In this document: in pieces, positions 1 through 64,000 of the stretch | How the letters are laid out: every line of letters starts with the position of its first letter | How positions within the stretch are numbered: position 1 is the stretch's first letter | NCBI GenBank assembly: GCA_902775375.1 | Contig: CACYLU010000003.1 | Coordinates: 62,001-126,000, forward strand | Origin: an uncultured Bacteroidales bacterium | Lineage (GTDB): Bacteria; Bacteroidota; Bacteroidia; Bacteroidales; Bacteroidaceae | Direction of reading: 5' to 3' | Length of the DNA: 64,000 nt | Program-made: the position numbers and the translations under genes | The notes under the pieces: model-generated | What the model saw: the letters and a program-made list of their open reading frames with translations, nothing else | What the model was told of the DNA's origin: nothing | Database searches by the model: none

Positions 1-1
1 T

Positions 2-913
2 GGCTCTATCTTGTTTTCAGGTATAGCAGCTACTATCTTCTTTGTGGTGGGTATTCGTTTCAATGATAGTATCATCGAAGGGACGACATCTACAATAGGC
101 ATTTTTGCCGTCTTGTTGCTAATACAGTTTTTTGTCTGTGCGTTATTGGTGGTTTATCTCCAGAAGTGGAAATTGGCTTGCAGGTTGTTTGGAGGGTCTT
201 TGCTGTTGATACTTTTGGCATACTTATTCTCCAGGTTTGTGCTACAATTTGATATTATATATGTGGAGTGGGGCATTTTGGTGACTACTGTGCTTTATTT
301 ACTCTTCCTATATTTGAGAGACAGGAAATATACCTTCTTGCTGATAGCATTGTTCGCTGTGTTATCTGTCTCATTCCTATACGCCAGTAGTTATTTGTTC
401 AATCACTTCAAACCCTATCAGCAGGCTCGTATTCAAGTCGCATTAGGCATGAAGGAAGATTTATCTGGTGTGGGGTATAATGTAAACCAGTCAAAGATTG
501 CCATTGGTTCAGGTGGCCTCTTTGGTAAGGGTTTCTTGAACGGTACACAAACAAAATTGAAATATGTGCCAGAGCAAGATACTGACTTTATATTCTGTAC
601 TATTGGCGAGGAACAAGGCTTTGTGGGAGCTACATGCATATTGACACTTTTCTTGCTGTTGATTTTAAGATTGATTGTGTTGTCAGAGAGACAATCTTCG
701 ATATTTGGACTTGTTTATGGCTATTGTGTGTTGAGCATCTTACTCTTCCACCTATTTGTCAACATTGGTATGGTATTGGGTATTACTCCTGTAATAGGCA
801 TTCCCTTGCCATTCTTCAGTTATGGTGGGTCATCGCTTTGGGGATTTACCATCTTGTTATTTATCTTCCTGCGAATAGATGCTGGTAGGAAGGACAGAAA
901 CCTCAATGCCTAA
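2..913 (+). CDS. rodA: RodA/FtsW-family peptidoglycan polymerase, 5' truncated by window edge
   Basis: C-terminal part of a SEDS-family membrane glycosyltransferase that polymerises lipid II during cell elongation. The reading frame is open back to base 2 (Gly-Ser-Ile-Leu before the first listed residues), so the true start lies outside the window and the TTG at 11 is not the start. Many hydrophobic helices are visible. The signature loop GSGGLFGKGFLNGTQ is followed by VPEQDTDFIF and IGEEQGFVG, and near the end by GIPLPFFSYGGSS, all typical of RodA/FtsW. I favour RodA over FtsW because in Bacteroidota rodA ends the mre/pbp cluster and lies next to gldH. The last 57 bases overlap the convergent gldH gene. 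Confidence 0.9.
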   Translation, partial: GSILFSGIAATIFFVVGIRFNDSIIEGTTSTIGIFAVLLLIQFFVCALLVVYLQKWKLACRLFGGSLLLILLAYLFSRFVLQFDIIYVEWGILVTTVLYLLFLYLRDRKYTFLLIALFAVLSVSFLYASSYLFNHFKPYQQARIQVALGMKEDLSGVGYNVNQSKIAIGSGGLFGKGFLNGTQTKLKYVPEQDTDFIFCTIGEEQGFVGATCILTLFLLLILRLIVLSERQSSIFGLVYGYCVLSILLFHLFVNIGMVLGITPVIGIPLPFFSYGGSSLWGFTILLFIFLRIDAGRKDRNLNA

Positions 914-1369
914 GTCGTGTATCCCAGGTAAAATACTATCACCCATCGCCTGAATGATGCTGATGTGCCAATCACCCCTGATAGATGGCGGTAACAGTGT
1001 TTCTCCCAAATTCAAATGATATAACCCTCCTTGTCCTCTACTGATCCAATTACCTTCTTCATCTATAAGATTTACGCTAAAGGACTCCTTCTTTGTATAT
1101 AGAGAGTCGGGGGATAATACCAGAAGATTTATACTTAGGTTTTTATAAGGGTAATGAGCGGTATGGCGTAGCTGTATGGTTAATTGGTGATTATGCAAAG
1201 AATCCGTCAAAGGAACATCTAGTTTTATTGTGTCAGAAAGCGACCATCGTTGATTGTTAATATGGCGAAACTGATGATAACGTGTTTGGCTATTGCATGC
1301 AGTCAATAGCCAGCACATTATCATATAATATACAAAAGCTTTGAATAAACGATAATTCATGTTTATCAT
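857..1369 (-). CDS. gldH: Gliding motility-type lipoprotein GldH
   Basis: Small lipoprotein of 170 aa. The N-terminus is a signal peptide ending in a lipobox (LLTAC, Cys about residue 25), so it should be anchored in a membrane. The rest is a beta-rich domain with the GldH-like stretch on Ser-Leu-Ser-Asp-Thr and the Gly-Gln-Gly-Gly-Leu-Tyr-His segment. GldH belongs to the Bacteroidota gliding set but also occurs in non-gliding Prevotella and Bacteroides, where its role is unclear. The start overlaps the stop of ricT (ATGA), so the two are translated together; ATG 1360 is an alternative start. The 3' end overlaps rodA tail to tail. Confidence 0.85.
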   Translation of the reverse strand: MINMNYRLFKAFVYYMIMCWLLTACNSQTRYHQFRHINNQRWSLSDTIKLDVPLTDSLHNHQLTIQLRHTAHYPYKNLSINLLVLSPDSLYTKKESFSVNLIDEEGNWISRGQGGLYHLNLGETLLPPSIRGDWHISIIQAMGDSILPGIHDLGIEVSVLPTSIYSQEDK

Positions 1370-2607
1370 TGCTTGTCAGTATGCTTGTTCTTTTTGTCTG
1401 TGAGCCCTCTGCCTCTTTCTCCACTCTGCTCTTGTTCATGTCTTGGCTGCTTGGAACTGCTCTGCATTTCAACATTATCTTGGCTTTTTGGGTTGTTATG
1501 CGACTTTGTCTTGTCTCCGTTTTTTTTCTTCTTTTTCTTCTTTGCACGATCAAAACGAGTGAGGCTTTCTTGCTCAACAAGATCTACAGGTTTAGATGTT
1601 GCCTGTTTAATGTCATCTTCCAAGAGGCTATTGGGCTTTACTCCCCTTTTATTCATGCCAATAATATCGAAAGCTCGCTTACAACTGATAGTCACTGCAT
1701 TTGACAGACTCTGTTTGTCAGACGAGTAGGTAATCAGGTTAGCCAGTATGTCAGCTTTGAAATAAAACCATTCACCTTCCATCGTGAATAAAGATATTTC
1801 TTTAGAGGGAAGACGCTTCTGGCTCTCTACATAGCTGTCAATCTCATAGTTTAGACAGCATTTAAGTTTAGCACACTGTCCAGCCAACTTTTGAGGATTC
1901 AGGGAAATGTCTTGAATACGCGCCGCACCAGTTGATACGCTTACAAATGATGTCATCCAGGTGGCACAGCACAATTCTCTACCACAAGGCCCAATCCCGC
2001 CTATTCTTCCAGCTTCCTGGCGAGCGCCAATCTGCTTCATCTCGATGCGTACATGGAAAGCTTCTGCTAGCACTTTTATAAGTTGGCGAAAGTCCACACG
2101 TTCATCTGCAATATAATAAAAAATGGCCTTATTACCGTCGCCTTGATACTCTACGTCACCAATCTTCATTTGCAGTTCTAAATCGAGCGCAATCTGTCGA
2201 GACTCAATCATGGTCTTATGTTCACGAGCTTTGGCTTCATAATACTTCTCCATGTCAGTTTGTCGCGCTTTGCGATACACCCTTTTGATGTCTGCTTCCG
2301 AACGGATGTTAGCTTTTTTCATCTGCAAAGGAACAAGACGCCCTGTAAGAGTTATCACCCCGATATCATGCCCAGGTGAGGCCTCTACTGCGACAATATC
2401 GCCTTTCTGCAACTGCAGACCATTAGAGTTGCGATAATATCCCTTTCGGGTATTCTTGAACTGCACCTCTACATATTGGCTCTCCAAGTCATTACCAGGG
2501 ATATCGGCCAACCAGTCGTATGTATTGAGTTGATGATCCTGTCGTCCTATACCTTTGCAACACAGCCCTTGAGGTCTTCTATTTGTATTATAAAACAGCT
2601 CTTCCAT
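1366..2607 (-). CDS. ricT: PSP1-domain protein RicT (YaaT-like)
   Basis: PSP1-domain protein of 413 aa. The core at residues ~45-230 carries six cysteines in two groups (about 208, 213, 214 and 245, 250, 251; motif GPCGRELCC, then a Cys-Lys-Cys-Cys group). This matches RicT/YaaT, part of the iron-sulfur Ric complex that affects RNA processing in Bacillus. The last ~90 residues are a lysine-, glutamine- and serine-rich tail with no fold expected. I chose ATG 2607 (MEELFYNTN) because the longer frame begins with TTG at 2625 inside the end of holB. It lies between holB and gldH in a tight minus-strand operon, a conserved Bacteroidota order. What it does in this phylum is not known to me. Confidence 0.85.
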   Translation of the reverse strand: MEELFYNTNRRPQGLCCKGIGRQDHQLNTYDWLADIPGNDLESQYVEVQFKNTRKGYYRNSNGLQLQKGDIVAVEASPGHDIGVITLTGRLVPLQMKKANIRSEADIKRVYRKARQTDMEKYYEAKAREHKTMIESRQIALDLELQMKIGDVEYQGDGNKAIFYYIADERVDFRQLIKVLAEAFHVRIEMKQIGARQEAGRIGGIGPCGRELCCATWMTSFVSVSTGAARIQDISLNPQKLAGQCAKLKCCLNYEIDSYVESQKRLPSKEISLFTMEGEWFYFKADILANLITYSSDKQSLSNAVTISCKRAFDIIGMNKRGVKPNSLLEDDIKQATSKPVDLVEQESLTRFDRAKKKKKKKNGDKTKSHNNPKSQDNVEMQSSSKQPRHEQEQSGERGRGLTDKKNKHTDKQ

Positions 2608-2621
2608 ATATTTATATATTG

Positions 2622-3794
2622 TCAATGGTTCTTTATTAATACTGTTAGTTGTAATATTAAGTCAAAAAACACCATCTTGGCATTTACGTTTTGTTCAATA
2701 TGTATTTGGGCTTCTTGTAACTCTTTCATGATTCCCATGGCGTTCTTCTCGCTTACAAATGGGGCAAATTTGCTAGTAAATTGTTGTTCCTCCATGTTCA
2801 TGTAGTTCAGCTCAGGCCTATGCAGGTTAGCAGTAAAACTTTCTCTGATCATTCGCTGAGCATACTGTAAGAAATCTTTCTGACGCTCCCTTCCTGATTC
2901 TGACATCTCGTCACTCCATGCCTTCATCTCTTTTACTTTGCGGCTCCAAGCCAGTCTCATCAGAGAGGTGAAAGATTGAAAAAGTGCAGAAGTACCATTA
3001 TCGACTGTCACTGCTTCTAATGCTTTCGAATAATTGCCATTAGCCTGATGAACTATTGGTTGTATATCTTCCAATTTAATACCCATACGTTGGTGAATGG
3101 CCATGCTGATTTTCTCATCCTTGAGACGTGGCATTCTGATGCGTTGCACACGGCTCAGGATAGTGCCCAGCATTTTTTGTGGCTCCTCGCTAACCAAGAT
3201 AAAGATAGTTTGTGTGGGAGGTTCTTCTAATAATTTTAACATTTTGTTAGCGCCATCCTCCTTCATTTTTTCAGGTAGCCAGATGATTACTATTCGCCAT
3301 CCTCCTTGAACAGATTTCAAATTAAGTTTCCGTTGTATGATGTCGCTTTCACGAGAATAGATGATGGGCTGTGAGTTTTCTACTTCCATCTGCTGTAACC
3401 AATCGGTGTAAGTAAAATATGGATTTCTTAGCAACATTTCTCTCCATACTGGCATCCAATCGTCACATACTTCTTTCTTGCGGACTTTGTTAGCCACAAT
3501 AGGGAATATGAAATGCACATCAGGATGTGCCAATTGTTCCCATTGGCGACATGATATGCATGTACCACAAACAGAATTGCTACCTTTAGATGGCTCGTCG
3601 AACATCGATGATTGCCCATCTGTTTTGTGTTTTCCTGTGCAGCAAAGATATTGGGCCAATGCCAATGCCATTGGCATCTTGCCGCACCCTTCAGGGCCGG
3701 TAAGAAGCAGGGCGTGAGGTAATCTACCTCTATCAGCTTCGCTCATCAAGATGTTCTTTACCTCTTCTTGTCCTATGATATCTTCGAACTTCAT
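2622..3794 (-). CDS. holB: DNA polymerase III delta' subunit
   Basis: AAA+ clamp-loader subunit of 390 aa. The N-terminal RFC-like box (FEDIIGQEEV) is followed by a P-loop-like GPEGCGK at ~33-39, in which the usual Ser/Thr after Lys is Met, as expected for a delta' that does not hydrolyse ATP. The zinc module has Cys at ~51/52, 76, 79 and 82 (CGTCISC). LKLLEEPP and the sensor-type ILSRVQRI (SRC position as SRV) follow. It is the first gene of holB-ricT-gldH on the minus strand and overlaps the ricT long frame. The product helps load the DnaN clamp, which is encoded at 55.3 kb. Confidence 0.92.
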   Translation of the reverse strand: MKFEDIIGQEEVKNILMSEADRGRLPHALLLTGPEGCGKMPMALALAQYLCCTGKHKTDGQSSMFDEPSKGSNSVCGTCISCRQWEQLAHPDVHFIFPIVANKVRKKEVCDDWMPVWREMLLRNPYFTYTDWLQQMEVENSQPIIYSRESDIIQRKLNLKSVQGGWRIVIIWLPEKMKEDGANKMLKLLEEPPTQTIFILVSEEPQKMLGTILSRVQRIRMPRLKDEKISMAIHQRMGIKLEDIQPIVHQANGNYSKALEAVTVDNGTSALFQSFTSLMRLAWSRKVKEMKAWSDEMSESGRERQKDFLQYAQRMIRESFTANLHRPELNYMNMEEQQFTSKFAPFVSEKNAMGIMKELQEAQIHIEQNVNAKMVFFDLILQLTVLIKNH

Positions 3795-3818
3795 GAAAAC
3801 ACGACAATTATAAATTGA

Positions 3819-4772
3819 CTAAAAAATCCTCTTTGCGATTTCTTTGACGCTATCTGTTGCTCCCAAGGCATAAAAGTGTAGACTTGGAACGCCTGCCTTT
3901 ATCAAATCCTTGCATTGCTGTACACCCCATTCAATTCCTAATTGTTTCATCTCATCATCAGTGTGTAACTTCAAAGCCTCGCTTACTAATTCTTTTGGTA
4001 GATCCACCTTGAAGGTTTTAGGAATCACTGTCAATTGACTTAGCTTGCTCATGGGTTTGATACCTGGGATGATGGGAATAGTCACTCCAGCTTCACGAGC
4101 CATTTTTAAGAAATTGAAATACTTTGAGTTGTCATAAAATAATTGGGTGACGGCATATTGTGCTCCTGCTTCCTGTTTCTGCTTAAGCCAATAGATGTCA
4201 CGCTCCATGTTGGGGGCCTCTTCGTGTTTTTCTGGATAGCAAGCTACACCAAAATTGAAAGGTGTTTTGGTTACTAGCATTTGACTTCCATCCACAAAAA
4301 TACCCTTGTTGAAGTCTTGTATTTGATAGGCTAAATCCAGAGCATGGGCATTGCCCTTCTTTTCGGGAGTGAAGGTCTTCTCGTCTGGAGCCTTGTCGCC
4401 ACGTAGCACCAGCAGGTCGTAGATTCCTAGAAATTGCAAATCAAGCAATTCATATTCTGTATCCTCACGAGTGAATCCACTGCACAGCACATGAGGAACC
4501 ACAGATATATCATATTTATTCTTGATGGCAGCAGCTACAGCTACTGATCCTGGGCGGCGACGCAAACGCTGCCTGGTGTATGTCCCATTGCCCATGTCTT
4601 TGAATACATACTCGCTTCTATGGTCTGTGATGTTGATGTAAGCAGGTTCAAATTCCCATAGTGTATCTATGGCGTCATAGAGTTTGTCTATGTTATTACC
4701 TTTCAGTGGAGGCAATAACTCAAACGAAAATGCCGTCCTGCCACGTTGCCCTATTTTGTCAATTACACTCAT
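3819..4772 (-). CDS. metF: Methylenetetrahydrofolate reductase
   Basis: Flavoprotein of ~317 aa that reduces 5,10-methylene-THF to 5-methyl-THF for methionine synthesis. It shows the opening FSFELLPPLKG, the Asn-Ile-Thr-Asp-His segment, LVLRGD, and the QLFYDNSKYFNFL stretch typical of MetF, with length normal for the short bacterial form. I take ATG 4772 (MSVIDKIGQ); an in-frame ATG two codons earlier (4778) is also possible. It follows the mscS gene on the same strand with ~100 bases between, in which I see no recognisable SAM riboswitch. Confidence 0.92.
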   Translation of the reverse strand: MSVIDKIGQRGRTAFSFELLPPLKGNNIDKLYDAIDTLWEFEPAYINITDHRSEYVFKDMGNGTYTRQRLRRRPGSVAVAAAIKNKYDISVVPHVLCSGFTREDTEYELLDLQFLGIYDLLVLRGDKAPDEKTFTPEKKGNAHALDLAYQIQDFNKGIFVDGSQMLVTKTPFNFGVACYPEKHEEAPNMERDIYWLKQKQEAGAQYAVTQLFYDNSKYFNFLKMAREAGVTIPIIPGIKPMSKLSQLTVIPKTFKVDLPKELVSEALKLHTDDEMKQLGIEWGVQQCKDLIKAGVPSLHFYALGATDSVKEIAKRIF

Positions 4773-4878
4773 ACACATAATGCTTTATATTCTTTCTTGG
4801 CTAGAGGGATAATTGTGTCAAGTCATCTAATTTTCTATCCCCTTTTATACTGCTTGACTTTAAGTTTAAGCTGTTTAC

Positions 4879-5685
4879 TTAGCCTTGGTGTACTGTAAGT
4901 TGTGGGAATGGGAAGTTGATGCCTTCCTTGTTGAAGATTGCATATATACGACGATTCATCTCGAAAATCATATAGTAGTCTTCATTTTTTACCCAAGCTC
5001 GAATAACAATATTCACTTTACTGTCGGCCATTTCTTTCAGAATAACGTAGGGAGCGGGATCTTGTAGGATACGAGGCTCTTCGTTAAACATCTTCAACAA
5101 TACAGCTTCCACTCTATCGAAGTTTTCACCGTATTCCACACCAACTACCCATTCCATACGGCGAATAGGGTTGACACTGTAATTAATAATGCTACCACTA
5201 CTGAGTACTCCATTAGGGATAAACACTTCTTTATTGTCGGTGCCAGTAATAATAGTATGGAAAATCTGTATTGCTTTTACTGTGCCAAATTGTCCTTGTG
5301 CCTCAATAAAGTCTCCCACCTTAAATGGTTTCAGTAATAAGATGATGAGGCCTCCTGCGAGGTTGTTCAAGTTGCCACTCATTGCCATACCTATGGCAAC
5401 GCCGGCTGACGCTAGCAAAGCAGCAAATGAGGTTGTTTCTACGCCAAGGCGCGCAGCTATGGCGATAATCAACAGGATAGTGAGGGCAATATTAACGAAA
5501 CTAAGTAGGAAAGTTTTTACACTGGCTTCCACCTTGCGGTTTTCTAGTACATTTCGTGTCAGCCGCATTACCAGTTTTATCAGATAGCGTCCCACAACAT
5601 ATATCACAATGGCTCCCAGTATATTCCAACCGGCATTTACACCCCATGTGATCATGTTGTCCATTATTGTTTCTATTTGGCTCAT
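4879..5685 (-). CDS. mscS: Small-conductance mechanosensitive channel (MscS family)
   Basis: Minimal MscS of 268 aa. Three hydrophobic segments span residues ~15-120; the third is the Ala/Gly-rich pore helix (LLASAGVAIGMAMSGNLNNLAGG). The beta domain follows (PFKVGDFIEAQGQFGTV, then the IIGT-Asp-Asn segment) and then the C-terminal alpha/beta cage. The channel opens on membrane tension to release solutes after osmotic downshift. A Bacteroidota -7 box for this gene lies at 5709-5717 on the minus strand, back to back with the thiamine operon promoter. Confidence 0.92.
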   Translation of the reverse strand: MSQIETIMDNMITWGVNAGWNILGAIVIYVVGRYLIKLVMRLTRNVLENRKVEASVKTFLLSFVNIALTILLIIAIAARLGVETTSFAALLASAGVAIGMAMSGNLNNLAGGLIILLLKPFKVGDFIEAQGQFGTVKAIQIFHTIITGTDNKEVFIPNGVLSSGSIINYSVNPIRRMEWVVGVEYGENFDRVEAVLLKMFNEEPRILQDPAPYVILKEMADSKVNIVIRAWVKNEDYYMIFEMNRRIYAIFNKEGINFPFPQLTVHQG

Positions 5686-5708
5686 TTTTTAGTTCTAATT
5701 ATTTGTCT

Positions 5709-5717
5709 GCAAAGATA
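5709..5717 (-). promoter_or_regulatory. -7 promoter box for mscS
   Basis: On the minus strand the bases read TATCTTTGC, a full match to the Bacteroidota TAnnTTTG box, about 25 bases before the mscS ATG. No clear -33 TTTG was found. It sits 24 bases from the divergent thiamine-operon box, so the two promoters share one short region. Confidence 0.6.
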
Positions 5718-5740
5718 ATGAAAAATTAAAATAAAAGCAT

Positions 5741-5749
5741 TAACTTTGC
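5741..5749 (+). promoter_or_regulatory. -7 promoter box for the thiamine operon
   Basis: TAACTTTGC matches TAnnTTTG and places the transcript start at about 5756, immediately before the conserved core of the TPP riboswitch. This is the arrangement expected if the riboswitch opens the mRNA. Confidence 0.65.
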
Positions 5750-5756
5750 CCGCGAT

Positions 5757-5840
5757 TTCGTAAGGGGTGCCTTAAAATGACGGGCTGAGATCATACCCAT
5801 TAAACCTGATGCAGGTAATGCTGCCGTAGGGAATACAGGA
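5757..5840 (+). ncRNA. TPP riboswitch (THI element)
   Basis: The conserved blocks occur in order: GGGGTGCC (5764-5771), CTGAGA (5785-5790), ACCC (5795-5798), ACCTGAT (5804-5810), GGTAATG (5814-5820) and the CGTAGGGAA tail. The aptamer binds thiamine pyrophosphate and lowers expression of the downstream genes. An 8-bp hairpin (CCTTTTTA 5852-5859 with TAAAAAGG 5870-5877) lies between the aptamer and the ATG at 5886. It has no T-run, so control of ribosome access is more likely than termination; that last point is inference. Confidence 0.95.
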
Positions 5841-5885
5841 TGGAGCTATCCCCTTTTTAGTGTTTACCTTAAAAAGGACAGAATC

Positions 5886-8108
5886 ATGGAAAAAAGAAAG
5901 ATGTTGGCTGTATGCTTATTGATGGGCTGCATGCTGTGTGTTTATGCGCAAGAGCAATCAAAAGACTCGTTGCGTGAGGTAATGTTGGAGGGGGTTGAAG
6001 TGATGGCAACACGTGCCTCGCAAACTACACCCATGGCATTTACTAACATTTCGAGAGAAGATATCAAGAAAGTCAACTTTGGGCAAGATTTGCCTTATCT
6101 GCTCAGTATGACACCAGGCGCCATCACCACTAGCGATGCAGGTGCAGGCATTGGATATACAACCATTAGAGTGAGGGGCACTGATGCAACCCGAATCAAT
6201 GTTACTGCTAACGGTATACCTGTGAATGATGCTGAAAGTCATGCCGTGTTTTGGGTTAACTTGCCCGACTTGGCATCGAGTGTAAAAGACATTCAGATAC
6301 AGCGTGGCGTAGGAACCAGCACTAATGGCGCAGGTGCATTTGGAGCATCTATCAATATGCAAACGGGTGGATTGTCAACACTACCTTATGCTGAATTCAA
6401 TGGCTCTGCTGGTTCATTTGGCACACATAAAGAAACATTGAATGTGGGGACCGGTTTACTTAATGGACATTGGGCCTTTGATGCCAGATTGAGTCATATC
6501 GCTACTGATGGCTATATCGACCGTGCTAGTGTAAGGCTCAACTCGTATTACTTACAAGGCGCTTGGTATGGCAATAAAACCAATATCAAACTCATCACAT
6601 TTGCAGGTCAAGAGCGTACTTACCATGCTTGGAACTATGCCTCTAAGGAAGAGATGGCATTGTATGGCCGCACCTATAACTCTTGTGGCGAGTACTATGA
6701 CGAACAGGGAAACCGGCTCTATTATAAAGACCAAACAGACAACTACGTACAGAAAAACTGGCAATTATTGCTGAACCATAGTTTCTCTGATGCTTTAAAA
6801 CTCAATGTGGGTCTACACTATACCAAAGGCGATGGCTACTATCAGGAATACAAAACTAACCGTAAACTCGTGGAATATGGCATGCAGCCGTTTGAGAAAG
6901 ATGGAGAATTGATTAAGAAGAGCGACTTGGTTCGAAAGAAAGCGATGGATAACTGGTTCTTGGGGGGCGTGTTCTCGTTCAGCTATCAAAATGGTGGTTG
7001 GAATGCTGCACTAGGTGGAGGATTTAATCGCTATGACGGCGACCACTATGGGCGTGTGCTTTGGGTGAAACAGAATGGGGGAGATGCTAATCCTGACCGC
7101 AATTATTATTTCAATAATGCCACTAAGAATGATGGCAATGTCTATGCAAAGGCCAGTTATACATTTCTCAACGGTTTGACAGCCTATGCTGATTTGCAAT
7201 ATCGCCATATTGATTATAAGATTCTTGGTGAGAATGACAAGATGGATGGTGATGTTCATCAGCATTTTGATGTAAAGGAACATTTTGATTTCTTTAACCC
7301 CAAAGCTGGTCTCTCTTGGGAGATCAATCGCAACCATCGTGTCTATGGTTCTGTGGCTGTAGCGCAAAAAGAACCCACTCGTAACAATTATACCGATGGT
7401 AACAGTAATGACTTGCCCACGTCTGAGAAACTCACTGATTTTGAGTTAGGCTATCATTACACAGGCTCCTGGTTCAATGGTGGTATCAACTTCTATTACA
7501 TGAATTACAAAGACCAACTTGTGCTGACGGGTGAGTTGAACGAGATAGGTGAACCTATGGCGGTGAATATGCCTAAGAGTTATCGTATGGGTGTGGAACT
7601 CATGGCTGGACTTAAACTCCCGATAGGCTTCTCTTGGGAGGCTAACGCTACGTTGAGCCGCAACCGTATCAAAAATTTCACAGAAACGCTGTATGACGAT
7701 GATACCTACGAAGCATGGCGTATCGATCATGGCGACACACATATCGCTTTCTCGCCTAGTGTAATTTTGAATAATCGCTTGGCTTATACCTACAAGGGTC
7801 TCGATGTGGCTTTGCAGACGCAGTATGTTAGCCGCCAGTTCATGACCAATGCTGATATAACTGAGTCATTGCTTGATGCTTATTGTGTCAGCAATTTGCA
7901 CCTATCTTATACCTTTAAGATGCGAGCAGTAAAGAGTGTTACTGTAGGCTGCACCATCTATAATATTTTCAATGAGGAGTACGAGAACAATGGCTATGCT
8001 GGCAGTGGTTACTATACTGTTGATGGTCAGAAAATACGTTATAACTATGCAGGCTATGCCGCTCAGGCAGGCATTAATGCGTTGGCTAGCTTAACACTTA
8101 GATTCTAG
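5886..8108 (+). CDS. TonB-dependent outer-membrane receptor, probable thiamine importer
   Basis: Protein of 740 aa with a signal peptide (cleavage after about residue 21, Val-Tyr-Ala), a plug domain at ~40-150 (including TIRVRGTDATRINVTANGIP and the VQIQRGVGTSTNGAGAFGA-like end) and a long beta-barrel ending in LRF, the usual aromatic C-terminus of an outer-membrane protein. It is not a SusC: no carboxypeptidase-like N-domain is present. Position directly behind a TPP riboswitch, and before pnuT and thiN, identifies it as the THI-regulated receptor known in Bacteroidota, which brings thiamine across the outer membrane. TonB/ExbBD must be encoded elsewhere. Confidence 0.88.
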   Translation: MEKRKMLAVCLLMGCMLCVYAQEQSKDSLREVMLEGVEVMATRASQTTPMAFTNISREDIKKVNFGQDLPYLLSMTPGAITTSDAGAGIGYTTIRVRGTDATRINVTANGIPVNDAESHAVFWVNLPDLASSVKDIQIQRGVGTSTNGAGAFGASINMQTGGLSTLPYAEFNGSAGSFGTHKETLNVGTGLLNGHWAFDARLSHIATDGYIDRASVRLNSYYLQGAWYGNKTNIKLITFAGQERTYHAWNYASKEEMALYGRTYNSCGEYYDEQGNRLYYKDQTDNYVQKNWQLLLNHSFSDALKLNVGLHYTKGDGYYQEYKTNRKLVEYGMQPFEKDGELIKKSDLVRKKAMDNWFLGGVFSFSYQNGGWNAALGGGFNRYDGDHYGRVLWVKQNGGDANPDRNYYFNNATKNDGNVYAKASYTFLNGLTAYADLQYRHIDYKILGENDKMDGDVHQHFDVKEHFDFFNPKAGLSWEINRNHRVYGSVAVAQKEPTRNNYTDGNSNDLPTSEKLTDFELGYHYTGSWFNGGINFYYMNYKDQLVLTGELNEIGEPMAVNMPKSYRMGVELMAGLKLPIGFSWEANATLSRNRIKNFTETLYDDDTYEAWRIDHGDTHIAFSPSVILNNRLAYTYKGLDVALQTQYVSRQFMTNADITESLLDAYCVSNLHLSYTFKMRAVKSVTVGCTIYNIFNEEYENNGYAGSGYYTVDGQKIRYNYAGYAAQAGINALASLTLRF

Positions 8109-8111
8109 GGT

Positions 8112-8681
8112 ATGCATTTTGACTGGCTTGACATATTCACTACCATCCTTGGCTTGATTTATATCTGGCTGGAGTACAAGGCGCATATCGGTCTTTGGAT
8201 AGTGGGTATTATCATGCCTGCCTTGGATGTATATCTCTACTACAACCACGGGTTGTATGGTGATGCGGGTATGGCAATCTATTATACTCTTGCAGCAATC
8301 TATGGCTATATATCCTGGAAGTTAGGCAACCAAAAAGCGGAGATGCCTTTGAAAATCAGCCATACCCCCGTGCGTTTGTACCTACCCATTTTGGTCTTCT
8401 TTTTGGTCGCTTGGGCACTGACCTACTATGTGCTTATTACATGGACAAACTCCACTGTGCCTGTGCTCGATGCCTTTACCAACGCTCTTTCTTTTGTGGG
8501 TTTGTGGGCATTGTCACGCAAGTATATAGAGCAATGGTTCTTTTGGATAGTGGTCGATGTAGTATGCACTATGCTCTATGTACAGAAAGGTATCCCCTTT
8601 AAAGCTGGGCTTTATGGTCTCTATGTAATCATTGCCGTCTTTGGTTATTTCAAATGGCTTAAACTGATGAAAGATGATTAA
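8112..8681 (+). CDS. pnuT: PnuC-family thiamine transporter PnuT
   Basis: Inner-membrane protein of 189 aa with about seven hydrophobic helices. It has the PnuC-type N-terminus (Asp-Ile-Phe-Thr...Gly-Leu-Ile-Tyr-Ile-Trp-Leu-Glu-Tyr-Lys) and the conserved C-terminal Trp-Phe-Trp-Ile segment followed by KGIPFKAGLYGLYVIIA. PnuC proteins move nicotinamide riboside; the THI-linked branch, PnuT, moves thiamine by facilitated diffusion and relies on phosphorylation to trap it. It starts three bases after the receptor gene and overlaps thiN by 8 bases, so the three form one transcript. Confidence 0.88.
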   Translation: MHFDWLDIFTTILGLIYIWLEYKAHIGLWIVGIIMPALDVYLYYNHGLYGDAGMAIYYTLAAIYGYISWKLGNQKAEMPLKISHTPVRLYLPILVFFLVAWALTYYVLITWTNSTVPVLDAFTNALSFVGLWALSRKYIEQWFFWIVVDVVCTMLYVQKGIPFKAGLYGLYVIIAVFGYFKWLKLMKDD

Positions 8682-9312
8682 TTCTCAATTCCCAATTTCT
8701 AATTTCCATTTTAAAAGCGTCATTTTAGCTGCGGGTGACTATCCAACTCACAGCCTACCCTTGCAAATTTTAGCAAACGCTGAAACCATTGTCTGTTGCG
8801 ATAGCGCAGCTGAGAAATACATTTCTGCAAGCGGCATCCCCGATGCTATTGTAGGCGATGGCGACTCTATTCCAGCAGCTTTAAAGGAGCAATATGCCGA
8901 TATTTGTCATTTCGAAAAGGAGCAAGAAACTAACGACCTGAGCAAGGCCGTTCGCTACTTGATGGCGCAAGGTAAGCGACATTTCGCTATAATAGGTGCA
9001 ACCGGCAAACGTGAGGACCATACGTTAGGCAATATCTCCTTACTCATGGAATATATGCGCCAAGGAGCAAAAGTACACATGTTTACTGATTATGGCTTTT
9101 TTATCCCTTGTAATGGCAAAAGTCTCTTCATCGTATCTGTTGGTCAACAAGTGTCAATTTTTAATTTTGGAGCCAAAGAATTTAAAAGTCAAGGTTTGAA
9201 ATATCCCATCTACGATTTTACTAATTGGTGGCAAGGTACCCTTAATGAAGCCGTTAGTGAACAAGTCAACATTGAGGCCAAAGGTGATTATCTTGTATAT
9301 TTGACTTATTAG
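8674..9312 (+). CDS. thiN: Thiamine pyrophosphokinase
   Basis: Enzyme of ~212 aa that makes TPP directly from thiamine and ATP, trapping the imported vitamin. Visible motifs are the Asp-Ser-Ala pair of the nucleotide-binding site (VVCCDSAAEKY-like), GDGDSI with metal-binding Asp, the conserved ETNDLSKAV box and GATGKREDHTLGN. The first dozen residues (encoded by repetitive AATTCTCAATTCCCAATT-like sequence) do not look like protein core, so the true start could be slightly downstream, although no better ATG is present. TPP made here feeds back on the riboswitch at 5757. Confidence 0.92.
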   Translation: MINSQFPISNFHFKSVILAAGDYPTHSLPLQILANAETIVCCDSAAEKYISASGIPDAIVGDGDSIPAALKEQYADICHFEKEQETNDLSKAVRYLMAQGKRHFAIIGATGKREDHTLGNISLLMEYMRQGAKVHMFTDYGFFIPCNGKSLFIVSVGQQVSIFNFGAKEFKSQGLKYPIYDFTNWWQGTLNEAVSEQVNIEAKGDYLVYLTY

Positions 9313-9400
9313 TCCCTTTGCTAATTGTGTAATGCACTGTTGAAATGAGCTGTGATTAGCCTTTTTGTATAATCTATTTAAATTTAAGGCAGGACAAGGT

Positions 9401-9467
9401 TTTTACGCTGCTACGGGAGGGCAATCCTTCTACTACGTGAAGATGGGCAGTCTTCCCGTAGTAGAGT
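9401..9467 (+). repeat. Inverted repeat in a gene-free stretch
   Basis: Between thiN and the next ORF an arm reading CTACGGGAGG (near 9411) faces CTTCCCGTAG (near 9453), with a spacer of about 32 bases. It could fold in either strand. It lies ~95 bases after thiN and has only a weak T-run (TTTTATTG), so it is a possible but poor terminator. Nothing else was recognised in this gap. Confidence 0.4.
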
Positions 9468-9585
9468 TTTATTGACTTTCCAGCAAAATGTCAGTTAATA
9501 CGTTAAATAACGTTAGGATAATTCTCTTACTTATGGCAACTTCAACGATTATGACGAACAAAACGGTTCTATTGGCTTTTTCAAC

Positions 9586-10347
9586 GTGGTGAAGCTTTCT
9601 TCTGATGGCTTACAAATGGTTACCATATCAGAAGTTTGGTGGTATCCAGATCCTAAAGGGAAATATGAGAAAAGCTATTCTGTGGAGGTATATGAGCGGC
9701 TTACAGAGACTGAGATGAATCAAACCATCACCGAGTACAAGGTTGATTTTAACCAATTAATCGGCACACCGCTATTCGAAGCATCTAACGGGAAGGATCT
9801 GTTTGGCGCAAAGCTGAGTGAACAGAGCTTTAGCTATATAGAGCCTGGTCAGCTGCGTGTAAACGGCCTTAGACAAATATCTGAGAGCGTGTTCCGTAAG
9901 TACATTGCTGGCTATGGCTGGAAGTGTGAGAGTGAACATCAGATAGAGATTGATGGGACGGTGAATAAGAGTGAATATGAGTATGAAAAGGCGGAGAATA
10001 AGACACATTACTTCTTTGGTAATGACACCTACCAAGTGTTCTCTACCAGCTATTACCACAATAATATGCCGTGGTATTATGAAGAGAAATATGTGTATGA
10101 CGAAAGTATCAATACAATATATGAGATTAATGATGGAGAACGTGTTGGAGGAAATCAGATCATCTGCCTTGACAATGATTCCTTCTACTTGATACGTATG
10201 AACTTTAAGAATCATTTTAGTAACAATTCACATGATTTCCGCTACAACTTGGTGAAATATACTCGTCTTTCCGACGAAGAACTTAAGGAACTTCGTGAGA
10301 AACATGCTACCAATTTCTGGGACTTGAATAGGCCATCAGGCAATTGA
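9586..10347 (+). CDS. Hypothetical protein with damaged or unusual 5' end
   Basis: I do not recognise this ORF. It encodes ~253 aa rich in Tyr, Asn and Glu, with no membrane segment, in a style seen in secreted or lipoprotein proteins of unknown role. The start is doubtful. The frame stays open upstream to a TAG at 9514 and reads plausible protein (GNFNDYDEQNGSIGFFN) but has no ATG there, only GTG at 9586/9589. In another frame, ATG 9488 opens a hydrophobic, signal-like peptide (MSVNTLNNVRIILLLMATS) that stops just inside. A frameshift that separated the signal peptide from the body is therefore likely, making this a possible pseudogene. Confidence 0.5.
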   Translation: MVKLSSDGLQMVTISEVWWYPDPKGKYEKSYSVEVYERLTETEMNQTITEYKVDFNQLIGTPLFEASNGKDLFGAKLSEQSFSYIEPGQLRVNGLRQISESVFRKYIAGYGWKCESEHQIEIDGTVNKSEYEYEKAENKTHYFFGNDTYQVFSTSYYHNNMPWYYEEKYVYDESINTIYEINDGERVGGNQIICLDNDSFYLIRMNFKNHFSNNSHDFRYNLVKYTRLSDEELKELREKHATNFWDLNRPSGN

Positions 10348-10383
10348 TACCCTAAAATATGGATTGATTCTATATAAAAGTGA

Positions 10384-10411
10384 AAGAGGCAGGGCTTCAA
10401 CCCTGCCTCTT
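10384..10411. terminator. Bidirectional intrinsic terminator
   Basis: AAGAGGCAGGG and CCCTGCCTCTT pair around a 6-base loop (CTTCAA) and are followed by a T-rich stretch. It lies between two convergent genes, the hypothetical ORF ending at 10347 and thrC ending at 10440, and can serve both. Confidence 0.8.
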
Positions 10412-10439
10412 CTTTTATATTACAGATATAGTCTCTATT

Positions 10440-11726
10440 TTATTCTGCCAGCAGATATGCTTTGAAATCCTCGAAGTGTGAGGTCATGTCAATACTTTGC
10501 TTGGTGCCCTTCATAAAGTCTTGCAAGCGCTGGGGGATGGACACCGGCTGACCAATAATGCCCTCCACGGTGTCTTTGAACTTGGCAGGGTGGGCAGTCT
10601 CGATAAAGAAACCTGTTTCATCTGAGTGCAGGCCTTCACGTAGCGCACGATGGCCACAAGCGCCGTGAGGATCAAGCAAGTAACCGTTGGCCTCATAGAC
10701 ACGGCATATCTCATCTGCAATCTGCTCGTCTGTATAGGTAGCACCACTGATATCCTTACAGATAGCAGCATGACTGTTCTCATAGAGCGCTAACACGCGA
10801 GCAAAGTTGCTGGGGTCACCAACATCCATGGCATTGGCAATAGTGGCAATGCTGGGGCGAGGGTTATACTGGCCAGTTTGCAAATACTGGTAGAAGATAT
10901 CGTTGCGGTTGTTGGCTGCGATGAAGCGATTAATGGATAGCCCCATGCGCTTACCAAATAAGCCTGCAGTGATGTTGCCGAAGTTGCCGCTTGGCACACA
11001 ACAAACTATATTGGTAGCTTGTAATTGTGCCACTGCCCAGAAATAGTAGAAAGCTTGGGGTAGGAAACGGGCCACGTTGATAGAATTGGCACTGGTAAGC
11101 TGCATGTGTTGGTTCAACTCTGCATCCATGAAAGCAGACTTGACCAAACGCTGGCAATCGTCGAAGGTACCATCCACTTCCAAGGCTGTGATATTCTGTC
11201 CCAGAGTAGTGAATTGCTTCTCCTGTATAAGACTCACTTTGCCTTTTGGGTAGAGCACATATACATGAATACCCTCCACACCTAAGAAACCGTTCGCTAC
11301 GGCACTGCCTGTGTCACCAGATGTCGCAACGAGAACATTAACCATCTTGTCCTGACCACTTACAAAATACCCCAGCATACGTGCCATGAAGCGGGCGCCA
11401 ACGTCCTTGAAAGCAAGAGTGGGGCCGTGGAACAGCTCTAAGGAGTATATGTTATCGCTTACCCTTACTAGCGGAATGTCGAAACTCATGGTGTCATATA
11501 CAATCTGCTTCAGTTTGTCGGTAGGAATGTCTTCACCAAAGAAAGCTTGTGCCACCTGATAAGCTACTTCTTGCAGACTCATAGTTGACATATGCTTGAA
11601 GAATGATGCGGGCAAAGTGTTGATACGTTCCGGCATAAACAAACCCTTGTCGGCTGCAAGACCTTTTACCACTGCTTCTTGCAGGGTTACATCTGGCGTC
11701 TGGTGATTGGTGCTATAGTATTTCAT
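10440..11726 (-). CDS. thrC: Threonine synthase
   Basis: PLP enzyme of 428 aa that converts O-phosphohomoserine to threonine. The N-terminus (MKYYSTNHQTPDVTLQEAV) and the PLP-lysine motif GPTLAFKDVGARF (Lys ~107) are clear, followed by SGDTGSAV and the later VPSGNFGN phosphate-binding loop. It is the last gene of the thrA-iPGM-thrC operon and overlaps the preceding stop (ATGA-type, 4 bases). Its substrate must be supplied by the neighbouring gene product if that gene is the homoserine kinase. Confidence 0.95.
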   Translation of the reverse strand: MKYYSTNHQTPDVTLQEAVVKGLAADKGLFMPERINTLPASFFKHMSTMSLQEVAYQVAQAFFGEDIPTDKLKQIVYDTMSFDIPLVRVSDNIYSLELFHGPTLAFKDVGARFMARMLGYFVSGQDKMVNVLVATSGDTGSAVANGFLGVEGIHVYVLYPKGKVSLIQEKQFTTLGQNITALEVDGTFDDCQRLVKSAFMDAELNQHMQLTSANSINVARFLPQAFYYFWAVAQLQATNIVCCVPSGNFGNITAGLFGKRMGLSINRFIAANNRNDIFYQYLQTGQYNPRPSIATIANAMDVGDPSNFARVLALYENSHAAICKDISGATYTDEQIADEICRVYEANGYLLDPHGACGHRALREGLHSDETGFFIETAHPAKFKDTVEGIIGQPVSIPQRLQDFMKGTKQSIDMTSHFEDFKAYLLAE

Positions 11727-12934
11727 ATATTCATAAATACATTCATAAACTCTTGGTATTTCAGCAGTCCATAGCTGCCATTGACACAGCTAACCTCATC
11801 AAAAGTCTGTACTTCATCGGGCTCAATTCCTGGATGCCATATTAAAAATGGCACAGGCTCTGCCAAATGGGTGCGTATTTCAACAGGGGTAGGGTGATCA
11901 GGCAGTACGGCTATGCATACTGACTCATGCCACTTCCTTACCTCATTATATATAGGAGTCACAACTCGTTTATCAAGGTTTTCGATGGTTTGTAGTTTCA
12001 ACTCCAATTCACCATCGTGCCCAGCTTCATCACTCGCTTCAATGTGCAGAAATACAAAGTCATCTTGCCGTAATGCTTCCAGAGCAGCCTGCGTCTTTCC
12101 CTCGTAGTTGGTGTCGGCCATACCTGTGGCCCCATCGACAATGATGTTGTGCAAACCTGCATACTTCCCGATGCCTCTGATCAGGTCAACTGCTGAGATA
12201 ACATCGCCTCGCTTGATTTGGGGATACATCTGCATGAGTGTCTGCATCTGTGGACGATAGCCTCCGCTCCAGGGCCAAATGGAGTTAGCAATATCTTTAC
12301 CCTTATTAGCACGATCGATGTTAAATGGGTGATTGGCGAGCAGCACTTGAGACTTAAGAATCAAGTCTGTGAGGTATGCGGCGGTTTCTTTGGCTGCGTT
12401 AACCTCTGCTTTCGGCAAAAGTGGCTCCCATGCTTCATTCGGATGATCGTGCGGAGGTGCACAATCAACCTCCTTATTACCTCCTTTGATGACTAAGAGA
12501 TGGCGATATTGGATGCCAGTGATAAATTGTACCCGATCGTTGCCTAGATGTTCGTTGAGGTACTTAATCAGTACATCGCCCTCGGCAGTTGTGAGATGCC
12601 CTCCATGATGATTCTTGATTTTACCATCAGCTAGCGTGACAATATTACAACGCATCGCCATATCCCCAGATTGCATCTCATAGCCGATGGAGGCTGCCTC
12701 CAAGGGACCACGTCCCTCATACACACGGTTCATATCATAGCCTAAGATGGTGGCATTGGCCACTTCCGACCCAGGGTGAAATCCCTCTGGTACGGTGAGC
12801 AGTCTGCCGCACTTGCCCTGCTGGGCCAGCAGATCCATAGTAGGTGTATGTGCATATTGCATCAATGTCTTACCACCCAATCGCTTTACTGGATGATCTG
12901 CCATACCATCACCTAATATAATAATATGCTTCAT
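11723..12934 (-). CDS. Archaeal-type cofactor-independent phosphoglycerate mutase family; proposed homoserine kinase
   Basis: Alkaline-phosphatase superfamily protein of 403 aa. The metal-binding start ILGDGMADHP, the catalytic serine region GSEVANATILGYD (Ser ~56), HIEASDEAGHDGE and LPDHPTP are present, as in archaeal-type iPGM (ApgM). Its position between thrA and thrC, with no GHMP-type thrB in sight, fits the subfamily long proposed to act as homoserine kinase in Bacteroidota. Phosphorylating homoserine would complete the path from aspartate to threonine within one operon. Sequence alone cannot separate the two activities; context makes me favour the kinase role. Confidence 0.82.
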   Translation of the reverse strand: MKHIIILGDGMADHPVKRLGGKTLMQYAHTPTMDLLAQQGKCGRLLTVPEGFHPGSEVANATILGYDMNRVYEGRGPLEAASIGYEMQSGDMAMRCNIVTLADGKIKNHHGGHLTTAEGDVLIKYLNEHLGNDRVQFITGIQYRHLLVIKGGNKEVDCAPPHDHPNEAWEPLLPKAEVNAAKETAAYLTDLILKSQVLLANHPFNIDRANKGKDIANSIWPWSGGYRPQMQTLMQMYPQIKRGDVISAVDLIRGIGKYAGLHNIIVDGATGMADTNYEGKTQAALEALRQDDFVFLHIEASDEAGHDGELELKLQTIENLDKRVVTPIYNEVRKWHESVCIAVLPDHPTPVEIRTHLAEPVPFLIWHPGIEPDEVQTFDEVSCVNGSYGLLKYQEFMNVFMNI

Positions 12935-12937
12935 AGG

Positions 12938-15370
12938 TTACACATTTGCAATCGACATAATATCAGCAAATACACCAGCAGCCGTCACGCTGGCACCTGC
13001 GCCATATCCTTGTATCATCATCGGGTATTCGTGGTATCGCTCAGTGGTGAGCAGGATGATGTTGTTGCTGCTTTCCAAACCGTAGAACGGATGGTTGCTG
13101 GCTACTTCTTCCAGCCCTACTGTCGCTTTACCTTCAAAGAGCCTTGCCACAAAGCGCCAACGCTTTCCCTGCTCAGCCAGATGTTGACGGCGAGTCTCAA
13201 AGTCGGCATCCAATTCGGGGATGTGCTTCCAGAAATCATCCAATGATCCTTCCATCAGTTGGTCGGGTATGAACAAGTGTTTCTCCACATCCTCCTGATC
13301 CAGGCGATAGCCAGCTTCACGGCCTAAAATGACCAATTTGCGAATAACATCCTTGCCACTAAGGTCGATGCGTGGGTCAGGTTCCGAGAAGCCTTTCTGT
13401 TTGGCCTCAGCAATAGCTTTGCTCAAGGTTGTCTCAGCACTCAGAGAATTGAAGATATAGTTCAGTGTACCACTCAGTACGGCCTCGATTTTCAGGATCT
13501 TGTCACCGCTGTGGATAAGATCGTTGATAGTGTTGATGATGGGCAAGCCAGCACCTACATTGGTTTCGAAGAGAAACTTCACTCCGCGCTGGTGAGCCGT
13601 CAGTTTGAGCTTTATATAGTTTTCGTAAGGCGATGAGGCAGCAATCTTATTGGCTGCTACAACTGATATGTTGTGTTGCAGCAGCTGCTCGTAGATGGAT
13701 GCTACCCCACTATTGGCTGTACAATCAACGAATACTGCGTTAAAGATGTTCATTCCAGTCACCTCGTTCAGCAGTACATTGAGGTCGCAGTCCTTGCCCT
13801 TCTCCAATAATTGACTCTTATAATCATGAAGATTGATACCCTCACGGGTAAACAAGCCTTTTTTGCTGTTGGCAATGCCCACAACATTCAGTTGCAAACC
13901 ATTCTCACGCATCAGCTTCTCGCGTTGGCTCTCAATCTGGGTGATGAGGCTATGGCCTACAGTGCCGATGCCGCAGATGAAGAGGTTCAGTACTTGGTAT
14001 TCTGACAGGAAGAATGAGTCGTGAATCACATTAAGTGACTTACGTAATAGTTTCTTGTTTACGACGAATGAAATGTTGGTCTCACTGGCACCTTGAGCAC
14101 AGGCAATGACGCTGATACCACTACGGCCTAACGCCCCAAACAGCTTACCAGCAATGCCAGGTGTATGCTTCATGTTCTCACCCACAATGGCTACGGTAGC
14201 CAATCCGTATTCAGCTTTCATGGGGAACATCTCGCCTAATTCTATTTCTTTACTAAATTCCTTGTCTAGCACCTCGCATGCTATTACAGCATCGGCAGTT
14301 CTTACACCAATAGAGGTAGAGTTTTCACTAGATGCCTGGCTCACCATAAATACACTGATTCCATGCTCGGCCAAAGTGCTAAATATGCGACGGTTAACAC
14401 CAATTACGCCCACCATGCCCAAACCTTGTACGGTGATGAGACATGTGTCGTCGATACTGCTGATACCCTTGATAGCTTTGCCTGAACCGTTGGCTGTGCC
14501 TTGGCGGATAACGGTACCTTGTGCCTCTGGGTTGAAAGTATTTTTAATTAAAATAGGTATGTTCTTGTGATAAACTGGCCAGATGGTAGGCGGATACACT
14601 ACCTTAGCACCGAAGTTACATAGCTCGGTGGCTTCTACATAGGTCAGGCTGCTGATAGTGTAGGCATTATGAATGACACGTGGGTCGGCTGTCATGAACC
14701 CATCAACATCTGTCCATATCTCCAGACTTTCAGCATTTAGGGCAGCTGCAACAATAGCGGCAGTATAATCACTACCGCCCCGACCTAAATTAGTTACCTC
14801 ACCAGTATTTTTGTCGGTAGCAATGAAGCCTGGGATAAGTGTCAGTTGGGGTAGGTCACTAAGTTGATCCTTTACCAATTTGTTGGTTAGTTCTGCATTT
14901 AAAATATGTTTGCCTTGCTTCCGCTCTGTCTTGATAAACTCTCGCGAGTCTTTCCATGCTGCGCCCGTCACTTCCGCCACAATCAGACTGGATAAGCGTT
15001 CGCCATAACTTAATATGGTGTCGTTGGTTTTCCTGCTTAAGTCTTTGATGAGGTAGATGCCCTGGAATATATCGCGTAACTCTCCTAATAGTTGCTCTAC
15101 CTTTGCCAATAGCTCGTCGCGTTTGTTACCTGTGGTTATGTTGTCGTTTATCAGGTCGTAATGTCTATTGGTAAGCACACACAATTCGTCTTCGTAGGCT
15201 TTATTGCCCACCGATGCCATTTGGGCCGTCTTGATTAGCTGGTCTGTCACACCTCCGAGCGCAGAAACCACCACTATCACTTGCCCTTTCTGGCTGCTTA
15301 CAATCTTCTTTACGTTCCTGATACCATTGGTGGTTCCTACGGATGAACCACCGAATTTCAATACTTTCAT
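12938..15370 (-). CDS. thrA: Bifunctional aspartokinase / homoserine dehydrogenase I
   Basis: Fusion enzyme of ~810 aa. Residues 1-~290 are the kinase (MKVLKFGGSSVGT; later GRGGSDYTAA), ~310-450 hold two ACT domains for threonine feedback, and ~460-810 form the homoserine dehydrogenase (Rossmann motif ICGIGTVGHSL, SGTLNYIFN, FSEPDPRIDLSG). It performs steps 1 and 3 of threonine synthesis. The ORF could begin at 15397, but a promoter -7 box occupies 15394-15402, so ATG 15370 (MKVLKFGG) must be the start. The leader is then under 20 bases, leaving no room for a threonine attenuator. Confidence 0.95.
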   Translation of the reverse strand: MKVLKFGGSSVGTTNGIRNVKKIVSSQKGQVIVVVSALGGVTDQLIKTAQMASVGNKAYEDELCVLTNRHYDLINDNITTGNKRDELLAKVEQLLGELRDIFQGIYLIKDLSRKTNDTILSYGERLSSLIVAEVTGAAWKDSREFIKTERKQGKHILNAELTNKLVKDQLSDLPQLTLIPGFIATDKNTGEVTNLGRGGSDYTAAIVAAALNAESLEIWTDVDGFMTADPRVIHNAYTISSLTYVEATELCNFGAKVVYPPTIWPVYHKNIPILIKNTFNPEAQGTVIRQGTANGSGKAIKGISSIDDTCLITVQGLGMVGVIGVNRRIFSTLAEHGISVFMVSQASSENSTSIGVRTADAVIACEVLDKEFSKEIELGEMFPMKAEYGLATVAIVGENMKHTPGIAGKLFGALGRSGISVIACAQGASETNISFVVNKKLLRKSLNVIHDSFFLSEYQVLNLFICGIGTVGHSLITQIESQREKLMRENGLQLNVVGIANSKKGLFTREGINLHDYKSQLLEKGKDCDLNVLLNEVTGMNIFNAVFVDCTANSGVASIYEQLLQHNISVVAANKIAASSPYENYIKLKLTAHQRGVKFLFETNVGAGLPIINTINDLIHSGDKILKIEAVLSGTLNYIFNSLSAETTLSKAIAEAKQKGFSEPDPRIDLSGKDVIRKLVILGREAGYRLDQEDVEKHLFIPDQLMEGSLDDFWKHIPELDADFETRRQHLAEQGKRWRFVARLFEGKATVGLEEVASNHPFYGLESSNNIILLTTERYHEYPMMIQGYGAGASVTAAGVFADIMSIANV

Positions 15371-15393
15371 CTGCTTATTGTTTAAATATGGTG

Positions 15394-15402
15394 GCAAAGT
15401 TA
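15394..15402 (-). promoter_or_regulatory. -7 promoter box for the threonine operon
   Basis: On the minus strand the sequence reads TAACTTTGC, an exact TAnnTTTG match. It predicts transcription from about 15387, which fixes the thrA start at 15370. A CAAA that could be the -33 element lies at 15427-15430, slightly far. Confidence 0.6.
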
Positions 15403-15442
15403 GTATTTTTTTTGTATATTCGCAGCCAAAAGTACGATAATT

Positions 15443-16489
15443 ATGGAGACTATAACCAACACTACATCTATTCTACTAATCTATACAGGTGGTACCATTG
15501 GTATGATTGAGAACCCTGTGACCGGGGCACTTGAGAATTTTAGTTTTGAGCAACTTAAGAAACATGTGCCTGAACTGCAGAAGTTTGATTTCAATATTGA
15601 CAGTTGTCAGTTCGACCAACCCATGGACTCGTCGGATATGGATGCTGTAGCGTGGCGTATGTTGGTAGATATCATTCAAAATAACTATGACAAATATACA
15701 GGTTTCGTAGTATTGCACGGTACAGATACGATGGCTTTTACAGCCTCTGCGCTAAGTTTCATGCTACATGGCTTATCTAAACCAGTTATTCTGACCGGTT
15801 CTCAGCTGCCAATAGGTGTGATACGCACTGACGGCAAAGAGAATCTGTTGACCAGTTTGGAGATAGCTGCAGCGCACAGGGCGGATGGTAAGCCAATGGT
15901 GCAAGAAGTGTGCGTGTATTTTGAGAACAAGCTTATGCGAGGTAATCGTACTACTAAGCTGAATGCAGAGGACTTTAATGCTTTTCGTTCGTACAATTAT
16001 CCTGACCTTGCTACTGTGGGTATACACATACGTTATAATCTGAATGCTATACATTACCAGGAGAAAGAGGTGCCTCTGAAAGTATATACCACAATGAGTA
16101 CCAATGTAGCGATACTAAAACTATTCCCTGGCATACAGGAAATGGTGGTACGATCAGTCTTGTTTATCAAGGGTCTCAAGGGTGTGGTATTAGAAACCTA
16201 TGGAAGTGGCAATGCTCCTCGTAAGGGCTGGCTGGTAGATTGCCTAAGTGAGGCATCCAAGCGAGGAGTAGTGATAGTCAATGTCACCCAGTGTAAGAGT
16301 GGCATGGTGGATATGGATCGTTATGAGACTGGTTACCAGCTGAAATCAGCTGGTGTGTTGAGCGGTTATGATATCACCACTGAAGCAGCCTTGACTAAAC
16401 TTATGTTCCTCTTTGGACAAGGCTTGTCGGTAGATGAGGTACGCCTGGAAATGATGCACTCCATAGTGGGTGAAATTTCCATGGACTGA
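15443..16489 (+). CDS. ansA: Type I L-asparaginase
   Basis: Cytoplasmic-type asparaginase of 348 aa that hydrolyses asparagine to aspartate and ammonia. The N-terminal TGGTIGM (nucleophile Thr ~18) and the second active-site motif VVLHGTDTMAFTASALSFML-like (Thr-Asp pair near 95) are both present, and ILTGSQLPIG follows. No signal peptide is seen, agreeing with a type I enzyme. It is transcribed away from the threonine operon across a 72-base gap; the aspartate it makes is the substrate of ThrA, so the pairing makes metabolic sense. A weak -7-like TATATTCGC lies at about 15415. Confidence 0.93.
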   Translation: METITNTTSILLIYTGGTIGMIENPVTGALENFSFEQLKKHVPELQKFDFNIDSCQFDQPMDSSDMDAVAWRMLVDIIQNNYDKYTGFVVLHGTDTMAFTASALSFMLHGLSKPVILTGSQLPIGVIRTDGKENLLTSLEIAAAHRADGKPMVQEVCVYFENKLMRGNRTTKLNAEDFNAFRSYNYPDLATVGIHIRYNLNAIHYQEKEVPLKVYTTMSTNVAILKLFPGIQEMVVRSVLFIKGLKGVVLETYGSGNAPRKGWLVDCLSEASKRGVVIVNVTQCKSGMVDMDRYETGYQLKSAGVLSGYDITTEAALTKLMFLFGQGLSVDEVRLEMMHSIVGEISMD

Positions 16490-16555
16490 TTCTAATACGA
16501 AATGTAAATGTGCAGGCTTGACAAAATCGTTGTCTTTCTGCAAAGATTTTTTCTC

Positions 16556-16588
16556 CCTCATGAGGAATTATTCTTTCCCTCGTGAGGG
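16556..16588. repeat. CCTCRTGAGG palindromes, copy 1 of an intergenic family
   Basis: Two palindromes stand close together: CCTCATGAGG (16556-16565) and CCCTCGTGAGGG (16577-16588). Similar paired motifs occur at 33421-33453 and 45681-45715, all in gene-free DNA with A/T-rich spacers. The pattern suggests a small dispersed repeat family; its role is unknown. Confidence 0.6.
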
Positions 16589-16679
16589 ATTAATTTTTCC
16601 TCCACGAAGCAGTGGGAGACATGCCATGTCGAGAGAGCCGAACAACGAACAGCAGAACAGTAAAAAACGGAGATGATAG

Positions 16680-16698
16680 CTGGCACTTATTGTGCCAG
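16680..16698. repeat. Perfect 7-bp hairpin
   Basis: CTGGCAC and GTGCCAG flank a 5-base TTATT loop in the ansA downstream region. It lies 190 bases after the ansA stop and has no T-run after it, so I do not call it a terminator. Confidence 0.45.
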
Positions 16699-16827
16699 TA
16701 TCTACTATCTGTGTTGGGAAGGTCTGCTATGAGTAAGAGCAAAGCTTGCTGTCAGGGTCTGTAAAGCCTCCTAAGGGTGACGGCAGAGCCTGCCACGGGT
16801 GAACGCAGTATCTGCCATAGGGGTATA

Positions 16828-16902
16828 GGAGATACTGCGACGACTCATGGCAGATACCGGAACGACCCATAGCAGATACTGCGACAGCCAGTGGGAGATA
16901 CT
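16828..16902. repeat. Degenerate 21-22 bp tandem repeat, about 3.5 copies
   Basis: Successive units begin at 16828, 16849, 16871 and 16893 with the shared core GGAGATACTGCGAC / GGCAGATACCGGAAC / AGCAGATACTGCGAC / GGGAGATACT. The reverse complement of the same core (GCAGTATCTGCC) stands just before them at about 16805. No spacers of unique sequence separate the units, so this is not a CRISPR. The 16490-16965 stretch has no gene. Confidence 0.55.
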
Positions 16903-16913
16903 AAAACAAATGA

Positions 16914-16935
16914 GGGTGAGCCAAGTGGCTCACCC
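16914..16935 (-). terminator. Terminator of the SusC-SusD chimera gene
   Basis: GGGTGAGCCA and TGGCTCACCC pair almost without a loop; on the minus strand the hairpin is followed by a T-rich run (CATTTGTTTTAG). It lies about 30 bases after the stop of the minus-strand gene at 16966. Confidence 0.65.
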
Positions 16936-16965
16936 CCTAATTAATTTATTAACCTATTTTAGGTA

Positions 16966-18054
16966 TTACTGCCAGTCGGCATTCTGTACGAAACGGCCTT
17001 CTGAAGTTCTGATCTCATTGAGAGGAATTGGAAGGCAAGTACAGTTACCTGGGGTAGTCTGGTATTTAGCCAAGTATTGTTTTTCGAAAGCTACATACTT
17101 ACCCAGAGTCTCACCTACATCACCCCAACGGGCCAGGTCGAAGAAACGGTGTCCCTCGAATGAGAGTTCAGCACGACGCTCACGCTTCAATGCTGTCCAA
17201 GCCTCTGTCTCGCTGCTGAATGCAGGATACAGGCCGATAGCGTAGTTAGCCGCAGCATCCTTGATTGTCTTACCGTGTACCTTGTCCTCATAAGTGTAAG
17301 AACCATTGGTAATACCCTTTTCAGCCTTAACATAACTGTTAGCAGCACGAGCACCGTAGATAGCGGTAGCTGCAGCATCCTTCAACACGTTCATGGTGTC
17401 GATGTCATTTGGATTCACTGAACTGATATCAGCACCCTGTACACCGTCAACGATGATCAGAGGGTCAGAACCGTTGGCAGATCCGACACCACGGATACGA
17501 ATGGTGGTATCACCTGCAGGACCACCGGCGTTGTTGATATACACACTAGATGCACGACCCTGCAATGCCTCAGCGAAGGTTGCAACAGGCTGCTCGGTGA
17601 TAGCGTCGCGGCTTACCACTGCCACAGAACCGGTAATATCTTTCTTGGCCTGTGTACCGTAACCTACGACTACGACTTCGTCCAAAGTCTCAGCGTCTTC
17701 CTTCAACTCAACGGTCAGAGCACTCTGTCCGTTAGGAAGGTTGATTTCCTGAGTGATGTAACCGATGTAAGAAACAATGATCACTGCACCGTTAGGCACG
17801 CCCTGGATAACGGCGTTACCGTCCATGTCAGTGATTGAACCGATTGTAGTGCCTTTAACGAGAACGTTGGCACCGATGACTGGACCCATTGCATCGTTAA
17901 CCGTCACTGTAACTGTGCGTCCGTTCTGCTGAACCGCAGCTACACCTTCAGTTGACATCGCATCCACGCCAGAAGCCATTGCCGGGCTTGCGGCGATCAG
18001 GAGCAGGGAAGCTCCGCAAAGGAAGGTCCTTTTCCAAAAATTAATGTCATTCAT
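16966..18054 (-). pseudogene. In-frame chimera: SusC N-terminal part joined to SusD C-terminal part
   Basis: Of 362 aa, residues 1-28 are a signal peptide, ~42-120 the carboxypeptidase-regulatory-like domain of SusC (GANVLVKGTTIGSITDMDG, then DEVVVVGYG), and ~135-239 the front of the TonB plug (IRIRGVGSANGSDPLIIVDG, LKDAAATAIYGARAAN). From ~240 onward it is a SusD/RagB C-terminus (ERRAELSFEGHRFFDLARWG, then PIPLNEI and the terminal VQNADWQ). The barrel and most of SusD are missing. SusD proteins often carry VRARAAN near this point, so recombination over the shared Arg-Ala-Ala-Asn codons around 17337 would give exactly this join. Neither parent function can survive. It may be a real deletion or an assembly join between paralogues. 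Confidence 0.85.
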
Positions 18055-18411
18055 AATAAAAAAATTAAGTTAATGTAAAACTTTTCTTTATAAAAATCTC
18101 TTTTTATTTCTTTCTTTTCTCAAATTATATACTGATTTCATACATTCACATGCACTTGTCAGAAATCACCAAATAGGTGCATACTTCCCTTATATAGAGG
18201 GAATTATTAAGCAATTACCGCTGTAATTGCGTACTATCATACATTCATAACTCCACATACTTAAATGTTTTTAAACAAATGAGCAAATTTTTTCACCTTT
18301 TTTTCATTTCTTGTTTTTCTCCATCTATTAATTCTTTTGCCTCTCTTTTGCACTCCAGTAAATATAAATATATATGGTGATTTTTTTTGTATTTGTTTTT
18401 TGCTCCATATA
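18055..18411. other. AT-rich gene-free leader between the SusC-SusD chimera and carB
   Basis: About 350 bases without a credible gene. It is very A/T-rich and holds a short direct repeat (CATACATTCA near 18139 and 18238). I found no clear TAnnTTTG box for the minus-strand chimera. The final part holds the carB promoter, listed separately. Confidence 0.5.
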
Positions 18412-18444
18412 TTTGCAGGTTAAAAAAAACTTTTGTTACTTTGC
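18412..18444 (+). promoter_or_regulatory. carB promoter
   Basis: TTTG at 18412-18415 is followed after 20 bases by TTACTTTGC (18436-18444), close to the Bacteroidota -33/-7 pair. Predicted start near 18451 gives a leader of ~130 bases containing a short ORF and a terminator-like hairpin. Confidence 0.6.
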
Positions 18445-18465
18445 ACAGTTTTTGAAAGATAAAAT

Positions 18466-18516
18466 ATGCAAGTACACGTTTCACAACATACGAGTGTTAA
18501 TGAACCAATGATATGA
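18466..18516 (+). CDS. Possible leader peptide upstream of carB
   Basis: A 16-codon ORF (MQVHVSQHTSVNEPMI) starts 15 bases into the predicted carB transcript and stops at the first base of the terminator-like stem at 18516. The position is what transcription attenuation by translation would require, but the peptide has no run of a single amino acid, and such a short ORF can occur by chance. No ribosome binding sequence supports it. Confidence 0.3.
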   Translation: MQVHVSQHTSVNEPMI

Positions 18517-18550
18517 CGCTGTTTCCGTTGTAGGAGGCAGCGTTTTTTTT
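18516..18550 (+). terminator. Intrinsic terminator (possible attenuator) in the carB leader
   Basis: An 11-bp stem (ACGCTGTTTCC 18516-18526 with GGAGGCAGCGT 18533-18543, two G-T pairs) with a 6-base loop is followed by eight T. It stands 31 bases before the carB ATG and downstream of a good promoter, so it must be bypassed for carB expression. Control by pyrimidine or arginine supply is a reasonable guess, not shown by the sequence. Confidence 0.7.
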
Positions 18551-18581
18551 ACATTGACAAATAGAAAAATAATATAGCATT

Positions 18582-21500
18582 ATGAAACAGAATTTGAAAA
18601 AGGTATTGGTTTTGGGATCTGGCGCGCTGAAAATAGGCCAGGCAGGTGAGTTTGACTATTCTGGCTCTCAGGCTTTGAAAGCGTTGCGTGAGGAAGGCAT
18701 CAGTTCTGTACTGATCAATCCTAATATTGCTACCATTCAGACATCGGAAGGTATTGCTGATAAAGTTTACTTCCTGCCTGTCACTATTGATTTTGTGGCT
18801 CGTGTGATTGAAAAAGAGCGTCCCGACGGAATTCTCTTGGCTTTTGGTGGTCAGACGGCACTGAATTGCGGAACAGACTTGTTTAAGAAAGGTATCTTGG
18901 AAAAGTATGGTGTTCGGGTGCTGGGTACTTCTGTTGAAGCTATTATGAATACAGAGGACCGAGATTTGTTTGTGAAGGAATTGGATAAGATTCCTATGAA
19001 GACACCTAAAAGCCATGCAGTAAATAATATGCGTGAGGCACTCGAGGCAGCTGAGGAGATTGGTTTTCCAATTATGATCCGTTCTGCTTATGCTTTGGGT
19101 GGTCAAGGTAGTGGTATTTGCCAGAACGAAGATGAGTTCATGAAATTGGCAGAGAGTGCGTTTACCTTTAGCAGCCAGATTTTGGTGGAGGAGTCGTTGA
19201 AAGGATGGAAAGAGATAGAGTTTGAGGTGATTCGTGATGCTAATGACCATTGCTTTACTGTTGCTACGATGGAGAATGTTGATCCGCTGGGTATTCATAC
19301 TGGTGAGAGTATTGTGGTAGCTCCAATTTGCTCTTTGAAAGACGAGCAAACCAAGATGCTGCAAGAATTGTCAGTGAAAGCTGTTCGCCATCTGAATATT
19401 GTTGGTGAGTGTAACATACAATTTGCTTTCAATGCAGAAACCAACGATTACCGTGTAATCGAAGTAAATGCCCGCCTGAGTCGTTCATCTGCGTTGGCAT
19501 CAAAAGCTACAGGCTATCCGTTAGCCTTTGTGGCAGCAAAGATAGCATTGGGTTATACCCTTGACCAGATTGGTGAAATGGGCACTCCCAATTCTGCATA
19601 TGTCGCACCTCAGTTAGATTACCTTATTTGCAAGATTCCTCGCTGGGATTTGACTAAGTTCGCTACTGTAAGTCGCGAGATTGGCAGTAGCATGAAATCA
19701 GTTGGCGAGATCATGTCTATTGGACGTTGCTTTGAAGAGGTCATCCAAAAAGGCTTGCGCATGATAGGGCAGGGCATGCATGGCTTCGTGGGAAATAGCT
19801 TGCAGTTTGACGACCTTGACCATGAGTTGTCACATCCAACTGACCTGCGAATCTTCGCCATTGCTGTAGCTTTTGAGAAGGGCTATACTGTGGAACGCGT
19901 TGAGGAACTGACAAAGATTGATCCTTGGTTCTTGAGCCGCATGAAGAATGTGGTGGATTATATGAAAAAGTTGCAGGGATATAAGAGTCTTGATGAACTG
20001 CCAGCTGAAGAATTGCGCGAGGCTAAGCGTCTGGGCTTCTCTGATTTCCAGATAGCCCGCTTTGTTATCCATCCAAAAGGTTCTACCTATGAGAAGGAGA
20101 ACCTGGAAGTTCGTGCGCGTCGTAAGGCATTGGGCATCCTTCCTGCAGTGAAGCGTATCAACACGGTGGCTTCAGAACATCCTGACCTGACAAACTACCT
20201 GTATCTGACTTATGGTACCGAGGGCTATGACGTGCGCTATTATCATAATGAGAAGTCTGTGGTAGTGCTAGGCTCTGGTGCTTATCGTATTGGCTCGTCT
20301 GTGGAGTTCGATTGGTGCTCAGTGAATGCTACTCAGACAGCTCGCAAGTTGGGGTATAAATCTATCATGATTAATTATAACCCTGAGACAGTATCTACTG
20401 ACTACGATATGTGCGACCGCCTGTATTTCGACGAACTTTCGTTCGAACGTGTAATGGATATTATCGATCTTGAAGAACCTCGTGGCGTGGTGGTGTCAGT
20501 AGGTGGACAGATTCCTAATAATTTGGCGATGAAGCTCTATCGTCAGTCAGTGCCTGTGCTGGGCACCTCTCCTGTCAGCATCGACCGTGCAGAGAACCGC
20601 GACAAGTTCTCTCGTATGCTTGACCAGCTGGGCATTGACCAGCCGGCTTGGCAGGAACTTACCAACCTGGACGATGTTAAAGACTTTATTAAGCGCGTAG
20701 GCTATCCTGTTCTGGTGCGTCCTTCTTATGTGCTTTCAGGTGCTGCCATGAATGTTTGCTATGATGATAGTGAATTGGAAACCTACCTCAAGGCTGCAGC
20801 CAAAGTATCTAAGGAATATCCCGTGGTGGTGTCGCAGTTCCTGCAGAATACCAAGGAGATAGAATTTGATGCTGTGGCACAGAATGGAGAGATTGTTGAA
20901 TATGCCATCTCTGAACATATCGAATTTGCCGGTGTGCACTCTGGTGATGCTACGCTGGTATGCCCTGCACAAAAAATATACTATGCAACTGGCCGCAAGA
21001 TTAAGCAAATCAGCCGTCAGATTGCTAAGGAACTGAATATTTCCGGCCCGTTCAATATACAGTACTTGGCTCGCAAGAACGAGGTGAAGGTAATTGAGTG
21101 CAACCTGCGTGCGTCTCGTAGCTTCCCATTTGTGAGCAAGGTGCTCAAGCGTAACTTTATTGAGACAGCTACTCGCATCATGTTGGATGCTCCTTATACC
21201 AAACCTGATAAGAGTGAGTTTGACATTGACTGGATTGGTGTGAAGGCTCCACAGTTCTCATTCTCTCGTTTGCAGAATGCCGATCCTGTATTAGGAGTTG
21301 ATATGGCATCTACAGGTGAGGTGGGTTGTTTAGGCGATGATGTGAATGAAGCATTGTTGCAGGCTATGATTGCCGTAGGCTATAAGGTGCCTCGTCCTGA
21401 AGTAGGTGTGATGGTATCATCTGGTGCCATGAAGTCGAAGGTAGATTTGCTTGACGCTTGCTCTGCCTTGCATCAGAAAGGTTTCAAAATATATGCTACT

Positions 21501-21812
21501 GCAGGAACATCGGCATTTCTGAATGCACATGGTGTAACGACAGTGCCTGTGTTCTGGCCAGATGAGCGCCCAGACGCAGCTAACAACGTGATGCGCATGA
21601 TTGCAGGTCATCAGTTTGATCTGATTATCAACGTGCAGAAGAATCATACCACGCGTGAGGTGACTAATGGCTATCGCATCCGTCGAGCTGCTGTCGATCA
21701 CAATATCCCACTCATTACCAATGCCCGTTTGGCAAGTGCCTTTATAGAGGCCATCTGTCAGGTTAGCGAGAAGGATATCAAAATTAAGAGCTGGCAAGAG
21801 TACGAACTTTGA
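18582..21812 (+). CDS. carB: Carbamoyl-phosphate synthase large subunit
   Basis: Enzyme of 1076 aa, the usual length. It has two homologous ATP-grasp halves: the first opens with GSGALKIGQAGEFDYSGSQA and includes the Arg/Gly-rich SAYALGGQGSGI loop; the second opens near residue 560 with VLGSGAYRIGSSVEFDW and includes PSYVLSGAAM. The last ~130 residues are the MGS-like allosteric domain (GVMVSSGAMKSKVDLL; TAGTSAFLNAHGV). Together with CarA (not in the window) it makes carbamoyl phosphate for arginine and pyrimidines. It is transcribed alone here, with its own promoter, attenuator-like hairpin and terminator. Confidence 0.95.
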   Translation: MKQNLKKVLVLGSGALKIGQAGEFDYSGSQALKALREEGISSVLINPNIATIQTSEGIADKVYFLPVTIDFVARVIEKERPDGILLAFGGQTALNCGTDLFKKGILEKYGVRVLGTSVEAIMNTEDRDLFVKELDKIPMKTPKSHAVNNMREALEAAEEIGFPIMIRSAYALGGQGSGICQNEDEFMKLAESAFTFSSQILVEESLKGWKEIEFEVIRDANDHCFTVATMENVDPLGIHTGESIVVAPICSLKDEQTKMLQELSVKAVRHLNIVGECNIQFAFNAETNDYRVIEVNARLSRSSALASKATGYPLAFVAAKIALGYTLDQIGEMGTPNSAYVAPQLDYLICKIPRWDLTKFATVSREIGSSMKSVGEIMSIGRCFEEVIQKGLRMIGQGMHGFVGNSLQFDDLDHELSHPTDLRIFAIAVAFEKGYTVERVEELTKIDPWFLSRMKNVVDYMKKLQGYKSLDELPAEELREAKRLGFSDFQIARFVIHPKGSTYEKENLEVRARRKALGILPAVKRINTVASEHPDLTNYLYLTYGTEGYDVRYYHNEKSVVVLGSGAYRIGSSVEFDWCSVNATQTARKLGYKSIMINYNPETVSTDYDMCDRLYFDELSFERVMDIIDLEEPRGVVVSVGGQIPNNLAMKLYRQSVPVLGTSPVSIDRAENRDKFSRMLDQLGIDQPAWQELTNLDDVKDFIKRVGYPVLVRPSYVLSGAAMNVCYDDSELETYLKAAAKVSKEYPVVVSQFLQNTKEIEFDAVAQNGEIVEYAISEHIEFAGVHSGDATLVCPAQKIYYATGRKIKQISRQIAKELNISGPFNIQYLARKNEVKVIECNLRASRSFPFVSKVLKRNFIETATRIMLDAPYTKPDKSEFDIDWIGVKAPQFSFSRLQNADPVLGVDMASTGEVGCLGDDVNEALLQAMIAVGYKVPRPEVGVMVSSGAMKSKVDLLDACSALHQKGFKIYATAGTSAFLNAHGVTTVPVFWPDERPDAANNVMRMIAGHQFDLIINVQKNHTTREVTNGYRIRRAAVDHNIPLITNARLASAFIEAICQVSEKDIKIKSWQEYEL

Positions 21813-21852
21813 TTGATGCCTGAAGTCTGCCTGACAATAGGCAGCTGATGTT

Positions 21853-21870
21853 TGCCTATTGGCATAGGCA
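21853..21870. repeat. Hairpin after carB
   Basis: TGCCTAT and ATAGGCA flank TGGC. It lies 40 bases after the carB stop and before the T-rich terminator. It may add to 3'-end stability of the transcript. Confidence 0.4.
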
Positions 21871-21882
21871 GTGACTATAAAT

Positions 21883-21916
21883 AAAAGGTAGAGATGAATT
21901 CTTCTCTACCTTTTTT
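21883..21916 (+). terminator. carB terminator
   Basis: GGTAGAGA (21887-21894) pairs with TCTCTACC (21903-21910), extended by AAAA/TTTT, and is followed by six T. This is a strong intrinsic terminator. Confidence 0.85.
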
Positions 21917-21946
21917 ATACATAAAGCAAAAAAAACTGCAGAAAGA

Positions 21947-21979
21947 TTTGGGAGGTAAGAAAATAAACACTACCTTTGC
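21947..21979 (+). promoter_or_regulatory. Promoter of the tRNA-Val pair
   Basis: TTTG (21947-21950), 20 bases, then TACCTTTGC (21971-21979): an exact Bacteroidota -33/-7 promoter. The start would be near 21986, 22 bases before the first tRNA. Confidence 0.8.
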
Positions 21980-22007
21980 ATCGCTTTTCTAAAAAAGAAA
22001 GAGCCTA

Positions 22008-22082
22008 GGGCGTTTAGCTCAGCTGGTTTAGAGCATCTGCCTTACAAGCAGAGGGTCGGCGGTTCGAATCCGTCAACGCCCA
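22008..22082 (+). tRNA. tRNA-Val (anticodon TAC)
   Basis: Acceptor arms GGGCGTT and AACGCCC pair fully. The D arm (TTTAGCTCAGC), anticodon stem CTGCC/… with loop CTTACAA, and T arm (GGCGGTTCGAATCCGTC) are all present. The discriminator is A, and CCA is not encoded. 75 bases long. An identical second copy follows 79 bases later. Confidence 0.97.
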
Positions 22083-22161
22083 CGAGGCAACCCTTATTTT
22101 CCATGAGGGAAACAACACCGCAAGGAATCTATATAGCTCTTTCAAAGAAGAAAAGTTTTTC

Positions 22162-22236
22162 GGGCGTTTAGCTCAGCTGGTTTAGAGCATCTGCCTTACA
22201 AGCAGAGGGTCGGCGGTTCGAATCCGTCAACGCCCA
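22162..22236 (+). tRNA. tRNA-Val (anticodon TAC), second copy
   Basis: Base for base the same as the copy at 22008 over all 75 bases. It shares the upstream promoter and is followed by the hairpin terminator at 22257. Confidence 0.97.
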
Positions 22237-22256
22237 CTAAATATAATTATATGTCG

Positions 22257-22291
22257 AAGCCTTACAGTGAAGTCTGTAAGGCTTTCTTATT
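22257..22291 (+). terminator. Terminator after the tRNA-Val pair
   Basis: AAGCCTTACAG (22257-22267) and CTGTAAGGCTT (22274-22284) form an 11-bp stem with a TGAAGT loop, followed by TCTTATTAT. It occupies the first codons of the longest frame of the next ORF, which shows that the real start of that gene is downstream at 22297. Confidence 0.8.
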
Positions 22292-22296
22292 ATAAT

Positions 22297-23181
22297 ATGG
22301 TTGACAAGTCTATGTTAAACGGCTATACAGAACTAGTAGGATTAATGGCCAGTCCTATTCGTCACTCTCATTCTCCTGCCATGCAGAATGAGGCCTTTCG
22401 TCGAGCAGGAATTAACTGTGTTCAGTTGGCTTTCGAGGTAGACAACTCTTGCTTGAAAGAGGCAGTGCACGCTATCAGAATTTTGGGTATGCGTGGCTCT
22501 AATGTATCGATGCCCAATAAGACGGTGGTGGGGAAGTATCTTGATAAGCTCTCACCTGCAGCACAATTAATAGGATCGGTTAATACCATTGTTAACGATC
22601 ATGGGGTACTCACTGGCTATTGCACTGATGGTATTGGCTTTATGGCTTCGCTGAAAGATGAGGGAATTGACATCACTGGTAAAAAAATAACTGTGGTGGG
22701 TGCTGGTGGAGCTGCAACTGCCATTCAGATACAGGCTGCACTGGATGGCGTGGCAGAAATTTCCATTTTCAATGTGAAGGATCAGTTCTATGAAGCAGGC
22801 GAGGAGACGGTGCGCAAAATTAATAAGTTTACTGACTGCAAAGCCTCGATCTATGATTTGGCTGACCACGCTGCCTTGCGTAGAGAGATTGCTGACAGCT
22901 GTTTGTTGAGCAATGCCACGGGGCTGGGTATGAAACCTTATGAAGGTATCACCTGGTTGCCTGATACTACTTTCCTGCGTCCCGATTTGATTGTAACTGA
23001 CACAGTATATGCCCCACCAGTGACAAAGTTCTTGGAAATGGCACGCGAGGTTGGTTGTAGATATATGAACGGTCATGGTATGATGCTCTTTCAAGGTGCA
23101 GCTGCTTTTCAGCTGTGGACGGGTAAGCAAATGGATGTAGACCATATGAAGCAATGGCTGAGAGAGGTTGGCATTTTTTAA
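22297..23181 (+). CDS. ydiB: Quinate/shikimate dehydrogenase (YdiB-like)
   Basis: Dehydrogenase of ~294 aa. It carries the substrate-site start GLMASPIRHSHSPAMQNEAF, the catalytic lysine region RGSNVSMPNKT, TDGIGF and the nucleotide loop VVGAGGAATAI. These match E. coli YdiB better than AroE: YdiB has LIGLMAYPIRHSLSPEMQN and SMPNK. YdiB uses quinate as well as shikimate with NAD or NADP. I chose ATG 22297 because the longer frame starts inside the tRNA terminator. It is the first gene of a run ending in three TRAP-transporter genes; a housekeeping AroE role in the shikimate pathway remains possible. Confidence 0.85.
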   Translation: MVDKSMLNGYTELVGLMASPIRHSHSPAMQNEAFRRAGINCVQLAFEVDNSCLKEAVHAIRILGMRGSNVSMPNKTVVGKYLDKLSPAAQLIGSVNTIVNDHGVLTGYCTDGIGFMASLKDEGIDITGKKITVVGAGGAATAIQIQAALDGVAEISIFNVKDQFYEAGEETVRKINKFTDCKASIYDLADHAALRREIADSCLLSNATGLGMKPYEGITWLPDTTFLRPDLIVTDTVYAPPVTKFLEMAREVGCRYMNGHGMMLFQGAAAFQLWTGKQMDVDHMKQWLREVGIF

Positions 23182-23190
23182 AGCGTAATT

Positions 23191-23733
23191 ATGAGGGGTA
23201 AAATCTCTAAGATATGGGATAGGTTGGAGGAAAGCATCATGATATCGCTGCTATGTGGTATGGCGGTTGTGATGATGATTCAGATTTGTTGCCGTTATAT
23301 CTTTAGTATGTCGCTTTCCTGGTCAGAAGAGATAACCCGTTATATGTTTATATGGTCAGCTTTCATGAGCATTAGCTTATGCACAAAGCTTACCATTTCT
23401 ATCCGTATAGATGCCATCATTCGTTTGTTTTCCAAGAAAGGCAGGGCATTGGTGAAGATATTCAACCTTTCGGTTGAACTTGCATTCTTTCTCTATTTGA
23501 TACCCTATGCCTGGCATTACCTCCAATCTACCATTGAGAGCGGACAGGTAAGTCCTGCTTGTGGCATACCTATGTATTTCATCCAGTCGGCTCCGCTTGT
23601 ATGTTTCAGTCTGTGTTGTGTGAGGATACTTGAACGTTGGTTTCTGCAATGGCATAATTACCTGCATAATTCTGAATACCGTAACTGGGCAGAACTTAGG
23701 GAGTCAATGCAAGGTTGCTTTCCAAGTTCTTAA
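23191..23733 (+). CDS. dctQ: TRAP transporter small membrane subunit (DctQ type)
   Basis: Protein of 180 aa with four hydrophobic segments (~15-40, 50-70, 92-112, 130-148). It has the DctQ signature Trp-Ser-Glu-Glu-Ile-Thr-Arg-Tyr after the first helix (SLSWSEEITRYMFIW). DctQ supports the large subunit in sodium-driven uptake of organic acids. It starts nine bases after ydiB and is followed 18 bases later by dctM, so all appear to be one operon. Confidence 0.9.
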   Translation: MRGKISKIWDRLEESIMISLLCGMAVVMMIQICCRYIFSMSLSWSEEITRYMFIWSAFMSISLCTKLTISIRIDAIIRLFSKKGRALVKIFNLSVELAFFLYLIPYAWHYLQSTIESGQVSPACGIPMYFIQSAPLVCFSLCCVRILERWFLQWHNYLHNSEYRNWAELRESMQGCFPSS

Positions 23734-23751
23734 TATCAATCATGTAAGAAG

Positions 23752-25041
23752 ATGTCAGGTATCATCACCATATTGCTCTTTTTTGTCTTTCTAGCATTGG
23801 CCATCCCAGTGGCAGTGTCGTTGGGTATCGTGTCAATAATGCCAGGTATGTTAGATGATTCGTTCACGGCTTCTGCTACTTACGTTATTCGCTCTATGGT
23901 GGGAGGCATCGATAGTTTCCCACTCTTGGCAGTGCCCATGTTCGTGCTGGCAGGAGTGTTAATGTCGCATGGCAAGATTTCTGTTAAACTGTTCGATGTA
24001 TTCTCTTATTTCTTGGGCAAGCGAACGGCAGGCATACCCATAGCGGTAATCTTTACTTGTCTGTTTTATGGTGCCATATCAGGTTCTGGCCCGGCCACTG
24101 TAGCAGCGGTGGGTGGTATGACTATCCCTTTGTTAGTAGAGCTTGGCTATGAAAAAGATTTCTCTACTGCCATTGTGGCTGTAGCTGGTGGCTTGGGTGT
24201 TATTATTCCCCCCAGTATTCCTTTTATCATGTATGGCTTGGCATCGGGGGAGTCTGTCAGTCAACTCTTCATTGCAGGCATTATACCTGGCATCATAATA
24301 GCATTGTTACTCACAGGCTTTGCCTATGTTTATTGCAAGCGAAATGGAGAGGACAAGCAGAAAATAGATAGAAAGATAGAAGTTTTACACAATAAAGGGC
24401 TTTGGAAAGTCTTTGCTGATAGTTTTTGGGCAATACTCAGTCCTATTATTATTTTAGGAGCAATATATAGTGGTGTGGCATCGCCCACTGAGGCAGCTGT
24501 TATTTCGGTGTTCTACTCACTGGTGGTCAGTCTGTTTATCTATAAGACAATACATATCAGCCAACTGTGGTCATTCTTTGGCGAGGCCATGCGTACCTAT
24601 GCACCCATACTGTTCATCTTGACGGCTTCTATGGCTTTCTCGCGCGTCATAACCCTAATGCAGGTACCTCAGATAGTGAGTGACTGGATGTTGGGTAATT
24701 TCACCAACGCCATCATCTTGCTGCTGGTAATTAACCTGTTCTTGTTGTTGGTAGGTATGGTGATGGATACAACTCCTGCCATATTAATTCTCACCCCCAT
24801 CTTGCTACCCATCACAACAGCCATTGGGCTGCATCCCATTCACTTTGGTGTGATGATGGTGGTGAACCTTGCTATAGGTTTTGTCACACCTCCAATAGGC
24901 GTGAATCTTTTTGTAGCCAGTTCGCTTACGAAGATATCCGTAATGCAGATTGCTCGTAAAGCTGTTGGCATGATTGCGCTGTTCCTCTTTGCATTGCTGC
25001 TAATAACGTTTGTACCTGCCATAAGTTTGATGTTGTTGTAG
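23752..25041 (+). CDS. dctM: TRAP transporter large membrane subunit (DctM type)
   Basis: Protein of 429 aa with about twelve transmembrane helices. Family motifs include SGSGPATVAAVGGMTIPLL near residue 105 and GGLGVIIPPSIPFIMYG near 145, with PPIGVNLFVASSLTKIS close to the end; these repeated Gly/Pro hairpins carry the substrate and sodium sites. It is the transport channel of the TRAP system and takes substrate from the DctP protein encoded next. TRAP systems are uncommon in Bacteroidota, and this one is complete. Confidence 0.93.
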   Translation: MSGIITILLFFVFLALAIPVAVSLGIVSIMPGMLDDSFTASATYVIRSMVGGIDSFPLLAVPMFVLAGVLMSHGKISVKLFDVFSYFLGKRTAGIPIAVIFTCLFYGAISGSGPATVAAVGGMTIPLLVELGYEKDFSTAIVAVAGGLGVIIPPSIPFIMYGLASGESVSQLFIAGIIPGIIIALLLTGFAYVYCKRNGEDKQKIDRKIEVLHNKGLWKVFADSFWAILSPIIILGAIYSGVASPTEAAVISVFYSLVVSLFIYKTIHISQLWSFFGEAMRTYAPILFILTASMAFSRVITLMQVPQIVSDWMLGNFTNAIILLLVINLFLLLVGMVMDTTPAILILTPILLPITTAIGLHPIHFGVMMVVNLAIGFVTPPIGVNLFVASSLTKISVMQIARKAVGMIALFLFALLLITFVPAISLMLL

Positions 25042-25057
25042 AACGAGAATTATATTC

Positions 25058-26086
25058 ATGAAGAATAATATGAAAATAACTCCAAATAGAAACATTAGTT
25101 TTTCATTTTACATTATTAATTCTTTGCTGCTGGCACTGTTGTTGGAAGCATGTTCTTCAGGGAATGGCAAACAACGTTATGCATGGCCGTTGGGTACTTC
25201 CAGTCCTGAGAATACCGTTACGCAAATCTTTGCAGAGAAGTTTGCTGATGAAGTCGCCAGTCTTAGTAATGGTGAAATGAGAATTCAGGTATATCCCAAC
25301 AGCGTGATAGGAGGTGACAGAGAACTGTTAGAGTCGTGTAAAGATGGAGACATTCCTTTCGTGGTGCAGAATACTGCTCCACAGGTACCTTTTATGTCAG
25401 ACATCGCAGTTTTTGATATACCTATGTTGTTTGACAGCATTCAATCAGTGCGTCGTGCTGTTGATCATCCTGCTTTCTTTAGCCGCATCAGTCAGGTGTA
25501 TCAACGTGGCGGTTATGAGTTGTTAGGCTATGCTGATCAGGGCTTTCGTGTAATGACCACTAACAGGCAAGTGCAAGGTTTGGCAGACTTTAAAGGGCAG
25601 AAGATACGCACGATGGAGAATCCCTTTCATCTAGCTTTTTGGAAAATATTAGGTGCAGCTCCTACGCCGATGACCTTTTCTGAGGTCTATATCGGTTTAC
25701 AGCAGGGCACTATTGATGCACAAGAGAATCCCTATGAGGTGATTGTTTCTAACAAGCTCTTTGAGCAGCAACGCTATGTAGTTGAAACCAATCATTTGCC
25801 GCATCTCATATCATTGATCGTTAGCGATAAGTTCATGGATAAGCTCTCTGATGCACAACAACAAATCATCCGTCAGGCAGCTGAAGTAGCAAAGACTTTT
25901 GCCCGTGAGCAGTCAGATGCCCGTATAGTTTCACGAATTGAGACCATTAAACAGAGTGGCACGCAAATCATCCGACTCGATGAAAAGACTAAGGCTGAGA
26001 TGCGTCAGCTCTCCCAGCCTTTGTATGATAGAATCCGTCATCAGGTTGATGCTCAACTAATCGAGAGCTACATATCAGACCTATAA
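25058..26086 (+). CDS. dctP: TRAP transporter substrate-binding lipoprotein (DctP type)
   Basis: Solute receptor of 342 aa. Unlike most Gram-negative DctP proteins, it seems to be a lipoprotein: a hydrophobic leader ends in LLLEACSSG (Cys ~32). The mature part shows the DctP features PNSVIGGDRELLE, the Arg-containing FRVMTTNRQVQ and KIRTMENPFHL, and GTIDAQENPYEVI, where Arg and Asn bind a carboxylate. The substrate is therefore an organic acid; linkage to YdiB suggests quinate or shikimate. It lies 17 bases after dctM and converges on the esterase gene ending at 26090. Confidence 0.88.
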   Translation: MKNNMKITPNRNISFSFYIINSLLLALLLEACSSGNGKQRYAWPLGTSSPENTVTQIFAEKFADEVASLSNGEMRIQVYPNSVIGGDRELLESCKDGDIPFVVQNTAPQVPFMSDIAVFDIPMLFDSIQSVRRAVDHPAFFSRISQVYQRGGYELLGYADQGFRVMTTNRQVQGLADFKGQKIRTMENPFHLAFWKILGAAPTPMTFSEVYIGLQQGTIDAQENPYEVIVSNKLFEQQRYVVETNHLPHLISLIVSDKFMDKLSDAQQQIIRQAAEVAKTFAREQSDARIVSRIETIKQSGTQIIRLDEKTKAEMRQLSQPLYDRIRHQVDAQLIESYISDL

Positions 26087-26089
26087 TCT

Positions 26090-27067
26090 TCAACGTCCAA
26101 AGAATTCTGGCAGTGCTGTATATAAGTAATGAGGAGCGAAAGTGCTTGACTCATGCTTGCCGCCTTCTAGTATGCTGTAATATACATTCCCTTTCTTGAA
26201 GTTATCGTCGAATAAGAATGGGGGTTGCACTTTCATAGCTTCTATTTGGGGTGTCAATGATTGCTCAGCCATATCTTCTGATCCTGTTAAGGCAAACACA
26301 AAATAATCGTTAGCCTTCCATTTATCAGTATCAATGGCATCTGCTAGAGCTTTCGCCGTAGCAGCAGGTGCTTTTGAACCTCCTAATGTCTCAGTCAGCC
26401 AGCAGTCGCCACTTAAAGGCATGAAATATTTGAAGTAGTCCATCGCTTTGGCGAATACCCACCAAGTAGTAACTCCTCCCATTGAGAAACCGCTAAATGC
26501 ACGGTGTTCGCGTGCGGCTTGCAGTCCTTGGGGTGTGATGTCTTTGGCAAAGGTACGATACTTGCCTTCAACGGCAGGCATCAGATCTTCTTTCAGCTCT
26601 CGAGGGAACAGTTGTACCAATGTACCGGCATTAGGCAGTGAGTCTTCGCGTATGTCATTGCGGTAGAATGATGGAGTAACCACAATCATTGGCTTGATGC
26701 GCTTGTCTTGTATCATGTGATCCAGATTCTTTCGGTTCAGTGATATCGAATCGTTACCACCCAGAAACTTCTCAGCCGTACTGCCACCACCATGCATGAA
26801 GTACAGTATGTCATAGCGTTGTGTACCATTCTCCTCATAGCCGTATGGCAGATACACGTAACAATATTTCGTAATTAATTCATCTGTGTCATACAGCTTG
26901 GTTTGGTATTCCATCTTTACAACTGTGCCTTGCTGTTCGGCATCTTCGTAATAGTTCTCTGGTATCAGTTTGACACTATGGTCAAGGTTTATTGCCTCTT
27001 GGCATCCGGTCATGGCAATCCCCATTGCCAGGGCCATAATTGTTTTTACTGCTTTCATTACTATCAT
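26090..27067 (-). CDS. CE1-like esterase lipoprotein
   Basis: Alpha/beta-hydrolase of 325 aa with a lipoprotein leader (GIAMTGCQE, Cys ~22). Motifs: LYFMHGGGSTAEKF oxyanion region, nucleophile elbow FSGFSMGGVTTWW (Ser ~195), and a C-terminal histidine in LEGGKHESSTF. The fold and motifs resemble the esterase modules of xylanases (XynZ, feruloyl esterases). It should act at the cell surface or in the periplasm on acyl- or feruloyl-substituted plant material. Start may be 27067 or 27058. It faces the TRAP operon tail to tail with only three bases between the genes. Confidence 0.82.
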   Translation of the reverse strand: MIVMKAVKTIMALAMGIAMTGCQEAINLDHSVKLIPENYYEDAEQQGTVVKMEYQTKLYDTDELITKYCYVYLPYGYEENGTQRYDILYFMHGGGSTAEKFLGGNDSISLNRKNLDHMIQDKRIKPMIVVTPSFYRNDIREDSLPNAGTLVQLFPRELKEDLMPAVEGKYRTFAKDITPQGLQAAREHRAFSGFSMGGVTTWWVFAKAMDYFKYFMPLSGDCWLTETLGGSKAPAATAKALADAIDTDKWKANDYFVFALTGSEDMAEQSLTPQIEAMKVQPPFLFDDNFKKGNVYYSILEGGKHESSTFAPHYLYTALPEFFGR

Positions 27068-27100
27068 TGTTTATCGTTTTTATAATTCATTTCGATAAGT

Positions 27101-28264
27101 TTATCCGATAATCCATTTGCCAACAAGAGGGATGCGTTGCATTAGTGTACTAAAGATGGCTGTGATGATGAAGGTACCAAATGCAGTGCAAATAATTTGC
27201 AAAGGTGTTGTCCAAACACCCAGTGCACCTTCGAGCCCTGTACCCAATGTAGAGCGTAACCAAGTACTCACCAATGCTAATACTATCATGTGGCATAAAT
27301 ACATACCATAGCTTGCTTTTGAAACAGGCAGCAAGATACGCTGATAAAAACGTCCCGAACACGTGCATTTACGGAAAAGCAGTATCCAACCAATGGTCAT
27401 CAGGGCCACACTTGCCGTATCATTGATCCAGGTCGTCTCCCATACAGCAGCCATCCCCATTGGGCCTTCAACGGGATATACTCCTTGCGCATCAGTTTCT
27501 ACAGCTACGATGAAGCTAATGAAGCAGATGGCAAATCCTACCAACCAAGCAGGTAATCCTACTGCTAATGTACGCTTCCATGACCACTCTCCAACGAATC
27601 TTCGTATGTAGAGTCCCAAAAGCATATAACCTAGGAATCCGCTTAGGTAATAAAATAACCCATATGCATTCCAGCTAGCCTCGCCCCATAGTGGATAGTG
27701 GGCAGGATTGGGGATGCCTAGAGGTCCATAGATGAAAGGAGGATTTCCTCCAAACCAGGCTCTAACAAAAGGCAGCAGAGAAGTAATGAAACAAAGAACG
27801 AGGTAAAACTGTAGTTCGCGTTTGCCTACTCGCTCTGCCCATGGTGACAATAGTGGCATAATGAGATAAAGACCTGCCAACATATACACAAACCAAAGAT
27901 GGCCTGCAGCATAATTGAAATTGAGTAGCAGGTTGCTTAAGTTTTCTACAGGTTCACCCCAGTAGAAAGCGTATACTAATGACCACACTATGAAAGGAAT
28001 CACCACACGCACCACTCTGCGGCGCAAGAATTCGCCGGTTGAGTAGTGCAATGGGAATTGTAAATAGCTACTGGCAACTACAAATAAAGGTACGCACGCT
28101 CGTACAAAGGTATCGAAAAATGATACCCACTTTGCATCATTTGCTGTAAGGATGCGCGCTCCGTCTCCTCCCAGGTAAAAAGGTTCTGTGCTATGGACGG
28201 TCATCACCATCAGACAGGCCATTACGCGCATCCAATCTATCCAAACTTCTCTCTTTATCTGCAT
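27101..28264 (-). CDS. Membrane acyltransferase, acyltransferase-3 family
   Basis: Integral membrane protein of 387 aa with about ten hydrophobic helices. The opening RVMACLMVMTVHSTEPF contains the Arg/His pattern (His ~21) of acyltransferase-3 (OafA/WecH) enzymes, and GHLWFVYMLAGLYL is the other family motif. Such enzymes transfer acetyl or succinyl groups to surface sugars. Gene order suggests transcription together with the downstream CE1-like esterase (33 bases apart). The acceptor cannot be named. Confidence 0.88.
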   Translation of the reverse strand: MQIKREVWIDWMRVMACLMVMTVHSTEPFYLGGDGARILTANDAKWVSFFDTFVRACVPLFVVASSYLQFPLHYSTGEFLRRRVVRVVIPFIVWSLVYAFYWGEPVENLSNLLLNFNYAAGHLWFVYMLAGLYLIMPLLSPWAERVGKRELQFYLVLCFITSLLPFVRAWFGGNPPFIYGPLGIPNPAHYPLWGEASWNAYGLFYYLSGFLGYMLLGLYIRRFVGEWSWKRTLAVGLPAWLVGFAICFISFIVAVETDAQGVYPVEGPMGMAAVWETTWINDTASVALMTIGWILLFRKCTCSGRFYQRILLPVSKASYGMYLCHMIVLALVSTWLRSTLGTGLEGALGVWTTPLQIICTAFGTFIITAIFSTLMQRIPLVGKWIIG

Positions 28265-28366
28265 TTAACTGTCTTTTGAAAAAATGGATAGCCATTTAGC
28301 AATTTGCAGTCAAAGACAATCCAATTTATGTCTTGTCCAGAATACTTATACTATTAATAATTACCT

Positions 28367-28375
28367 GCAAAGATA
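28367..28375 (-). promoter_or_regulatory. -7 promoter box for the acyltransferase-esterase pair
   Basis: Minus-strand TATCTTTGC, an exact TAnnTTTG match, 103 bases before the acyltransferase start. No -33 TTTG was found. The rest of the 28265-28636 gap is A/T-rich and shows no gene. Confidence 0.5.
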
Positions 28376-28549
28376 TAGGATAGTAATTTACTTCGGTGTT
28401 AAAGAAAGTTAATCTGCTTCACCCATCTGTCTTCGTTATTATATTTTTACCTAAAAAGTAGTAATGAGTAATTATGTTATAACCTGATGATTCAGTAATT
28501 TGGGTATTATCTTCGATAAAAGAGTTACGCCTGTTTCATGGATTATCTG

Positions 28550-28557
28550 TAATTTTG
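28550..28557 (+). promoter_or_regulatory. -7 promoter box for the flavin reductase gene
   Basis: TAATTTTG fits TAnnTTTG and lies 80 bases before the ATG at 28637. No clear -33 element at the right spacing. Confidence 0.45.
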
Positions 28558-28636
28558 TAACATGATGAGTACGCTCTGTTCAAGCGCTCACATAGAGACA
28601 TTCCTGGATAATACTATAAACTAAAATAAAAGGATT

Positions 28637-29206
28637 ATGAAACAGAACATCGGACAAAAGGTAGCGCTTTACCCTACACCCGCTACTGTCGTGGGCACTA
28701 TCGACGCAGAAGGGAAAATCAATTTCATGTTGTTGGCACATATCGGCATTGTAAGTCACAGCAAGATTCTTATTAGCATGCATAGCGTCCACCAAAGTGA
28801 CAAGGCTATACAGGCTACAAAGAAGTTCTCCATCAACATGATTGACGAGAGTTTCGTGGCACAAGCAGACTATGCTGGTACCGTGAGTGGCGCAAAAGTG
28901 GACAAGTCGGGCTTGTTTGAATATCATTTGGGCGAAGCTGGCACACCCGTTATTGAGAAATCCCCGCTGGTGATGGAGTGCGAGGTTATTGATACTTATG
29001 TGATTGATGGATTCAATAACTATATCTGCAATATTTTGAACACTTATGTTGAGGAGGAGTTGATTGACGAGAAGGGCAAGCCTGACTATGAGAAGTTGAA
29101 GCCTGTACTCTTTGAAATGCCTACTTACAAGTATCTGCGCACAGGCGAAGTGATAGGCGATTGTGTAAAGATGGGTAAGGCCTATGCAGCTGAAGCAGGT
29201 ATCTGA
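28637..29206 (+). CDS. Flavin reductase-like (flavoredoxin-type) protein
   Basis: FMN-binding split-barrel protein of 189 aa. The YPTPATVVGTIDAEGKINFM segment and the Ser/His-rich ISMHSVHQSDKAI loop match flavin reductase domain proteins of the flavoredoxin group common in anaerobes. It would carry FMN and pass electrons from NAD(P)H or ferredoxin to an unknown partner. It is a single gene just upstream of the peroxide-stress operon but separated from it by that operon's promoter and operators. Confidence 0.85.
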   Translation: MKQNIGQKVALYPTPATVVGTIDAEGKINFMLLAHIGIVSHSKILISMHSVHQSDKAIQATKKFSINMIDESFVAQADYAGTVSGAKVDKSGLFEYHLGEAGTPVIEKSPLVMECEVIDTYVIDGFNNYICNILNTYVEEELIDEKGKPDYEKLKPVLFEMPTYKYLRTGEVIGDCVKMGKAYAAEAGI

Positions 29207-29225
29207 CAAGCAATATAAATAAAGT

Positions 29226-29306
29226 ATATCGCAAGCGATTAATTGTTAAGCATTCTTAAAGTTTAAGATAAATCGCTTGCGATATTTATTTTGTCCGTAT
29301 ATTTGC
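29226..29306 (+). promoter_or_regulatory. gpx-ohrR promoter with two palindromic operators
   Basis: Two 12-bp sites, ATCGCAAGCGAT (29228-29239) and ATCGCTTGCGAT (29272-29283), are each near-perfect palindromes and together form a 15-bp perfect inverted repeat (29226-29240 and 29271-29285). The second ends 14 bases before the -7 box TATATTTGC (29298-29306), so a bound repressor would cover the -33 position. Site centres are 44 bases apart, about four helix turns. The likely ligand is the OhrR-type protein encoded at 29893. Confidence 0.75.
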
Positions 29307-29335
29307 ATCGTAAACGACATAAGTAATTAAGGAGT

Positions 29336-29881
29336 ATGACAAAGATTTATGATTTCAAAGCGCTTACGAGTAAAGGTAAGGAGATGGATTTCTCAGCGTT
29401 CCAAGGCAAGGTGTTACTGATTGTGAATACTGCCAGCAAATGTGGTTTGACACCTCAGTTTGCAGGACTTGAGGCATTGAACCTGAAGTATAAGGATCAA
29501 GGATTGGTTGTAATAGGCTTCCCTTCTGGTGATTTCGCCAACCAGGAACTGGCGGACGGATCGAAAGCAGAGGAGTTTTGCCAACTGAACTACGGTGTGA
29601 CATTCCAGATTATGAAGAAAGTGCATGTGAATGGCAACGAAGCAGAGCCTATCTTCGATTACTTGAAAGCAGAGGCTCCTGTAGAAGAAAGCAGTGGCAT
29701 TATGGGGAAGTTGGCAGCTGTAGTGTTCAAACTCATCAGTAAGAGTATGAAGAAACAAAGTGACATTAAATGGAATTTCACCAAGTTCTTGATATCAAAG
29801 GATGGTAATATTATCAAACGCTTTGCCCCTACTGTCAAGCCTGAGGATTTTGAAGATGAAATAAAATCAATGCTTGCTTAA
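29336..29881 (+). CDS. Glutathione peroxidase-family (thiol) peroxidase
   Basis: Protein of 181 aa in the glutathione-peroxidase family, probably using thioredoxin. The active-site Cys lies in NTASKCGLTP (~37) and is encoded by TGT, so it is not selenocysteine. The second block reads VIGFPSGDFANQE, where many relatives have FPCNQFG, so a usual Cys is replaced by Ser. The conserved Trp-Asn-Phe-Thr-Lys-Phe occurs near residue 143. It should reduce lipid or organic peroxides in the cytoplasm. It is first in the operon with the OhrR-like regulator. Confidence 0.9.
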   Translation: MTKIYDFKALTSKGKEMDFSAFQGKVLLIVNTASKCGLTPQFAGLEALNLKYKDQGLVVIGFPSGDFANQELADGSKAEEFCQLNYGVTFQIMKKVHVNGNEAEPIFDYLKAEAPVEESSGIMGKLAAVVFKLISKSMKKQSDIKWNFTKFLISKDGNIIKRFAPTVKPEDFEDEIKSMLA

Positions 29882-29892
29882 TATAAATCATT

Positions 29893-30342
29893 ATGCACGA
29901 AGAATTACGACTTGACAATCAGATATGTTTCCGTCTCTATACGGCGTCAAGACTCATTACGCAAGCATATACTCCAATGCTGATAGAGTTGGGTATCACC
30001 TATCCGCAATACTTGGTTCTGATGGTATTATGGGAGAAGGATGCACAGCCAGTGAATGAAATTGCTCATCGGTTGTTGCTGGAAACGAATACTGTTACTC
30101 CACTGTTGCAACGCATGGAGAAGCAGGGCATTATAATACGCAAAAGGGGCAAAGAAGACAAACGTCAGCAGATAGTATCATTGACAGAAAAAGGGAAGGC
30201 CTTGGAGGAAATGGCCTTCAGCTCTATTCCTGCTGGCATGGCTAAAAAATTGTCTGTTTGTCCTCTCCGTTTGGAGGACTATCTTCAGCTGGCTAAAGAA
30301 CTCGACACCATAATAGAATCTTTAAATAATAGAAAAGAATGA
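29893..30342 (+). CDS. ohrR: MarR-family regulator, OhrR-like organic peroxide sensor
   Basis: Winged-helix regulator of 149 aa. The opening LDNQICFRLYTASRLIT carries the single N-terminal Cys (~12) at the place of the peroxide-sensing Cys of OhrR, and ITYPQYLVLMVLWE plus the wing GKEDKRQQIVSLTEKG follow the OhrR pattern. Oxidation of that Cys would release the repressor from DNA. Target sites are probably the twin palindromes at 29228 and 29272, so it would control itself together with gpx. It starts 11 bases after gpx and overlaps doxX by four bases. Confidence 0.9.
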   Translation: MHEELRLDNQICFRLYTASRLITQAYTPMLIELGITYPQYLVLMVLWEKDAQPVNEIAHRLLLETNTVTPLLQRMEKQGIIIRKRGKEDKRQQIVSLTEKGKALEEMAFSSIPAGMAKKLSVCPLRLEDYLQLAKELDTIIESLNNRKE

Positions 30343-30767
30343 AGTACTTGAAATTATTTATCCGCCTCCTTCTGGGAGTGTTTATGACCAATGCTGGTTT
30401 TAGTCACTTGACTGTTGCCCGTCAGGAGTTTGTTGCTCAAGTGCCTACATGGCTGCAGTTCAGTGCCGGCTTTACTGACTTTGTAGTGTTGGCCTCTGGC
30501 GTTGTTGAGATTGCCCTTGGTCTTGCTATGTTGTTCCTTTGGAAAAAGAAGGCATTGGTGGGTGCCTTACTGGCTCTTTTTTATGTACTTATCTTCCCTG
30601 GCAACATTAACCAGTATGTGAACCATATTGATGCTTTCGGGCTCAATACAGATCAGGCACGTCTTATCCGCCTTTTCTTCCAGCCAGTACTCATTTTCTT
30701 GGCTTTGTGGTCAACGGGAGGTTTTAAATACTGGAAACTATGGTTGAAAGGAAAGTTAAAAGAATAA
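30339..30767 (+). CDS. DoxX-family membrane protein
   Basis: Protein of 142 aa with four hydrophobic segments. The pattern LLGVFMTNAGFSHLT, then a Gly-Val-Val-Glu-Ile-Ala-Leu-Gly-Leu helix and FPGNINQYVNHID, is that of DoxX/DUF417-like small membrane proteins. Such proteins accompany redox-stress genes in many bacteria (for example with thiosulfate or peroxide enzymes), but their reaction is not settled. The start overlaps the ohrR stop, so it belongs to the peroxide-response operon. Confidence 0.85.
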   Translation: MKYLKLFIRLLLGVFMTNAGFSHLTVARQEFVAQVPTWLQFSAGFTDFVVLASGVVEIALGLAMLFLWKKKALVGALLALFYVLIFPGNINQYVNHIDAFGLNTDQARLIRLFFQPVLIFLALWSTGGFKYWKLWLKGKLKE

Positions 30768-30789
30768 TAACCATTTAAAACTTATTATT

Positions 30790-30972
30790 ATGGCACATGT
30801 TTGTGAGAATTGCAAATTCAGAGCGAATTATGACAAGAACCCGCAGTCACTGATGGGGCGCTTTTGGCGTTGGCACATTAACTTCTGCCCTGGATGGAAA
30901 AGTTACTTTACAAGTCAGGATGAGGTAAAGAGGACAGAGTTGAGAGCAAAATATAACTTTACAAAATACTAA
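30790..30972 (+). CDS. Small cysteine-containing protein of unknown function
   Basis: Protein of 60 aa that I do not recognise by name. It has Cys-x-x-Cys at residues 5-8 (HVCENCKF), an aromatic segment GRFWRWHINFCPGWK with a third Cys and a His, and a basic tail. The spacing could bind a metal ion or form a redox centre. It lies 22 bases after doxX with no terminator between, so it is probably the last gene of the gpx-ohrR-doxX operon and may share its oxidative-stress role. Confidence 0.7.
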   Translation: MAHVCENCKFRANYDKNPQSLMGRFWRWHINFCPGWKSYFTSQDEVKRTELRAKYNFTKY

Positions 30973-31041
30973 AACTGACGGAAATAGTTGTATTAGTCAT
31001 TAATTATTAGGCGAAAAGAGAATTATCTCAGAATTAATGTG

Positions 31042-31050
31042 TAATTTTGC
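31042..31050 (+). promoter_or_regulatory. -7 promoter box for the carboxylesterase gene
   Basis: TAATTTTGC matches TAnnTTTG. It puts the transcript start near 31057, so the TTG/ATG codons at 31057-31065 cannot be the translation start and ATG 31096 is preferred. Confidence 0.55.
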
Positions 31051-31095
31051 TGCGCATTGATAATGACAACTTTATTTGATTTAATTATAAGCAAT

Positions 31096-32760
31096 ATGAA
31101 AAAACTACGTTTTACAACTGTAAGAGTGTTGATGGCTGCAATGGTGGCCATGATGATGACTGCTTGCGCTCAGCAAAAGACTGAGGTGACTTTGCAGGTG
31201 AAGACACAAGCTGGTGTGGTAGAAGGCTTTGCTGAAGATGGCGTCAAGAAATTCTTAGGCGTGCCTTTCGCTGCTGCTCCTGTTGGCGATTTGCGTTGGA
31301 AGGCTCCACAGCCTGTTGAGGCATGGGAAGGTGTGCGTGAAGCGAAGGCTTTTGGCAACGATCCTATGCAACCAAGTATTTTTGGTGACATGAACTTCCG
31401 TGGTGCTGGCCGCAGTGAAGACTGTCTGTACCTGAATATCTGGACACCTGCCAACTATACTGATGAGGCACTGCCTATCTTGATTTATTTCAATGGTGGT
31501 GGTCTGATGGCTGGTAGCGGTAGCGAGCCTCGTTATGATGGTACTGCCATTGCTCAGCTGGGCGTAATTGGTGTGACAGCCAACTATCGTGAGGGTGTGT
31601 TCGGTTTCTTCGCTCATCCTGAACTTACTGCTGAGTCTTCATATAAGGGTAGTGGAAACTATGGTTTCCTCGATCAAGTCGCTGCTATCCAGTGGGTAAA
31701 AGATAATATTGCTGCTTTCGGTGGCGATCCTAACCGTATCAATATCGTGGGTGAGTCAGCAGGCAGCTTCTCCACTTCATTATTAATGTGCTCACCATTG
31801 TCAAAGGGCAATTTGGCTGGCGTGATGGGCTCAAGTGGTGCAGAGGTCCTGCCTTACGGTGCTACTTCACAGGCTGATGCCGAAGCTGCTGGTGTGAAAT
31901 TGTTGGAGAGCAGAGGCATCGCTTCATTGGCAGAGGCTCGTGCTTTGAATGCTGATTCTTTGCAGAAACTCATTCCTCCACAGGGCATGGCAAGTGTGGT
32001 GCTTGACGGCTATTTTATGAAAGAAAGTGCCGACGATGTATTCAAGAAGGGCGAACAGGCGCAGGTGCCTCTGCTGGTAGGCTGGAACTCACAAGAGGGA
32101 ACTCCTCTTCAGGTGCTGCGTAATCAAGAGCCTACGTTGGCTAACTATAAAAAAGCCATGACGGCTACATTCGGTGATATGACCGATGAGATTTTCCAGG
32201 CTTATGGCTTGCTTACTGATGATGACTTGTTCAGCATCAAGAGCCTTAATTTGGCAGGTGATCTCTTTACTGGATTCCCCACTTGGAAATGGGCTGACTA
32301 CCATTCAAAGACTTCTAAGCAACCAGTATATCGCTACAAGTACATGCATGCTCGTCCACAGGTATCTGCCAAGATGGGCAACATGGTGGGTGCTTTGGCT
32401 GGTGGCGTTCGTGAGATGACCGATGAAGATCGTCGTCAGCAGGCCATCCGTGACAAGTTCCCAGCAGGTGCAGTTCACTCAGCTGATATCGAATATGCTA
32501 TGGGTACCCTTGCTACCAACGAGTTCTATGATTGGCAGCCTGAGGATTATGCTATCTCTAAGCTATTCCTCAATTACTATGCTAACTTCTGCAAGTATGG
32601 CAATCCTAATGGTGAGGGTCTGCCTCAGTGGACACCTATTAATGGTCAGGAAGTAGCGCCTGTAATGTATATCGATGTTGAGAGTGCAGAGAAGGCTGAT
32701 GCTGCTACTGAGAACGCTTACCGTACCCTCGAGAAGTTCTACTTGAGTCAACAGAAGTAA
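31096..32760 (+). CDS. Type-B carboxylesterase
   Basis: Alpha/beta-hydrolase of ~554 aa with a lipoprotein-type leader (MMMTACAQQ, Cys ~23). Type-B motifs: FLGVPFAAAPVGDLRWKAPQP, EDCLYLNIWTP, oxyanion loop YFNGGGLMAGSG and nucleophile elbow VGESAGSFSTS (Ser ~215). The catalytic His expected near residue ~440 should lie in the AGAVHSADIEYAMGT segment. The family cleaves short-chain and aromatic esters; the Bacteroidota relatives are often called para-nitrobenzyl esterases. It has its own promoter and terminator (32846). Confidence 0.9.
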   Translation: MKKLRFTTVRVLMAAMVAMMMTACAQQKTEVTLQVKTQAGVVEGFAEDGVKKFLGVPFAAAPVGDLRWKAPQPVEAWEGVREAKAFGNDPMQPSIFGDMNFRGAGRSEDCLYLNIWTPANYTDEALPILIYFNGGGLMAGSGSEPRYDGTAIAQLGVIGVTANYREGVFGFFAHPELTAESSYKGSGNYGFLDQVAAIQWVKDNIAAFGGDPNRINIVGESAGSFSTSLLMCSPLSKGNLAGVMGSSGAEVLPYGATSQADAEAAGVKLLESRGIASLAEARALNADSLQKLIPPQGMASVVLDGYFMKESADDVFKKGEQAQVPLLVGWNSQEGTPLQVLRNQEPTLANYKKAMTATFGDMTDEIFQAYGLLTDDDLFSIKSLNLAGDLFTGFPTWKWADYHSKTSKQPVYRYKYMHARPQVSAKMGNMVGALAGGVREMTDEDRRQQAIRDKFPAGAVHSADIEYAMGTLATNEFYDWQPEDYAISKLFLNYYANFCKYGNPNGEGLPQWTPINGQEVAPVMYIDVESAEKADAATENAYRTLEKFYLSQQK

Positions 32761-32845
32761 GACTTTACTGTCACACGACGTCATGATATCGCATTGCTGA
32801 ATAAGATCGGTTCCTGTTAAGTGTGATTGGATGAATATAAAAAGC

Positions 32846-32878
32846 AAGCTGGTCATTTGTTGGCCAGCTTCTTTTTTG
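32846..32878 (+). terminator. Carboxylesterase terminator
   Basis: AAGCTGGTCA (32846-32855) and TGGCCAGCTT (32861-32870) pair with one wobble around TTTGT, followed by CTTTTTTG. Strong intrinsic terminator 86 bases after the stop codon. The remaining bases to the tRNA promoter show no gene. Confidence 0.8.
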
Positions 32879-33074
32879 CAGAAACCAAATGTTATGATTT
32901 TTTGTTCAACCAGACGGAATATACAGTTCGCCGTCGCATCAGTTCACTTGTTGAGGCTGGGAAGCGTCAAAATATCGGGCGTCGTGCCTTGGCACTCTAT
33001 ATCCCTTGCCCTGGCTATTTTGGCAAGTGATAGTTTTTTTTGGCCTAAAGCATTGTTATTTCAAGAAAAGTGAT

Positions 33075-33083
33075 TATCTTTGC
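33075..33083 (+). promoter_or_regulatory. -7 promoter box of tRNA-Lys
   Basis: TATCTTTGC, exact TAnnTTTG match, 28 bases before the tRNA. A TTG at 33054-33056 may serve as the -33 element. Confidence 0.65.
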
Positions 33084-33110
33084 AGCCGATTTCAATCATC
33101 AACGGTGTTA

Positions 33111-33183
33111 GATCCGCTAGCTCAGCAGGTAGAGCACAACACTTTTAATGTTGGGGTCTTGGGTTCGAGCCCCAAGCGGATCA
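33111..33183 (+). tRNA. tRNA-Lys (anticodon TTT)
   Basis: Acceptor arms GATCCGC and GCGGATC pair fully, the D arm reads TAGCTCAGCAGGTAGAGC, the anticodon stem CAACA/TGTTG encloses CTTTTAA, and the T arm reads TTGGGTTCGAGCCCCAA. 73 bases with A as discriminator; CCA not encoded. Confidence 0.96.
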
Positions 33184-33193
33184 CAGAAATATC

Positions 33194-33226
33194 AAGCAGT
33201 TACCATCTTTTGGTAGCTGCTTTTTT
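33194..33226 (+). terminator. tRNA-Lys terminator
   Basis: AAGCAGTTACCA and TGGTAGCTGCTT form a 12-bp stem with one wobble around TCTTT, followed by a T-run. Confidence 0.8.
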
Positions 33227-33334
33227 GATTCTTATAGACCAATAATATTAAATCATGCGCAAAACATGTAATTTTTATTTAGTCTGGTAGAAAGCTAGTT
33301 AAGGGTTAGAGTTTGCTTAGCGGAAGCAAAAGGC

Positions 33335-33377
33335 AGGTTTAGCGGTAGTAAACCACCGGTTTACTACCGCTAAACCT
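33335..33377. repeat. 20-bp perfect hairpin with 3-base loop
   Basis: The arm AGGTTTAGCGGTAGTAAACC (33335-33354) is repeated exactly in reverse complement at 33358-33377, with ACC between. This is far stronger than a normal terminator and lacks a T-run. A smaller hairpin, TTTGCTT/AAGCAAA, stands just before it at 33312-33330. Confidence 0.8.
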
Positions 33378-33378
33378 A

Positions 33379-33418
33379 TGGTTTGAAAGAAGCAAACGTT
33401 AGGTTTGAAAGAAGCAAA
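33379..33418. repeat. Two direct repeats of 18 bp
   Basis: GGTTTGAAAGAAGCAAAC occurs twice, separated by four bases (GTTA). Each unit has ends that can pair (GTTTG with CAAAC). They follow directly on the 20-bp hairpin. Confidence 0.75.
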
Positions 33419-33420
33419 CT

Positions 33421-33453
33421 CCCTCGTTAGGTTTTTATTTTTCCCTCGTGAGG
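33421..33453. repeat. CCTCGTKAGG motifs, copy 2 of an intergenic family
   Basis: CCCTCGTTAGG (33421-33431) and CCCTCGTGAGG (33443-33453) with T-rich DNA between, matching the motif pairs at 16556 and 45681. Confidence 0.6.
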
Positions 33454-33529
33454 AAGAAAAATCTCTAGTTAGGAAAATGTTTTTTCAGGTAAACACCCCA
33501 ACACTTCATATTCAAATAATATCGTGCTT

Positions 33530-33761
33530 AAAAAAACTCTTCACTCTTCACAAAAGTGGTCTAAGTAAATGATTTAATGTTAGTTATTAGTGTGAAGAGA
33601 CTACTTGTCTCTTCACATCTCTTCATCCTCTTCACGCATATAACTATTGGAATTGTGAAGATCCGTGAAGACTTGTGAAGACCTTATGCAACTCTTCACG
33701 TATATAATGCGTTGTAATATTGAATATTACGCAATGTTTGTGAAGAGTGAAGAGTTTTTTT
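33530..33761. repeat. 232-bp element with 25-bp perfect terminal inverted repeats
   Basis: The outer 25 bases at 33530-33554 (seven A, then ACTCTTCACTCTTCACAAA without its first A) are the exact reverse complement of 33737-33761. Inside, the motif CTCTTCAC or GTGAAGAG is repeated about ten times in both orientations, including a perfect 11-bp hairpin (TGTGAAGAGAC, TACTT, GTCTCTTCACA) near 33589-33617. No ORF is present. It looks like a non-autonomous mobile element (MITE) or a highly structured RNA region; I see no sure target-site duplication. Confidence 0.7.
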
Positions 33762-33811
33762 GTGCACGTATAAAAAGCTACAACAATTTTATCTCGCAAA
33801 TTATGAAGCGG

Positions 33812-34745
33812 TTATTTCTTTAATACATTCTTAAAGGCTTCGCCAAAGATGACATATTGTGTGTTGCCACCCACGGTACCCTCGTTCTGTCCCCACAGGA
33901 AGGGCCAGTCATCGTAGTTCTCAAAATGGTCGGGCTGACGGAACAACAGACCGGGAGCCACATTGCCTGGTATGAACGAGAAGTCGGCACGGTTGTTGCC
34001 ATAGAACACTGCCTTAGGACGAGCAGCACCCACGGCAGCTACCAATGAGTAGTTGTGATAGGGGTGGCATCCGAAAAGATAGTTGCCAGTACGATAGATA
34101 TCATCCATATTAATGATGTCGGGATAGTAGAGGTGAGCAAAACAAATGGTGGTGCCAAAGCTGACCACATTGCCGCTACCAGCCCAGTTGCCCAAGCCAA
34201 TGGGCACTCCATAAGAATTGTCCTTGTCGAAGCTGGTTATATACTCTTGGTACTTTTGGATATATGGGCGCAGGCGTTGCTTGTAGGCCTCGTCCATATA
34301 AGGGATGGCATCTAATGCTGTTTGCATATTGTTGATAGCATTGTCCTCCATCGCTGCCCATATCTGCTGCTTGAAATTGTCAAGATACGACTGCTCGTGT
34401 GTGGCAGCATATAGTTGCAGATTGGTAGCCATGTTGTTACCTATGCGACGTGTGTTATTATTATCCTGTGCCATCAAGGCGTTCGCTTCTTGCATCAGTC
34501 GCTTTGACTGGGCAAGGGCTCGCTTGGAGAGGTCGTCATTATATCCCTCTAATGCACGACTGGCTGCAGCAAACATGGTGGCAGCACGGAAATCTAACCA
34601 TGCATTGCGAGTGGTGAAAGCCCACATGTCGTCAGGAGTACCGCTCGACTTGCCGTCGGCAGAAACCTCGTAAGGCTTTAGGCTGCGGTCGTAGTGCAGT
34701 CCGTCAGTAATAGAAGCTTGCAATGATTAAAAAAGACTTTTTCAT
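33812..34745 (-). pseudogene. Remnant of a secreted GH9-like glycoside hydrolase
   Basis: The 5' end is a normal secretion start, ATG 34745 (MKKSFLIIAS), but this frame stops after 13 codons. In the next frame ~300 residues of a catalytic C-terminus follow (DDMWAFTTRNAWLDFRAATM; YLFGCHPYHNYSLV; WPFLWGQNEGTVGG). These resemble the end of family-9 hydrolases, with the candidate acid Glu in GQNEG. The front half, which would hold the catalytic Asp pair and Ig-like domain, is missing. A deletion of about 1.2-1.6 kb joining codon ~10 to mid-gene out of frame explains this; the product cannot be an active secreted enzyme. Assignment to GH9 is by motif memory only. Confidence 0.65.
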
Positions 34746-34772
34746 ATTTGATTTCGTATGGTTGATGATAAA

Positions 34773-34813
34773 TTGATATAGGGTGTGCTTTCTTATGGCA
34801 CACCCTATATCAA
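34773..34813 (-). terminator. Long hairpin between CE1 esterase and GH9 remnant
   Basis: TTGATATAGGGTGTGC (34773-34788) and GCACACCCTATATCAA (34798-34813) pair perfectly over 16 bp with a 9-base loop. On the minus strand it follows the esterase stop by 11 bases and runs into TTTATC, a modest T-run. It may end or process the esterase transcript. Confidence 0.65.
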
Positions 34814-34824
34814 TGAAGTATAAT

Positions 34825-35961
<1,137 letters not shown>

Positions 35962-35984
35962 TTAATAGATTTATAGTTTGATAA

Positions 35985-36413
35985 TTAAGCCCATGTATCC
36001 AACTGGTCTTCTGTAACAAACTTCAGGTTGTTGAGTGCTATAACCTCACGTGCCTGCTCGTTGTTGTCGGTACGGAATACCAAGATACCTTTGCCAGCTA
36101 CCAGGAACGAATAGAGGTAAGCAATACTGATGCCTGAGTCGCTAAACACTTTAATGGCATCGGCACCACATCCTGGCTTGTTGTCAAGTTCGATAGCAAA
36201 TACATCGGTTAGTGCCACAGCTACACCAGCTTTCTTCAAAACTTCCCACGCATGTGTGGGTTCGCTACAGATGATACGGCAGATGCCATATTCAGCAGTA
36301 TCGGCAATCGTGATAGCGATGAGTTGAATTTGCGATTGCTTGAATAGATCGAGAACCTTTACCAGGGTACCTGACTTGTTCTCCAAGAAAATGGATAGTT
36401 GTTTGATTGTCAT
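35985..36413 (-). CDS. Tandem ACT-domain protein
   Basis: Protein of 142 aa made of two ACT domains (~5-70 and ~74-140): the first opens KQLSIFLENKSGTLVKVLDLF and the second contains NKPGCGADAIKVFSDSGISI. ACT domains bind amino acids. The same small protein accompanies phenylacetate-CoA ligases in many anaerobes, where it may sense an aromatic amino acid or modulate the ligase. It starts 12 bases after the second paaK gene, in the same operon. Confidence 0.9.
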   Translation of the reverse strand: MTIKQLSIFLENKSGTLVKVLDLFKQSQIQLIAITIADTAEYGICRIICSEPTHAWEVLKKAGVAVALTDVFAIELDNKPGCGADAIKVFSDSGISIAYLYSFLVAGKGILVFRTDNNEQAREVIALNNLKFVTEDQLDTWA

Positions 36414-36425
36414 AATGGTATGGTT

Positions 36426-37739
36426 TTAGAATAATTTGCGTAAATCTTTTACTCTGACAGCTTTCTTCTCGTCTGAGACAACTAAACTGCCCTTTGGTAC
36501 CAACTTCACTCGTGGAGTGATGAGAATCTCATCCTTGAGCTGACGGGTGATTTCACGTTCCAATGACTTGAGGCGGTTGTAATCGTCAGTAAACATCTGA
36601 TTGATTTCTACCTCTATGGTCATGATGTCGTTGCTGTCAACAGTCTCCAAAGTGATGAGGTAGTCGGTACTCAATTCTTTGAAGCCCAATAGAATTTTCT
36701 CTATCTGTATTGGGAAGATGTTAACACCCTTAAGGATTATCATATCGTCACTTCTGCCTTGAAGACGTGCCAACCGCTTGTGATGTCTGCCGCAAGCACA
36801 TTCGCCGGGCAGGATACGGGTAAGGTCGCGGGTGCGATAACGGAGCAGAGGCATAGCTTCACGATTGATAGTGGTGAGGACTAACTCGCCCAATTCTCCA
36901 TCAGGCACAGGCTTCAGAGTTACTGGGTCAATAATTTCAACAATGAAATAGTCTTCCCAAATGTGCAAGCCATTCTGCTCCTGACATTCAAAAGCTACAC
37001 CTGGTCCCATCATCTCCGAGATTCCATAGGAGTTATAGGCCTTTACCCCTAAGTTCTGCTCGATACGTTGGCGTTGCTCTTCGCTATGAGGTTCTGCACC
37101 AATGCAAAGCACACGCAAGTTAGTGTCTTTACGCGGATCAACCCCTTCCTCCTTCATCACTTCATAAATGCGTGAAGCATAACTTGGAATGGCGTGAAGC
37201 ACAGAAGTGCCAAAATCCTTGATGAATTTAATCTGGCGAATAGTATTGCCAGCAGCAGCAGGGACGGTGAGCATGCCCACCTTCTCAGCACCGTATTGGA
37301 AACCTAAGCCTGCAGTAAACATGCCATAGCCTGCTGAGTTCTGGAACACGTCTTCAGGACGACTGCCTACCATCCATAGACATCGAGCTACTGCATTGGC
37401 CCACTCGTCAAGGTCTTTCTGTGTGTGCAACACTACCGTTGGATTACCAGTAGTCCCACTCGATGAGTGCAGACGCACACAGTCTTTCAGTGGCACGCAA
37501 GCCAGTCCGAATGGATAGTTCTCGCGTAAATCCTCTTTAGAGGTAAAAGGCAGTTTTTGTACATCGTCTAAGGTCTTGATGTCCTCTGGCTTGATACCCA
37601 ATTCCTGGAACTTTTTCTGATAAAAAGGCGAGTTCATACAATGGCGTACTGTCTTTTGTAGGCGTTCCAGTTGCAGCGCTTTCAGTCCTTCGACTGAAAG
37701 CGTTTCTACCTCGGGGTTGAAATAGTCTGAATAAATCAT
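36426..37739 (-). CDS. paaK: Phenylacetate-CoA ligase, second copy in operon
   Basis: ANL-superfamily enzyme of 437 aa that activates an arylacetate with ATP to the AMP ester and then the CoA thioester. Motifs: LHSSSGTTGNPTVV (P-loop-like, ~95), YNSYGISEMMGPG (A5), LLRYRTRDLTRI (A7-A8) and a C-terminal SDEKKAVRVKD lysine-containing end. It starts two bases after the other paaK, to which it is clearly related but not identical, so the two may differ in substrate (phenyl-, indole- or hydroxyphenylacetate). Confidence 0.93.
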   Translation of the reverse strand: MIYSDYFNPEVETLSVEGLKALQLERLQKTVRHCMNSPFYQKKFQELGIKPEDIKTLDDVQKLPFTSKEDLRENYPFGLACVPLKDCVRLHSSSGTTGNPTVVLHTQKDLDEWANAVARCLWMVGSRPEDVFQNSAGYGMFTAGLGFQYGAEKVGMLTVPAAAGNTIRQIKFIKDFGTSVLHAIPSYASRIYEVMKEEGVDPRKDTNLRVLCIGAEPHSEEQRQRIEQNLGVKAYNSYGISEMMGPGVAFECQEQNGLHIWEDYFIVEIIDPVTLKPVPDGELGELVLTTINREAMPLLRYRTRDLTRILPGECACGRHHKRLARLQGRSDDMIILKGVNIFPIQIEKILLGFKELSTDYLITLETVDSNDIMTIEVEINQMFTDDYNRLKSLEREITRQLKDEILITPRVKLVPKGSLVVSDEKKAVRVKDLRKLF

Positions 37740-37741
37740 AA

Positions 37742-39052
37742 TTATTTAATGTTTCTATTGTCAATTACATGTGCACTCTTGCCTTGACTGCGTTCAATGG
37801 TGTTAGGCGCTTTGATCTTCACCTTGGCAGCAATGCTCAGTACACTCTTCAACTTGTTTGCCAATCGTTTCTCGAGTTCGTCGATGGCAGCTGGAGTATC
37901 GAAGGTAGAGGTAAAGTATTCCTGACGCAACTCTACTTGTACCTGTAAGGTGTCGAGGTTGTTTACACGATCTACAATCAGCATGTAGCGAGGAGCAAAC
38001 TCCTTCATACTCAGTACCACGCTCTCCACTTGTGAAGGGAATACATTGATGCCTCGTATGATGAGCATATCATCACTACGTCCATGAATAGCTGACATGC
38101 GTACGCTGGTGCGTCCACATTCACACTGACCTGGAAGTAATGAACAAAGATCTCTAGTACGGTAGCGCAGTACTGGCATGCCTTCCTTGGTGAGGGTAGT
38201 AAATACCAGCTCACCTTGTTGACCTACCGGTAGAGGCTCTAATGTTACTGGGTTAATGATTTCTGGATAGAAATGGTCTTCGTTGATATGAGAGCCGTGT
38301 TGCGCTTGGCATTCGTAGCTCACACTCGGTCCCATCACCTCACTCAGACCATAGATGTTAAAGCCCTTCAAACCTAAACGTTCTTCAATCTCCTCACGCA
38401 TCTTTTCAGTCCAAGGTTCTGCACCAAAGGCTCCAACACGCAATTTTATTTGGTCTTTTGTGATACCTATTTTATCCATTGTCTCAGCAAGATAGAGTGC
38501 ATATGAAGGGGTACATGCGATACCTGTAATACCTAAGTCACGTATCAATTTGGCATGCTTCTCTGTATTGCCTGTTGATGCAGGTACTACAGAAGCACCT
38601 ACCATTTCGACTCCATTGTGAGCACCTAAACCACCAGTAAAGAGTCCATAGCCATAGGCTACAGAAAAGATGTCATCACGTGTCACGCCATAAGCTGTGA
38701 GGCAGCGAGCCATGCACTCACTCCACACCCCAATGTCCTTGCGGGTATAGCCAACTATGGTTGGATTGCCAGTCGTGCCTGAAGATGCGTGGATGCGAAC
38801 AATCTCACTCTGCGGAGCTGCTTGCATGCCGAAAGGATAATTGTCACGCAAATCTTTTTTTGTGGTGAAAGGCAACTTCGTGATATCGTCGATGGTACGA
38901 ATATCATCGGGTGTGATGTCTAGTTCCTGCAATTTGTTTCGATAGAAGGGCACATTATGATAAACATACTTGACTATTTTATGTAGTCTTTTACCTTGGA
39001 GCTCGCTCATTTGTTCACGGCTCATACATTCTTTGTTAGGATTCCAAATCAT
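37742..39052 (-). CDS. paaK: Phenylacetate-CoA ligase, first copy in operon
   Basis: Enzyme of 436 aa from the same family as the next gene. It shows IHASSGTTGNPTIVGY, FNIYGLSEVMGPS, VLRYRTRDLCSLLPG and the C-terminal RSQGKSAHVID. No phenylacetate ring-oxygenase genes (paaABC) are present, as expected in an anaerobe; the thioester is more likely to enter the indolepyruvate oxidoreductase encoded at 42-45 kb. The promoter is at 39093. Confidence 0.93.
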   Translation of the reverse strand: MIWNPNKECMSREQMSELQGKRLHKIVKYVYHNVPFYRNKLQELDITPDDIRTIDDITKLPFTTKKDLRDNYPFGMQAAPQSEIVRIHASSGTTGNPTIVGYTRKDIGVWSECMARCLTAYGVTRDDIFSVAYGYGLFTGGLGAHNGVEMVGASVVPASTGNTEKHAKLIRDLGITGIACTPSYALYLAETMDKIGITKDQIKLRVGAFGAEPWTEKMREEIEERLGLKGFNIYGLSEVMGPSVSYECQAQHGSHINEDHFYPEIINPVTLEPLPVGQQGELVFTTLTKEGMPVLRYRTRDLCSLLPGQCECGRTSVRMSAIHGRSDDMLIIRGINVFPSQVESVVLSMKEFAPRYMLIVDRVNNLDTLQVQVELRQEYFTSTFDTPAAIDELEKRLANKLKSVLSIAAKVKIKAPNTIERSQGKSAHVIDNRNIK

Positions 39053-39092
39053 TATTTTTGTAATTTATGGTTATATAATAGTTTGTATGTGG

Positions 39093-39124
39093 GCAAATGT
39101 ACACTTTTTTCTATTGAATGCAAA
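39093..39124 (-). promoter_or_regulatory. Promoter of the paaK-paaK-ACT operon
   Basis: On the minus strand TTTG (39121-39124), 19 bases, then TACATTTGC (39093-39101): a complete Bacteroidota -33/-7 promoter 41 bases before the first ATG. Confidence 0.75.
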
Positions 39125-39165
39125 AAAATGGGAGTGAAAGAATTACTATTGACATCAAAATGTAT

Positions 39166-39174
39166 TATTTTTGC
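39166..39174 (+). promoter_or_regulatory. -7 promoter box of the acyl-CoA synthetase gene
   Basis: TATTTTTGC, matching TAnnTTTG, 25 bases before ATG 39200. This promoter and that of the paaK operon are divergent within 147 bases, which would allow shared control. Confidence 0.6.
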
Positions 39175-39199
39175 ATCAACATACTAAACTGAAACAGCT

Positions 39200-41263
39200 A
39201 TGATAAATAAACAGCTTTTACAACCTGAGAGTATAGTAGTCATCGGTGGCTCCAATAACAAGCACAAGCCTGGCGGCGCAGTTGTACGTAATCTTCTTGA
39301 TGGCGGCTATGTGGGTGCGCTACATATAGTCAATCCCAAGGAGGATGAAGTGCAGGGTATTAAGGCCTTTCATGATGTGAAAGAGCTGCCATCCACCGAT
39401 CTGGCCATTCTCGTTGTAGCTGCCAAATTCTGTCCTGACTATGTAGACTATCTGGCTTCTGAGAAAAATGTTCGTGCGTTCATTATTATATCTGCTGGCT
39501 TTAGCGAGGAAACCCACGAGGGAGCTCTGTTGGAGCAGCGCATTTTAGACACTTGTGAGAAGTATGGCTGTGCGCTGATTGGGCCCAACTGCATCGGTTT
39601 ACTAACTCATTTCCATCACTCAGTATTCACTAAGCCTATTCCACACCTCAATCCTAAAGGTGTTGATTTCATCTCGGGTAGCGGTGCTACTGCGGTGTTC
39701 ATTCTTGAGAGTGCCGTTACCAAGGGCTTACCTTTTAATAGTGTATGGTCTGTGGGCAATGGCAAACAAATAGGAATCGAAACTGTGCTGGAATATATGG
39801 ACGAGCATTTCGACCCTGAGCGCGATTCTTTGATAAAACTCCTCTATATAGAGAATATAAGTGATCCTGACAAGTTGCTGTATCATGCAACATCGCTCAT
39901 CCGTAAAGGCTGTCGTATAGCTGCCATCAAAGCTGGCTCTTCTGAAAACGGCAGTAGGGCAGCCAGCAGTCATACGGGTGCTATTGCGTCGAGTGACTCT
40001 GCTGTTGAGGCATTATTCCGAAAAGCGGGCATAGTGCGTTGCTTTGGTCGTGAAGAGTTGACTACAGTGGGTTGCATTTTCACTTTGCCTCGTTTCACTG
40101 GTAAGAACTTCGCTATTGTCACCCATGCGGGCGGACCTGGTGTCATGCTGACCGATGCCCTCTCTAAAGGAGGAATGCAGGTGCCTCCACTTACGGGCCC
40201 TGTTGCTGAGGAGCTGAAGTCGAAGTTGTTGCCTGGTAGCAGTGTGGCTAACCCTATCGACATACTTGCTACAGGAACAGCAGAACACTTGGGTATCGCT
40301 ATTGATTGTTGTGAACGGATGGACGATATTGATGCCATTATGGTTATCTTCGGCACGCCGGGACTGGTGAAGATTTTCGAGGTGTATGATGTGTTACACC
40401 AAAAGATACAAGAATGTAAGAAACCTATTTTCCCCATTCTGCCCAGTGTCAGTACTGCCGGCCCTGAGGTACAGGAGTTCTTGAAACGTGGTCACGTGAA
40501 CTTTAGCGATGAGGTAACATTGGCTACAGCGCTGACTCAGATTATGAAAACTCCTAAGCCTGCACGTTCAGAGGTAGAATTATACGGCACTGATATACCT
40601 CGTCTGCATAAGTTGATCAGTAGCATCAACGAAAGTGGCTACATTTCTCCTGTATTGGTGCGCGAGATTCTCTCATGTGCCGGTATCCCTCTTGTTCCCG
40701 AACTTGTCTCTACATCAAAAGAAGAATTGGCTGATTTTGCCGAGCGTGTAGGTTATCCCGTAGTGGCTAAGGTAGTTGGACCTGTACATAAAACAGATGT
40801 GGGTGGTGTGACATTGAATATTCGTTCGAAAGAAGTGTTGGCTGCCGAGTTTGACCGTATGATGCAGATTCAGGGGGCTACTGCTGTGATGGTGCAGAAG
40901 ATGATCAAGGGTACAGAGCTCTTTATTGGTGCCAAATACGAGGAACGTTTCGGCCATGTGGTACTCTGTGGTTTGGGTGGTATCTTTGTGGAGGTCCTGC
41001 GTGATGTGTCATCAGGTCTCGCCCCATTGAGCTACGAAGAAGCTTACTCTATGATTCATTCCCTTCGTGCCTATAAAATATTGAAAGGGACGCGAGGCAA
41101 GAAAGGTATCAACGAGCGTAAGTATGCAGAGATTATTGTGCGGCTAAGTACCCTTTTGCGTTTTGCAACAGAGATAAAAGAAATAGACATCAACCCTCTG
41201 CTCGCCGATGATAATGACGTCATAGCGGTTGATGCCCGTATTCTGGTGAAGAAGGAAGAGTAA
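39200..41263 (+). CDS. acdAB: ADP-forming acyl-CoA synthetase, fused alpha-beta form
   Basis: Protein of 687 aa joining both subunits. Residues ~1-450 are the CoA-binding and ligase part (VIGGSNNKHKPGGAVVRNLL; phospho-acceptor His in AASSHTGAIASSD, ~255). Residues ~465-687 are the ATP-grasp domain (VREILSCAGIPLVPE; PVVAKVVGPVHKTDVGGV). The enzyme turns an acyl-CoA, ADP and phosphate into the acid, ATP and CoA. Next to IorA/IorB it could conserve energy from aryl-acetyl-CoA, as in amino-acid-fermenting archaea; acetyl-CoA is an alternative substrate. It is divergent from the paaK operon and convergent with the aminotransferase. Confidence 0.92.
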   Translation: MINKQLLQPESIVVIGGSNNKHKPGGAVVRNLLDGGYVGALHIVNPKEDEVQGIKAFHDVKELPSTDLAILVVAAKFCPDYVDYLASEKNVRAFIIISAGFSEETHEGALLEQRILDTCEKYGCALIGPNCIGLLTHFHHSVFTKPIPHLNPKGVDFISGSGATAVFILESAVTKGLPFNSVWSVGNGKQIGIETVLEYMDEHFDPERDSLIKLLYIENISDPDKLLYHATSLIRKGCRIAAIKAGSSENGSRAASSHTGAIASSDSAVEALFRKAGIVRCFGREELTTVGCIFTLPRFTGKNFAIVTHAGGPGVMLTDALSKGGMQVPPLTGPVAEELKSKLLPGSSVANPIDILATGTAEHLGIAIDCCERMDDIDAIMVIFGTPGLVKIFEVYDVLHQKIQECKKPIFPILPSVSTAGPEVQEFLKRGHVNFSDEVTLATALTQIMKTPKPARSEVELYGTDIPRLHKLISSINESGYISPVLVREILSCAGIPLVPELVSTSKEELADFAERVGYPVVAKVVGPVHKTDVGGVTLNIRSKEVLAAEFDRMMQIQGATAVMVQKMIKGTELFIGAKYEERFGHVVLCGLGGIFVEVLRDVSSGLAPLSYEEAYSMIHSLRAYKILKGTRGKKGINERKYAEIIVRLSTLLRFATEIKEIDINPLLADDNDVIAVDARILVKKEE

Positions 41264-41278
41264 TATTTATCTCTTCAC

Positions 41279-42589
41279 TTATTGATTGTTCTCCTCGAAG
41301 ATGGCCATTCGCTCATCGAGCTGTTGGTACTGATGGTCTTCAATAAACGAGGTACACACGCGTAATCCCTCTTGGTGGGAGCCTGTGGTGATAAGACAAA
41401 TGGCAGATACACCATAGTACATAAGTTCACGAGCTAACTGACCGCTCGTCATGCCACGATAGCCGATGGTGAAATAGAAACCGTCAGCAACGGGCTTATC
41501 AAGGTCTTTGTCATAAACGATGTGAAAGCCATGTTTACAGAATATTTCTTTCAGTTTGCGGGCACGATCTCCGTAAACTTTTACCTCGTTGCGGAAATTG
41601 TATTCTCCATCGCATGCTGCACGGAACATAGCAGCCAAGGCATATTGTGCCGAATGGCTGGTGCCGGAAGATAAGGCATAGAGCATACGCGTCGAGAATA
41701 CCAACCCAAAGGGCAACCCTTCGTAGCGTGCAGCTAAATCATCGAAGTGACGATGGAACAACTTGTTGCTGATGCATACAACGCCTATACGCTCGCCAGC
41801 ATAGCTAAATGCTTTCGAACCACTAATGAGTAACATGTAGTTGTCAGTATAGCGTGCTACTGTTGGTTGGTAAGGAGGTTCAAATGGGACAGAAAGGTCT
41901 TGGCGGAAGTCCATTGCGAAATAGGCCAAATCTTCCATGATTATACAGTCGTATTTAGTAGCAAGCGTGCCAATTGTTTCAAGCTCTTGCTCTGTCAGGC
42001 ACACCCATGATGGGTTATTGGGATTCGAATAAACGATGGCACATATATTACCAGTTGACAGGTAGGATTCCAGTTTTGGTCCCAACTTCTCACCGCGGAA
42101 ATCGTAAACGTCGAAAGTTTCATAAGGAACGCCCTGCACTTGCAACTGCATTTTCTGTACGGGGAAACCTGGATCGATGAACAGCACGGTATTTTTCCCT
42201 TTTGTAGCCTGCGAACAGGTGAGGAATGAAGCGAAGGTGCCTTGCATACTTCCAGTGACAGGAACACAGCCTTCAGGGACGATGTCAACACCAATAAATG
42301 CTTTGACGAAACGAGAAGCCTGCTTCTTTAGTTCTGGATAACCTTGTATATCGGGATAAGAGTGAGCGATGCCGTCCTGAAGCGCTTTTATTTGAGCTTC
42401 GACACCCACTTTTGCAGCAGGCAATCCTGGTATGCCCATCTCCATCTTTATATACTCTACGCCACTTTCTTTCTCTGCTGTAGCAGCTACCTGCTTTACT
42501 TCACGAATGGTGGCTTTGGCGAAGTCCTGAATGCCCATTTTGGCTATCAGCTCGTCAACAATTTCTTTTTTTATAGGGGTTGGTTTCAT
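41279..42589 (-). CDS. PLP-dependent aminotransferase (class I/II), probably aromatic
   Basis: Fold-type I aminotransferase of 436 aa. It has the substrate/PLP motifs SYPDIQGYPELKKQ, YSNPNNPSW (~205), the Asp in IIMEDLAYFAM and the PLP-lysine in SGSKAFSYAGERIG (~258). It lacks a signal peptide. Its stop codon is 15 bases from the convergent synthetase gene, and its start overlaps the stop of iorB, so it is translated with iorA-iorB. The likely reaction is interconversion of an aromatic amino acid with the aryl-pyruvate used by IorAB. Confidence 0.88.
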   Translation of the reverse strand: MKPTPIKKEIVDELIAKMGIQDFAKATIREVKQVAATAEKESGVEYIKMEMGIPGLPAAKVGVEAQIKALQDGIAHSYPDIQGYPELKKQASRFVKAFIGVDIVPEGCVPVTGSMQGTFASFLTCSQATKGKNTVLFIDPGFPVQKMQLQVQGVPYETFDVYDFRGEKLGPKLESYLSTGNICAIVYSNPNNPSWVCLTEQELETIGTLATKYDCIIMEDLAYFAMDFRQDLSVPFEPPYQPTVARYTDNYMLLISGSKAFSYAGERIGVVCISNKLFHRHFDDLAARYEGLPFGLVFSTRMLYALSSGTSHSAQYALAAMFRAACDGEYNFRNEVKVYGDRARKLKEIFCKHGFHIVYDKDLDKPVADGFYFTIGYRGMTSGQLARELMYYGVSAICLITTGSHQEGLRVCTSFIEDHQYQQLDERMAIFEENNQ

Positions 42590-43158
42590 TTTTGCGCCTC
42601 CCTTCCTAATGCCAGTGCTTTGATATTAGCTTCCACAATGGCGTCTCCCTTGCGTCCAAAAACACGACGGATAGCATCTTCCAGTTTTTCGTATTCTATA
42701 CCTATGGCTTTCTGGGCAGCGCCCAACAGAATGACATTGGCCGAGCGTGGCACACCATTGTCTTTGGCCATTTGTTCAATGTTAAGGGTGATGACGTGGG
42801 GTAACCTGGCAAGGTCATTACTAATGATATCTATATCAGGGTAGTTAGGGATGTTTTTAAAGGGTGTACTACTGGTAATGATCCAGCCTTCTTTAGACAA
42901 GAAAGGCAGATAGCGCAGAGCCTCCATGGGCTCCATCGAAATGATAACATCCGCGCCTCCACGGGCAATCAGGTCGCTGGCGATGGGGTTGCTTGAAATG
43001 CGTAAGTTAGATTGCACGTCACCGCCACGCTGACTCATGCCGTGTACCTCGGCCTGCTTGATGTATAGGTTTTCTTTCATGGCGGCTTCGCCAATGATAG
43101 TGGCGATGGAGAGGATACCTTGTCCTCCTACGCCGCAAAGAATAATGTCAGTTTTCAT
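42586..43158 (-). CDS. iorB: Indolepyruvate:ferredoxin oxidoreductase beta subunit
   Basis: Protein of 190 aa. It has the opening ILCGVGGQGILSIATIIGEAA, the EVHGMSQRGGDVQSNLRI box and the later NVILLGAAQKA, all of the gamma/beta-type domain of 2-oxoacid:ferredoxin oxidoreductases. With IorA it splits aryl-pyruvates (indole-, phenyl- and hydroxyphenyl-pyruvate) into aryl-acetyl-CoA, CO2 and reduced ferredoxin, or runs in reverse. It overlaps iorA and the aminotransferase by four bases each. Confidence 0.93.
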   Translation of the reverse strand: MKTDIILCGVGGQGILSIATIIGEAAMKENLYIKQAEVHGMSQRGGDVQSNLRISSNPIASDLIARGGADVIISMEPMEALRYLPFLSKEGWIITSSTPFKNIPNYPDIDIISNDLARLPHVITLNIEQMAKDNGVPRSANVILLGAAQKAIGIEYEKLEDAIRRVFGRKGDAIVEANIKALALGREAQK

Positions 43159-44765
43159 TTATTACCCTCCTGTGCTTTTTTCTGTTTCAAATGACGTTGT
43201 AAGGTTTGCATGCATTCACGTCGTGGAATAATCACACTAGTTCCCTTGTAGTTAATCTCATCGCGGATGATCTGCGTAATCTCTGGCATGTTCTTAGGCA
43301 GGGGGACAACTACTTTTAGATGATCGTCACTCAGACCCAAACCACGACAAATGGCTTCGAACTTGTTGGTACCCGCAGAATCCTGTCCGCCCGTCATTCC
43401 GGTTGTCAGGTTATCACTGATAATAACTGTGATGTTTGCATTCTCGTTGATAGCATCGAGCAGACCAGTCATGCCGCTATGTGTAAATGTAGAGTCTCCA
43501 ATAATGGCAACGGCTGGCCATTGACCTGCATCGGCAGCTCCCTTAGCCATTGTGATGGAAGCACCCATGTCAACGCATGAATGGATAGCGCGGAACGGAG
43601 GTAGGAAACCAAGTGTGTAGCAACCGATATCGCCAAAAACGCGTGGATTTTCGTATTCGCGGAGCACTTCGTTCAAGGCAGTATAGACATCGCGATGTCC
43701 ACAACCCATGCACAATGCAGGCGGGCGTGGCGTTACGTCTTCGCAGGGAGCAAAGCACTGATCGCACTCTATACCAAGTGCTTTCTTTACGATGTCTGGG
43801 TTCAGTTCTCCTGTTCTGGGCAAAGTGCCGTCAAGTTTACCCATGATGTTGTCGCTTTCACTCACACCTCGAACAATATCTTCGATAAAGGGTTGTCCCT
43901 CCTCAACAATAAGCACCTTCTCGCATTCATTAAGCAAACGACGCACCAGTTTCTTTGGTAATGGATATTGAGAAATCTTCAGTACGGGATGAGGATTACC
44001 TTTTGGGAAACACTCGTCGACATAGTTGATACCAATGCCACTGGCGATGATGCCTAACGATTTATCCTGTCCCTCGCAATAAACATTGTAAACAGAATTG
44101 GCAGCATCTTCTTCCAACTGAGCTTGCTGGGCGGTTACAACGTCATTACGTTTACGGGCATTTGCGGGTAGTAGTACCCAGTTGGATGCAACAGCATTGT
44201 AGTTAAGTTCGTTCTCCTGACGTGCCTCGCTCTTTATATCCACTACTGCACGACTATGAGCCATACGAGTGGTAACGCGCATCAGAACGGGTAACTTCTG
44301 CTGTTCTGAATACTCGAAGGCAGCCTCCATCATATCGTAGGCCTCTTGCTGGTTGGATGGTTCAAATGTAGGAATCATGGCAAACTTACCATAGAAACGC
44401 GAGTCCTGTTCGTCTTGCGAGGAGTGCATTGAGGGGTCATCGGCAACTAATACGATGACGCCACCATTTACACCTGTCATCCCACTATTCACAAATGGGT
44501 CGGCACATACATTCAAGCCTACGTGTTTCATGCATACTAAGGCACGCTTGCCCATGAAGGACATGCCCAATGCAGCTTCCATAGCTGTTTTCTCATTTGT
44601 ACACCAACGACTTCTCACTTTACGCTCTTTTGCCAGTGAGGAGCCTTGTATAAACTCTGTGATTTCGGTCGATGGCGTTCCAGGATAAGCATAAACGCCG
44701 CTCAGTCCTGCATGCAAAGCGCCTAATGCTATTGCCTCATCACCTAATAATAGTCTTTTTCCCAT
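43155..44765 (-). CDS. iorA: Indolepyruvate:ferredoxin oxidoreductase alpha subunit, short form
   Basis: Protein of 536 aa. The front half is the pyrimidine domain (LLGDEAIALGALHAGLSGVY; YPGTPSTEI) and the back half the TPP-binding domain (PALCMGCGHRD, FGDIGCYTLG, AIIGDSTFTHSG). Classic IorA is over 600 aa and ends in a two-cluster ferredoxin domain; this one stops at PRRECMQTLQRHLKQK with no Cys-rich tail, so its electron path must differ or a separate ferredoxin is used. It is the first gene of iorA-iorB-aminotransferase and follows the omega-amidase gene by 17 bases. Confidence 0.92.
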   Translation of the reverse strand: MGKRLLLGDEAIALGALHAGLSGVYAYPGTPSTEITEFIQGSSLAKERKVRSRWCTNEKTAMEAALGMSFMGKRALVCMKHVGLNVCADPFVNSGMTGVNGGVIVLVADDPSMHSSQDEQDSRFYGKFAMIPTFEPSNQQEAYDMMEAAFEYSEQQKLPVLMRVTTRMAHSRAVVDIKSEARQENELNYNAVASNWVLLPANARKRNDVVTAQQAQLEEDAANSVYNVYCEGQDKSLGIIASGIGINYVDECFPKGNPHPVLKISQYPLPKKLVRRLLNECEKVLIVEEGQPFIEDIVRGVSESDNIMGKLDGTLPRTGELNPDIVKKALGIECDQCFAPCEDVTPRPPALCMGCGHRDVYTALNEVLREYENPRVFGDIGCYTLGFLPPFRAIHSCVDMGASITMAKGAADAGQWPAVAIIGDSTFTHSGMTGLLDAINENANITVIISDNLTTGMTGGQDSAGTNKFEAICRGLGLSDDHLKVVVPLPKNMPEITQIIRDEINYKGTSVIIPRRECMQTLQRHLKQKKAQEGNK

Positions 44766-44782
44766 ATCTGTTTAAATTTATT

Positions 44783-45553
44783 TTATTCTTCATTCATATC
44801 CAACACAAATCTGTCGGCATCGTTGCCCACTGGAAATTTCTCTCGAAAAGCCTGCAACGTATCCATATCGATGATGGATGTTGCCGATGTTTCCTGATAA
44901 TCTTCGGATGCCGTCAACGTTCTTCCATACGGATCTATGATGGCGGAGCCACCTGGGTATTCGCATTTCGGGTCCTTGCCCACACGGTTCACGCCAATAA
45001 CGTAGCACTGGTTTTCGATGGCTCTGGCACGAAGCAGCGTTTTCCATGCTTCTATACGTGTAGAGGGCCAGTTTGCTACAAATATAATTGCATCATAATC
45101 GCCCTTATTGCGGCTGAATACAGGAAAGCGCAAATCGTAGCACACCTGGAGCAGGAACCTCACGCCCTTATACTCTACCACCACCCGTTTGTTGCCACGA
45201 GTGAAGTGTTTGTCCTCACCACTATACGTAAAAAGATGGTGCTTGTCGTAGAAAGTAACTTTACCATCTGGCTCTACAAAATAGAAACGGTTATAAAAGT
45301 GCCCATCCTTTTCGGTAGCCACACTGCCAGCTATGGCAGCATCTAACATCGCAGCCATGTGGCGCATCCATTCCATCGAAGCTCCGTCGGTCTCAGCTAT
45401 ACCAGCAGGCTCGGTGGCAAAGCCAGTGGAGAACATCTCGGTCAGCACATACAAGTCGGCTTTGGGCAACTGCAGCAGTTGTTGCTCAAGTCGCTTACTG
45501 TTTTCCGTAGGGTTTGCCCAAACGATATCATGTTGTAAAATATTTACCACCAT
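44783..45553 (-). CDS. Omega-amidase (nitrilase superfamily, YafV-like)
   Basis: Protein of 256 aa with the nitrilase catalytic set: Glu in LTEMFSTGF (~39), Lys in YDKHHLFTYSGE (~105) and Cys in LQVCYDLRFPVF (~138). The Arg/Phe around them match omega-amidases such as YafV and mammalian Nit2, which hydrolyse alpha-ketoglutaramate or ketosuccinamate. Those amides form when glutamine or asparagine donate amino groups. The gene is directly upstream of iorA on the same strand, which suggests the aminotransferase in this operon uses glutamine as donor. Confidence 0.87.
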   Translation of the reverse strand: MVVNILQHDIVWANPTENSKRLEQQLLQLPKADLYVLTEMFSTGFATEPAGIAETDGASMEWMRHMAAMLDAAIAGSVATEKDGHFYNRFYFVEPDGKVTFYDKHHLFTYSGEDKHFTRGNKRVVVEYKGVRFLLQVCYDLRFPVFSRNKGDYDAIIFVANWPSTRIEAWKTLLRARAIENQCYVIGVNRVGKDPKCEYPGGSAIIDPYGRTLTASEDYQETSATSIIDMDTLQAFREKFPVGNDADRFVLDMNEE

Positions 45554-45680
45554 ATCTTACGATTTGTATTCCGGTTTTAATGTCTAGTTTGCAAAGCTAC
45601 CCTTTTCCCTCAACATTTCCAAAATATACTTGCGAAGTTTTCATGATGCAGCTCCTTTTCTGTTCACGAGTATTATTTAT

Positions 45681-45715
45681 TCCTCGTTAGGGAAAAATTA
45701 ATTCCTCGTGAGGGA
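45681..45715. repeat. CCTCGTKAGG motifs, copy 3 of an intergenic family
   Basis: TCCTCGTTAGGGA (45681-45693) and TCCTCGTGAGGGA (45703-45715) lie in the 299-base gap between the omega-amidase and the AI-2E gene. The same pair with the same order of T and G variants occurs at 33421. Nothing else is seen in this gap. Confidence 0.6.
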
Positions 45716-45852
45716 CTAAAAAAACTTGCAAAAGTAGTGGATTTTCTTGCTCAATAATTAACAATTGTTCCCCCTGTCTTCTCTTTGTGATAAAGGGCAC
45801 AAAATAAACTGTTCAACAGTTCGTCGTTCGGTTTGACTTTTTCAGTTTTTCC

Positions 45853-46941
45853 TTATTCTTGCTGTTTTAGATGCTCGCGTTCGATGACATACTTTTGATA
45901 GTACGACAACAAGAGGGTGGTAACAGGCAGGGCGATAATCATGCCAAGCATGCCCATCAGCGAGCCCCAGATGGAGAGTGATAATAAGATAATGGCTGGA
46001 CTAAGTCCTGTAACCTTGCCCATGATTTTAGGCGTAAGAAATGTGTCCTGGATAGTCTGCACGATGGCGAACACAGCAAGAGCAGAGAGCAGGATAAGCC
46101 AGAAATTACCTCCTGTGTCAGCAGCTTTCAAAATGGCCAAAATGATGGTGGGGATGAAACCAAGAATCTGCAGGTAAGGCACCATGTTCAGGAAACCGAT
46201 AAAGATGCCCAGACCAATCGCCAAAGGAAAGTCGATGATGAGGAAACCAATGGAAAACAATATGCCTACGCAGGTGGCTACCATAGCCTGACCACGAAAA
46301 TATTTATTCATACTATCCTTAACATCAGCTACTAATTTTATGCCTAACGGACGAAAACGTTTCGGAATCAGATTTACCCATCCTTCAGAAATGCTTTCAT
46401 AATCCAAAAGAATAAATATGGTATAAAGCAGTATCATGATAAGAGAGAAGAAACTGAATATAACGTTTACACTCTCTATCACTACATTCCATAGCTTGGG
46501 TAAATATTCGCGTAGAGCGTTGAGAAAATCTTGCCGACTGAACAAAGCCTTCATCTGTTCTACGTTGAGATGTTCTTGAATATAGCTGTGAATCAGTGCA
46601 GGAACACCGTCAGAGGGTGATGACTCAAAATACTCTATCACTAAGTCCTTGATTCGCCACGCTTCGCTTACCATAGGAGGGATAATCAAAACGAAAACGC
46701 CAATACCGACGATTGTCACTGCTAGTATGGCACAGACAATAGCCAGCACTCGATACTTCATTTTACAACGATACTGAAAGAATTGTACCAATGGGAAAAT
46801 CAGGTAGGCAATCAACCAGGCTATAAAGAAGGGCAGAAGTACACTGCTGAGTCTGTTGAGTATCATAAGAATAATGACGGCAATTAGCGCGCCCATAGCA
46901 GCTCGGATGAAACTGTCGAAAGTAATTTTCCTATCTATCAT
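45853..46941 (-). CDS. AI-2E family transporter
   Basis: Membrane protein of 362 aa with about eight hydrophobic helices. The family pattern is visible in the PALIHSYIQEHLN central region, LGIFIGFLNMVPYLQILGFIPTII (the conserved Asn-Met-Val-Pro-Tyr), and the end segment TGLSPAIILLSLSIWGSLMGMLGM. AI-2E proteins include TqsA and several sodium/proton antiporters, so the exported molecule is not known. It lies five bases after tdk on the same strand. Confidence 0.9.
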   Translation of the reverse strand: MIDRKITFDSFIRAAMGALIAVIILMILNRLSSVLLPFFIAWLIAYLIFPLVQFFQYRCKMKYRVLAIVCAILAVTIVGIGVFVLIIPPMVSEAWRIKDLVIEYFESSPSDGVPALIHSYIQEHLNVEQMKALFSRQDFLNALREYLPKLWNVVIESVNVIFSFFSLIMILLYTIFILLDYESISEGWVNLIPKRFRPLGIKLVADVKDSMNKYFRGQAMVATCVGILFSIGFLIIDFPLAIGLGIFIGFLNMVPYLQILGFIPTIILAILKAADTGGNFWLILLSALAVFAIVQTIQDTFLTPKIMGKVTGLSPAIILLSLSIWGSLMGMLGMIIALPVTTLLLSYYQKYVIEREHLKQQE

Positions 46942-46946
46942 AACTC

Positions 46947-47534
46947 CTAACTATTTTCTCTTAACTTATTATAGCATGCTCTGCATAATGGCTCATATTC
47001 TTGAGTTTCTCCCAGCATAACTTGCTTATCACCGCTTACCTTACGATGTGAATACATCGCCAAATCACCACACTGTACGCAAATGGCATGTACTTTAGTT
47101 ACTTCATCGGCAATGGCCAATAATTGAGGCATAGGGCCGAATGGCACTCCACGAAAATCCATATCCAATCCTGCTACGATGATGCGAACACCATTGTCAG
47201 CAAGTTGCTTACAAATGTCGGGTAATCCGTTGTCAAAAAACTGTGCCTCATCAATGCCCACTACATCAATGCCTGAAGACAGCAGGAGGATACTAGCAGA
47301 AGAATCAAGGGGTGTGGAGGCAATACTCTGTCCTTCATGCGTTACAACTTCTTCTTCAGAATATCTAGTGTCGATTGAAGGTTTGAAGATTTCCACTTTC
47401 TGCTTGGCGAACTTGGCACGTTTCAATCGTCGAATTAATTCCTCAGTCTTACCAGAGAACATTGACCCACAAATTACCTCAATACGCCCTTTCCGACGTG
47501 TCTCTTGCATGCTGTTTTCAGAATATACTTCCAT
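46947..47534 (-). CDS. tdk: Thymidine kinase
   Basis: Enzyme of 195 aa that phosphorylates thymidine for salvage. It has the P-loop [18 protein letters not shown] (~22-30), the Asp-Glu pair of [11 protein letters not shown], the [16 protein letters not shown] lasso region, and the zinc ligands CVQCGDLA and CRACY. Type II TK1-like. Its promoter lies at 47556 on the minus strand. Confidence 0.95.
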
Positions 47535-47555
47535 ATAAAGTACTAAATTTAGTTA

Positions 47556-47563
47556 CAAAAGTA
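47556..47563 (-). promoter_or_regulatory. -7 promoter box of tdk
   Basis: Minus-strand TACTTTTG fits TAnnTTTG and stands 22 bases before the tdk start. Confidence 0.5.
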
Positions 47564-47605
47564 ATACTTTTATAAACTATATTGTTGTTTTCGCCGATTT
47601 ATTTC

Positions 47606-47614
47606 TAACTTTGC
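47606..47614 (+). promoter_or_regulatory. -7 promoter box of rsmI
   Basis: TAACTTTGC, exact match, 16 bases before ATG 47630, with a TTG at 47585-47587 as likely -33 element. The leader would be only a few bases, which fits Bacteroidota initiation without a Shine-Dalgarno sequence. Confidence 0.6.
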
Positions 47615-47629
47615 TGCCGATTTTTAATT

Positions 47630-48319
47630 ATGAGCATGAAAGCTGGCATATTGTATATTGTTCCAACACCAGTTGGAAATATGGAGGATATGACGCTGAG
47701 GGCTATCCGTATATTAAAGGAGGCGGATGTGATTTTGGCTGAGGATACTCGAACCTCTGGTATTCTGCTGAAACATTTCGATATTCAGCATGGTACCCTG
47801 CTAGCTCATCATAAATTTAATGAACACCAGACAATAGAGCCTTTGGTAAAACGGTTATTGGCAGGAGAAAATGTGGCATTGATATCTGATGCTGGTACTC
47901 CTGGTATCTCTGACCCGGGTTTTTTGCTGGCTAGAGAATGTGCAAAATATGGAATAGTGGTTCAATGCCTTCCTGGAGCTACAGCCTGCATACCAGCTTT
48001 AGTTGATAGTGGATTGCCATGTGATAGGTTTTGCTTTGAAGGCTTTCTGCCTCAAAAAAAAGGACGTCAGACACGTATCAATGCGTTAGTAGACGAAACT
48101 CGAACTATGGTGTTCTATGAGTCACCTTATAGAGTACTTAAAACTCTTACCCAATTGGGTGAGGCGCTTGGCTACGAAAGACAAGCAGCTGTGTCACGAG
48201 AGATTTCAAAGATTCACGAAGAAACTCTCAGAAGTACAATTGGAGAATTAATTACCCATTTCACCGATACAGAGCCACGCGGTGAATTTGTGATTGTAGT
48301 GGCTGGAAAACAAAACTAA
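47630..48319 (+). CDS. rsmI: 16S rRNA 2'-O-ribose C1402 methyltransferase
   Basis: SAM-dependent tetrapyrrole-methylase-like protein of 229 aa. It shows LYIVPTPVGNMEDMTLRAI, the EDTRTSGILLKHF segment, SDAGTPGISDPG and the GFLPQKKGRQTR loop of RsmI. It methylates C1402 in the decoding centre of the ribosome. ATG at 47630 or 47636 (MKAGILY). It has its own promoter and is followed immediately by a lipoprotein gene. Confidence 0.95.
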   Translation: MSMKAGILYIVPTPVGNMEDMTLRAIRILKEADVILAEDTRTSGILLKHFDIQHGTLLAHHKFNEHQTIEPLVKRLLAGENVALISDAGTPGISDPGFLLARECAKYGIVVQCLPGATACIPALVDSGLPCDRFCFEGFLPQKKGRQTRINALVDETRTMVFYESPYRVLKTLTQLGEALGYERQAAVSREISKIHEETLRSTIGELITHFTDTEPRGEFVIVVAGKQN

Positions 48320-49207
48320 ATGTTTAAGCGTATGAAAAAGTTAGTATTTACATTGATGGCTGTTGTTTGCTTCGCTTCATGCGATGGCCTGGGTGGCGGT
48401 AGCAAGAGCTTGCAAGCAAAGAATGATTCTTTGATGACAGAATTGAGTTCACGTGATGCTGAATTAGAAGATATGATGGGAACTTTCAATCAGATTACAG
48501 AAGGTTTCCGTCAGATAAGTGCAGCAGAAAATCGAGTTGATCTCCAACGTGGATCAGTGGCTGAAGGCTCAGCCAATGCTAAGCAGCAGATTATTCGTGA
48601 TATTGAGTTTATTCAGAAAACCATGCAGGAAAATCGTGAGCAGATTGAAAAGCTGAACTCACAGTTAGCTTCCAGCAAATATCAGAATTCACAACTGAAG
48701 AAGACTGTAGAATCATTTACCAAGCAATTGGAAGAGAAAGCTGCTGAGATAGCATCTTTGCAAGAGGAATTGATGGCAAAGAATGTACGTATTCAGGAAC
48801 TGGATGAGGCCGTTAGTGAATTGACAGCAGTTTCAGAGGATTTGCATGCCCAGAACATGGCTAAAACTGAGGTAGTTGAGCAACAGGATCGTGCCTTGCA
48901 TACCGCTTGGTTTGTGTTTGGTACTAAGTCTGAATTGAAAGAGCAGAAGATTCTTACTGGCGATGGCCTTTTCTCTAAAGGAAAGATTTTAGCAAGCGAT
49001 GAGGCTAATATGGATTATTTCACAGAGTGCGATATCCGTACCACCAAGGAAATTCGTCTGTATTCTAAGTCAGCTAATTTGCTTACTAATCATCCATCAA
49101 GTTCTTATTCACTTGTTAAGGACGAGAAAGGCGAATTGACATTGAATATTACCAACCCAACTCAATTTTGGAGTGCAAGCAAGTATCTGGTCATTCAGGT
49201 AAGGTAA
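48320..49207 (+). CDS. Coiled-coil lipoprotein of unknown function
   Basis: Protein of 295 aa with a lipoprotein leader (VVCFASCDGLGGG, Cys ~22). Residues ~30-200 are strongly heptad-like and rich in Glu, Gln, Lys and Leu, so a long coiled coil is expected. A compact C-terminal domain follows (ALHTAWFVFGTKSELKEQ; LYSKSANLLTNHPSSSY), as seen in a Bacteroidota family whose role I do not know. ATG 48332 (MKKLVFTLM) is the likelier start for secretion. It starts right after the rsmI stop and ends at a strong terminator. Confidence 0.8.
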   Translation: MFKRMKKLVFTLMAVVCFASCDGLGGGSKSLQAKNDSLMTELSSRDAELEDMMGTFNQITEGFRQISAAENRVDLQRGSVAEGSANAKQQIIRDIEFIQKTMQENREQIEKLNSQLASSKYQNSQLKKTVESFTKQLEEKAAEIASLQEELMAKNVRIQELDEAVSELTAVSEDLHAQNMAKTEVVEQQDRALHTAWFVFGTKSELKEQKILTGDGLFSKGKILASDEANMDYFTECDIRTTKEIRLYSKSANLLTNHPSSSYSLVKDEKGELTLNITNPTQFWSASKYLVIQVR

Positions 49208-49218
49208 AATAGATTCCC

Positions 49219-49250
49219 TATCCCCGCCAAATTCGGCGGGGATATTTTTT
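49219..49250 (+). terminator. Terminator after the coiled-coil lipoprotein gene
   Basis: TATCCCCGCC and GGCGGGGATA form a 10-bp stem around AAATTC, then six T. The T-run contains the TTG at 49249, so that codon is not the start of the next gene. Confidence 0.9.
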
Positions 49251-49263
49251 GTCAACCAACACG

Positions 49264-50202
49264 ATGTTATATTTAGGTGAAACCATATCGCTAGTGGTGG
49301 CTTTCTCTTGGACCATCACAGCACTTTGCTCTGAAGTGGCTAGTAAGCGCCTCGGGGCTTTACAACTAAACGTTATTCGCATGCTCCTCTCTCTCTGCCT
49401 GCTGAGTGGCACCTTGTGGATATTTACAGGTTCTCCTTTCCCTTTGTTTGCCAATATTCAAACATGGATATGGTTACTTATGTCTGGGTTAGTGGGTTAT
49501 GTGTTTGGAGATTATTGCTTGTTTAATTCTTATGTTTTAATTGGCTCTCGTTTTGGACAGCTTTTCATGACCTTAGCCCCTCCTACTGCCGCTTTTGCCA
49601 GTTGGATGTTGTTGAGTGAACAGTTGCCCCTTCAAGCGTGGGTGGGTATGGTAGTTACGTTGTTGGGTATCAGCATGTCCGTGTTGAATAAAGGGAAGCA
49701 AGATAGCCATCATAGGTTGGAACTTAAGTTACCTTTGAAAGGCGTCTTGTTTGGTGTTGGAGCCGGGGTAGGACAAGGCCTTGGTTTAGTGTTGAGTAAA
49801 GTAGGAATGAATTATTACGAAGCAGGAGTTCCTGAGGGAATGAATGCAGTAAATAATCTCTTACCTTTTGCCTCCACCTTTATTAGAGCCATTGCAGGAA
49901 GTTGCGGTTTCTTATGTGTAATGGCTTTGCGAAAAGAATTCTACACTTTGCCAAAAGCATTGAAAGACAACAAAGGAATGAAAGCTGCAATTGGGGCAAC
50001 TCTTACAGGACCGTTTATAGGCGTTTCATTATCTTTAATGGCAGTACAATATACGGAGGCTGGTATTGCATCAACATTGATGGCGTTGGTGCCAGTTCTC
50101 ATCATCTGGCCAGCACATTTACTGTTTAAACAAGAAGTTAAGCCCCTAGAAATAGTGGGTGCTGTTATCAGTGTTATTGGCGCATCACTTTTCTTCCTAT
50201 AA
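49264..50202 (+). CDS. EamA/DMT-family permease
   Basis: Membrane protein of ~312 aa with ten hydrophobic helices in two EamA repeats. The first repeat includes ALCSEVASKRLGALQLNVIR and GDYCLFNSYVLIGSRFGQL; the second ends with the typical AGIASTLMALVPVLIIWPAHL and an EIVGAVISVIGASLFFL tail. Drug/metabolite transporters of this group export amino acids or similar molecules; the substrate is not known. Start chosen at ATG 49264 because the longer frame begins in the terminator T-run. Confidence 0.88.
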   Translation: MLYLGETISLVVAFSWTITALCSEVASKRLGALQLNVIRMLLSLCLLSGTLWIFTGSPFPLFANIQTWIWLLMSGLVGYVFGDYCLFNSYVLIGSRFGQLFMTLAPPTAAFASWMLLSEQLPLQAWVGMVVTLLGISMSVLNKGKQDSHHRLELKLPLKGVLFGVGAGVGQGLGLVLSKVGMNYYEAGVPEGMNAVNNLLPFASTFIRAIAGSCGFLCVMALRKEFYTLPKALKDNKGMKAAIGATLTGPFIGVSLSLMAVQYTEAGIASTLMALVPVLIIWPAHLLFKQEVKPLEIVGAVISVIGASLFFL

Positions 50203-50242
50203 ATTGTTTACCTTTGATGCTTGGTTTTTAATAGGTTTTTAC

Positions 50243-50251
50243 TATTTTTGC
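50243..50251 (+). promoter_or_regulatory. -7 promoter box of hflX
   Basis: TATTTTTGC fits TAnnTTTG and lies 28 bases before ATG 50279. A TTGG at 50221 may be the -33 element. Confidence 0.5.
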
Positions 50252-50278
50252 CATGTTGTATTTTGACAATCTTTTTTG

Positions 50279-51532
50279 ATGAAGGAATTTGTAATATCTG
50301 AAGCAAAAACCGAGACCGCTATTCTTGTGGGTTTGATTACTCAAAGGCAAGATGAGAAGAAGACTAATGAATATCTTGACGAATTAGAGTTCCTTGCAGA
50401 AACAGCTGGTGCCAAGGTAGTACGTCGATTTACTCAGAAGTTGGTGCAGGCTCATGCTGTAACGTATGTAGGAGAAGGCAAGCTTCAGGAAATTGAACAA
50501 TATATTAAAGATGAAGAGGATGCAGAGCGCGAAGTGGGTATGGTAATTTTTGACGATGAATTATCGCCTAAGCAGTTGCGCAATATCGAGCAAGTGCTGA
50601 AAGTTAAGATTCTTGATCGTACGTCACTTATTCTTGACATTTTCGCTATGCGTGCCCAGACTGCCAGTGCCAAAACTCAGGTGGAACTGGCACAATACAA
50701 ATATATGCTTCCACGTTTACAGCGCTTGTGGACACACTTGGAACGTCAAGGTGGTGGATCTGGTGCTGGTGGTGGCAAGGGTATGGTAGGATTGCGTGGC
50801 CCTGGTGAGACCCAGTTGGAAATGGATCGCCGAATAATACTTAACCGAATGTCATTGCTCAAGCAGAGACTGGTTGACATTGATAAGCAAATGTCTACCC
50901 AACGCAAAAACAGAGGGCGCATGATACGTGTAGCATTAGTAGGCTATACCAATGTAGGGAAGTCCACTTTGATGAATCTTATGGCTAAGAGTGAAGTCTT
51001 TGCTGAGAATAAGCTGTTTGCAACGTTAGATACTACTGTGCGAAAGGTAGTAATAGATAATCTGCCTTTTCTCCTATGCGATACGGTAGGGTTTATTCGT
51101 AAATTACCTACCGATTTGGTTGACTCATTTAAGTCAACCCTTGATGAGGTAAGAGAAGCAGATTTGTTAGTCCATGTAGTAGACATCTCTCATCCAGATT
51201 TCGAGGAACAAATAAAAGTTGTAAACAAAACGTTGGCTGAGATTGATGCTGGCGGTAAGCCTACCATGGTTGTTTTTAATAAGGTTGATGCCTATAGATT
51301 TGTTCAGAAGGATCCATTTGACTTAACTCCAAAAACTAAAGAAAATGTATCGCTTGAGGAACTGATGCATTCATGGATGGCCAAAATGGAAGACGATTGT
51401 ATTTTTATCTCTGCTAAAGAAAAAACAAATATAGATAATCTGAGGGAGGAATTGTATGGGAGAGTAAGAGAACTGCATGTGCAGAAATATCCCTATAATG
51501 ATTTCCTTTATCCTCAAGTTGAAGGCCAATAA
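50279..51532 (+). CDS. hflX: Ribosome-associated GTPase HflX
   Basis: GTPase of ~417 aa. The N-terminal HflX domain includes AHAVTYVGEGKLQEIE and the coiled region with the glycine-rich GGGSGAGGGKGMVGLRGPGETQLE. The G domain has ALVGYTNVGKSTLM (P-loop ~228), DTVGFIRKLPTDLVDSF and NKVDA. It splits or rescues stalled ribosomes under stress. I use ATG 50279 (MKEFVISEA), not the TTG three bases before. It is followed after two bases by the DUF4954 gene. Confidence 0.95.
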   Translation: MKEFVISEAKTETAILVGLITQRQDEKKTNEYLDELEFLAETAGAKVVRRFTQKLVQAHAVTYVGEGKLQEIEQYIKDEEDAEREVGMVIFDDELSPKQLRNIEQVLKVKILDRTSLILDIFAMRAQTASAKTQVELAQYKYMLPRLQRLWTHLERQGGGSGAGGGKGMVGLRGPGETQLEMDRRIILNRMSLLKQRLVDIDKQMSTQRKNRGRMIRVALVGYTNVGKSTLMNLMAKSEVFAENKLFATLDTTVRKVVIDNLPFLLCDTVGFIRKLPTDLVDSFKSTLDEVREADLLVHVVDISHPDFEEQIKVVNKTLAEIDAGGKPTMVVFNKVDAYRFVQKDPFDLTPKTKENVSLEELMHSWMAKMEDDCIFISAKEKTNIDNLREELYGRVRELHVQKYPYNDFLYPQVEGQ

Positions 51533-51534
51533 TT

Positions 51535-53526
51535 ATGGATTATAGAAATTTGACTGCAAACGAGGTGACGGAGCTTGAGTTGCAGGGCTGTACGGCAATA
51601 GACTGGAATCGAGTGTGGGTGGCTCCTGATTTCGAGACACAGTATGTAGTGTCAGCCCATTTCTCTGGTGATATACGCATAGGTTCTCTGAAAGGAGAAT
51701 TCACCTTGAAAGGTGGTATTAGCAAGCATGCTGGGCTACGACATGTCACAATGCATAATGTAACAATAGGCAATGGATGTTATATTAAGGATGTTCATAA
51801 CTATATTGCTAACTACACAATAGGCGATGATACTTATATTGAGAATGTGGATAGCATCGTGGTGGATGGCAAAAATAGGTTTGGTAATGGCGTTGAGGTC
51901 TCGGTGCTTAATGAAACAGGTGGACGTGAAGTAGCTATCAGTGATAAACTCTCAGCTCAGTTAGCATACATTATGGCAATGTATAGGCATCGTCCTGAAT
52001 TGGCTGTCCGTTTGCGTGAAATAGCCGATTATTATTCTAATAAGCATGCCTCTGAAATAGGTGAGATTGCTGACCATGTAACCATTATGAATGTTGGTTC
52101 AATTATGAATGTACGCATTGGTTCGTATGCGTCAGTTATTGGTGCCAATCGTCTGAATAATGGTTCTATCAATAGCAATAAGGAAGCTCCAGTATATGTT
52201 GGTCATAATGTTATTTGTGATGATTTTATTATCTCATCAGGTTCTACCCTCGATGATGGAGCTATGTTGACACGTTGCTTTGTTGGGCAGGCATGTACGA
52301 TGGGGCATGGCTATTCGGCCTCAGATTCTTTATTTTTCAGTAATTGTCAGGAAGAAAATGGTGAAGCCTGCGCCATCTTTGCTGGGCCATTTACCGTTAC
52401 ACATCATAAGTCTACACTGTTGATCGCTGGCATGTTTTCATTCATGAATGCAGGGTCTGGATCTAACCAAAGCAATCATATGTATAAGTTGGGCCCTATT
52501 CATCAGGGTATTTTAGAACGTGGTGCCAAGACATCGTCAGATTCTTATATACTTTGGCCTTCACGTGTGGGCGCTTTCTCGTTGGTTATGGGGCGCCATG
52601 TAAATCATTCCGATACTTCCAACCTACCTTTCAGTTATTTGATTGAGAAGAAAGATACCACATATTTGGTTCCCGGTGTAAACCTGCGTAGTGTAGGCAC
52701 TATACGTGATGCTCAAAAGTGGCCGAGACGCGACAAACGTTCGGATCCTAATAAATTAGATTGTATTAATTACAACTTGCTGAGTCCATATACCATCCAA
52801 AAGATGTTTAAAGGTTGTGAGATCTTGAATGACCTGCGTCATGCTTCTGGAGAATTATCTGATGAATATTCTTTTCATAGTGCCAAGATTCGTAATTCAT
52901 CATTGGTGAATGGCATTAAGTTCTACGAGATAGGTATTTGTAAGTTTTTAGGCAATTCTGTTATCAAACGTCTGGAAGGTATTGAATTCAAAAGCGATTC
53001 TGAGATACGTGAACGTCTGAAGCCAGATACTGAGATTGGAAAGGGAGAGTGGGTTGATATATCCGGTTTGATTGCCCCTAAAAGTGAAGTAGATCAGTTG
53101 CTCGACAATATTGAGAAAGGAATAGTGAATAAACTGAAAGAAATCAATGGTGATTTTATGCGTATGCATATCAATTATTACACCTATGAATGGACTTGGG
53201 CTTACGAAAAGATGATCGAGTTTTTCAAATTGGACCCTGATACAATTACCGCTTTAGATATCATCCGTATCGTAGAAAGATGGAAAGATGCAGTGATAGG
53301 ATTAGATAAAATGGTTTATGAGGATGCGAAGAAAGAGTTTTCACTATCATCCATGACTGGTTTTGGTGCTGATGGTACGAAATTTGAAAAGGAGCAAGAT
53401 TTTGAGCAGGTACGTGGTGATTTTGAAAGTAACCCGTTTGTGACAGCTGTGCTTGATCATATCAAAGTGAAGACTGCATTAGGGAATGAACTAATTGAAC
53501 GCTTAAAACCATTAACAGTTAAATAG
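51535..53526 (+). CDS. DUF4954 family protein (left-handed beta-helix)
   Basis: Protein of 663 aa. Residues ~60-420 contain many hexapeptide-like turns ([29 protein letters not shown]-type), so a left-handed beta-helix similar to sugar-nucleotide acyl- or nucleotidyl-transferases is expected. The C-terminal ~200 residues are alpha-helical. The family, DUF4954, is frequent in Bacteroidota and has no proven reaction that I know. The gene starts two bases after hflX and seems to be in its transcript. Confidence 0.8.
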
Positions 53527-53555
53527 TAATTAATCAAATAAAAACTAATGTAATT

Positions 53556-55199
53556 ATGGCAACAAATCCTCCGTTCCATTATCAGCCCATGTTTGAACAT
53601 GGTGAAGATAAGACTGAGTATTATCTGCTTACTAAAGACTATGTGTCAGTGAGCGAGTTTGAAGGTAAACCTATCCTTAAAATTGAGAAGGAAGGCTTGA
53701 CAGCAATGGCAAATGCCGCTTTCCGTGATGTCTCATTCATGTTGCGCCGCTCTCATAATGAGCAAGTGGCAAAGATCCTTTCTGATCCAGAAGCAAGTGA
53801 CAACGACAAGTATGTTGCTCTTTCGTTCTTACGTAATTCTGAGGTTGCATGTAAAGGTCTGCTTCCAACCTGCCAGGATACTGGTACTGCTATTATTCAT
53901 GGTGAAAAAGGTCAACAAGTGTGGACTGGTTATTGCGATGAAGAGGCTCTTTCTTTAGGTGTTTATAAAACATATACAGAAGAGAACCTGCGATATTCTC
54001 AGAATGCTCCGTTGAATATGTATGACGAGGTGAATACCAAGTGTAACCTCCCTGCTCAGATTGACCTTGAAGCAACGGAGGGAATGGAATATCGCTTCCT
54101 TTGTGTTACGAAAGGTGGTGGCTCAGCCAACAAGACATACCTTTACCAGGAAACCAAGGCTCGCATCCAGAACCCTGGTACATTAATTCCTTTCCTGGTG
54201 GAAAAGATGAAGAGTCTCGGTACTGCTGCATGTCCTCCTTATCATATTGCTTTTGTTATTGGCGGAACTTCTGCTGAAAAGAACCTTCTTACTGTGAAGT
54301 TGGCATCTACACATTTCTATGATGAACTTCCTACTTCAGGTAATGAGTATGGCCGTGCTTTCCGCGATGTTGAATTGGAAAAGCAATTACTGGAAGAAGC
54401 GCATAATATTGGCTTGGGCGCCCAGTTCGGTGGCAAGTATATGGCTCACGATATTCGCGTGATACGCTTGCCTCGTCACGGCGCTTCATGTCCTATCGGT
54501 ATGGGCGTTTCCTGCTCTGCTGACCGTAACATCAAAACTAAGATCAATAAAGATGGTATCTGGATTGAGAAACTTGATGATAATCCAGGCTCACTGATTC
54601 CTGAGGCTCTGCGCCAGGCAGGTGAAGGTGATGCCGTTAAGATAGACCTCAATCAACCAATGTCTGAGGTTTGCAAGATCCTGTCAAAGTATCCTGTGGC
54701 TACGCGCGTCTCACTGAATGGCACTATCATCGTGGCGCGTGATATAGCACATGCCAAGTTGAAGGCTCGTCTCGACGCTGGTGAGGATTTGCCTGATTAC
54801 TTCAAGAATCACCCTGTGCTCTATGCGGGTCCAGCTAAGACTCCTAAGGGTATGCCTTGCGGCTCTATGGGCCCGACCACAGCCAACCGTATGGATCCAT
54901 ATGTGGATGAGTTCCAGGATCACGGAGGCTCAATGGTGATGATTGCCAAGGGAAATCGTACCGATGTTGTGACCGAGGCTTGCAAGAAGCATGGAGGTTT
55001 CTACCTAGGTTCTATTGGCGGCCCTGCAGCAGTCTTGTCACAGAACAATATCAAGAGCATTGAGTGTGTGGAATATCCGGAATTGGGCATGGAGGCTATC
55101 TGGAAGATACAGGTAGAAGATTTTCCCGCATTCATCTTGGTAGATGATAAGGGTAATGATTTCTTCAAACAAATCAAGCCTCGTTGTACTTGTAAGTAA
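53556..55199 (+). CDS. fum: Fumarate hydratase class I
   Basis: Iron-sulfur fumarase of 547 aa. The cluster Cys is in [15 protein letters not shown] (~108) and further Cys in the [24 protein letters not shown] segment. The alpha part ([31 protein letters not shown]) and the beta part ([37 protein letters not shown]) are fused as in FumA/FumB. It hydrates fumarate to malate; in Prevotella it works in the succinate/propionate-forming reductive branch. A palindromic terminator follows. Confidence 0.95.
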
Positions 55200-55220
55200 T
55201 CAAACGAAGATACTAAAACA

Positions 55221-55248
55221 AAGAGGGTATGCAATTGCATACCCTCTT
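55221..55248. terminator. 28-bp perfect palindrome after fumarase gene
   Basis: AAGAGGGTATGCAA continues directly into its reverse complement, followed by AATTATTATAAATTTT. It is the probable fumarase terminator, although the T-run is interrupted. Confidence 0.75.
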
Positions 55249-55299
55249 AATTATTATAAATTTTCAATGTGATTCTTTCCAAGATTCAATTCTTTTGTC

Positions 55300-55308
55300 T
55301 ATCTTTGC
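55300..55308 (+). promoter_or_regulatory. -7 promoter box of dnaN
   Basis: TATCTTTGC, exact TAnnTTTG match, 38 bases before the dnaN ATG. The TTTG at 55294 is too near to be the -33 element; TTTC at 55276 is in the right place. Confidence 0.6.
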
Positions 55309-55345
55309 AATATATAATGTAGAACAATTAAAATAGAGAAATATG

Positions 55346-56470
55346 ATGAAGTTTATCGTTTCAAGTGCAGATTTATCTGGTCATCTTCAGGCTATCAGTC
55401 GTGTTATTAATGCAAAGAATACTATTCCTATACTTGATAGCTTTTTATTTGAGTTGCGTGATGGAACTTTGTATATCACTGGCTCCGACGGGGAAACAAC
55501 GATGACAACTCAAGTGGAGGTGGCTGAGAGTGAAAAAGATGGTAAACTGGCAATTACTGCAAGGACTCTACTTGATGCTTTGCGTGAAGGTTCTGACCAA
55601 CCACTCACGTTTGAAGTGAATGAGGAAACTTTGGAAGTGACGGTAAGCTACATAAATGGTCATTATAGTTTAATGGGACAAAATGCTGATGTTTATCCTT
55701 TGCCTTTAGCATTGGGAGAGAATGCAGCGCAGATTCATATAGCTGCCAATGTGTTGCAAAAGGCAATTAGTTGTACACTTTTTGCTACAGCTGATGATGA
55801 ACTACGTCCAGTGATGAATGGTATTTATTTTGATATTAATGAGCAGGACATCACTTTTGTGGCTTCAGATGGGCATAAGCTTGTGCGTTTCCGTACCAAT
55901 GTGGCTCATTGTGATAGACAGGCTGCATTTATTTTACCAAAGAAACCGGCAGGTTTGCTGAAAAATTTGTTGGCAAAAGAAGGTAATGATGTTACAGTGA
56001 CTTTCAACGATCGCAATGCGATGATTTCTGCGGGAGATTATCGATTGGTATGCCGGCTAATAGAAGGCAAATATCCTAATTATGCCTCTGTCATCCCTCA
56101 GAATAACCCATTTGTATTGACACTTGATCGTCAGAATGTATTAAGTGCAGTACGTCGTGTGTCAATTTTCTCGTCTCAAGCTAGTAGTTTAGTGAAGCTC
56201 TCACTTAGTGAGAATAAGCTTACTCTTTCTGCGCAAGACATTGATTTCTCTACCTCTGCCCAAGAAGTGGTGAGTTGCCATTATAATGGTGCCAATATGA
56301 ACATCGGTTTCAAGGCAACGTTCTTGTTAGATATATTTAGTAATATATCTTCCAATGAGGTCACTTTTGCTTTGGCTGATCCTTCGAGGGCTGGTGTAAT
56401 AGAACCAGCAGAACAGGAAGAAGGAGAGAACTTGTTGATGTTGCTGATGCCGATGATGTTGAACGATTAA
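55346..56470 (+). CDS. dnaN: DNA polymerase III beta sliding clamp
   Basis: Clamp protein of 374 aa with three repeated domains (about 1-120, 130-245, 250-374). It opens with KFIVSSADLSGHLQAISRVI and shows TIPILDSFLFELRDG, PVMNGIYFDI and the C-terminal LLMLLMPMMLND, the last in place of the usual hydrophobic-groove MPMRL. It rings the DNA and holds the polymerase. ATG 55343 or 55346 may start it. It leads an apparent operon of dnaN, exonuclease and recN; dnaA is not adjacent, so this is not an origin-type dnaA-dnaN cluster. Confidence 0.95.
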   Translation: MKFIVSSADLSGHLQAISRVINAKNTIPILDSFLFELRDGTLYITGSDGETTMTTQVEVAESEKDGKLAITARTLLDALREGSDQPLTFEVNEETLEVTVSYINGHYSLMGQNADVYPLPLALGENAAQIHIAANVLQKAISCTLFATADDELRPVMNGIYFDINEQDITFVASDGHKLVRFRTNVAHCDRQAAFILPKKPAGLLKNLLAKEGNDVTVTFNDRNAMISAGDYRLVCRLIEGKYPNYASVIPQNNPFVLTLDRQNVLSAVRRVSIFSSQASSLVKLSLSENKLTLSAQDIDFSTSAQEVVSCHYNGANMNIGFKATFLLDIFSNISSNEVTFALADPSRAGVIEPAEQEEGENLLMLLMPMMLND

Positions 56471-56475
56471 AGGTT

Positions 56476-57246
56476 ATGAAACTGAATCTTACTTGCCCTG
56501 TTGTTTTTTTTGATTTGGAAACGACAGGAACCGATATCAATAAAGACCGCATTGTCGAGATATGTTATCTTAAAGTTTGGCCAAACGGGAATGAAGATGC
56601 TCACACGATGCGTATCAATCCAGGCATGCATATACCAGAAGAGTCTTCAAAGGTACATGGTATTTATGATGATGACGTAAAAGATTGTCCTACATTTAAA
56701 GAAGTAGCCAAGAATATAGCGAAGGATTTTGAGGGTGCTGATATCGCTGGTTTTAATTCAAACCGTTTTGATGTCCCTCTCTTGGCAGAGGAATTCTTAC
56801 GAGCTGACGTGGATATAGATTTGGCACGTCATCGTTTCATTGATGTACAAGTTATTTTTCATAAGAAAGAGCAACGTACACTCTCTGCTGCTTATAAGTT
56901 TTATTGTGGAAAGAACTTAGAAGATGCACATACTGCTTTGGCTGATACGAGAGCTACATATGAAGTTCTTAAGGCGCAGCTAGACAAATATCCTGACTTG
57001 CAGAATGACATGAAATTCCTTTCTGATTATTCCTCATTTACTAAGAATGTGGATTTTGCTGGCCGTATGGTGTATGATGACAATGGAGCCGAGGTATTCA
57101 ATTTTGGTAAATATAGAGGTCAGTTGGTGAAAGATGTGCTGGCCAAAGATCCAGGATACTATAGTTGGATACTGAATAGTGAGTTTACTCTTAATACTAA
57201 GGCTGCTCTTACACGAATTCGAGTGCGAGAAATGATGAATAAATGA
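56476..57246 (+). CDS. 3'-5' exonuclease (DnaQ-like)
   Basis: DEDDh exonuclease of 256 aa: VVFFDLETTGTDINKDRIVE (first Asp-Glu ~13-15), AGFNSNRFDVPLLAEEF, and the His-x-x-x-x-Asp of DAHTALADTRATYEVL (~160). The C-terminal ~60 residues (EVFNFGKYRGQLVKDVL; DPGYYSWILNSEF) form a small domain often found behind Bacteroidota exonucleases. It could be the proofreading epsilon subunit or a repair nuclease. It sits between dnaN and recN, five bases after the former and overlapping the latter by four. Confidence 0.9.
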   Translation: MKLNLTCPVVFFDLETTGTDINKDRIVEICYLKVWPNGNEDAHTMRINPGMHIPEESSKVHGIYDDDVKDCPTFKEVAKNIAKDFEGADIAGFNSNRFDVPLLAEEFLRADVDIDLARHRFIDVQVIFHKKEQRTLSAAYKFYCGKNLEDAHTALADTRATYEVLKAQLDKYPDLQNDMKFLSDYSSFTKNVDFAGRMVYDDNGAEVFNFGKYRGQLVKDVLAKDPGYYSWILNSEFTLNTKAALTRIRVREMMNK

Positions 57247-58925
57247 TTCGGTCGCTTCATATACAAAATTATGCGTTGATTGAGCAACTCGATATATTAT
57301 TCGAGCCTGGTTTTTCTGTGATTACAGGTGAAACTGGCGCAGGAAAATCTATTATGTTGGGTGCTTTAGCTTTGTTATTGGGGCAACGTGCTGATACAAA
57401 GGCTATTCGCCAAGGAACAACCAAATGTGTGATAGAGGCACATTTTGATCTCAGTTGCACCCCTTTTATCTTTTTCTTCCAACAAAACGGATTAGATTAC
57501 GATGAAGACTGCATTTTGCGGCGTGAAGTGTATGCTTCTGGTAAAAGCCGTTCATTCATCAACGACACGCCTGTACAGCTAAGTCTGATGAAGGCATTGG
57601 GGGACAAACTGATTGATATCCATTCGCAGCATCAGAATTTAATGCTCGACAACGAGGGCTTTCAGTTGGATGTGATTGATATTTTGGCTCATCACAATGA
57701 TATTTTGCAAGATTATAAACAACTATATCGGTCGTGGATAGATGCAAAGAAAGCTTTGCAGAAATTGCAGGATGATGCTGAACACAACAAAGCTGATGAA
57801 GATTATATACGCTTTCAACTTAATCAGTTGCAAGAAGCACAATTACAGACTGATGAACAAGAGGCTTTAGAGCATGAAGAAGAAGTTTTGAATCACGCAG
57901 AAGATATCAAGTCGGCATTATTTCAATCGCTCCAAATGCTGGATGGTGATGAACATAGTCTGCTCCATGTCATAAAAGAATGCCATTCATCTTTGCAGAG
58001 TATTAGTAATGTTTATGCTGCTGCAGGTGAACTTGCTGACAGATTAGATTCTTCTTTTATCGAGTTGAAAGATATCGTCGAAGAAATATCTTCTAAAGAA
58101 GATGAAGTAGAGTTCAATCCACAAAGATTGGATGAGGTGATAGAACGTCTGAACACTATATATGCTTTAGAAAAAAAACATCATGTTGATACTGTTTCTG
58201 ATTTGCTAGCTATTCAAGCATCATTTGAACAGCGTTTGAAAAGTATCTCCTCTTCTGATGAACTAATTGCTGAAATGACAGTAAAATGCGATCATCTTTA
58301 CCAAGAATTGCTGAAGATAGCTGGTAAACTTACTAAAAACCGATGTGATGCTGCTAAACAGGTAGAGCAATGTATGGAAAAGAATCTCGTTCCATTAGGT
58401 ATGCCACATATTCGTTTTAAAGTCGCGATTGAACCGCGTAAAGAGCTTGACGAAAATGGTATGGATAGTGTGAGGTTCTTGTTTAGTGCCAATAAGAATG
58501 GAACATTACAAGACATTGCTAATGTGGCATCAGGCGGAGAGATATCTCGTGTTATGCTTTCTCTTAAAGCGATGCTGGCAGGCGAGTCTAGGTTTCCGAC
58601 TATTATCTTTGATGAAATAGATACAGGTGTGTCTGGCGAGATTGCTGCCCGTATGGCTACAATGATGTATGATATGTCAATGGGTGGTCGAGACAATGAA
58701 TTGCAAGGGAGTATTCAGGTTATTAGCATAACACACTTACCACAAATAGCAGCTAAGGGGAGTGTGCATTATAAGGTTTATAAAAAGGATAAAGAACATG
58801 AAACAGTGAGTCAGATTCGGAGACTTACTTTTGATGAGCGCGTTAAGGAAATAGCATGCATGTTGAGTGGTGAGAAGTTGACTGAAGCTGCTTTGCAGAA
58901 TGCAAAGGAGTTGCTTAAAGTTTGA
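57243..58925 (+). CDS. recN: DNA repair protein RecN
   Basis: SMC-like ATPase of 560 aa. It has the Walker A in VITGETGAGKSIMLGAL (~28-38), two long coiled-coil arms (~155-230 and ~270-390), the signature VASGGEISRVMLSLKAML and Walker B TIIFDEIDTGVSGEIA. It gathers broken DNA ends for recombination repair. The ATG overlaps the stop of the exonuclease gene (ATGA), indicating coupled translation. Confidence 0.95.
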   Translation: MIRSLHIQNYALIEQLDILFEPGFSVITGETGAGKSIMLGALALLLGQRADTKAIRQGTTKCVIEAHFDLSCTPFIFFFQQNGLDYDEDCILRREVYASGKSRSFINDTPVQLSLMKALGDKLIDIHSQHQNLMLDNEGFQLDVIDILAHHNDILQDYKQLYRSWIDAKKALQKLQDDAEHNKADEDYIRFQLNQLQEAQLQTDEQEALEHEEEVLNHAEDIKSALFQSLQMLDGDEHSLLHVIKECHSSLQSISNVYAAAGELADRLDSSFIELKDIVEEISSKEDEVEFNPQRLDEVIERLNTIYALEKKHHVDTVSDLLAIQASFEQRLKSISSSDELIAEMTVKCDHLYQELLKIAGKLTKNRCDAAKQVEQCMEKNLVPLGMPHIRFKVAIEPRKELDENGMDSVRFLFSANKNGTLQDIANVASGGEISRVMLSLKAMLAGESRFPTIIFDEIDTGVSGEIAARMATMMYDMSMGGRDNELQGSIQVISITHLPQIAAKGSVHYKVYKKDKEHETVSQIRRLTFDERVKEIACMLSGEKLTEAALQNAKELLKV

Positions 58926-58952
58926 TTTTAATTAAGAATTTGTTCAGAAATT

Positions 58953-60659
58953 ATGATGAAGAGTATTAAGATAATATTGGCATTTATAGTTTTAGTGATT
59001 AATGGTCAAATTGTCAATGGGCAATCGTTAAAATGGGCCGATAAGGCTCGTCAGGCGGTATTCTCTGTGGTTACCTATGGTTCCGATGGTAAAATGCTGG
59101 GTACAGGCAACGGATTCTTTGTCACTGAAGATGGCGTGGCATTGTCTGATTATGCATTGTTTAAGGGAGCAACACGCGCAGAGATTATCAAAGTGGATGG
59201 CCAACGTTTGCAGGTGTTGGAAATAATGGGCGCTAATGAAATGTATGATATCCTGAAATTCAAGGTAGCTGTAAATAGCCAGAAAGTTCCTGCTCTAACA
59301 GTTGCGAATAATACACCAGCAGCAGGTAGTCAAGTGTATTTGCTACCTTATTCTACACAGAATAACACGTTACCCACACGAGGCACAGTGAAAGAAAGTA
59401 CCAGAGTTGCTAGCACTTTCTCATATTACACTTTGGACTTGCCATTACAAGACAAAATGGTGAGTTGCCCATTGATGGATGCGACAGGTCAGGTTTTTGC
59501 TTTGGCGCAACAAGCATCTGATGATGCTGATAAAAACACATGTTATGCTATAGATGTACGTTTTGCTATGGCTCAAGAAATCAATGCACTTTCTTTAAAT
59601 GACGGCTCTTTATCTAGTATTGGTATCAAGAAAGCTTTACCAGATAGTGAGGAACAGGCATTGGTAACGCTCTATATGGCTTCTACAACTAATAAAGAAG
59701 CTTATGCCATGCTATTGAATGATTTCATCACTAAGTTCCCTCAAAGTGCCGACGGTTATATCCGCCGTGCTACCTTTGAATTGAGTCAGTCGTTGGATGA
59801 GGCCGTTTTGAGCAAATCTGAGGCTGACCTTGACAAAGCATTAGAGGTAACCACAGATAAGTCAGAAACGCTTTACGAACGTGCTAACCTGATTTACAAC
59901 TATCAATTGACTAAACCTGAACATACGTACAAGGATTGGACGTATGAGAAAGCCTTGAGTGAGATCCGTGAGGCATTATCTATTAACGATCTGCCTGCTT
60001 ATAGTCAGTTGGAAGCCGATATTCTTTTTGCTATGCAGAATTATACAGAGGCTTATAATGCTATAGAGAAAGTGAATGCATCGCCTTTGGCATCTGCTGC
60101 TACTTGGTATAATGCTGCTCATTGTAAAGAACTGATGGATGCACCTTCTGATGAGGTAATAGAATTGATTGATAAGTGTATAGGTACTTTTACTCCTCCA
60201 TATACAGAACAGGCAGCTCCCTATTTGTTAGAGCGTGCTCGTATTTACTCGAATGCTGAGAAATACCGACCTGCGTTGATAGATTATGATGAATACTACA
60301 AAGCTGTCAATGGCAAAGTCAACGACCAGTTCTACTATTTGCGAGGTCAGTGCGCTATGCAAGCGAAAGCTTTCCAACGTGCTTTAGATGATTATGCTGA
60401 AGCTATAGAGCAGAATCCAGAAGAACTCACTTATCGTGCTGAATTAGCTGTGGTTAATATGCGCGTTGGACGCAATGATGAGGCTATAAAAGTCCTTGAT
60501 GAGGCCATATTAAAAGATGCGACCTATGCTGAACTTTATAGGTTGAAGGGCTTAGCTTTGCTGCAGCTGAAAAAGAATAAAGACGCTCGCTCAGCTTTTG
60601 ATAAAGCCAAAGAGTTAGGTGACCCTCAAGTAGATGCATTAATCGAGAAATACTTTTGA
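58953..60659 (+). CDS. Secreted trypsin-fold pseudo-protease with TPR repeats
   Basis: Protein of 568 aa with a signal peptide (ending about Val-Asn-Gly, residue 24). Residues ~28-215 resemble a HtrA/trypsin-like domain: GTGNGFFVTEDGVALSDYALFKGA is in the place of the usual SGVI...TNNHVV motif, but His has become Tyr; Asp seems kept in MYDILKFKV; the serine loop reads KMVSCPLMDATGQ, without the Gly-x-Ser-Gly-Gly-Pro form. The rest (~240-568) is helical with TPR-like repeats (FYYLRGQCAMQAKAFQRALDDYAEAIEQNP). It is therefore probably a binding protein rather than an active protease. It overlaps folC by 21 bases tail to tail. Confidence 0.8.
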   Translation: MMKSIKIILAFIVLVINGQIVNGQSLKWADKARQAVFSVVTYGSDGKMLGTGNGFFVTEDGVALSDYALFKGATRAEIIKVDGQRLQVLEIMGANEMYDILKFKVAVNSQKVPALTVANNTPAAGSQVYLLPYSTQNNTLPTRGTVKESTRVASTFSYYTLDLPLQDKMVSCPLMDATGQVFALAQQASDDADKNTCYAIDVRFAMAQEINALSLNDGSLSSIGIKKALPDSEEQALVTLYMASTTNKEAYAMLLNDFITKFPQSADGYIRRATFELSQSLDEAVLSKSEADLDKALEVTTDKSETLYERANLIYNYQLTKPEHTYKDWTYEKALSEIREALSINDLPAYSQLEADILFAMQNYTEAYNAIEKVNASPLASAATWYNAAHCKELMDAPSDEVIELIDKCIGTFTPPYTEQAAPYLLERARIYSNAEKYRPALIDYDEYYKAVNGKVNDQFYYLRGQCAMQAKAFQRALDDYAEAIEQNPEELTYRAELAVVNMRVGRNDEAIKVLDEAILKDATYAELYRLKGLALLQLKKNKDARSAFDKAKELGDPQVDALIEKYF

Positions 60660-61895
60660 TGCTAGCAAGTCGGCAACAATAAAGTTACTGCCTCCTACGA
60701 AGATGAAATCTTCAGGGAGGCATTCTTTTATAGCTGCCTTCACAGCATTCTTCACGTTGGAATAGGATTTACCTCTCAAACCTTTTTCTGTTGCCATACT
60801 CATGAGTTGCTCAGCTGGCAATGCTCGGCTCACGCTTGCTTGAGTAAAGTAGTACTTAGCTTCTTTAGGGAGTAAAGCAAGAACACCGCTGATGTCTTTG
60901 TCGTTCACCATGCCAATCACAATATGCAACTGATGGCAAGATTGCTGACGTAATTGTTCAACGACGTAAGAAATGCCTCCTACATTATGCCCTGTGTCGC
61001 ATACAAGAGTAGGACGGTCATGTAGCTTTTGCCAACGCCCCATTAATCCTGTTAATTCCACCACATGGGCAAATCCTTTGCGCACGCTCGCTTCATCAAT
61101 GTGATATCCCGCTTCTTTCAATAATGGCAGCGCAGTAAACAAGGTACGTTTATTTTTCTCTTGGTAGATACCCTTCAACTCATATTCCACACCAGGATAA
61201 TCCTCTCGGTCGTTTTCTTCAGCAAAATAGATAGGGGCACCAGTTTCAGTAGCTCTCTCCAGAAAAACAGGCTTGGTCTCAGGTGTGGTCTCGCCAATTA
61301 CCACAGGAATATTATTTTTGATAATGCCTGATTTCTCTGATGCTATCTTTGCTAATGTATCACCAAGGAACTGTACATGATCAAAACTTATATTAGTAAT
61401 GATGCTTAAGTCTGGTATAATGATATTGGTACAATCAAGTCTGCCTCCTAGACCTACCTCTATTACAGCTACATCCACCTGCTCGTCGGCGAAATATTTG
61501 AAAGCCATAGCTGTTGCTAATTCAAAGAATGAAGGGCACAATGGTTCAAAGAAACTACGTTCGAGCTCAACGAAGTCTACTACATATTCCTTTGAAATAG
61601 GTATGCCATTGATACGGATACGCTCACGAAAATCCACGAGATGAGGTGAGGTGTAAAGTCCTGTCTTGTAGCCTGCACTTTGGAGTATGGCTGCTAGTGT
61701 ATGACTTACAGACCCTTTGCCATTAGTGCCTGCCACATGAATGGTGCGAAACGAATGATGTGGATGGCCGAAATGTGCATCTAAAATCAATGTATTATCT
61801 AAACCTTCTTTATAAGCAGCGCCACCCACACGTTGGAACATGGGTACTTTTTCATACAAATATTTCAGAGTCTCTTGATAGTCCATCTTTTTCAA
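60639..61895 (-). CDS. folC: Folylpolyglutamate synthase / dihydrofolate synthase
   Basis: Mur-ligase-type enzyme of 418 aa. Motifs: TIHVAGTNGKGSVSHTLAAIL (P-loop ~52), SPHLVDFRERIRING, EVGLGGRLDCTN and ITNISFDHVQFLGDTLAKIASEKSGIIK, then VCDTGHNVGG in the C-terminal domain. It adds glutamate to dihydropteroate and to folates, linking to the MetF folate cycle. ATG 61895 or 61889 (MDYQETLKYL). Confidence 0.94.
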   Translation of the reverse strand: MKKMDYQETLKYLYEKVPMFQRVGGAAYKEGLDNTLILDAHFGHPHHSFRTIHVAGTNGKGSVSHTLAAILQSAGYKTGLYTSPHLVDFRERIRINGIPISKEYVVDFVELERSFFEPLCPSFFELATAMAFKYFADEQVDVAVIEVGLGGRLDCTNIIIPDLSIITNISFDHVQFLGDTLAKIASEKSGIIKNNIPVVIGETTPETKPVFLERATETGAPIYFAEENDREDYPGVEYELKGIYQEKNKRTLFTALPLLKEAGYHIDEASVRKGFAHVVELTGLMGRWQKLHDRPTLVCDTGHNVGGISYVVEQLRQQSCHQLHIVIGMVNDKDISGVLALLPKEAKYYFTQASVSRALPAEQLMSMATEKGLRGKSYSNVKNAVKAAIKECLPEDFIFVGGSNFIVADLLASKVFLD

Positions 61896-61921
61896 TATAT
61901 TATTAGTTCATCTCATCAAAA

Positions 61922-61953
61922 TTTGTTTCTGCTCTTGATTAATTGTAACTTTG
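61922..61953 (+). promoter_or_regulatory. Promoter of the FAD oxidoreductase gene
   Basis: TTTG (61922-61925), 20 bases, then TAACTTTG (61946-61953): exact Bacteroidota promoter, with the transcript start near 61960 and a 35-base leader. Confidence 0.8.
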
Positions 61954-61994
61954 TGAGGTCAAAGATACACATTTTATATAAAAGAAGGTGAGAT

Positions 61995-63560
61995 ATGGAG
62001 AAAAGAATAGGCGTAATTTTACTGCTGGTATCTTTTATCATTGGCATGAAAGCAGCTAAGAAGGTAGATATCTGTATATATGGTGGAACATCTTCTGGTG
62101 TGATGGCGGCTTATACAGCTTGCAAGGAAGGTAAAACTGTGTTGTTGATCGAGCCTACAGACCGAATAGGAGGGCTTACCACAGGAGGCTTGGGTGCTAC
62201 CGACATAGGTAACCCTTATATCATGAAAGGTTATACCTATGATTTTTACCGCCGCATTGGTCAGCATTATGGCACTAGCTCCATGAAGTTTGCTTTTGAA
62301 CCGAAGGTGGCTTTGGCTATCTATCAGCAGTATGTTGATGAGGCTGGAGTGCATATCATCTATAACCATCGTCTTTTGGAAGTAAAGAAAGAAGGTAATG
62401 TCATTAAAAGTATCGTAGTGGAGGACAGCAAACGTCCATCACCTCAAACCAATATCATCATTGAAGCCCGTGAGTTTATTGATTGCTCTTACGAAGGTGA
62501 CTTGATGGCTCGTGCTGGCATAAGCTACACCATAGGTCGAGAAGGTAACAGCGTATATGGCGAGTCTTGGAATGGTGCGTTCTGGTCACTCCATCACCAG
62601 TTGCCCGATTATGTTGATCCATACGTTGTTAAGGGTGATCCTAAAAGTGGATTGCTTTATGGCATCCTTTCCGGAGAACCTCCTTTGCCAGGAGAGGGTG
62701 ACAAACATATACAAGCATACAATTTCCGAATTACTTTAACTGACGAACCCTCCAATATGATTCCCATAGAGGAACCTGCCAACTATGACCCCAAGAGATA
62801 CGAGCTACTCATCCGTATGAAAGAGCGGGCTCCTTTCTCTGATCAGGGACTGTCTGATATATTTATCTGGAGTGAGATGCCAGGACACAAGACTGATATC
62901 AACAACCGTGGGGGCTTCTCTACCGATATGATTGGCGAAAACTGGGATTATCCAGAAGCCAGTTATGAGCGGAGAGCAGAAATTGTACAAGCGCACCTTG
63001 ACTATACCAAGGGTTTGTTGTATTTTATTGGCCATGATGAGCGCATACCAGCTTTTGTGCGTAATGAGATGTTGCGTTGGGGATATCCAAAGGATGAATT
63101 TCTTACTTCAGATCATTTCACCCCTCAGCTCTATATACGTGAAAGCCGACGTATGTTGGGCCGTTATGTGATGACGCAGGCCGATTGTGAGAGTAAGACC
63201 CAGGTAGATGATTATGTGGGTTGGGCAGCATATACTATGGATTCTCACAATTGTGGGCGTTATGTCATTAATGGTATGGTAAAGAATGAAGGAAATGTAG
63301 AGATTGGTATCAAGGAGCCTTATCGTGTTTCCTATCGATCACTCACTCCCAAAGAAGAAGAATGTAGTAACTTGCTGGTACCTGTTTGTCTGTCAGCTTC
63401 ACACATAGCATATGGTAGTATCCGTATGGAGCCTGTGTTTATGGTACTCGGACAAAGTGCTGCTTTGGCAGCTTGTCAAGCCATAGACCAATGTGGTGGC
63501 ATCGTACAGAGTGTTGATGCCACCAAGGTCTATAGTAGAATGGAGAATTCTGTGAAATAA
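61995..63560 (+). CDS. Secreted FAD-dependent oxidoreductase
   Basis: Protein of 521 aa with a signal peptide (~20 residues), then a Rossmann FAD loop VDICIYGGTSSGVMAAYTA (~25-42), the Glu that binds ribose in LLIEPTDRIGGLTTGGLG, and the FAD-family end segment VPVCLSASHIAYGSIRMEPV followed by GQSAALAACQA. This is the FAD_oxidored group that is common in Bacteroidota carbohydrate regions and sometimes labelled xanthan-lyase-like; the substrate is not known, but export suggests periplasmic glycan or sugar oxidation. Confidence 0.87.
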   Translation: MEKRIGVILLLVSFIIGMKAAKKVDICIYGGTSSGVMAAYTACKEGKTVLLIEPTDRIGGLTTGGLGATDIGNPYIMKGYTYDFYRRIGQHYGTSSMKFAFEPKVALAIYQQYVDEAGVHIIYNHRLLEVKKEGNVIKSIVVEDSKRPSPQTNIIIEAREFIDCSYEGDLMARAGISYTIGREGNSVYGESWNGAFWSLHHQLPDYVDPYVVKGDPKSGLLYGILSGEPPLPGEGDKHIQAYNFRITLTDEPSNMIPIEEPANYDPKRYELLIRMKERAPFSDQGLSDIFIWSEMPGHKTDINNRGGFSTDMIGENWDYPEASYERRAEIVQAHLDYTKGLLYFIGHDERIPAFVRNEMLRWGYPKDEFLTSDHFTPQLYIRESRRMLGRYVMTQADCESKTQVDDYVGWAAYTMDSHNCGRYVINGMVKNEGNVEIGIKEPYRVSYRSLTPKEEECSNLLVPVCLSASHIAYGSIRMEPVFMVLGQSAALAACQAIDQCGGIVQSVDATKVYSRMENSVK

Positions 63561-63561
63561 A

Positions 63562-64000
63562 TTATTTCTTGAACTGTCCGTAATATTTTAGGAACTGTGT
63601 GCGTTCGAAGGTATTAATGCCTTCGTTGCGATCATGCATGTTCAGCATACCCTTAAACATACTGATGCTGTCCATTGTGTGGGTGTCCATCCATTCCGTT
63701 AATCCATTGGTCATCTCTCTGATAATGCCATTGCCTTTCAGATAGATAGCACTACAAACCTCTACTGCAGAAGCTCCGGCCAAAATGCTCTTTACCACTC
63801 CAGCAGCGTTGTGCACACCACCAGAAATAGCAAAGCTATAGTTGCTGATCACTGCAGAAGCAATGCCAGTCCAACGCAAAGATTTGCTTAAGTCTGCCTC
63901 GCTGGTAAACGCTTTGCCTGCACATTGTTCTACTTTATCGATATTGATGTCGGTAGGATAGAAACGGTTAAACAATACCACACCGTCAGCACCATTGGCA
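63562..64000 (-). CDS. Dihydroorotate dehydrogenase-like protein, cut by window end
   Basis: C-terminal ~146 residues of a TIM-barrel flavoprotein; the frame stays open to the last base, so the gene begins outside the window. It shows NGADGVVLFNRFYPTDINID, WTGIASAVISNYSFAISGGVHNAAGVVKSILAGASAVEV (FMN-phosphate Gly-Gly loop) and a short helical tail (GMLNMHDRNEGINTFERTQFL). This layout fits the dihydroorotate dehydrogenase-like proteins usually annotated beside true PyrD. The function may differ from pyrimidine synthesis. Confidence 0.82.
   Translation of the reverse strand, partial: ANGADGVVLFNRFYPTDINIDKVEQCAGKAFTSEADLSKSLRWTGIASAVISNYSFAISGGVHNAAGVVKSILAGASAVEVCSAIYLKGNGIIREMTNGLTEWMDTHTMDSISMFKGMLNMHDRNEGINTFERTQFLKYYGQFKK

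Follow-up and report, generated by a model that had tools for sequence, protein, structure and literature searches.

Does an open reading frame (ORF) that begins as a SusC protein and ends as a SusD protein record an event in living cells, an error of assembly, or a new gene? Such an ORF lies in a 64,000-nucleotide stretch of DNA from an uncultured Bacteroidales bacterium (hereafter the window), where it sits between an asparaginase-like gene and a carB-like gene, as the original prediction had read the gene order (Table 1). We conclude, with a probability of about 0.8, that it is the scar of a real and recent deletion of ~4.2 kb from a susC-susD pair that stood intact between carB and ansA.

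Table 1. Features of the fusion locus and of the second susCD site, with the basis of each assignment. Positions are those of the window unless prefixed C3.
Feature	Position	Strand	Basis
In-frame susC/susD fusion ORF, 362 aa	16966..18054	-	ORF listing; Pfam CarbopepD_reg_2, Plug, SusD_RagB C-terminal third
susC-derived part, residues 1-239: signal-peptide-like start, CarbopepD_reg_2, Plug, without beta-barrel	17338..18054	-	Pfam
susD-derived part, about residues 236-362, the C-terminal end of SusD	16966..17349	-	DNA and amino acid identity
Junction, codons for Ala-Arg-Ala-Ala-Asn (residues 235-239)	17338..17352	-	Base-by-base comparison
Divergent carB/susC intergenic region, retained	18055..18581	.	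Alignment to L108
Asparaginase-like gene, left flank (putative name ansA from the original prediction)	15443..16489	+	ORF listing
carB-like gene, right flank (putative name from the original prediction)	18582..21812	+	ORF listing
360-bp non-coding repeat	16544..16903	.	96% identical to C3:25608-25967, downstream of the site A cassette
Site A cassette: susC, susD, DUF6057 and PD40 genes	about C3:17015-25610		ORFs and domains

We evaluated the domain content of the ORF, which has no internal stop over its 362 codons. Pfam placed CarbopepD_reg_2 at residues 52-129 (E=1.7e-15), Plug at residues 137-239 (profile positions 2-105 of 107, E=6.1e-20) and SusD_RagB at residues 282-361 (profile positions 206-297 of 297, E=1.4e-11); the signal peptide is called from visual inspection alone. 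The ORF therefore carries both the CarboxypepD_reg-like domain and plug that characterize the SusC family and the C-terminal SusD_RagB region that characterizes the SusD family. This open frame with domains of both families bears out the earlier claim that a SusC front is joined without frame loss to a SusD end (~123 residues), except that the plug, described there as only its first part, is nearly complete. Among solved structures, a sequence search matched residues 46-242 to SusC/RagA chains (8aa4_A, 9e-46; 6sli_B, 7e-39) and residues 267-360 to the last part of SusD chains (5t3r_A, 5e-10). The fusion thus resembles the chains of SusC/SusD (RagA/RagB) importer pairs (PDB 5t3r/6z8i SusCD homologs and 6sli RagA). 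Unlike these pairs, it has neither a beta-barrel nor most of SusD and so cannot be a working pair; for the same reason, its product would have no import function.

A scan of one-genome-per-species contigs brought in an intact allele, L108 (JAGCCV010000093.1, MAG RGIG9675, from yak omasum); the named relatives of the group come largely from ruminant forestomachs. L108 carries carB, susC (1120 aa), susD (619 aa) and the asparaginase gene in the same order and orientation as the window, and a relative thus has both genes intact at the corresponding position, as an in-frame deletion implies. The window aligned to L108 on the carB side as far as position 17335, and the alignment resumed at 17349 and ran to the stop, leaving 4197 bp (1399 codons) of L108 missing in a single gap that is, by its coordinates, a multiple of three. 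Contig C32 of G006 holds another susC-susD pair of this type, and measured against it the window lacks 4269 bp, which is likewise divisible by three. DNA identity to L108 was 84% from the carB start through the susC-derived part, with the leader beside the susC start matching closely, and 81% between the susD-derived part and the end of L108 susD; the susD ends of G006 C32 and G008 were 80% identical to this part in amino acids. Two regions were missing from the fusion by Pfam: the TonB-dependent beta-barrel had no match there, whereas PF00593 was found in the intact L108 SusC and in the genome's own paralogous SusC, and the N-terminal SusD-like region (SusD-like_3), present in L108 SusD, was absent. 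Direct synteny with an intact allele excludes chance. The original prediction had proposed a deletion of 3.5-4 kb and had pointed to an intact pair between the asparaginase gene and carB in related genomes as a check. Such a pair exists in L108 and, as another type of cassette, in G027, and a single in-frame loss at a short homology explains both flanks, although the loss is larger than proposed. The deletion would have taken the end of susC with the entire beta-barrel, and roughly four fifths of susD counted from its start.

Other relatives show what else can occupy this place. In G008, the same susD type lies directly beside the asparaginase gene, and the susC start adjoins carB on another contig. 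G027 carries a different type of cassette at its carB site, consisting of susC, susD, a DUF6057 protein and a PD40 protein (domains called on near-identical copies in the source genome). The asparaginase gene of G006 has no susD beside it, and in G013 the cassette is absent, with 187 bp from the asparaginase gene to carB. Across relatives, the carB/ansA site is filled, differently filled, empty or, in the source genome, scarred.

We then compared the join base by base with both families. SusC relatives read YGARAAN followed by G, and four SusD relatives read VRSRAAN, VRRRAAN, VRTRAAN and VRARAAN; the fusion reads YGARAAN and continues with S-Y-V-K as in SusD. The codons for RAAN (17338-17349) are common to susC and susD relatives, confirming the Ala-Arg-Ala-Ala-Asn stretch as the join, as originally proposed. 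The DNA shared at the join is 12 nt, CGTGCTGCTAAC, if the susD of the species itself resembled that of G006 C32, and at most about 17 nt given the neighbouring residues; L108 susC and susD are less alike at this place than a 12-nt match. Over 68 neighbouring susC-susD pairs from the loci compared (two contigs counted twice, and three pairs whose match was a gene overlap left out), no exact match of susC to susD exceeded 16 nt, a length reached in L127 at the RAAN motif. The longest match in G006 C8, 12 nt, fell there too. Most of the remaining pairs have their longest match at some other place; the motif thus forms a direct repeat only occasionally and by coincidence. The break would have occurred within this short stretch coding for Arg-Ala-Ala-Asn in both genes, which is consistent with slipped replication or short-homology repair, and the frame would have been kept by chance (one in three). 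Gene fusions born by deletion at short direct repeats are a general mechanism. Like them, the present fusion joins two same-strand neighbours at a short common stretch with the sequence between lost; unlike such fusions in general, it happens to keep the frame.

A short repeat can also mislead an assembler, and cells with an intact susC-susD pair could yield the same ORF if the pair were collapsed or bridged there. The source genome is a draft (25 contigs, 90% complete), and contigs of related MAGs end in this susC 5' region (C75, C1, C32 and C8 of G006, C41 and C29 of G090, and C25 of G029), indicating that the region is hard to assemble. These contigs, however, break at susC residues about 88-142, upstream of the susC-susD join, and the homology at the join is shorter than the usual minimum assembly k-mer of 21, as is even the 16-nt maximum seen over the 68 pairs. 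Frame and synteny are also kept, with both flanks coming from the same locus. Protein and DNA searches of the 25-contig assembly (in one of them, the best 40 of 58 candidates scored) turned up no close copy of the missing 4.2 kb on any other contig; the best match was the paralog at the other site (68% identical in protein, 71% in DNA). An assembly product is thus unlikely, and the deletion is most likely real in the cells.

Codon changes private to the fusion bear on the age of the deletion. Residues 117-236 held 11 synonymous changes and one non-synonymous change (relative to L108 and G006 C32 and C8), and the SusD part held eight and one (relative to L108, G008 and C32). Pooled, two of 21 changes were non-synonymous (p=2e-10 against neutral proportions), which gives little indication that the ORF has drifted neutrally after the deletion. 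A six-way comparison over residues 1-236 gave two synonymous and two non-synonymous private changes, too few for dating. Mainly synonymous changes indicate either that the deletion is young relative to the split of the alleles or that the ORF is constrained, and a recent deletion is the simpler reading. Constraint would be expected of a maintained new gene whose hybrid product is exported, for example as a free plug occupying TonB or a partner, or as a decoy. The ORF is fully open, its start region and leader are retained, and a selected fusion would give the same, mostly synonymous, pattern; but so would any young deletion, the barrel is absent, and about a fifth of SusD is left. Moreover, five private amino acid changes affect positions that are identical among the compared relatives (Val93Ile, Thr116Glu and Gly170Ser, and Asn260His and Phe338Cys in the SusD part), while L108 likewise has three such changes in residues 1-236.

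A maintained gene might also be expected to recur. Using the whole fusion as a query, we found that the source genome alone has a match spanning both parts among the matches listed for 158 genomes of the genus. The best 12 candidates per genome were scored, so that a distant fusion could be missed here, as in a search of 61 genomes. Conservation of the whole ORF elsewhere, an outcome that would have overturned the original prediction, was thus not seen among these matches, nor do they support a conserved novel architecture. Short SusC-front frames in G139, G080 (twice), G108 and G093 were read individually, others such as those of G152 and G161 being left out; all five were frameshifted or contig-end SusC with no SusD part in frame. 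A literature search by title found no SusC-SusD fusion or chimeric gene, which leaves absence from print unproven. With no second case among the matches listed, we consider it very improbable that the fusion would be a maintained gene, and a recent deletion remains our reading of the ORF.

Synonymous divergence from L108 was 0.335 in residues 1-236 and 0.715 in the SusD part, compared with 1.54 in carB and saturation in ansA. Values this far below those of the flanks could mean that the cassette itself has been exchanged between species, or that codon bias is strong.

We next considered a second susCD site (A), which the source genome carries on the same contig in inverted orientation, the two susC starts lying about 63 kb apart. 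Its cassette (C3:16992-25568) and the carB-site cassette of G027 are 96.3% identical over 8579 bp; the match opens about 23 nt ahead of the susC start and closes about 40 nt short of the last stop. Outside it there are only short matching patches, the longest (55 nt, 84%) upstream. Synonymous divergence between the genes of the two cassettes was 0.02-0.20 overall (0.51 in the first third of susD), against 0.88-2.46 for five neighbouring core genes. Most simply, the cassette would have moved recently between species and come to occupy different sites in the source genome and in G027. An 8.6-kb cassette 96% identical to the carB-side one of a related species suggests that cassettes turn over, and those at the carB site and at the second site look dispensable and may be replaced quickly.

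The 360-bp repeat on the ansA side of the fusion has a near-identical counterpart downstream of the site A cassette (Table 1), whereas L108, G008 and G027 have no such insert separating ansA from the cassette. With the best 40 of 62 candidates scored, pieces (24-121 nt) of a 476-nt query around this repeat matched at least 43 other places in the genome. At the second site of G027 (L069:13180-13460), the 3' remnant of a recombinase is followed by what appears by eye to be the 3' end of a PD40 gene and then by the repeat; this is apparently another cassette deletion scar.

In G006, two susC starts with 141 identical nucleotides each overlap two susC bodies by 79 nt (C75, C1, C32 and C8), a branching of the assembly that would be as expected if two sites exchange susC bodies; the susC copy on C1 has a stop codon inside. 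G090 was considered as a second case of exchanging susC starts and rejected: its contigs C41 and C29 have no identical end and no overlap to a third contig.

A tyrosine recombinase of 309-311 aa adjoins a susC start in three relatives (L109:6634-7566; G006 C1, L075:298-1227; G090 C29, L081:6616-7551). The L109 copy is intact by Pfam, with Phage_int_SAM_5 (PF13102) and Phage_integrase (PF00589), and those of G006 C1 and G090 C29 are its full-length relatives. The copy on G090 C29 lies beside the same nucleotidyltransferase-like gene as site A, and those of L109 and G006 C1 have other surroundings. At site A of the source genome the recombinase is split over frames (remnant L070:7655-8581), and G027 keeps the 3' remnant only. 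With such an enzyme beside the susC start in relatives, a broken copy at the genome's own second site and one cassette at different sites in two species, the fusion could have been made directly by site-specific, shufflon-like exchange instead of by deletion at a short homology. Yet the join falls at the plug/SusD motif and not in the common susC 5' region, and both flanks of the fusion are those of the plain carB site. The recombinase copy of the source genome is frameshifted, tblastn found none in the window, and hence no intact tyrosine recombinase adjoins the fusion as in a shufflon-type locus. The surroundings of the L109 and G006 recombinases also differ from those of the second site. 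We therefore regard direct site-specific exchange as an extremely improbable origin of the fusion and retain deletion at the short homology.

The setting of the fusion has counterparts in Bacteroides. Phase-variable SusC/SusD loci with a site-specific DNA invertase were reportedly described there by Nakayama-Imaohji in 2009. As in these loci, the susC genes here resemble one another at their 5' ends, and in relatives a tyrosine recombinase gene adjoins susC; by contrast, the recombinase of the source genome has a frameshift and is located at the other site, and the setting is read from single assemblies. Two published sources describe Bacteroides SusC/SusD loci affected by DNA inversion (PMC12632263, PMC10939037), making the susCD setting here a relative of a known kind. 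Both deletion fusions and shuffling SusC/SusD loci are thus already known kinds, and the scar is most likely real but ordinary.

If expressed, the fusion would give a putative periplasmic protein of CTD and plug, with a tail that is probably unfolded. It would be a long shot that it is both expressed and kept, as a free plug protein exported from a dying importer amid two inverted susCD sites that swap entire cassettes both inside a species and across species, in which case such scars could be raw material for new secreted proteins. What the locus shows about the family is that a single step, at a coding motif common to both genes, can remove a susC-susD pair, and the leftover ORF could be annotated automatically as a TonB-dependent receptor or a SusD protein. 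The susCD sites with their apparently fast cassette turnover are a more interesting thread than the scar itself.
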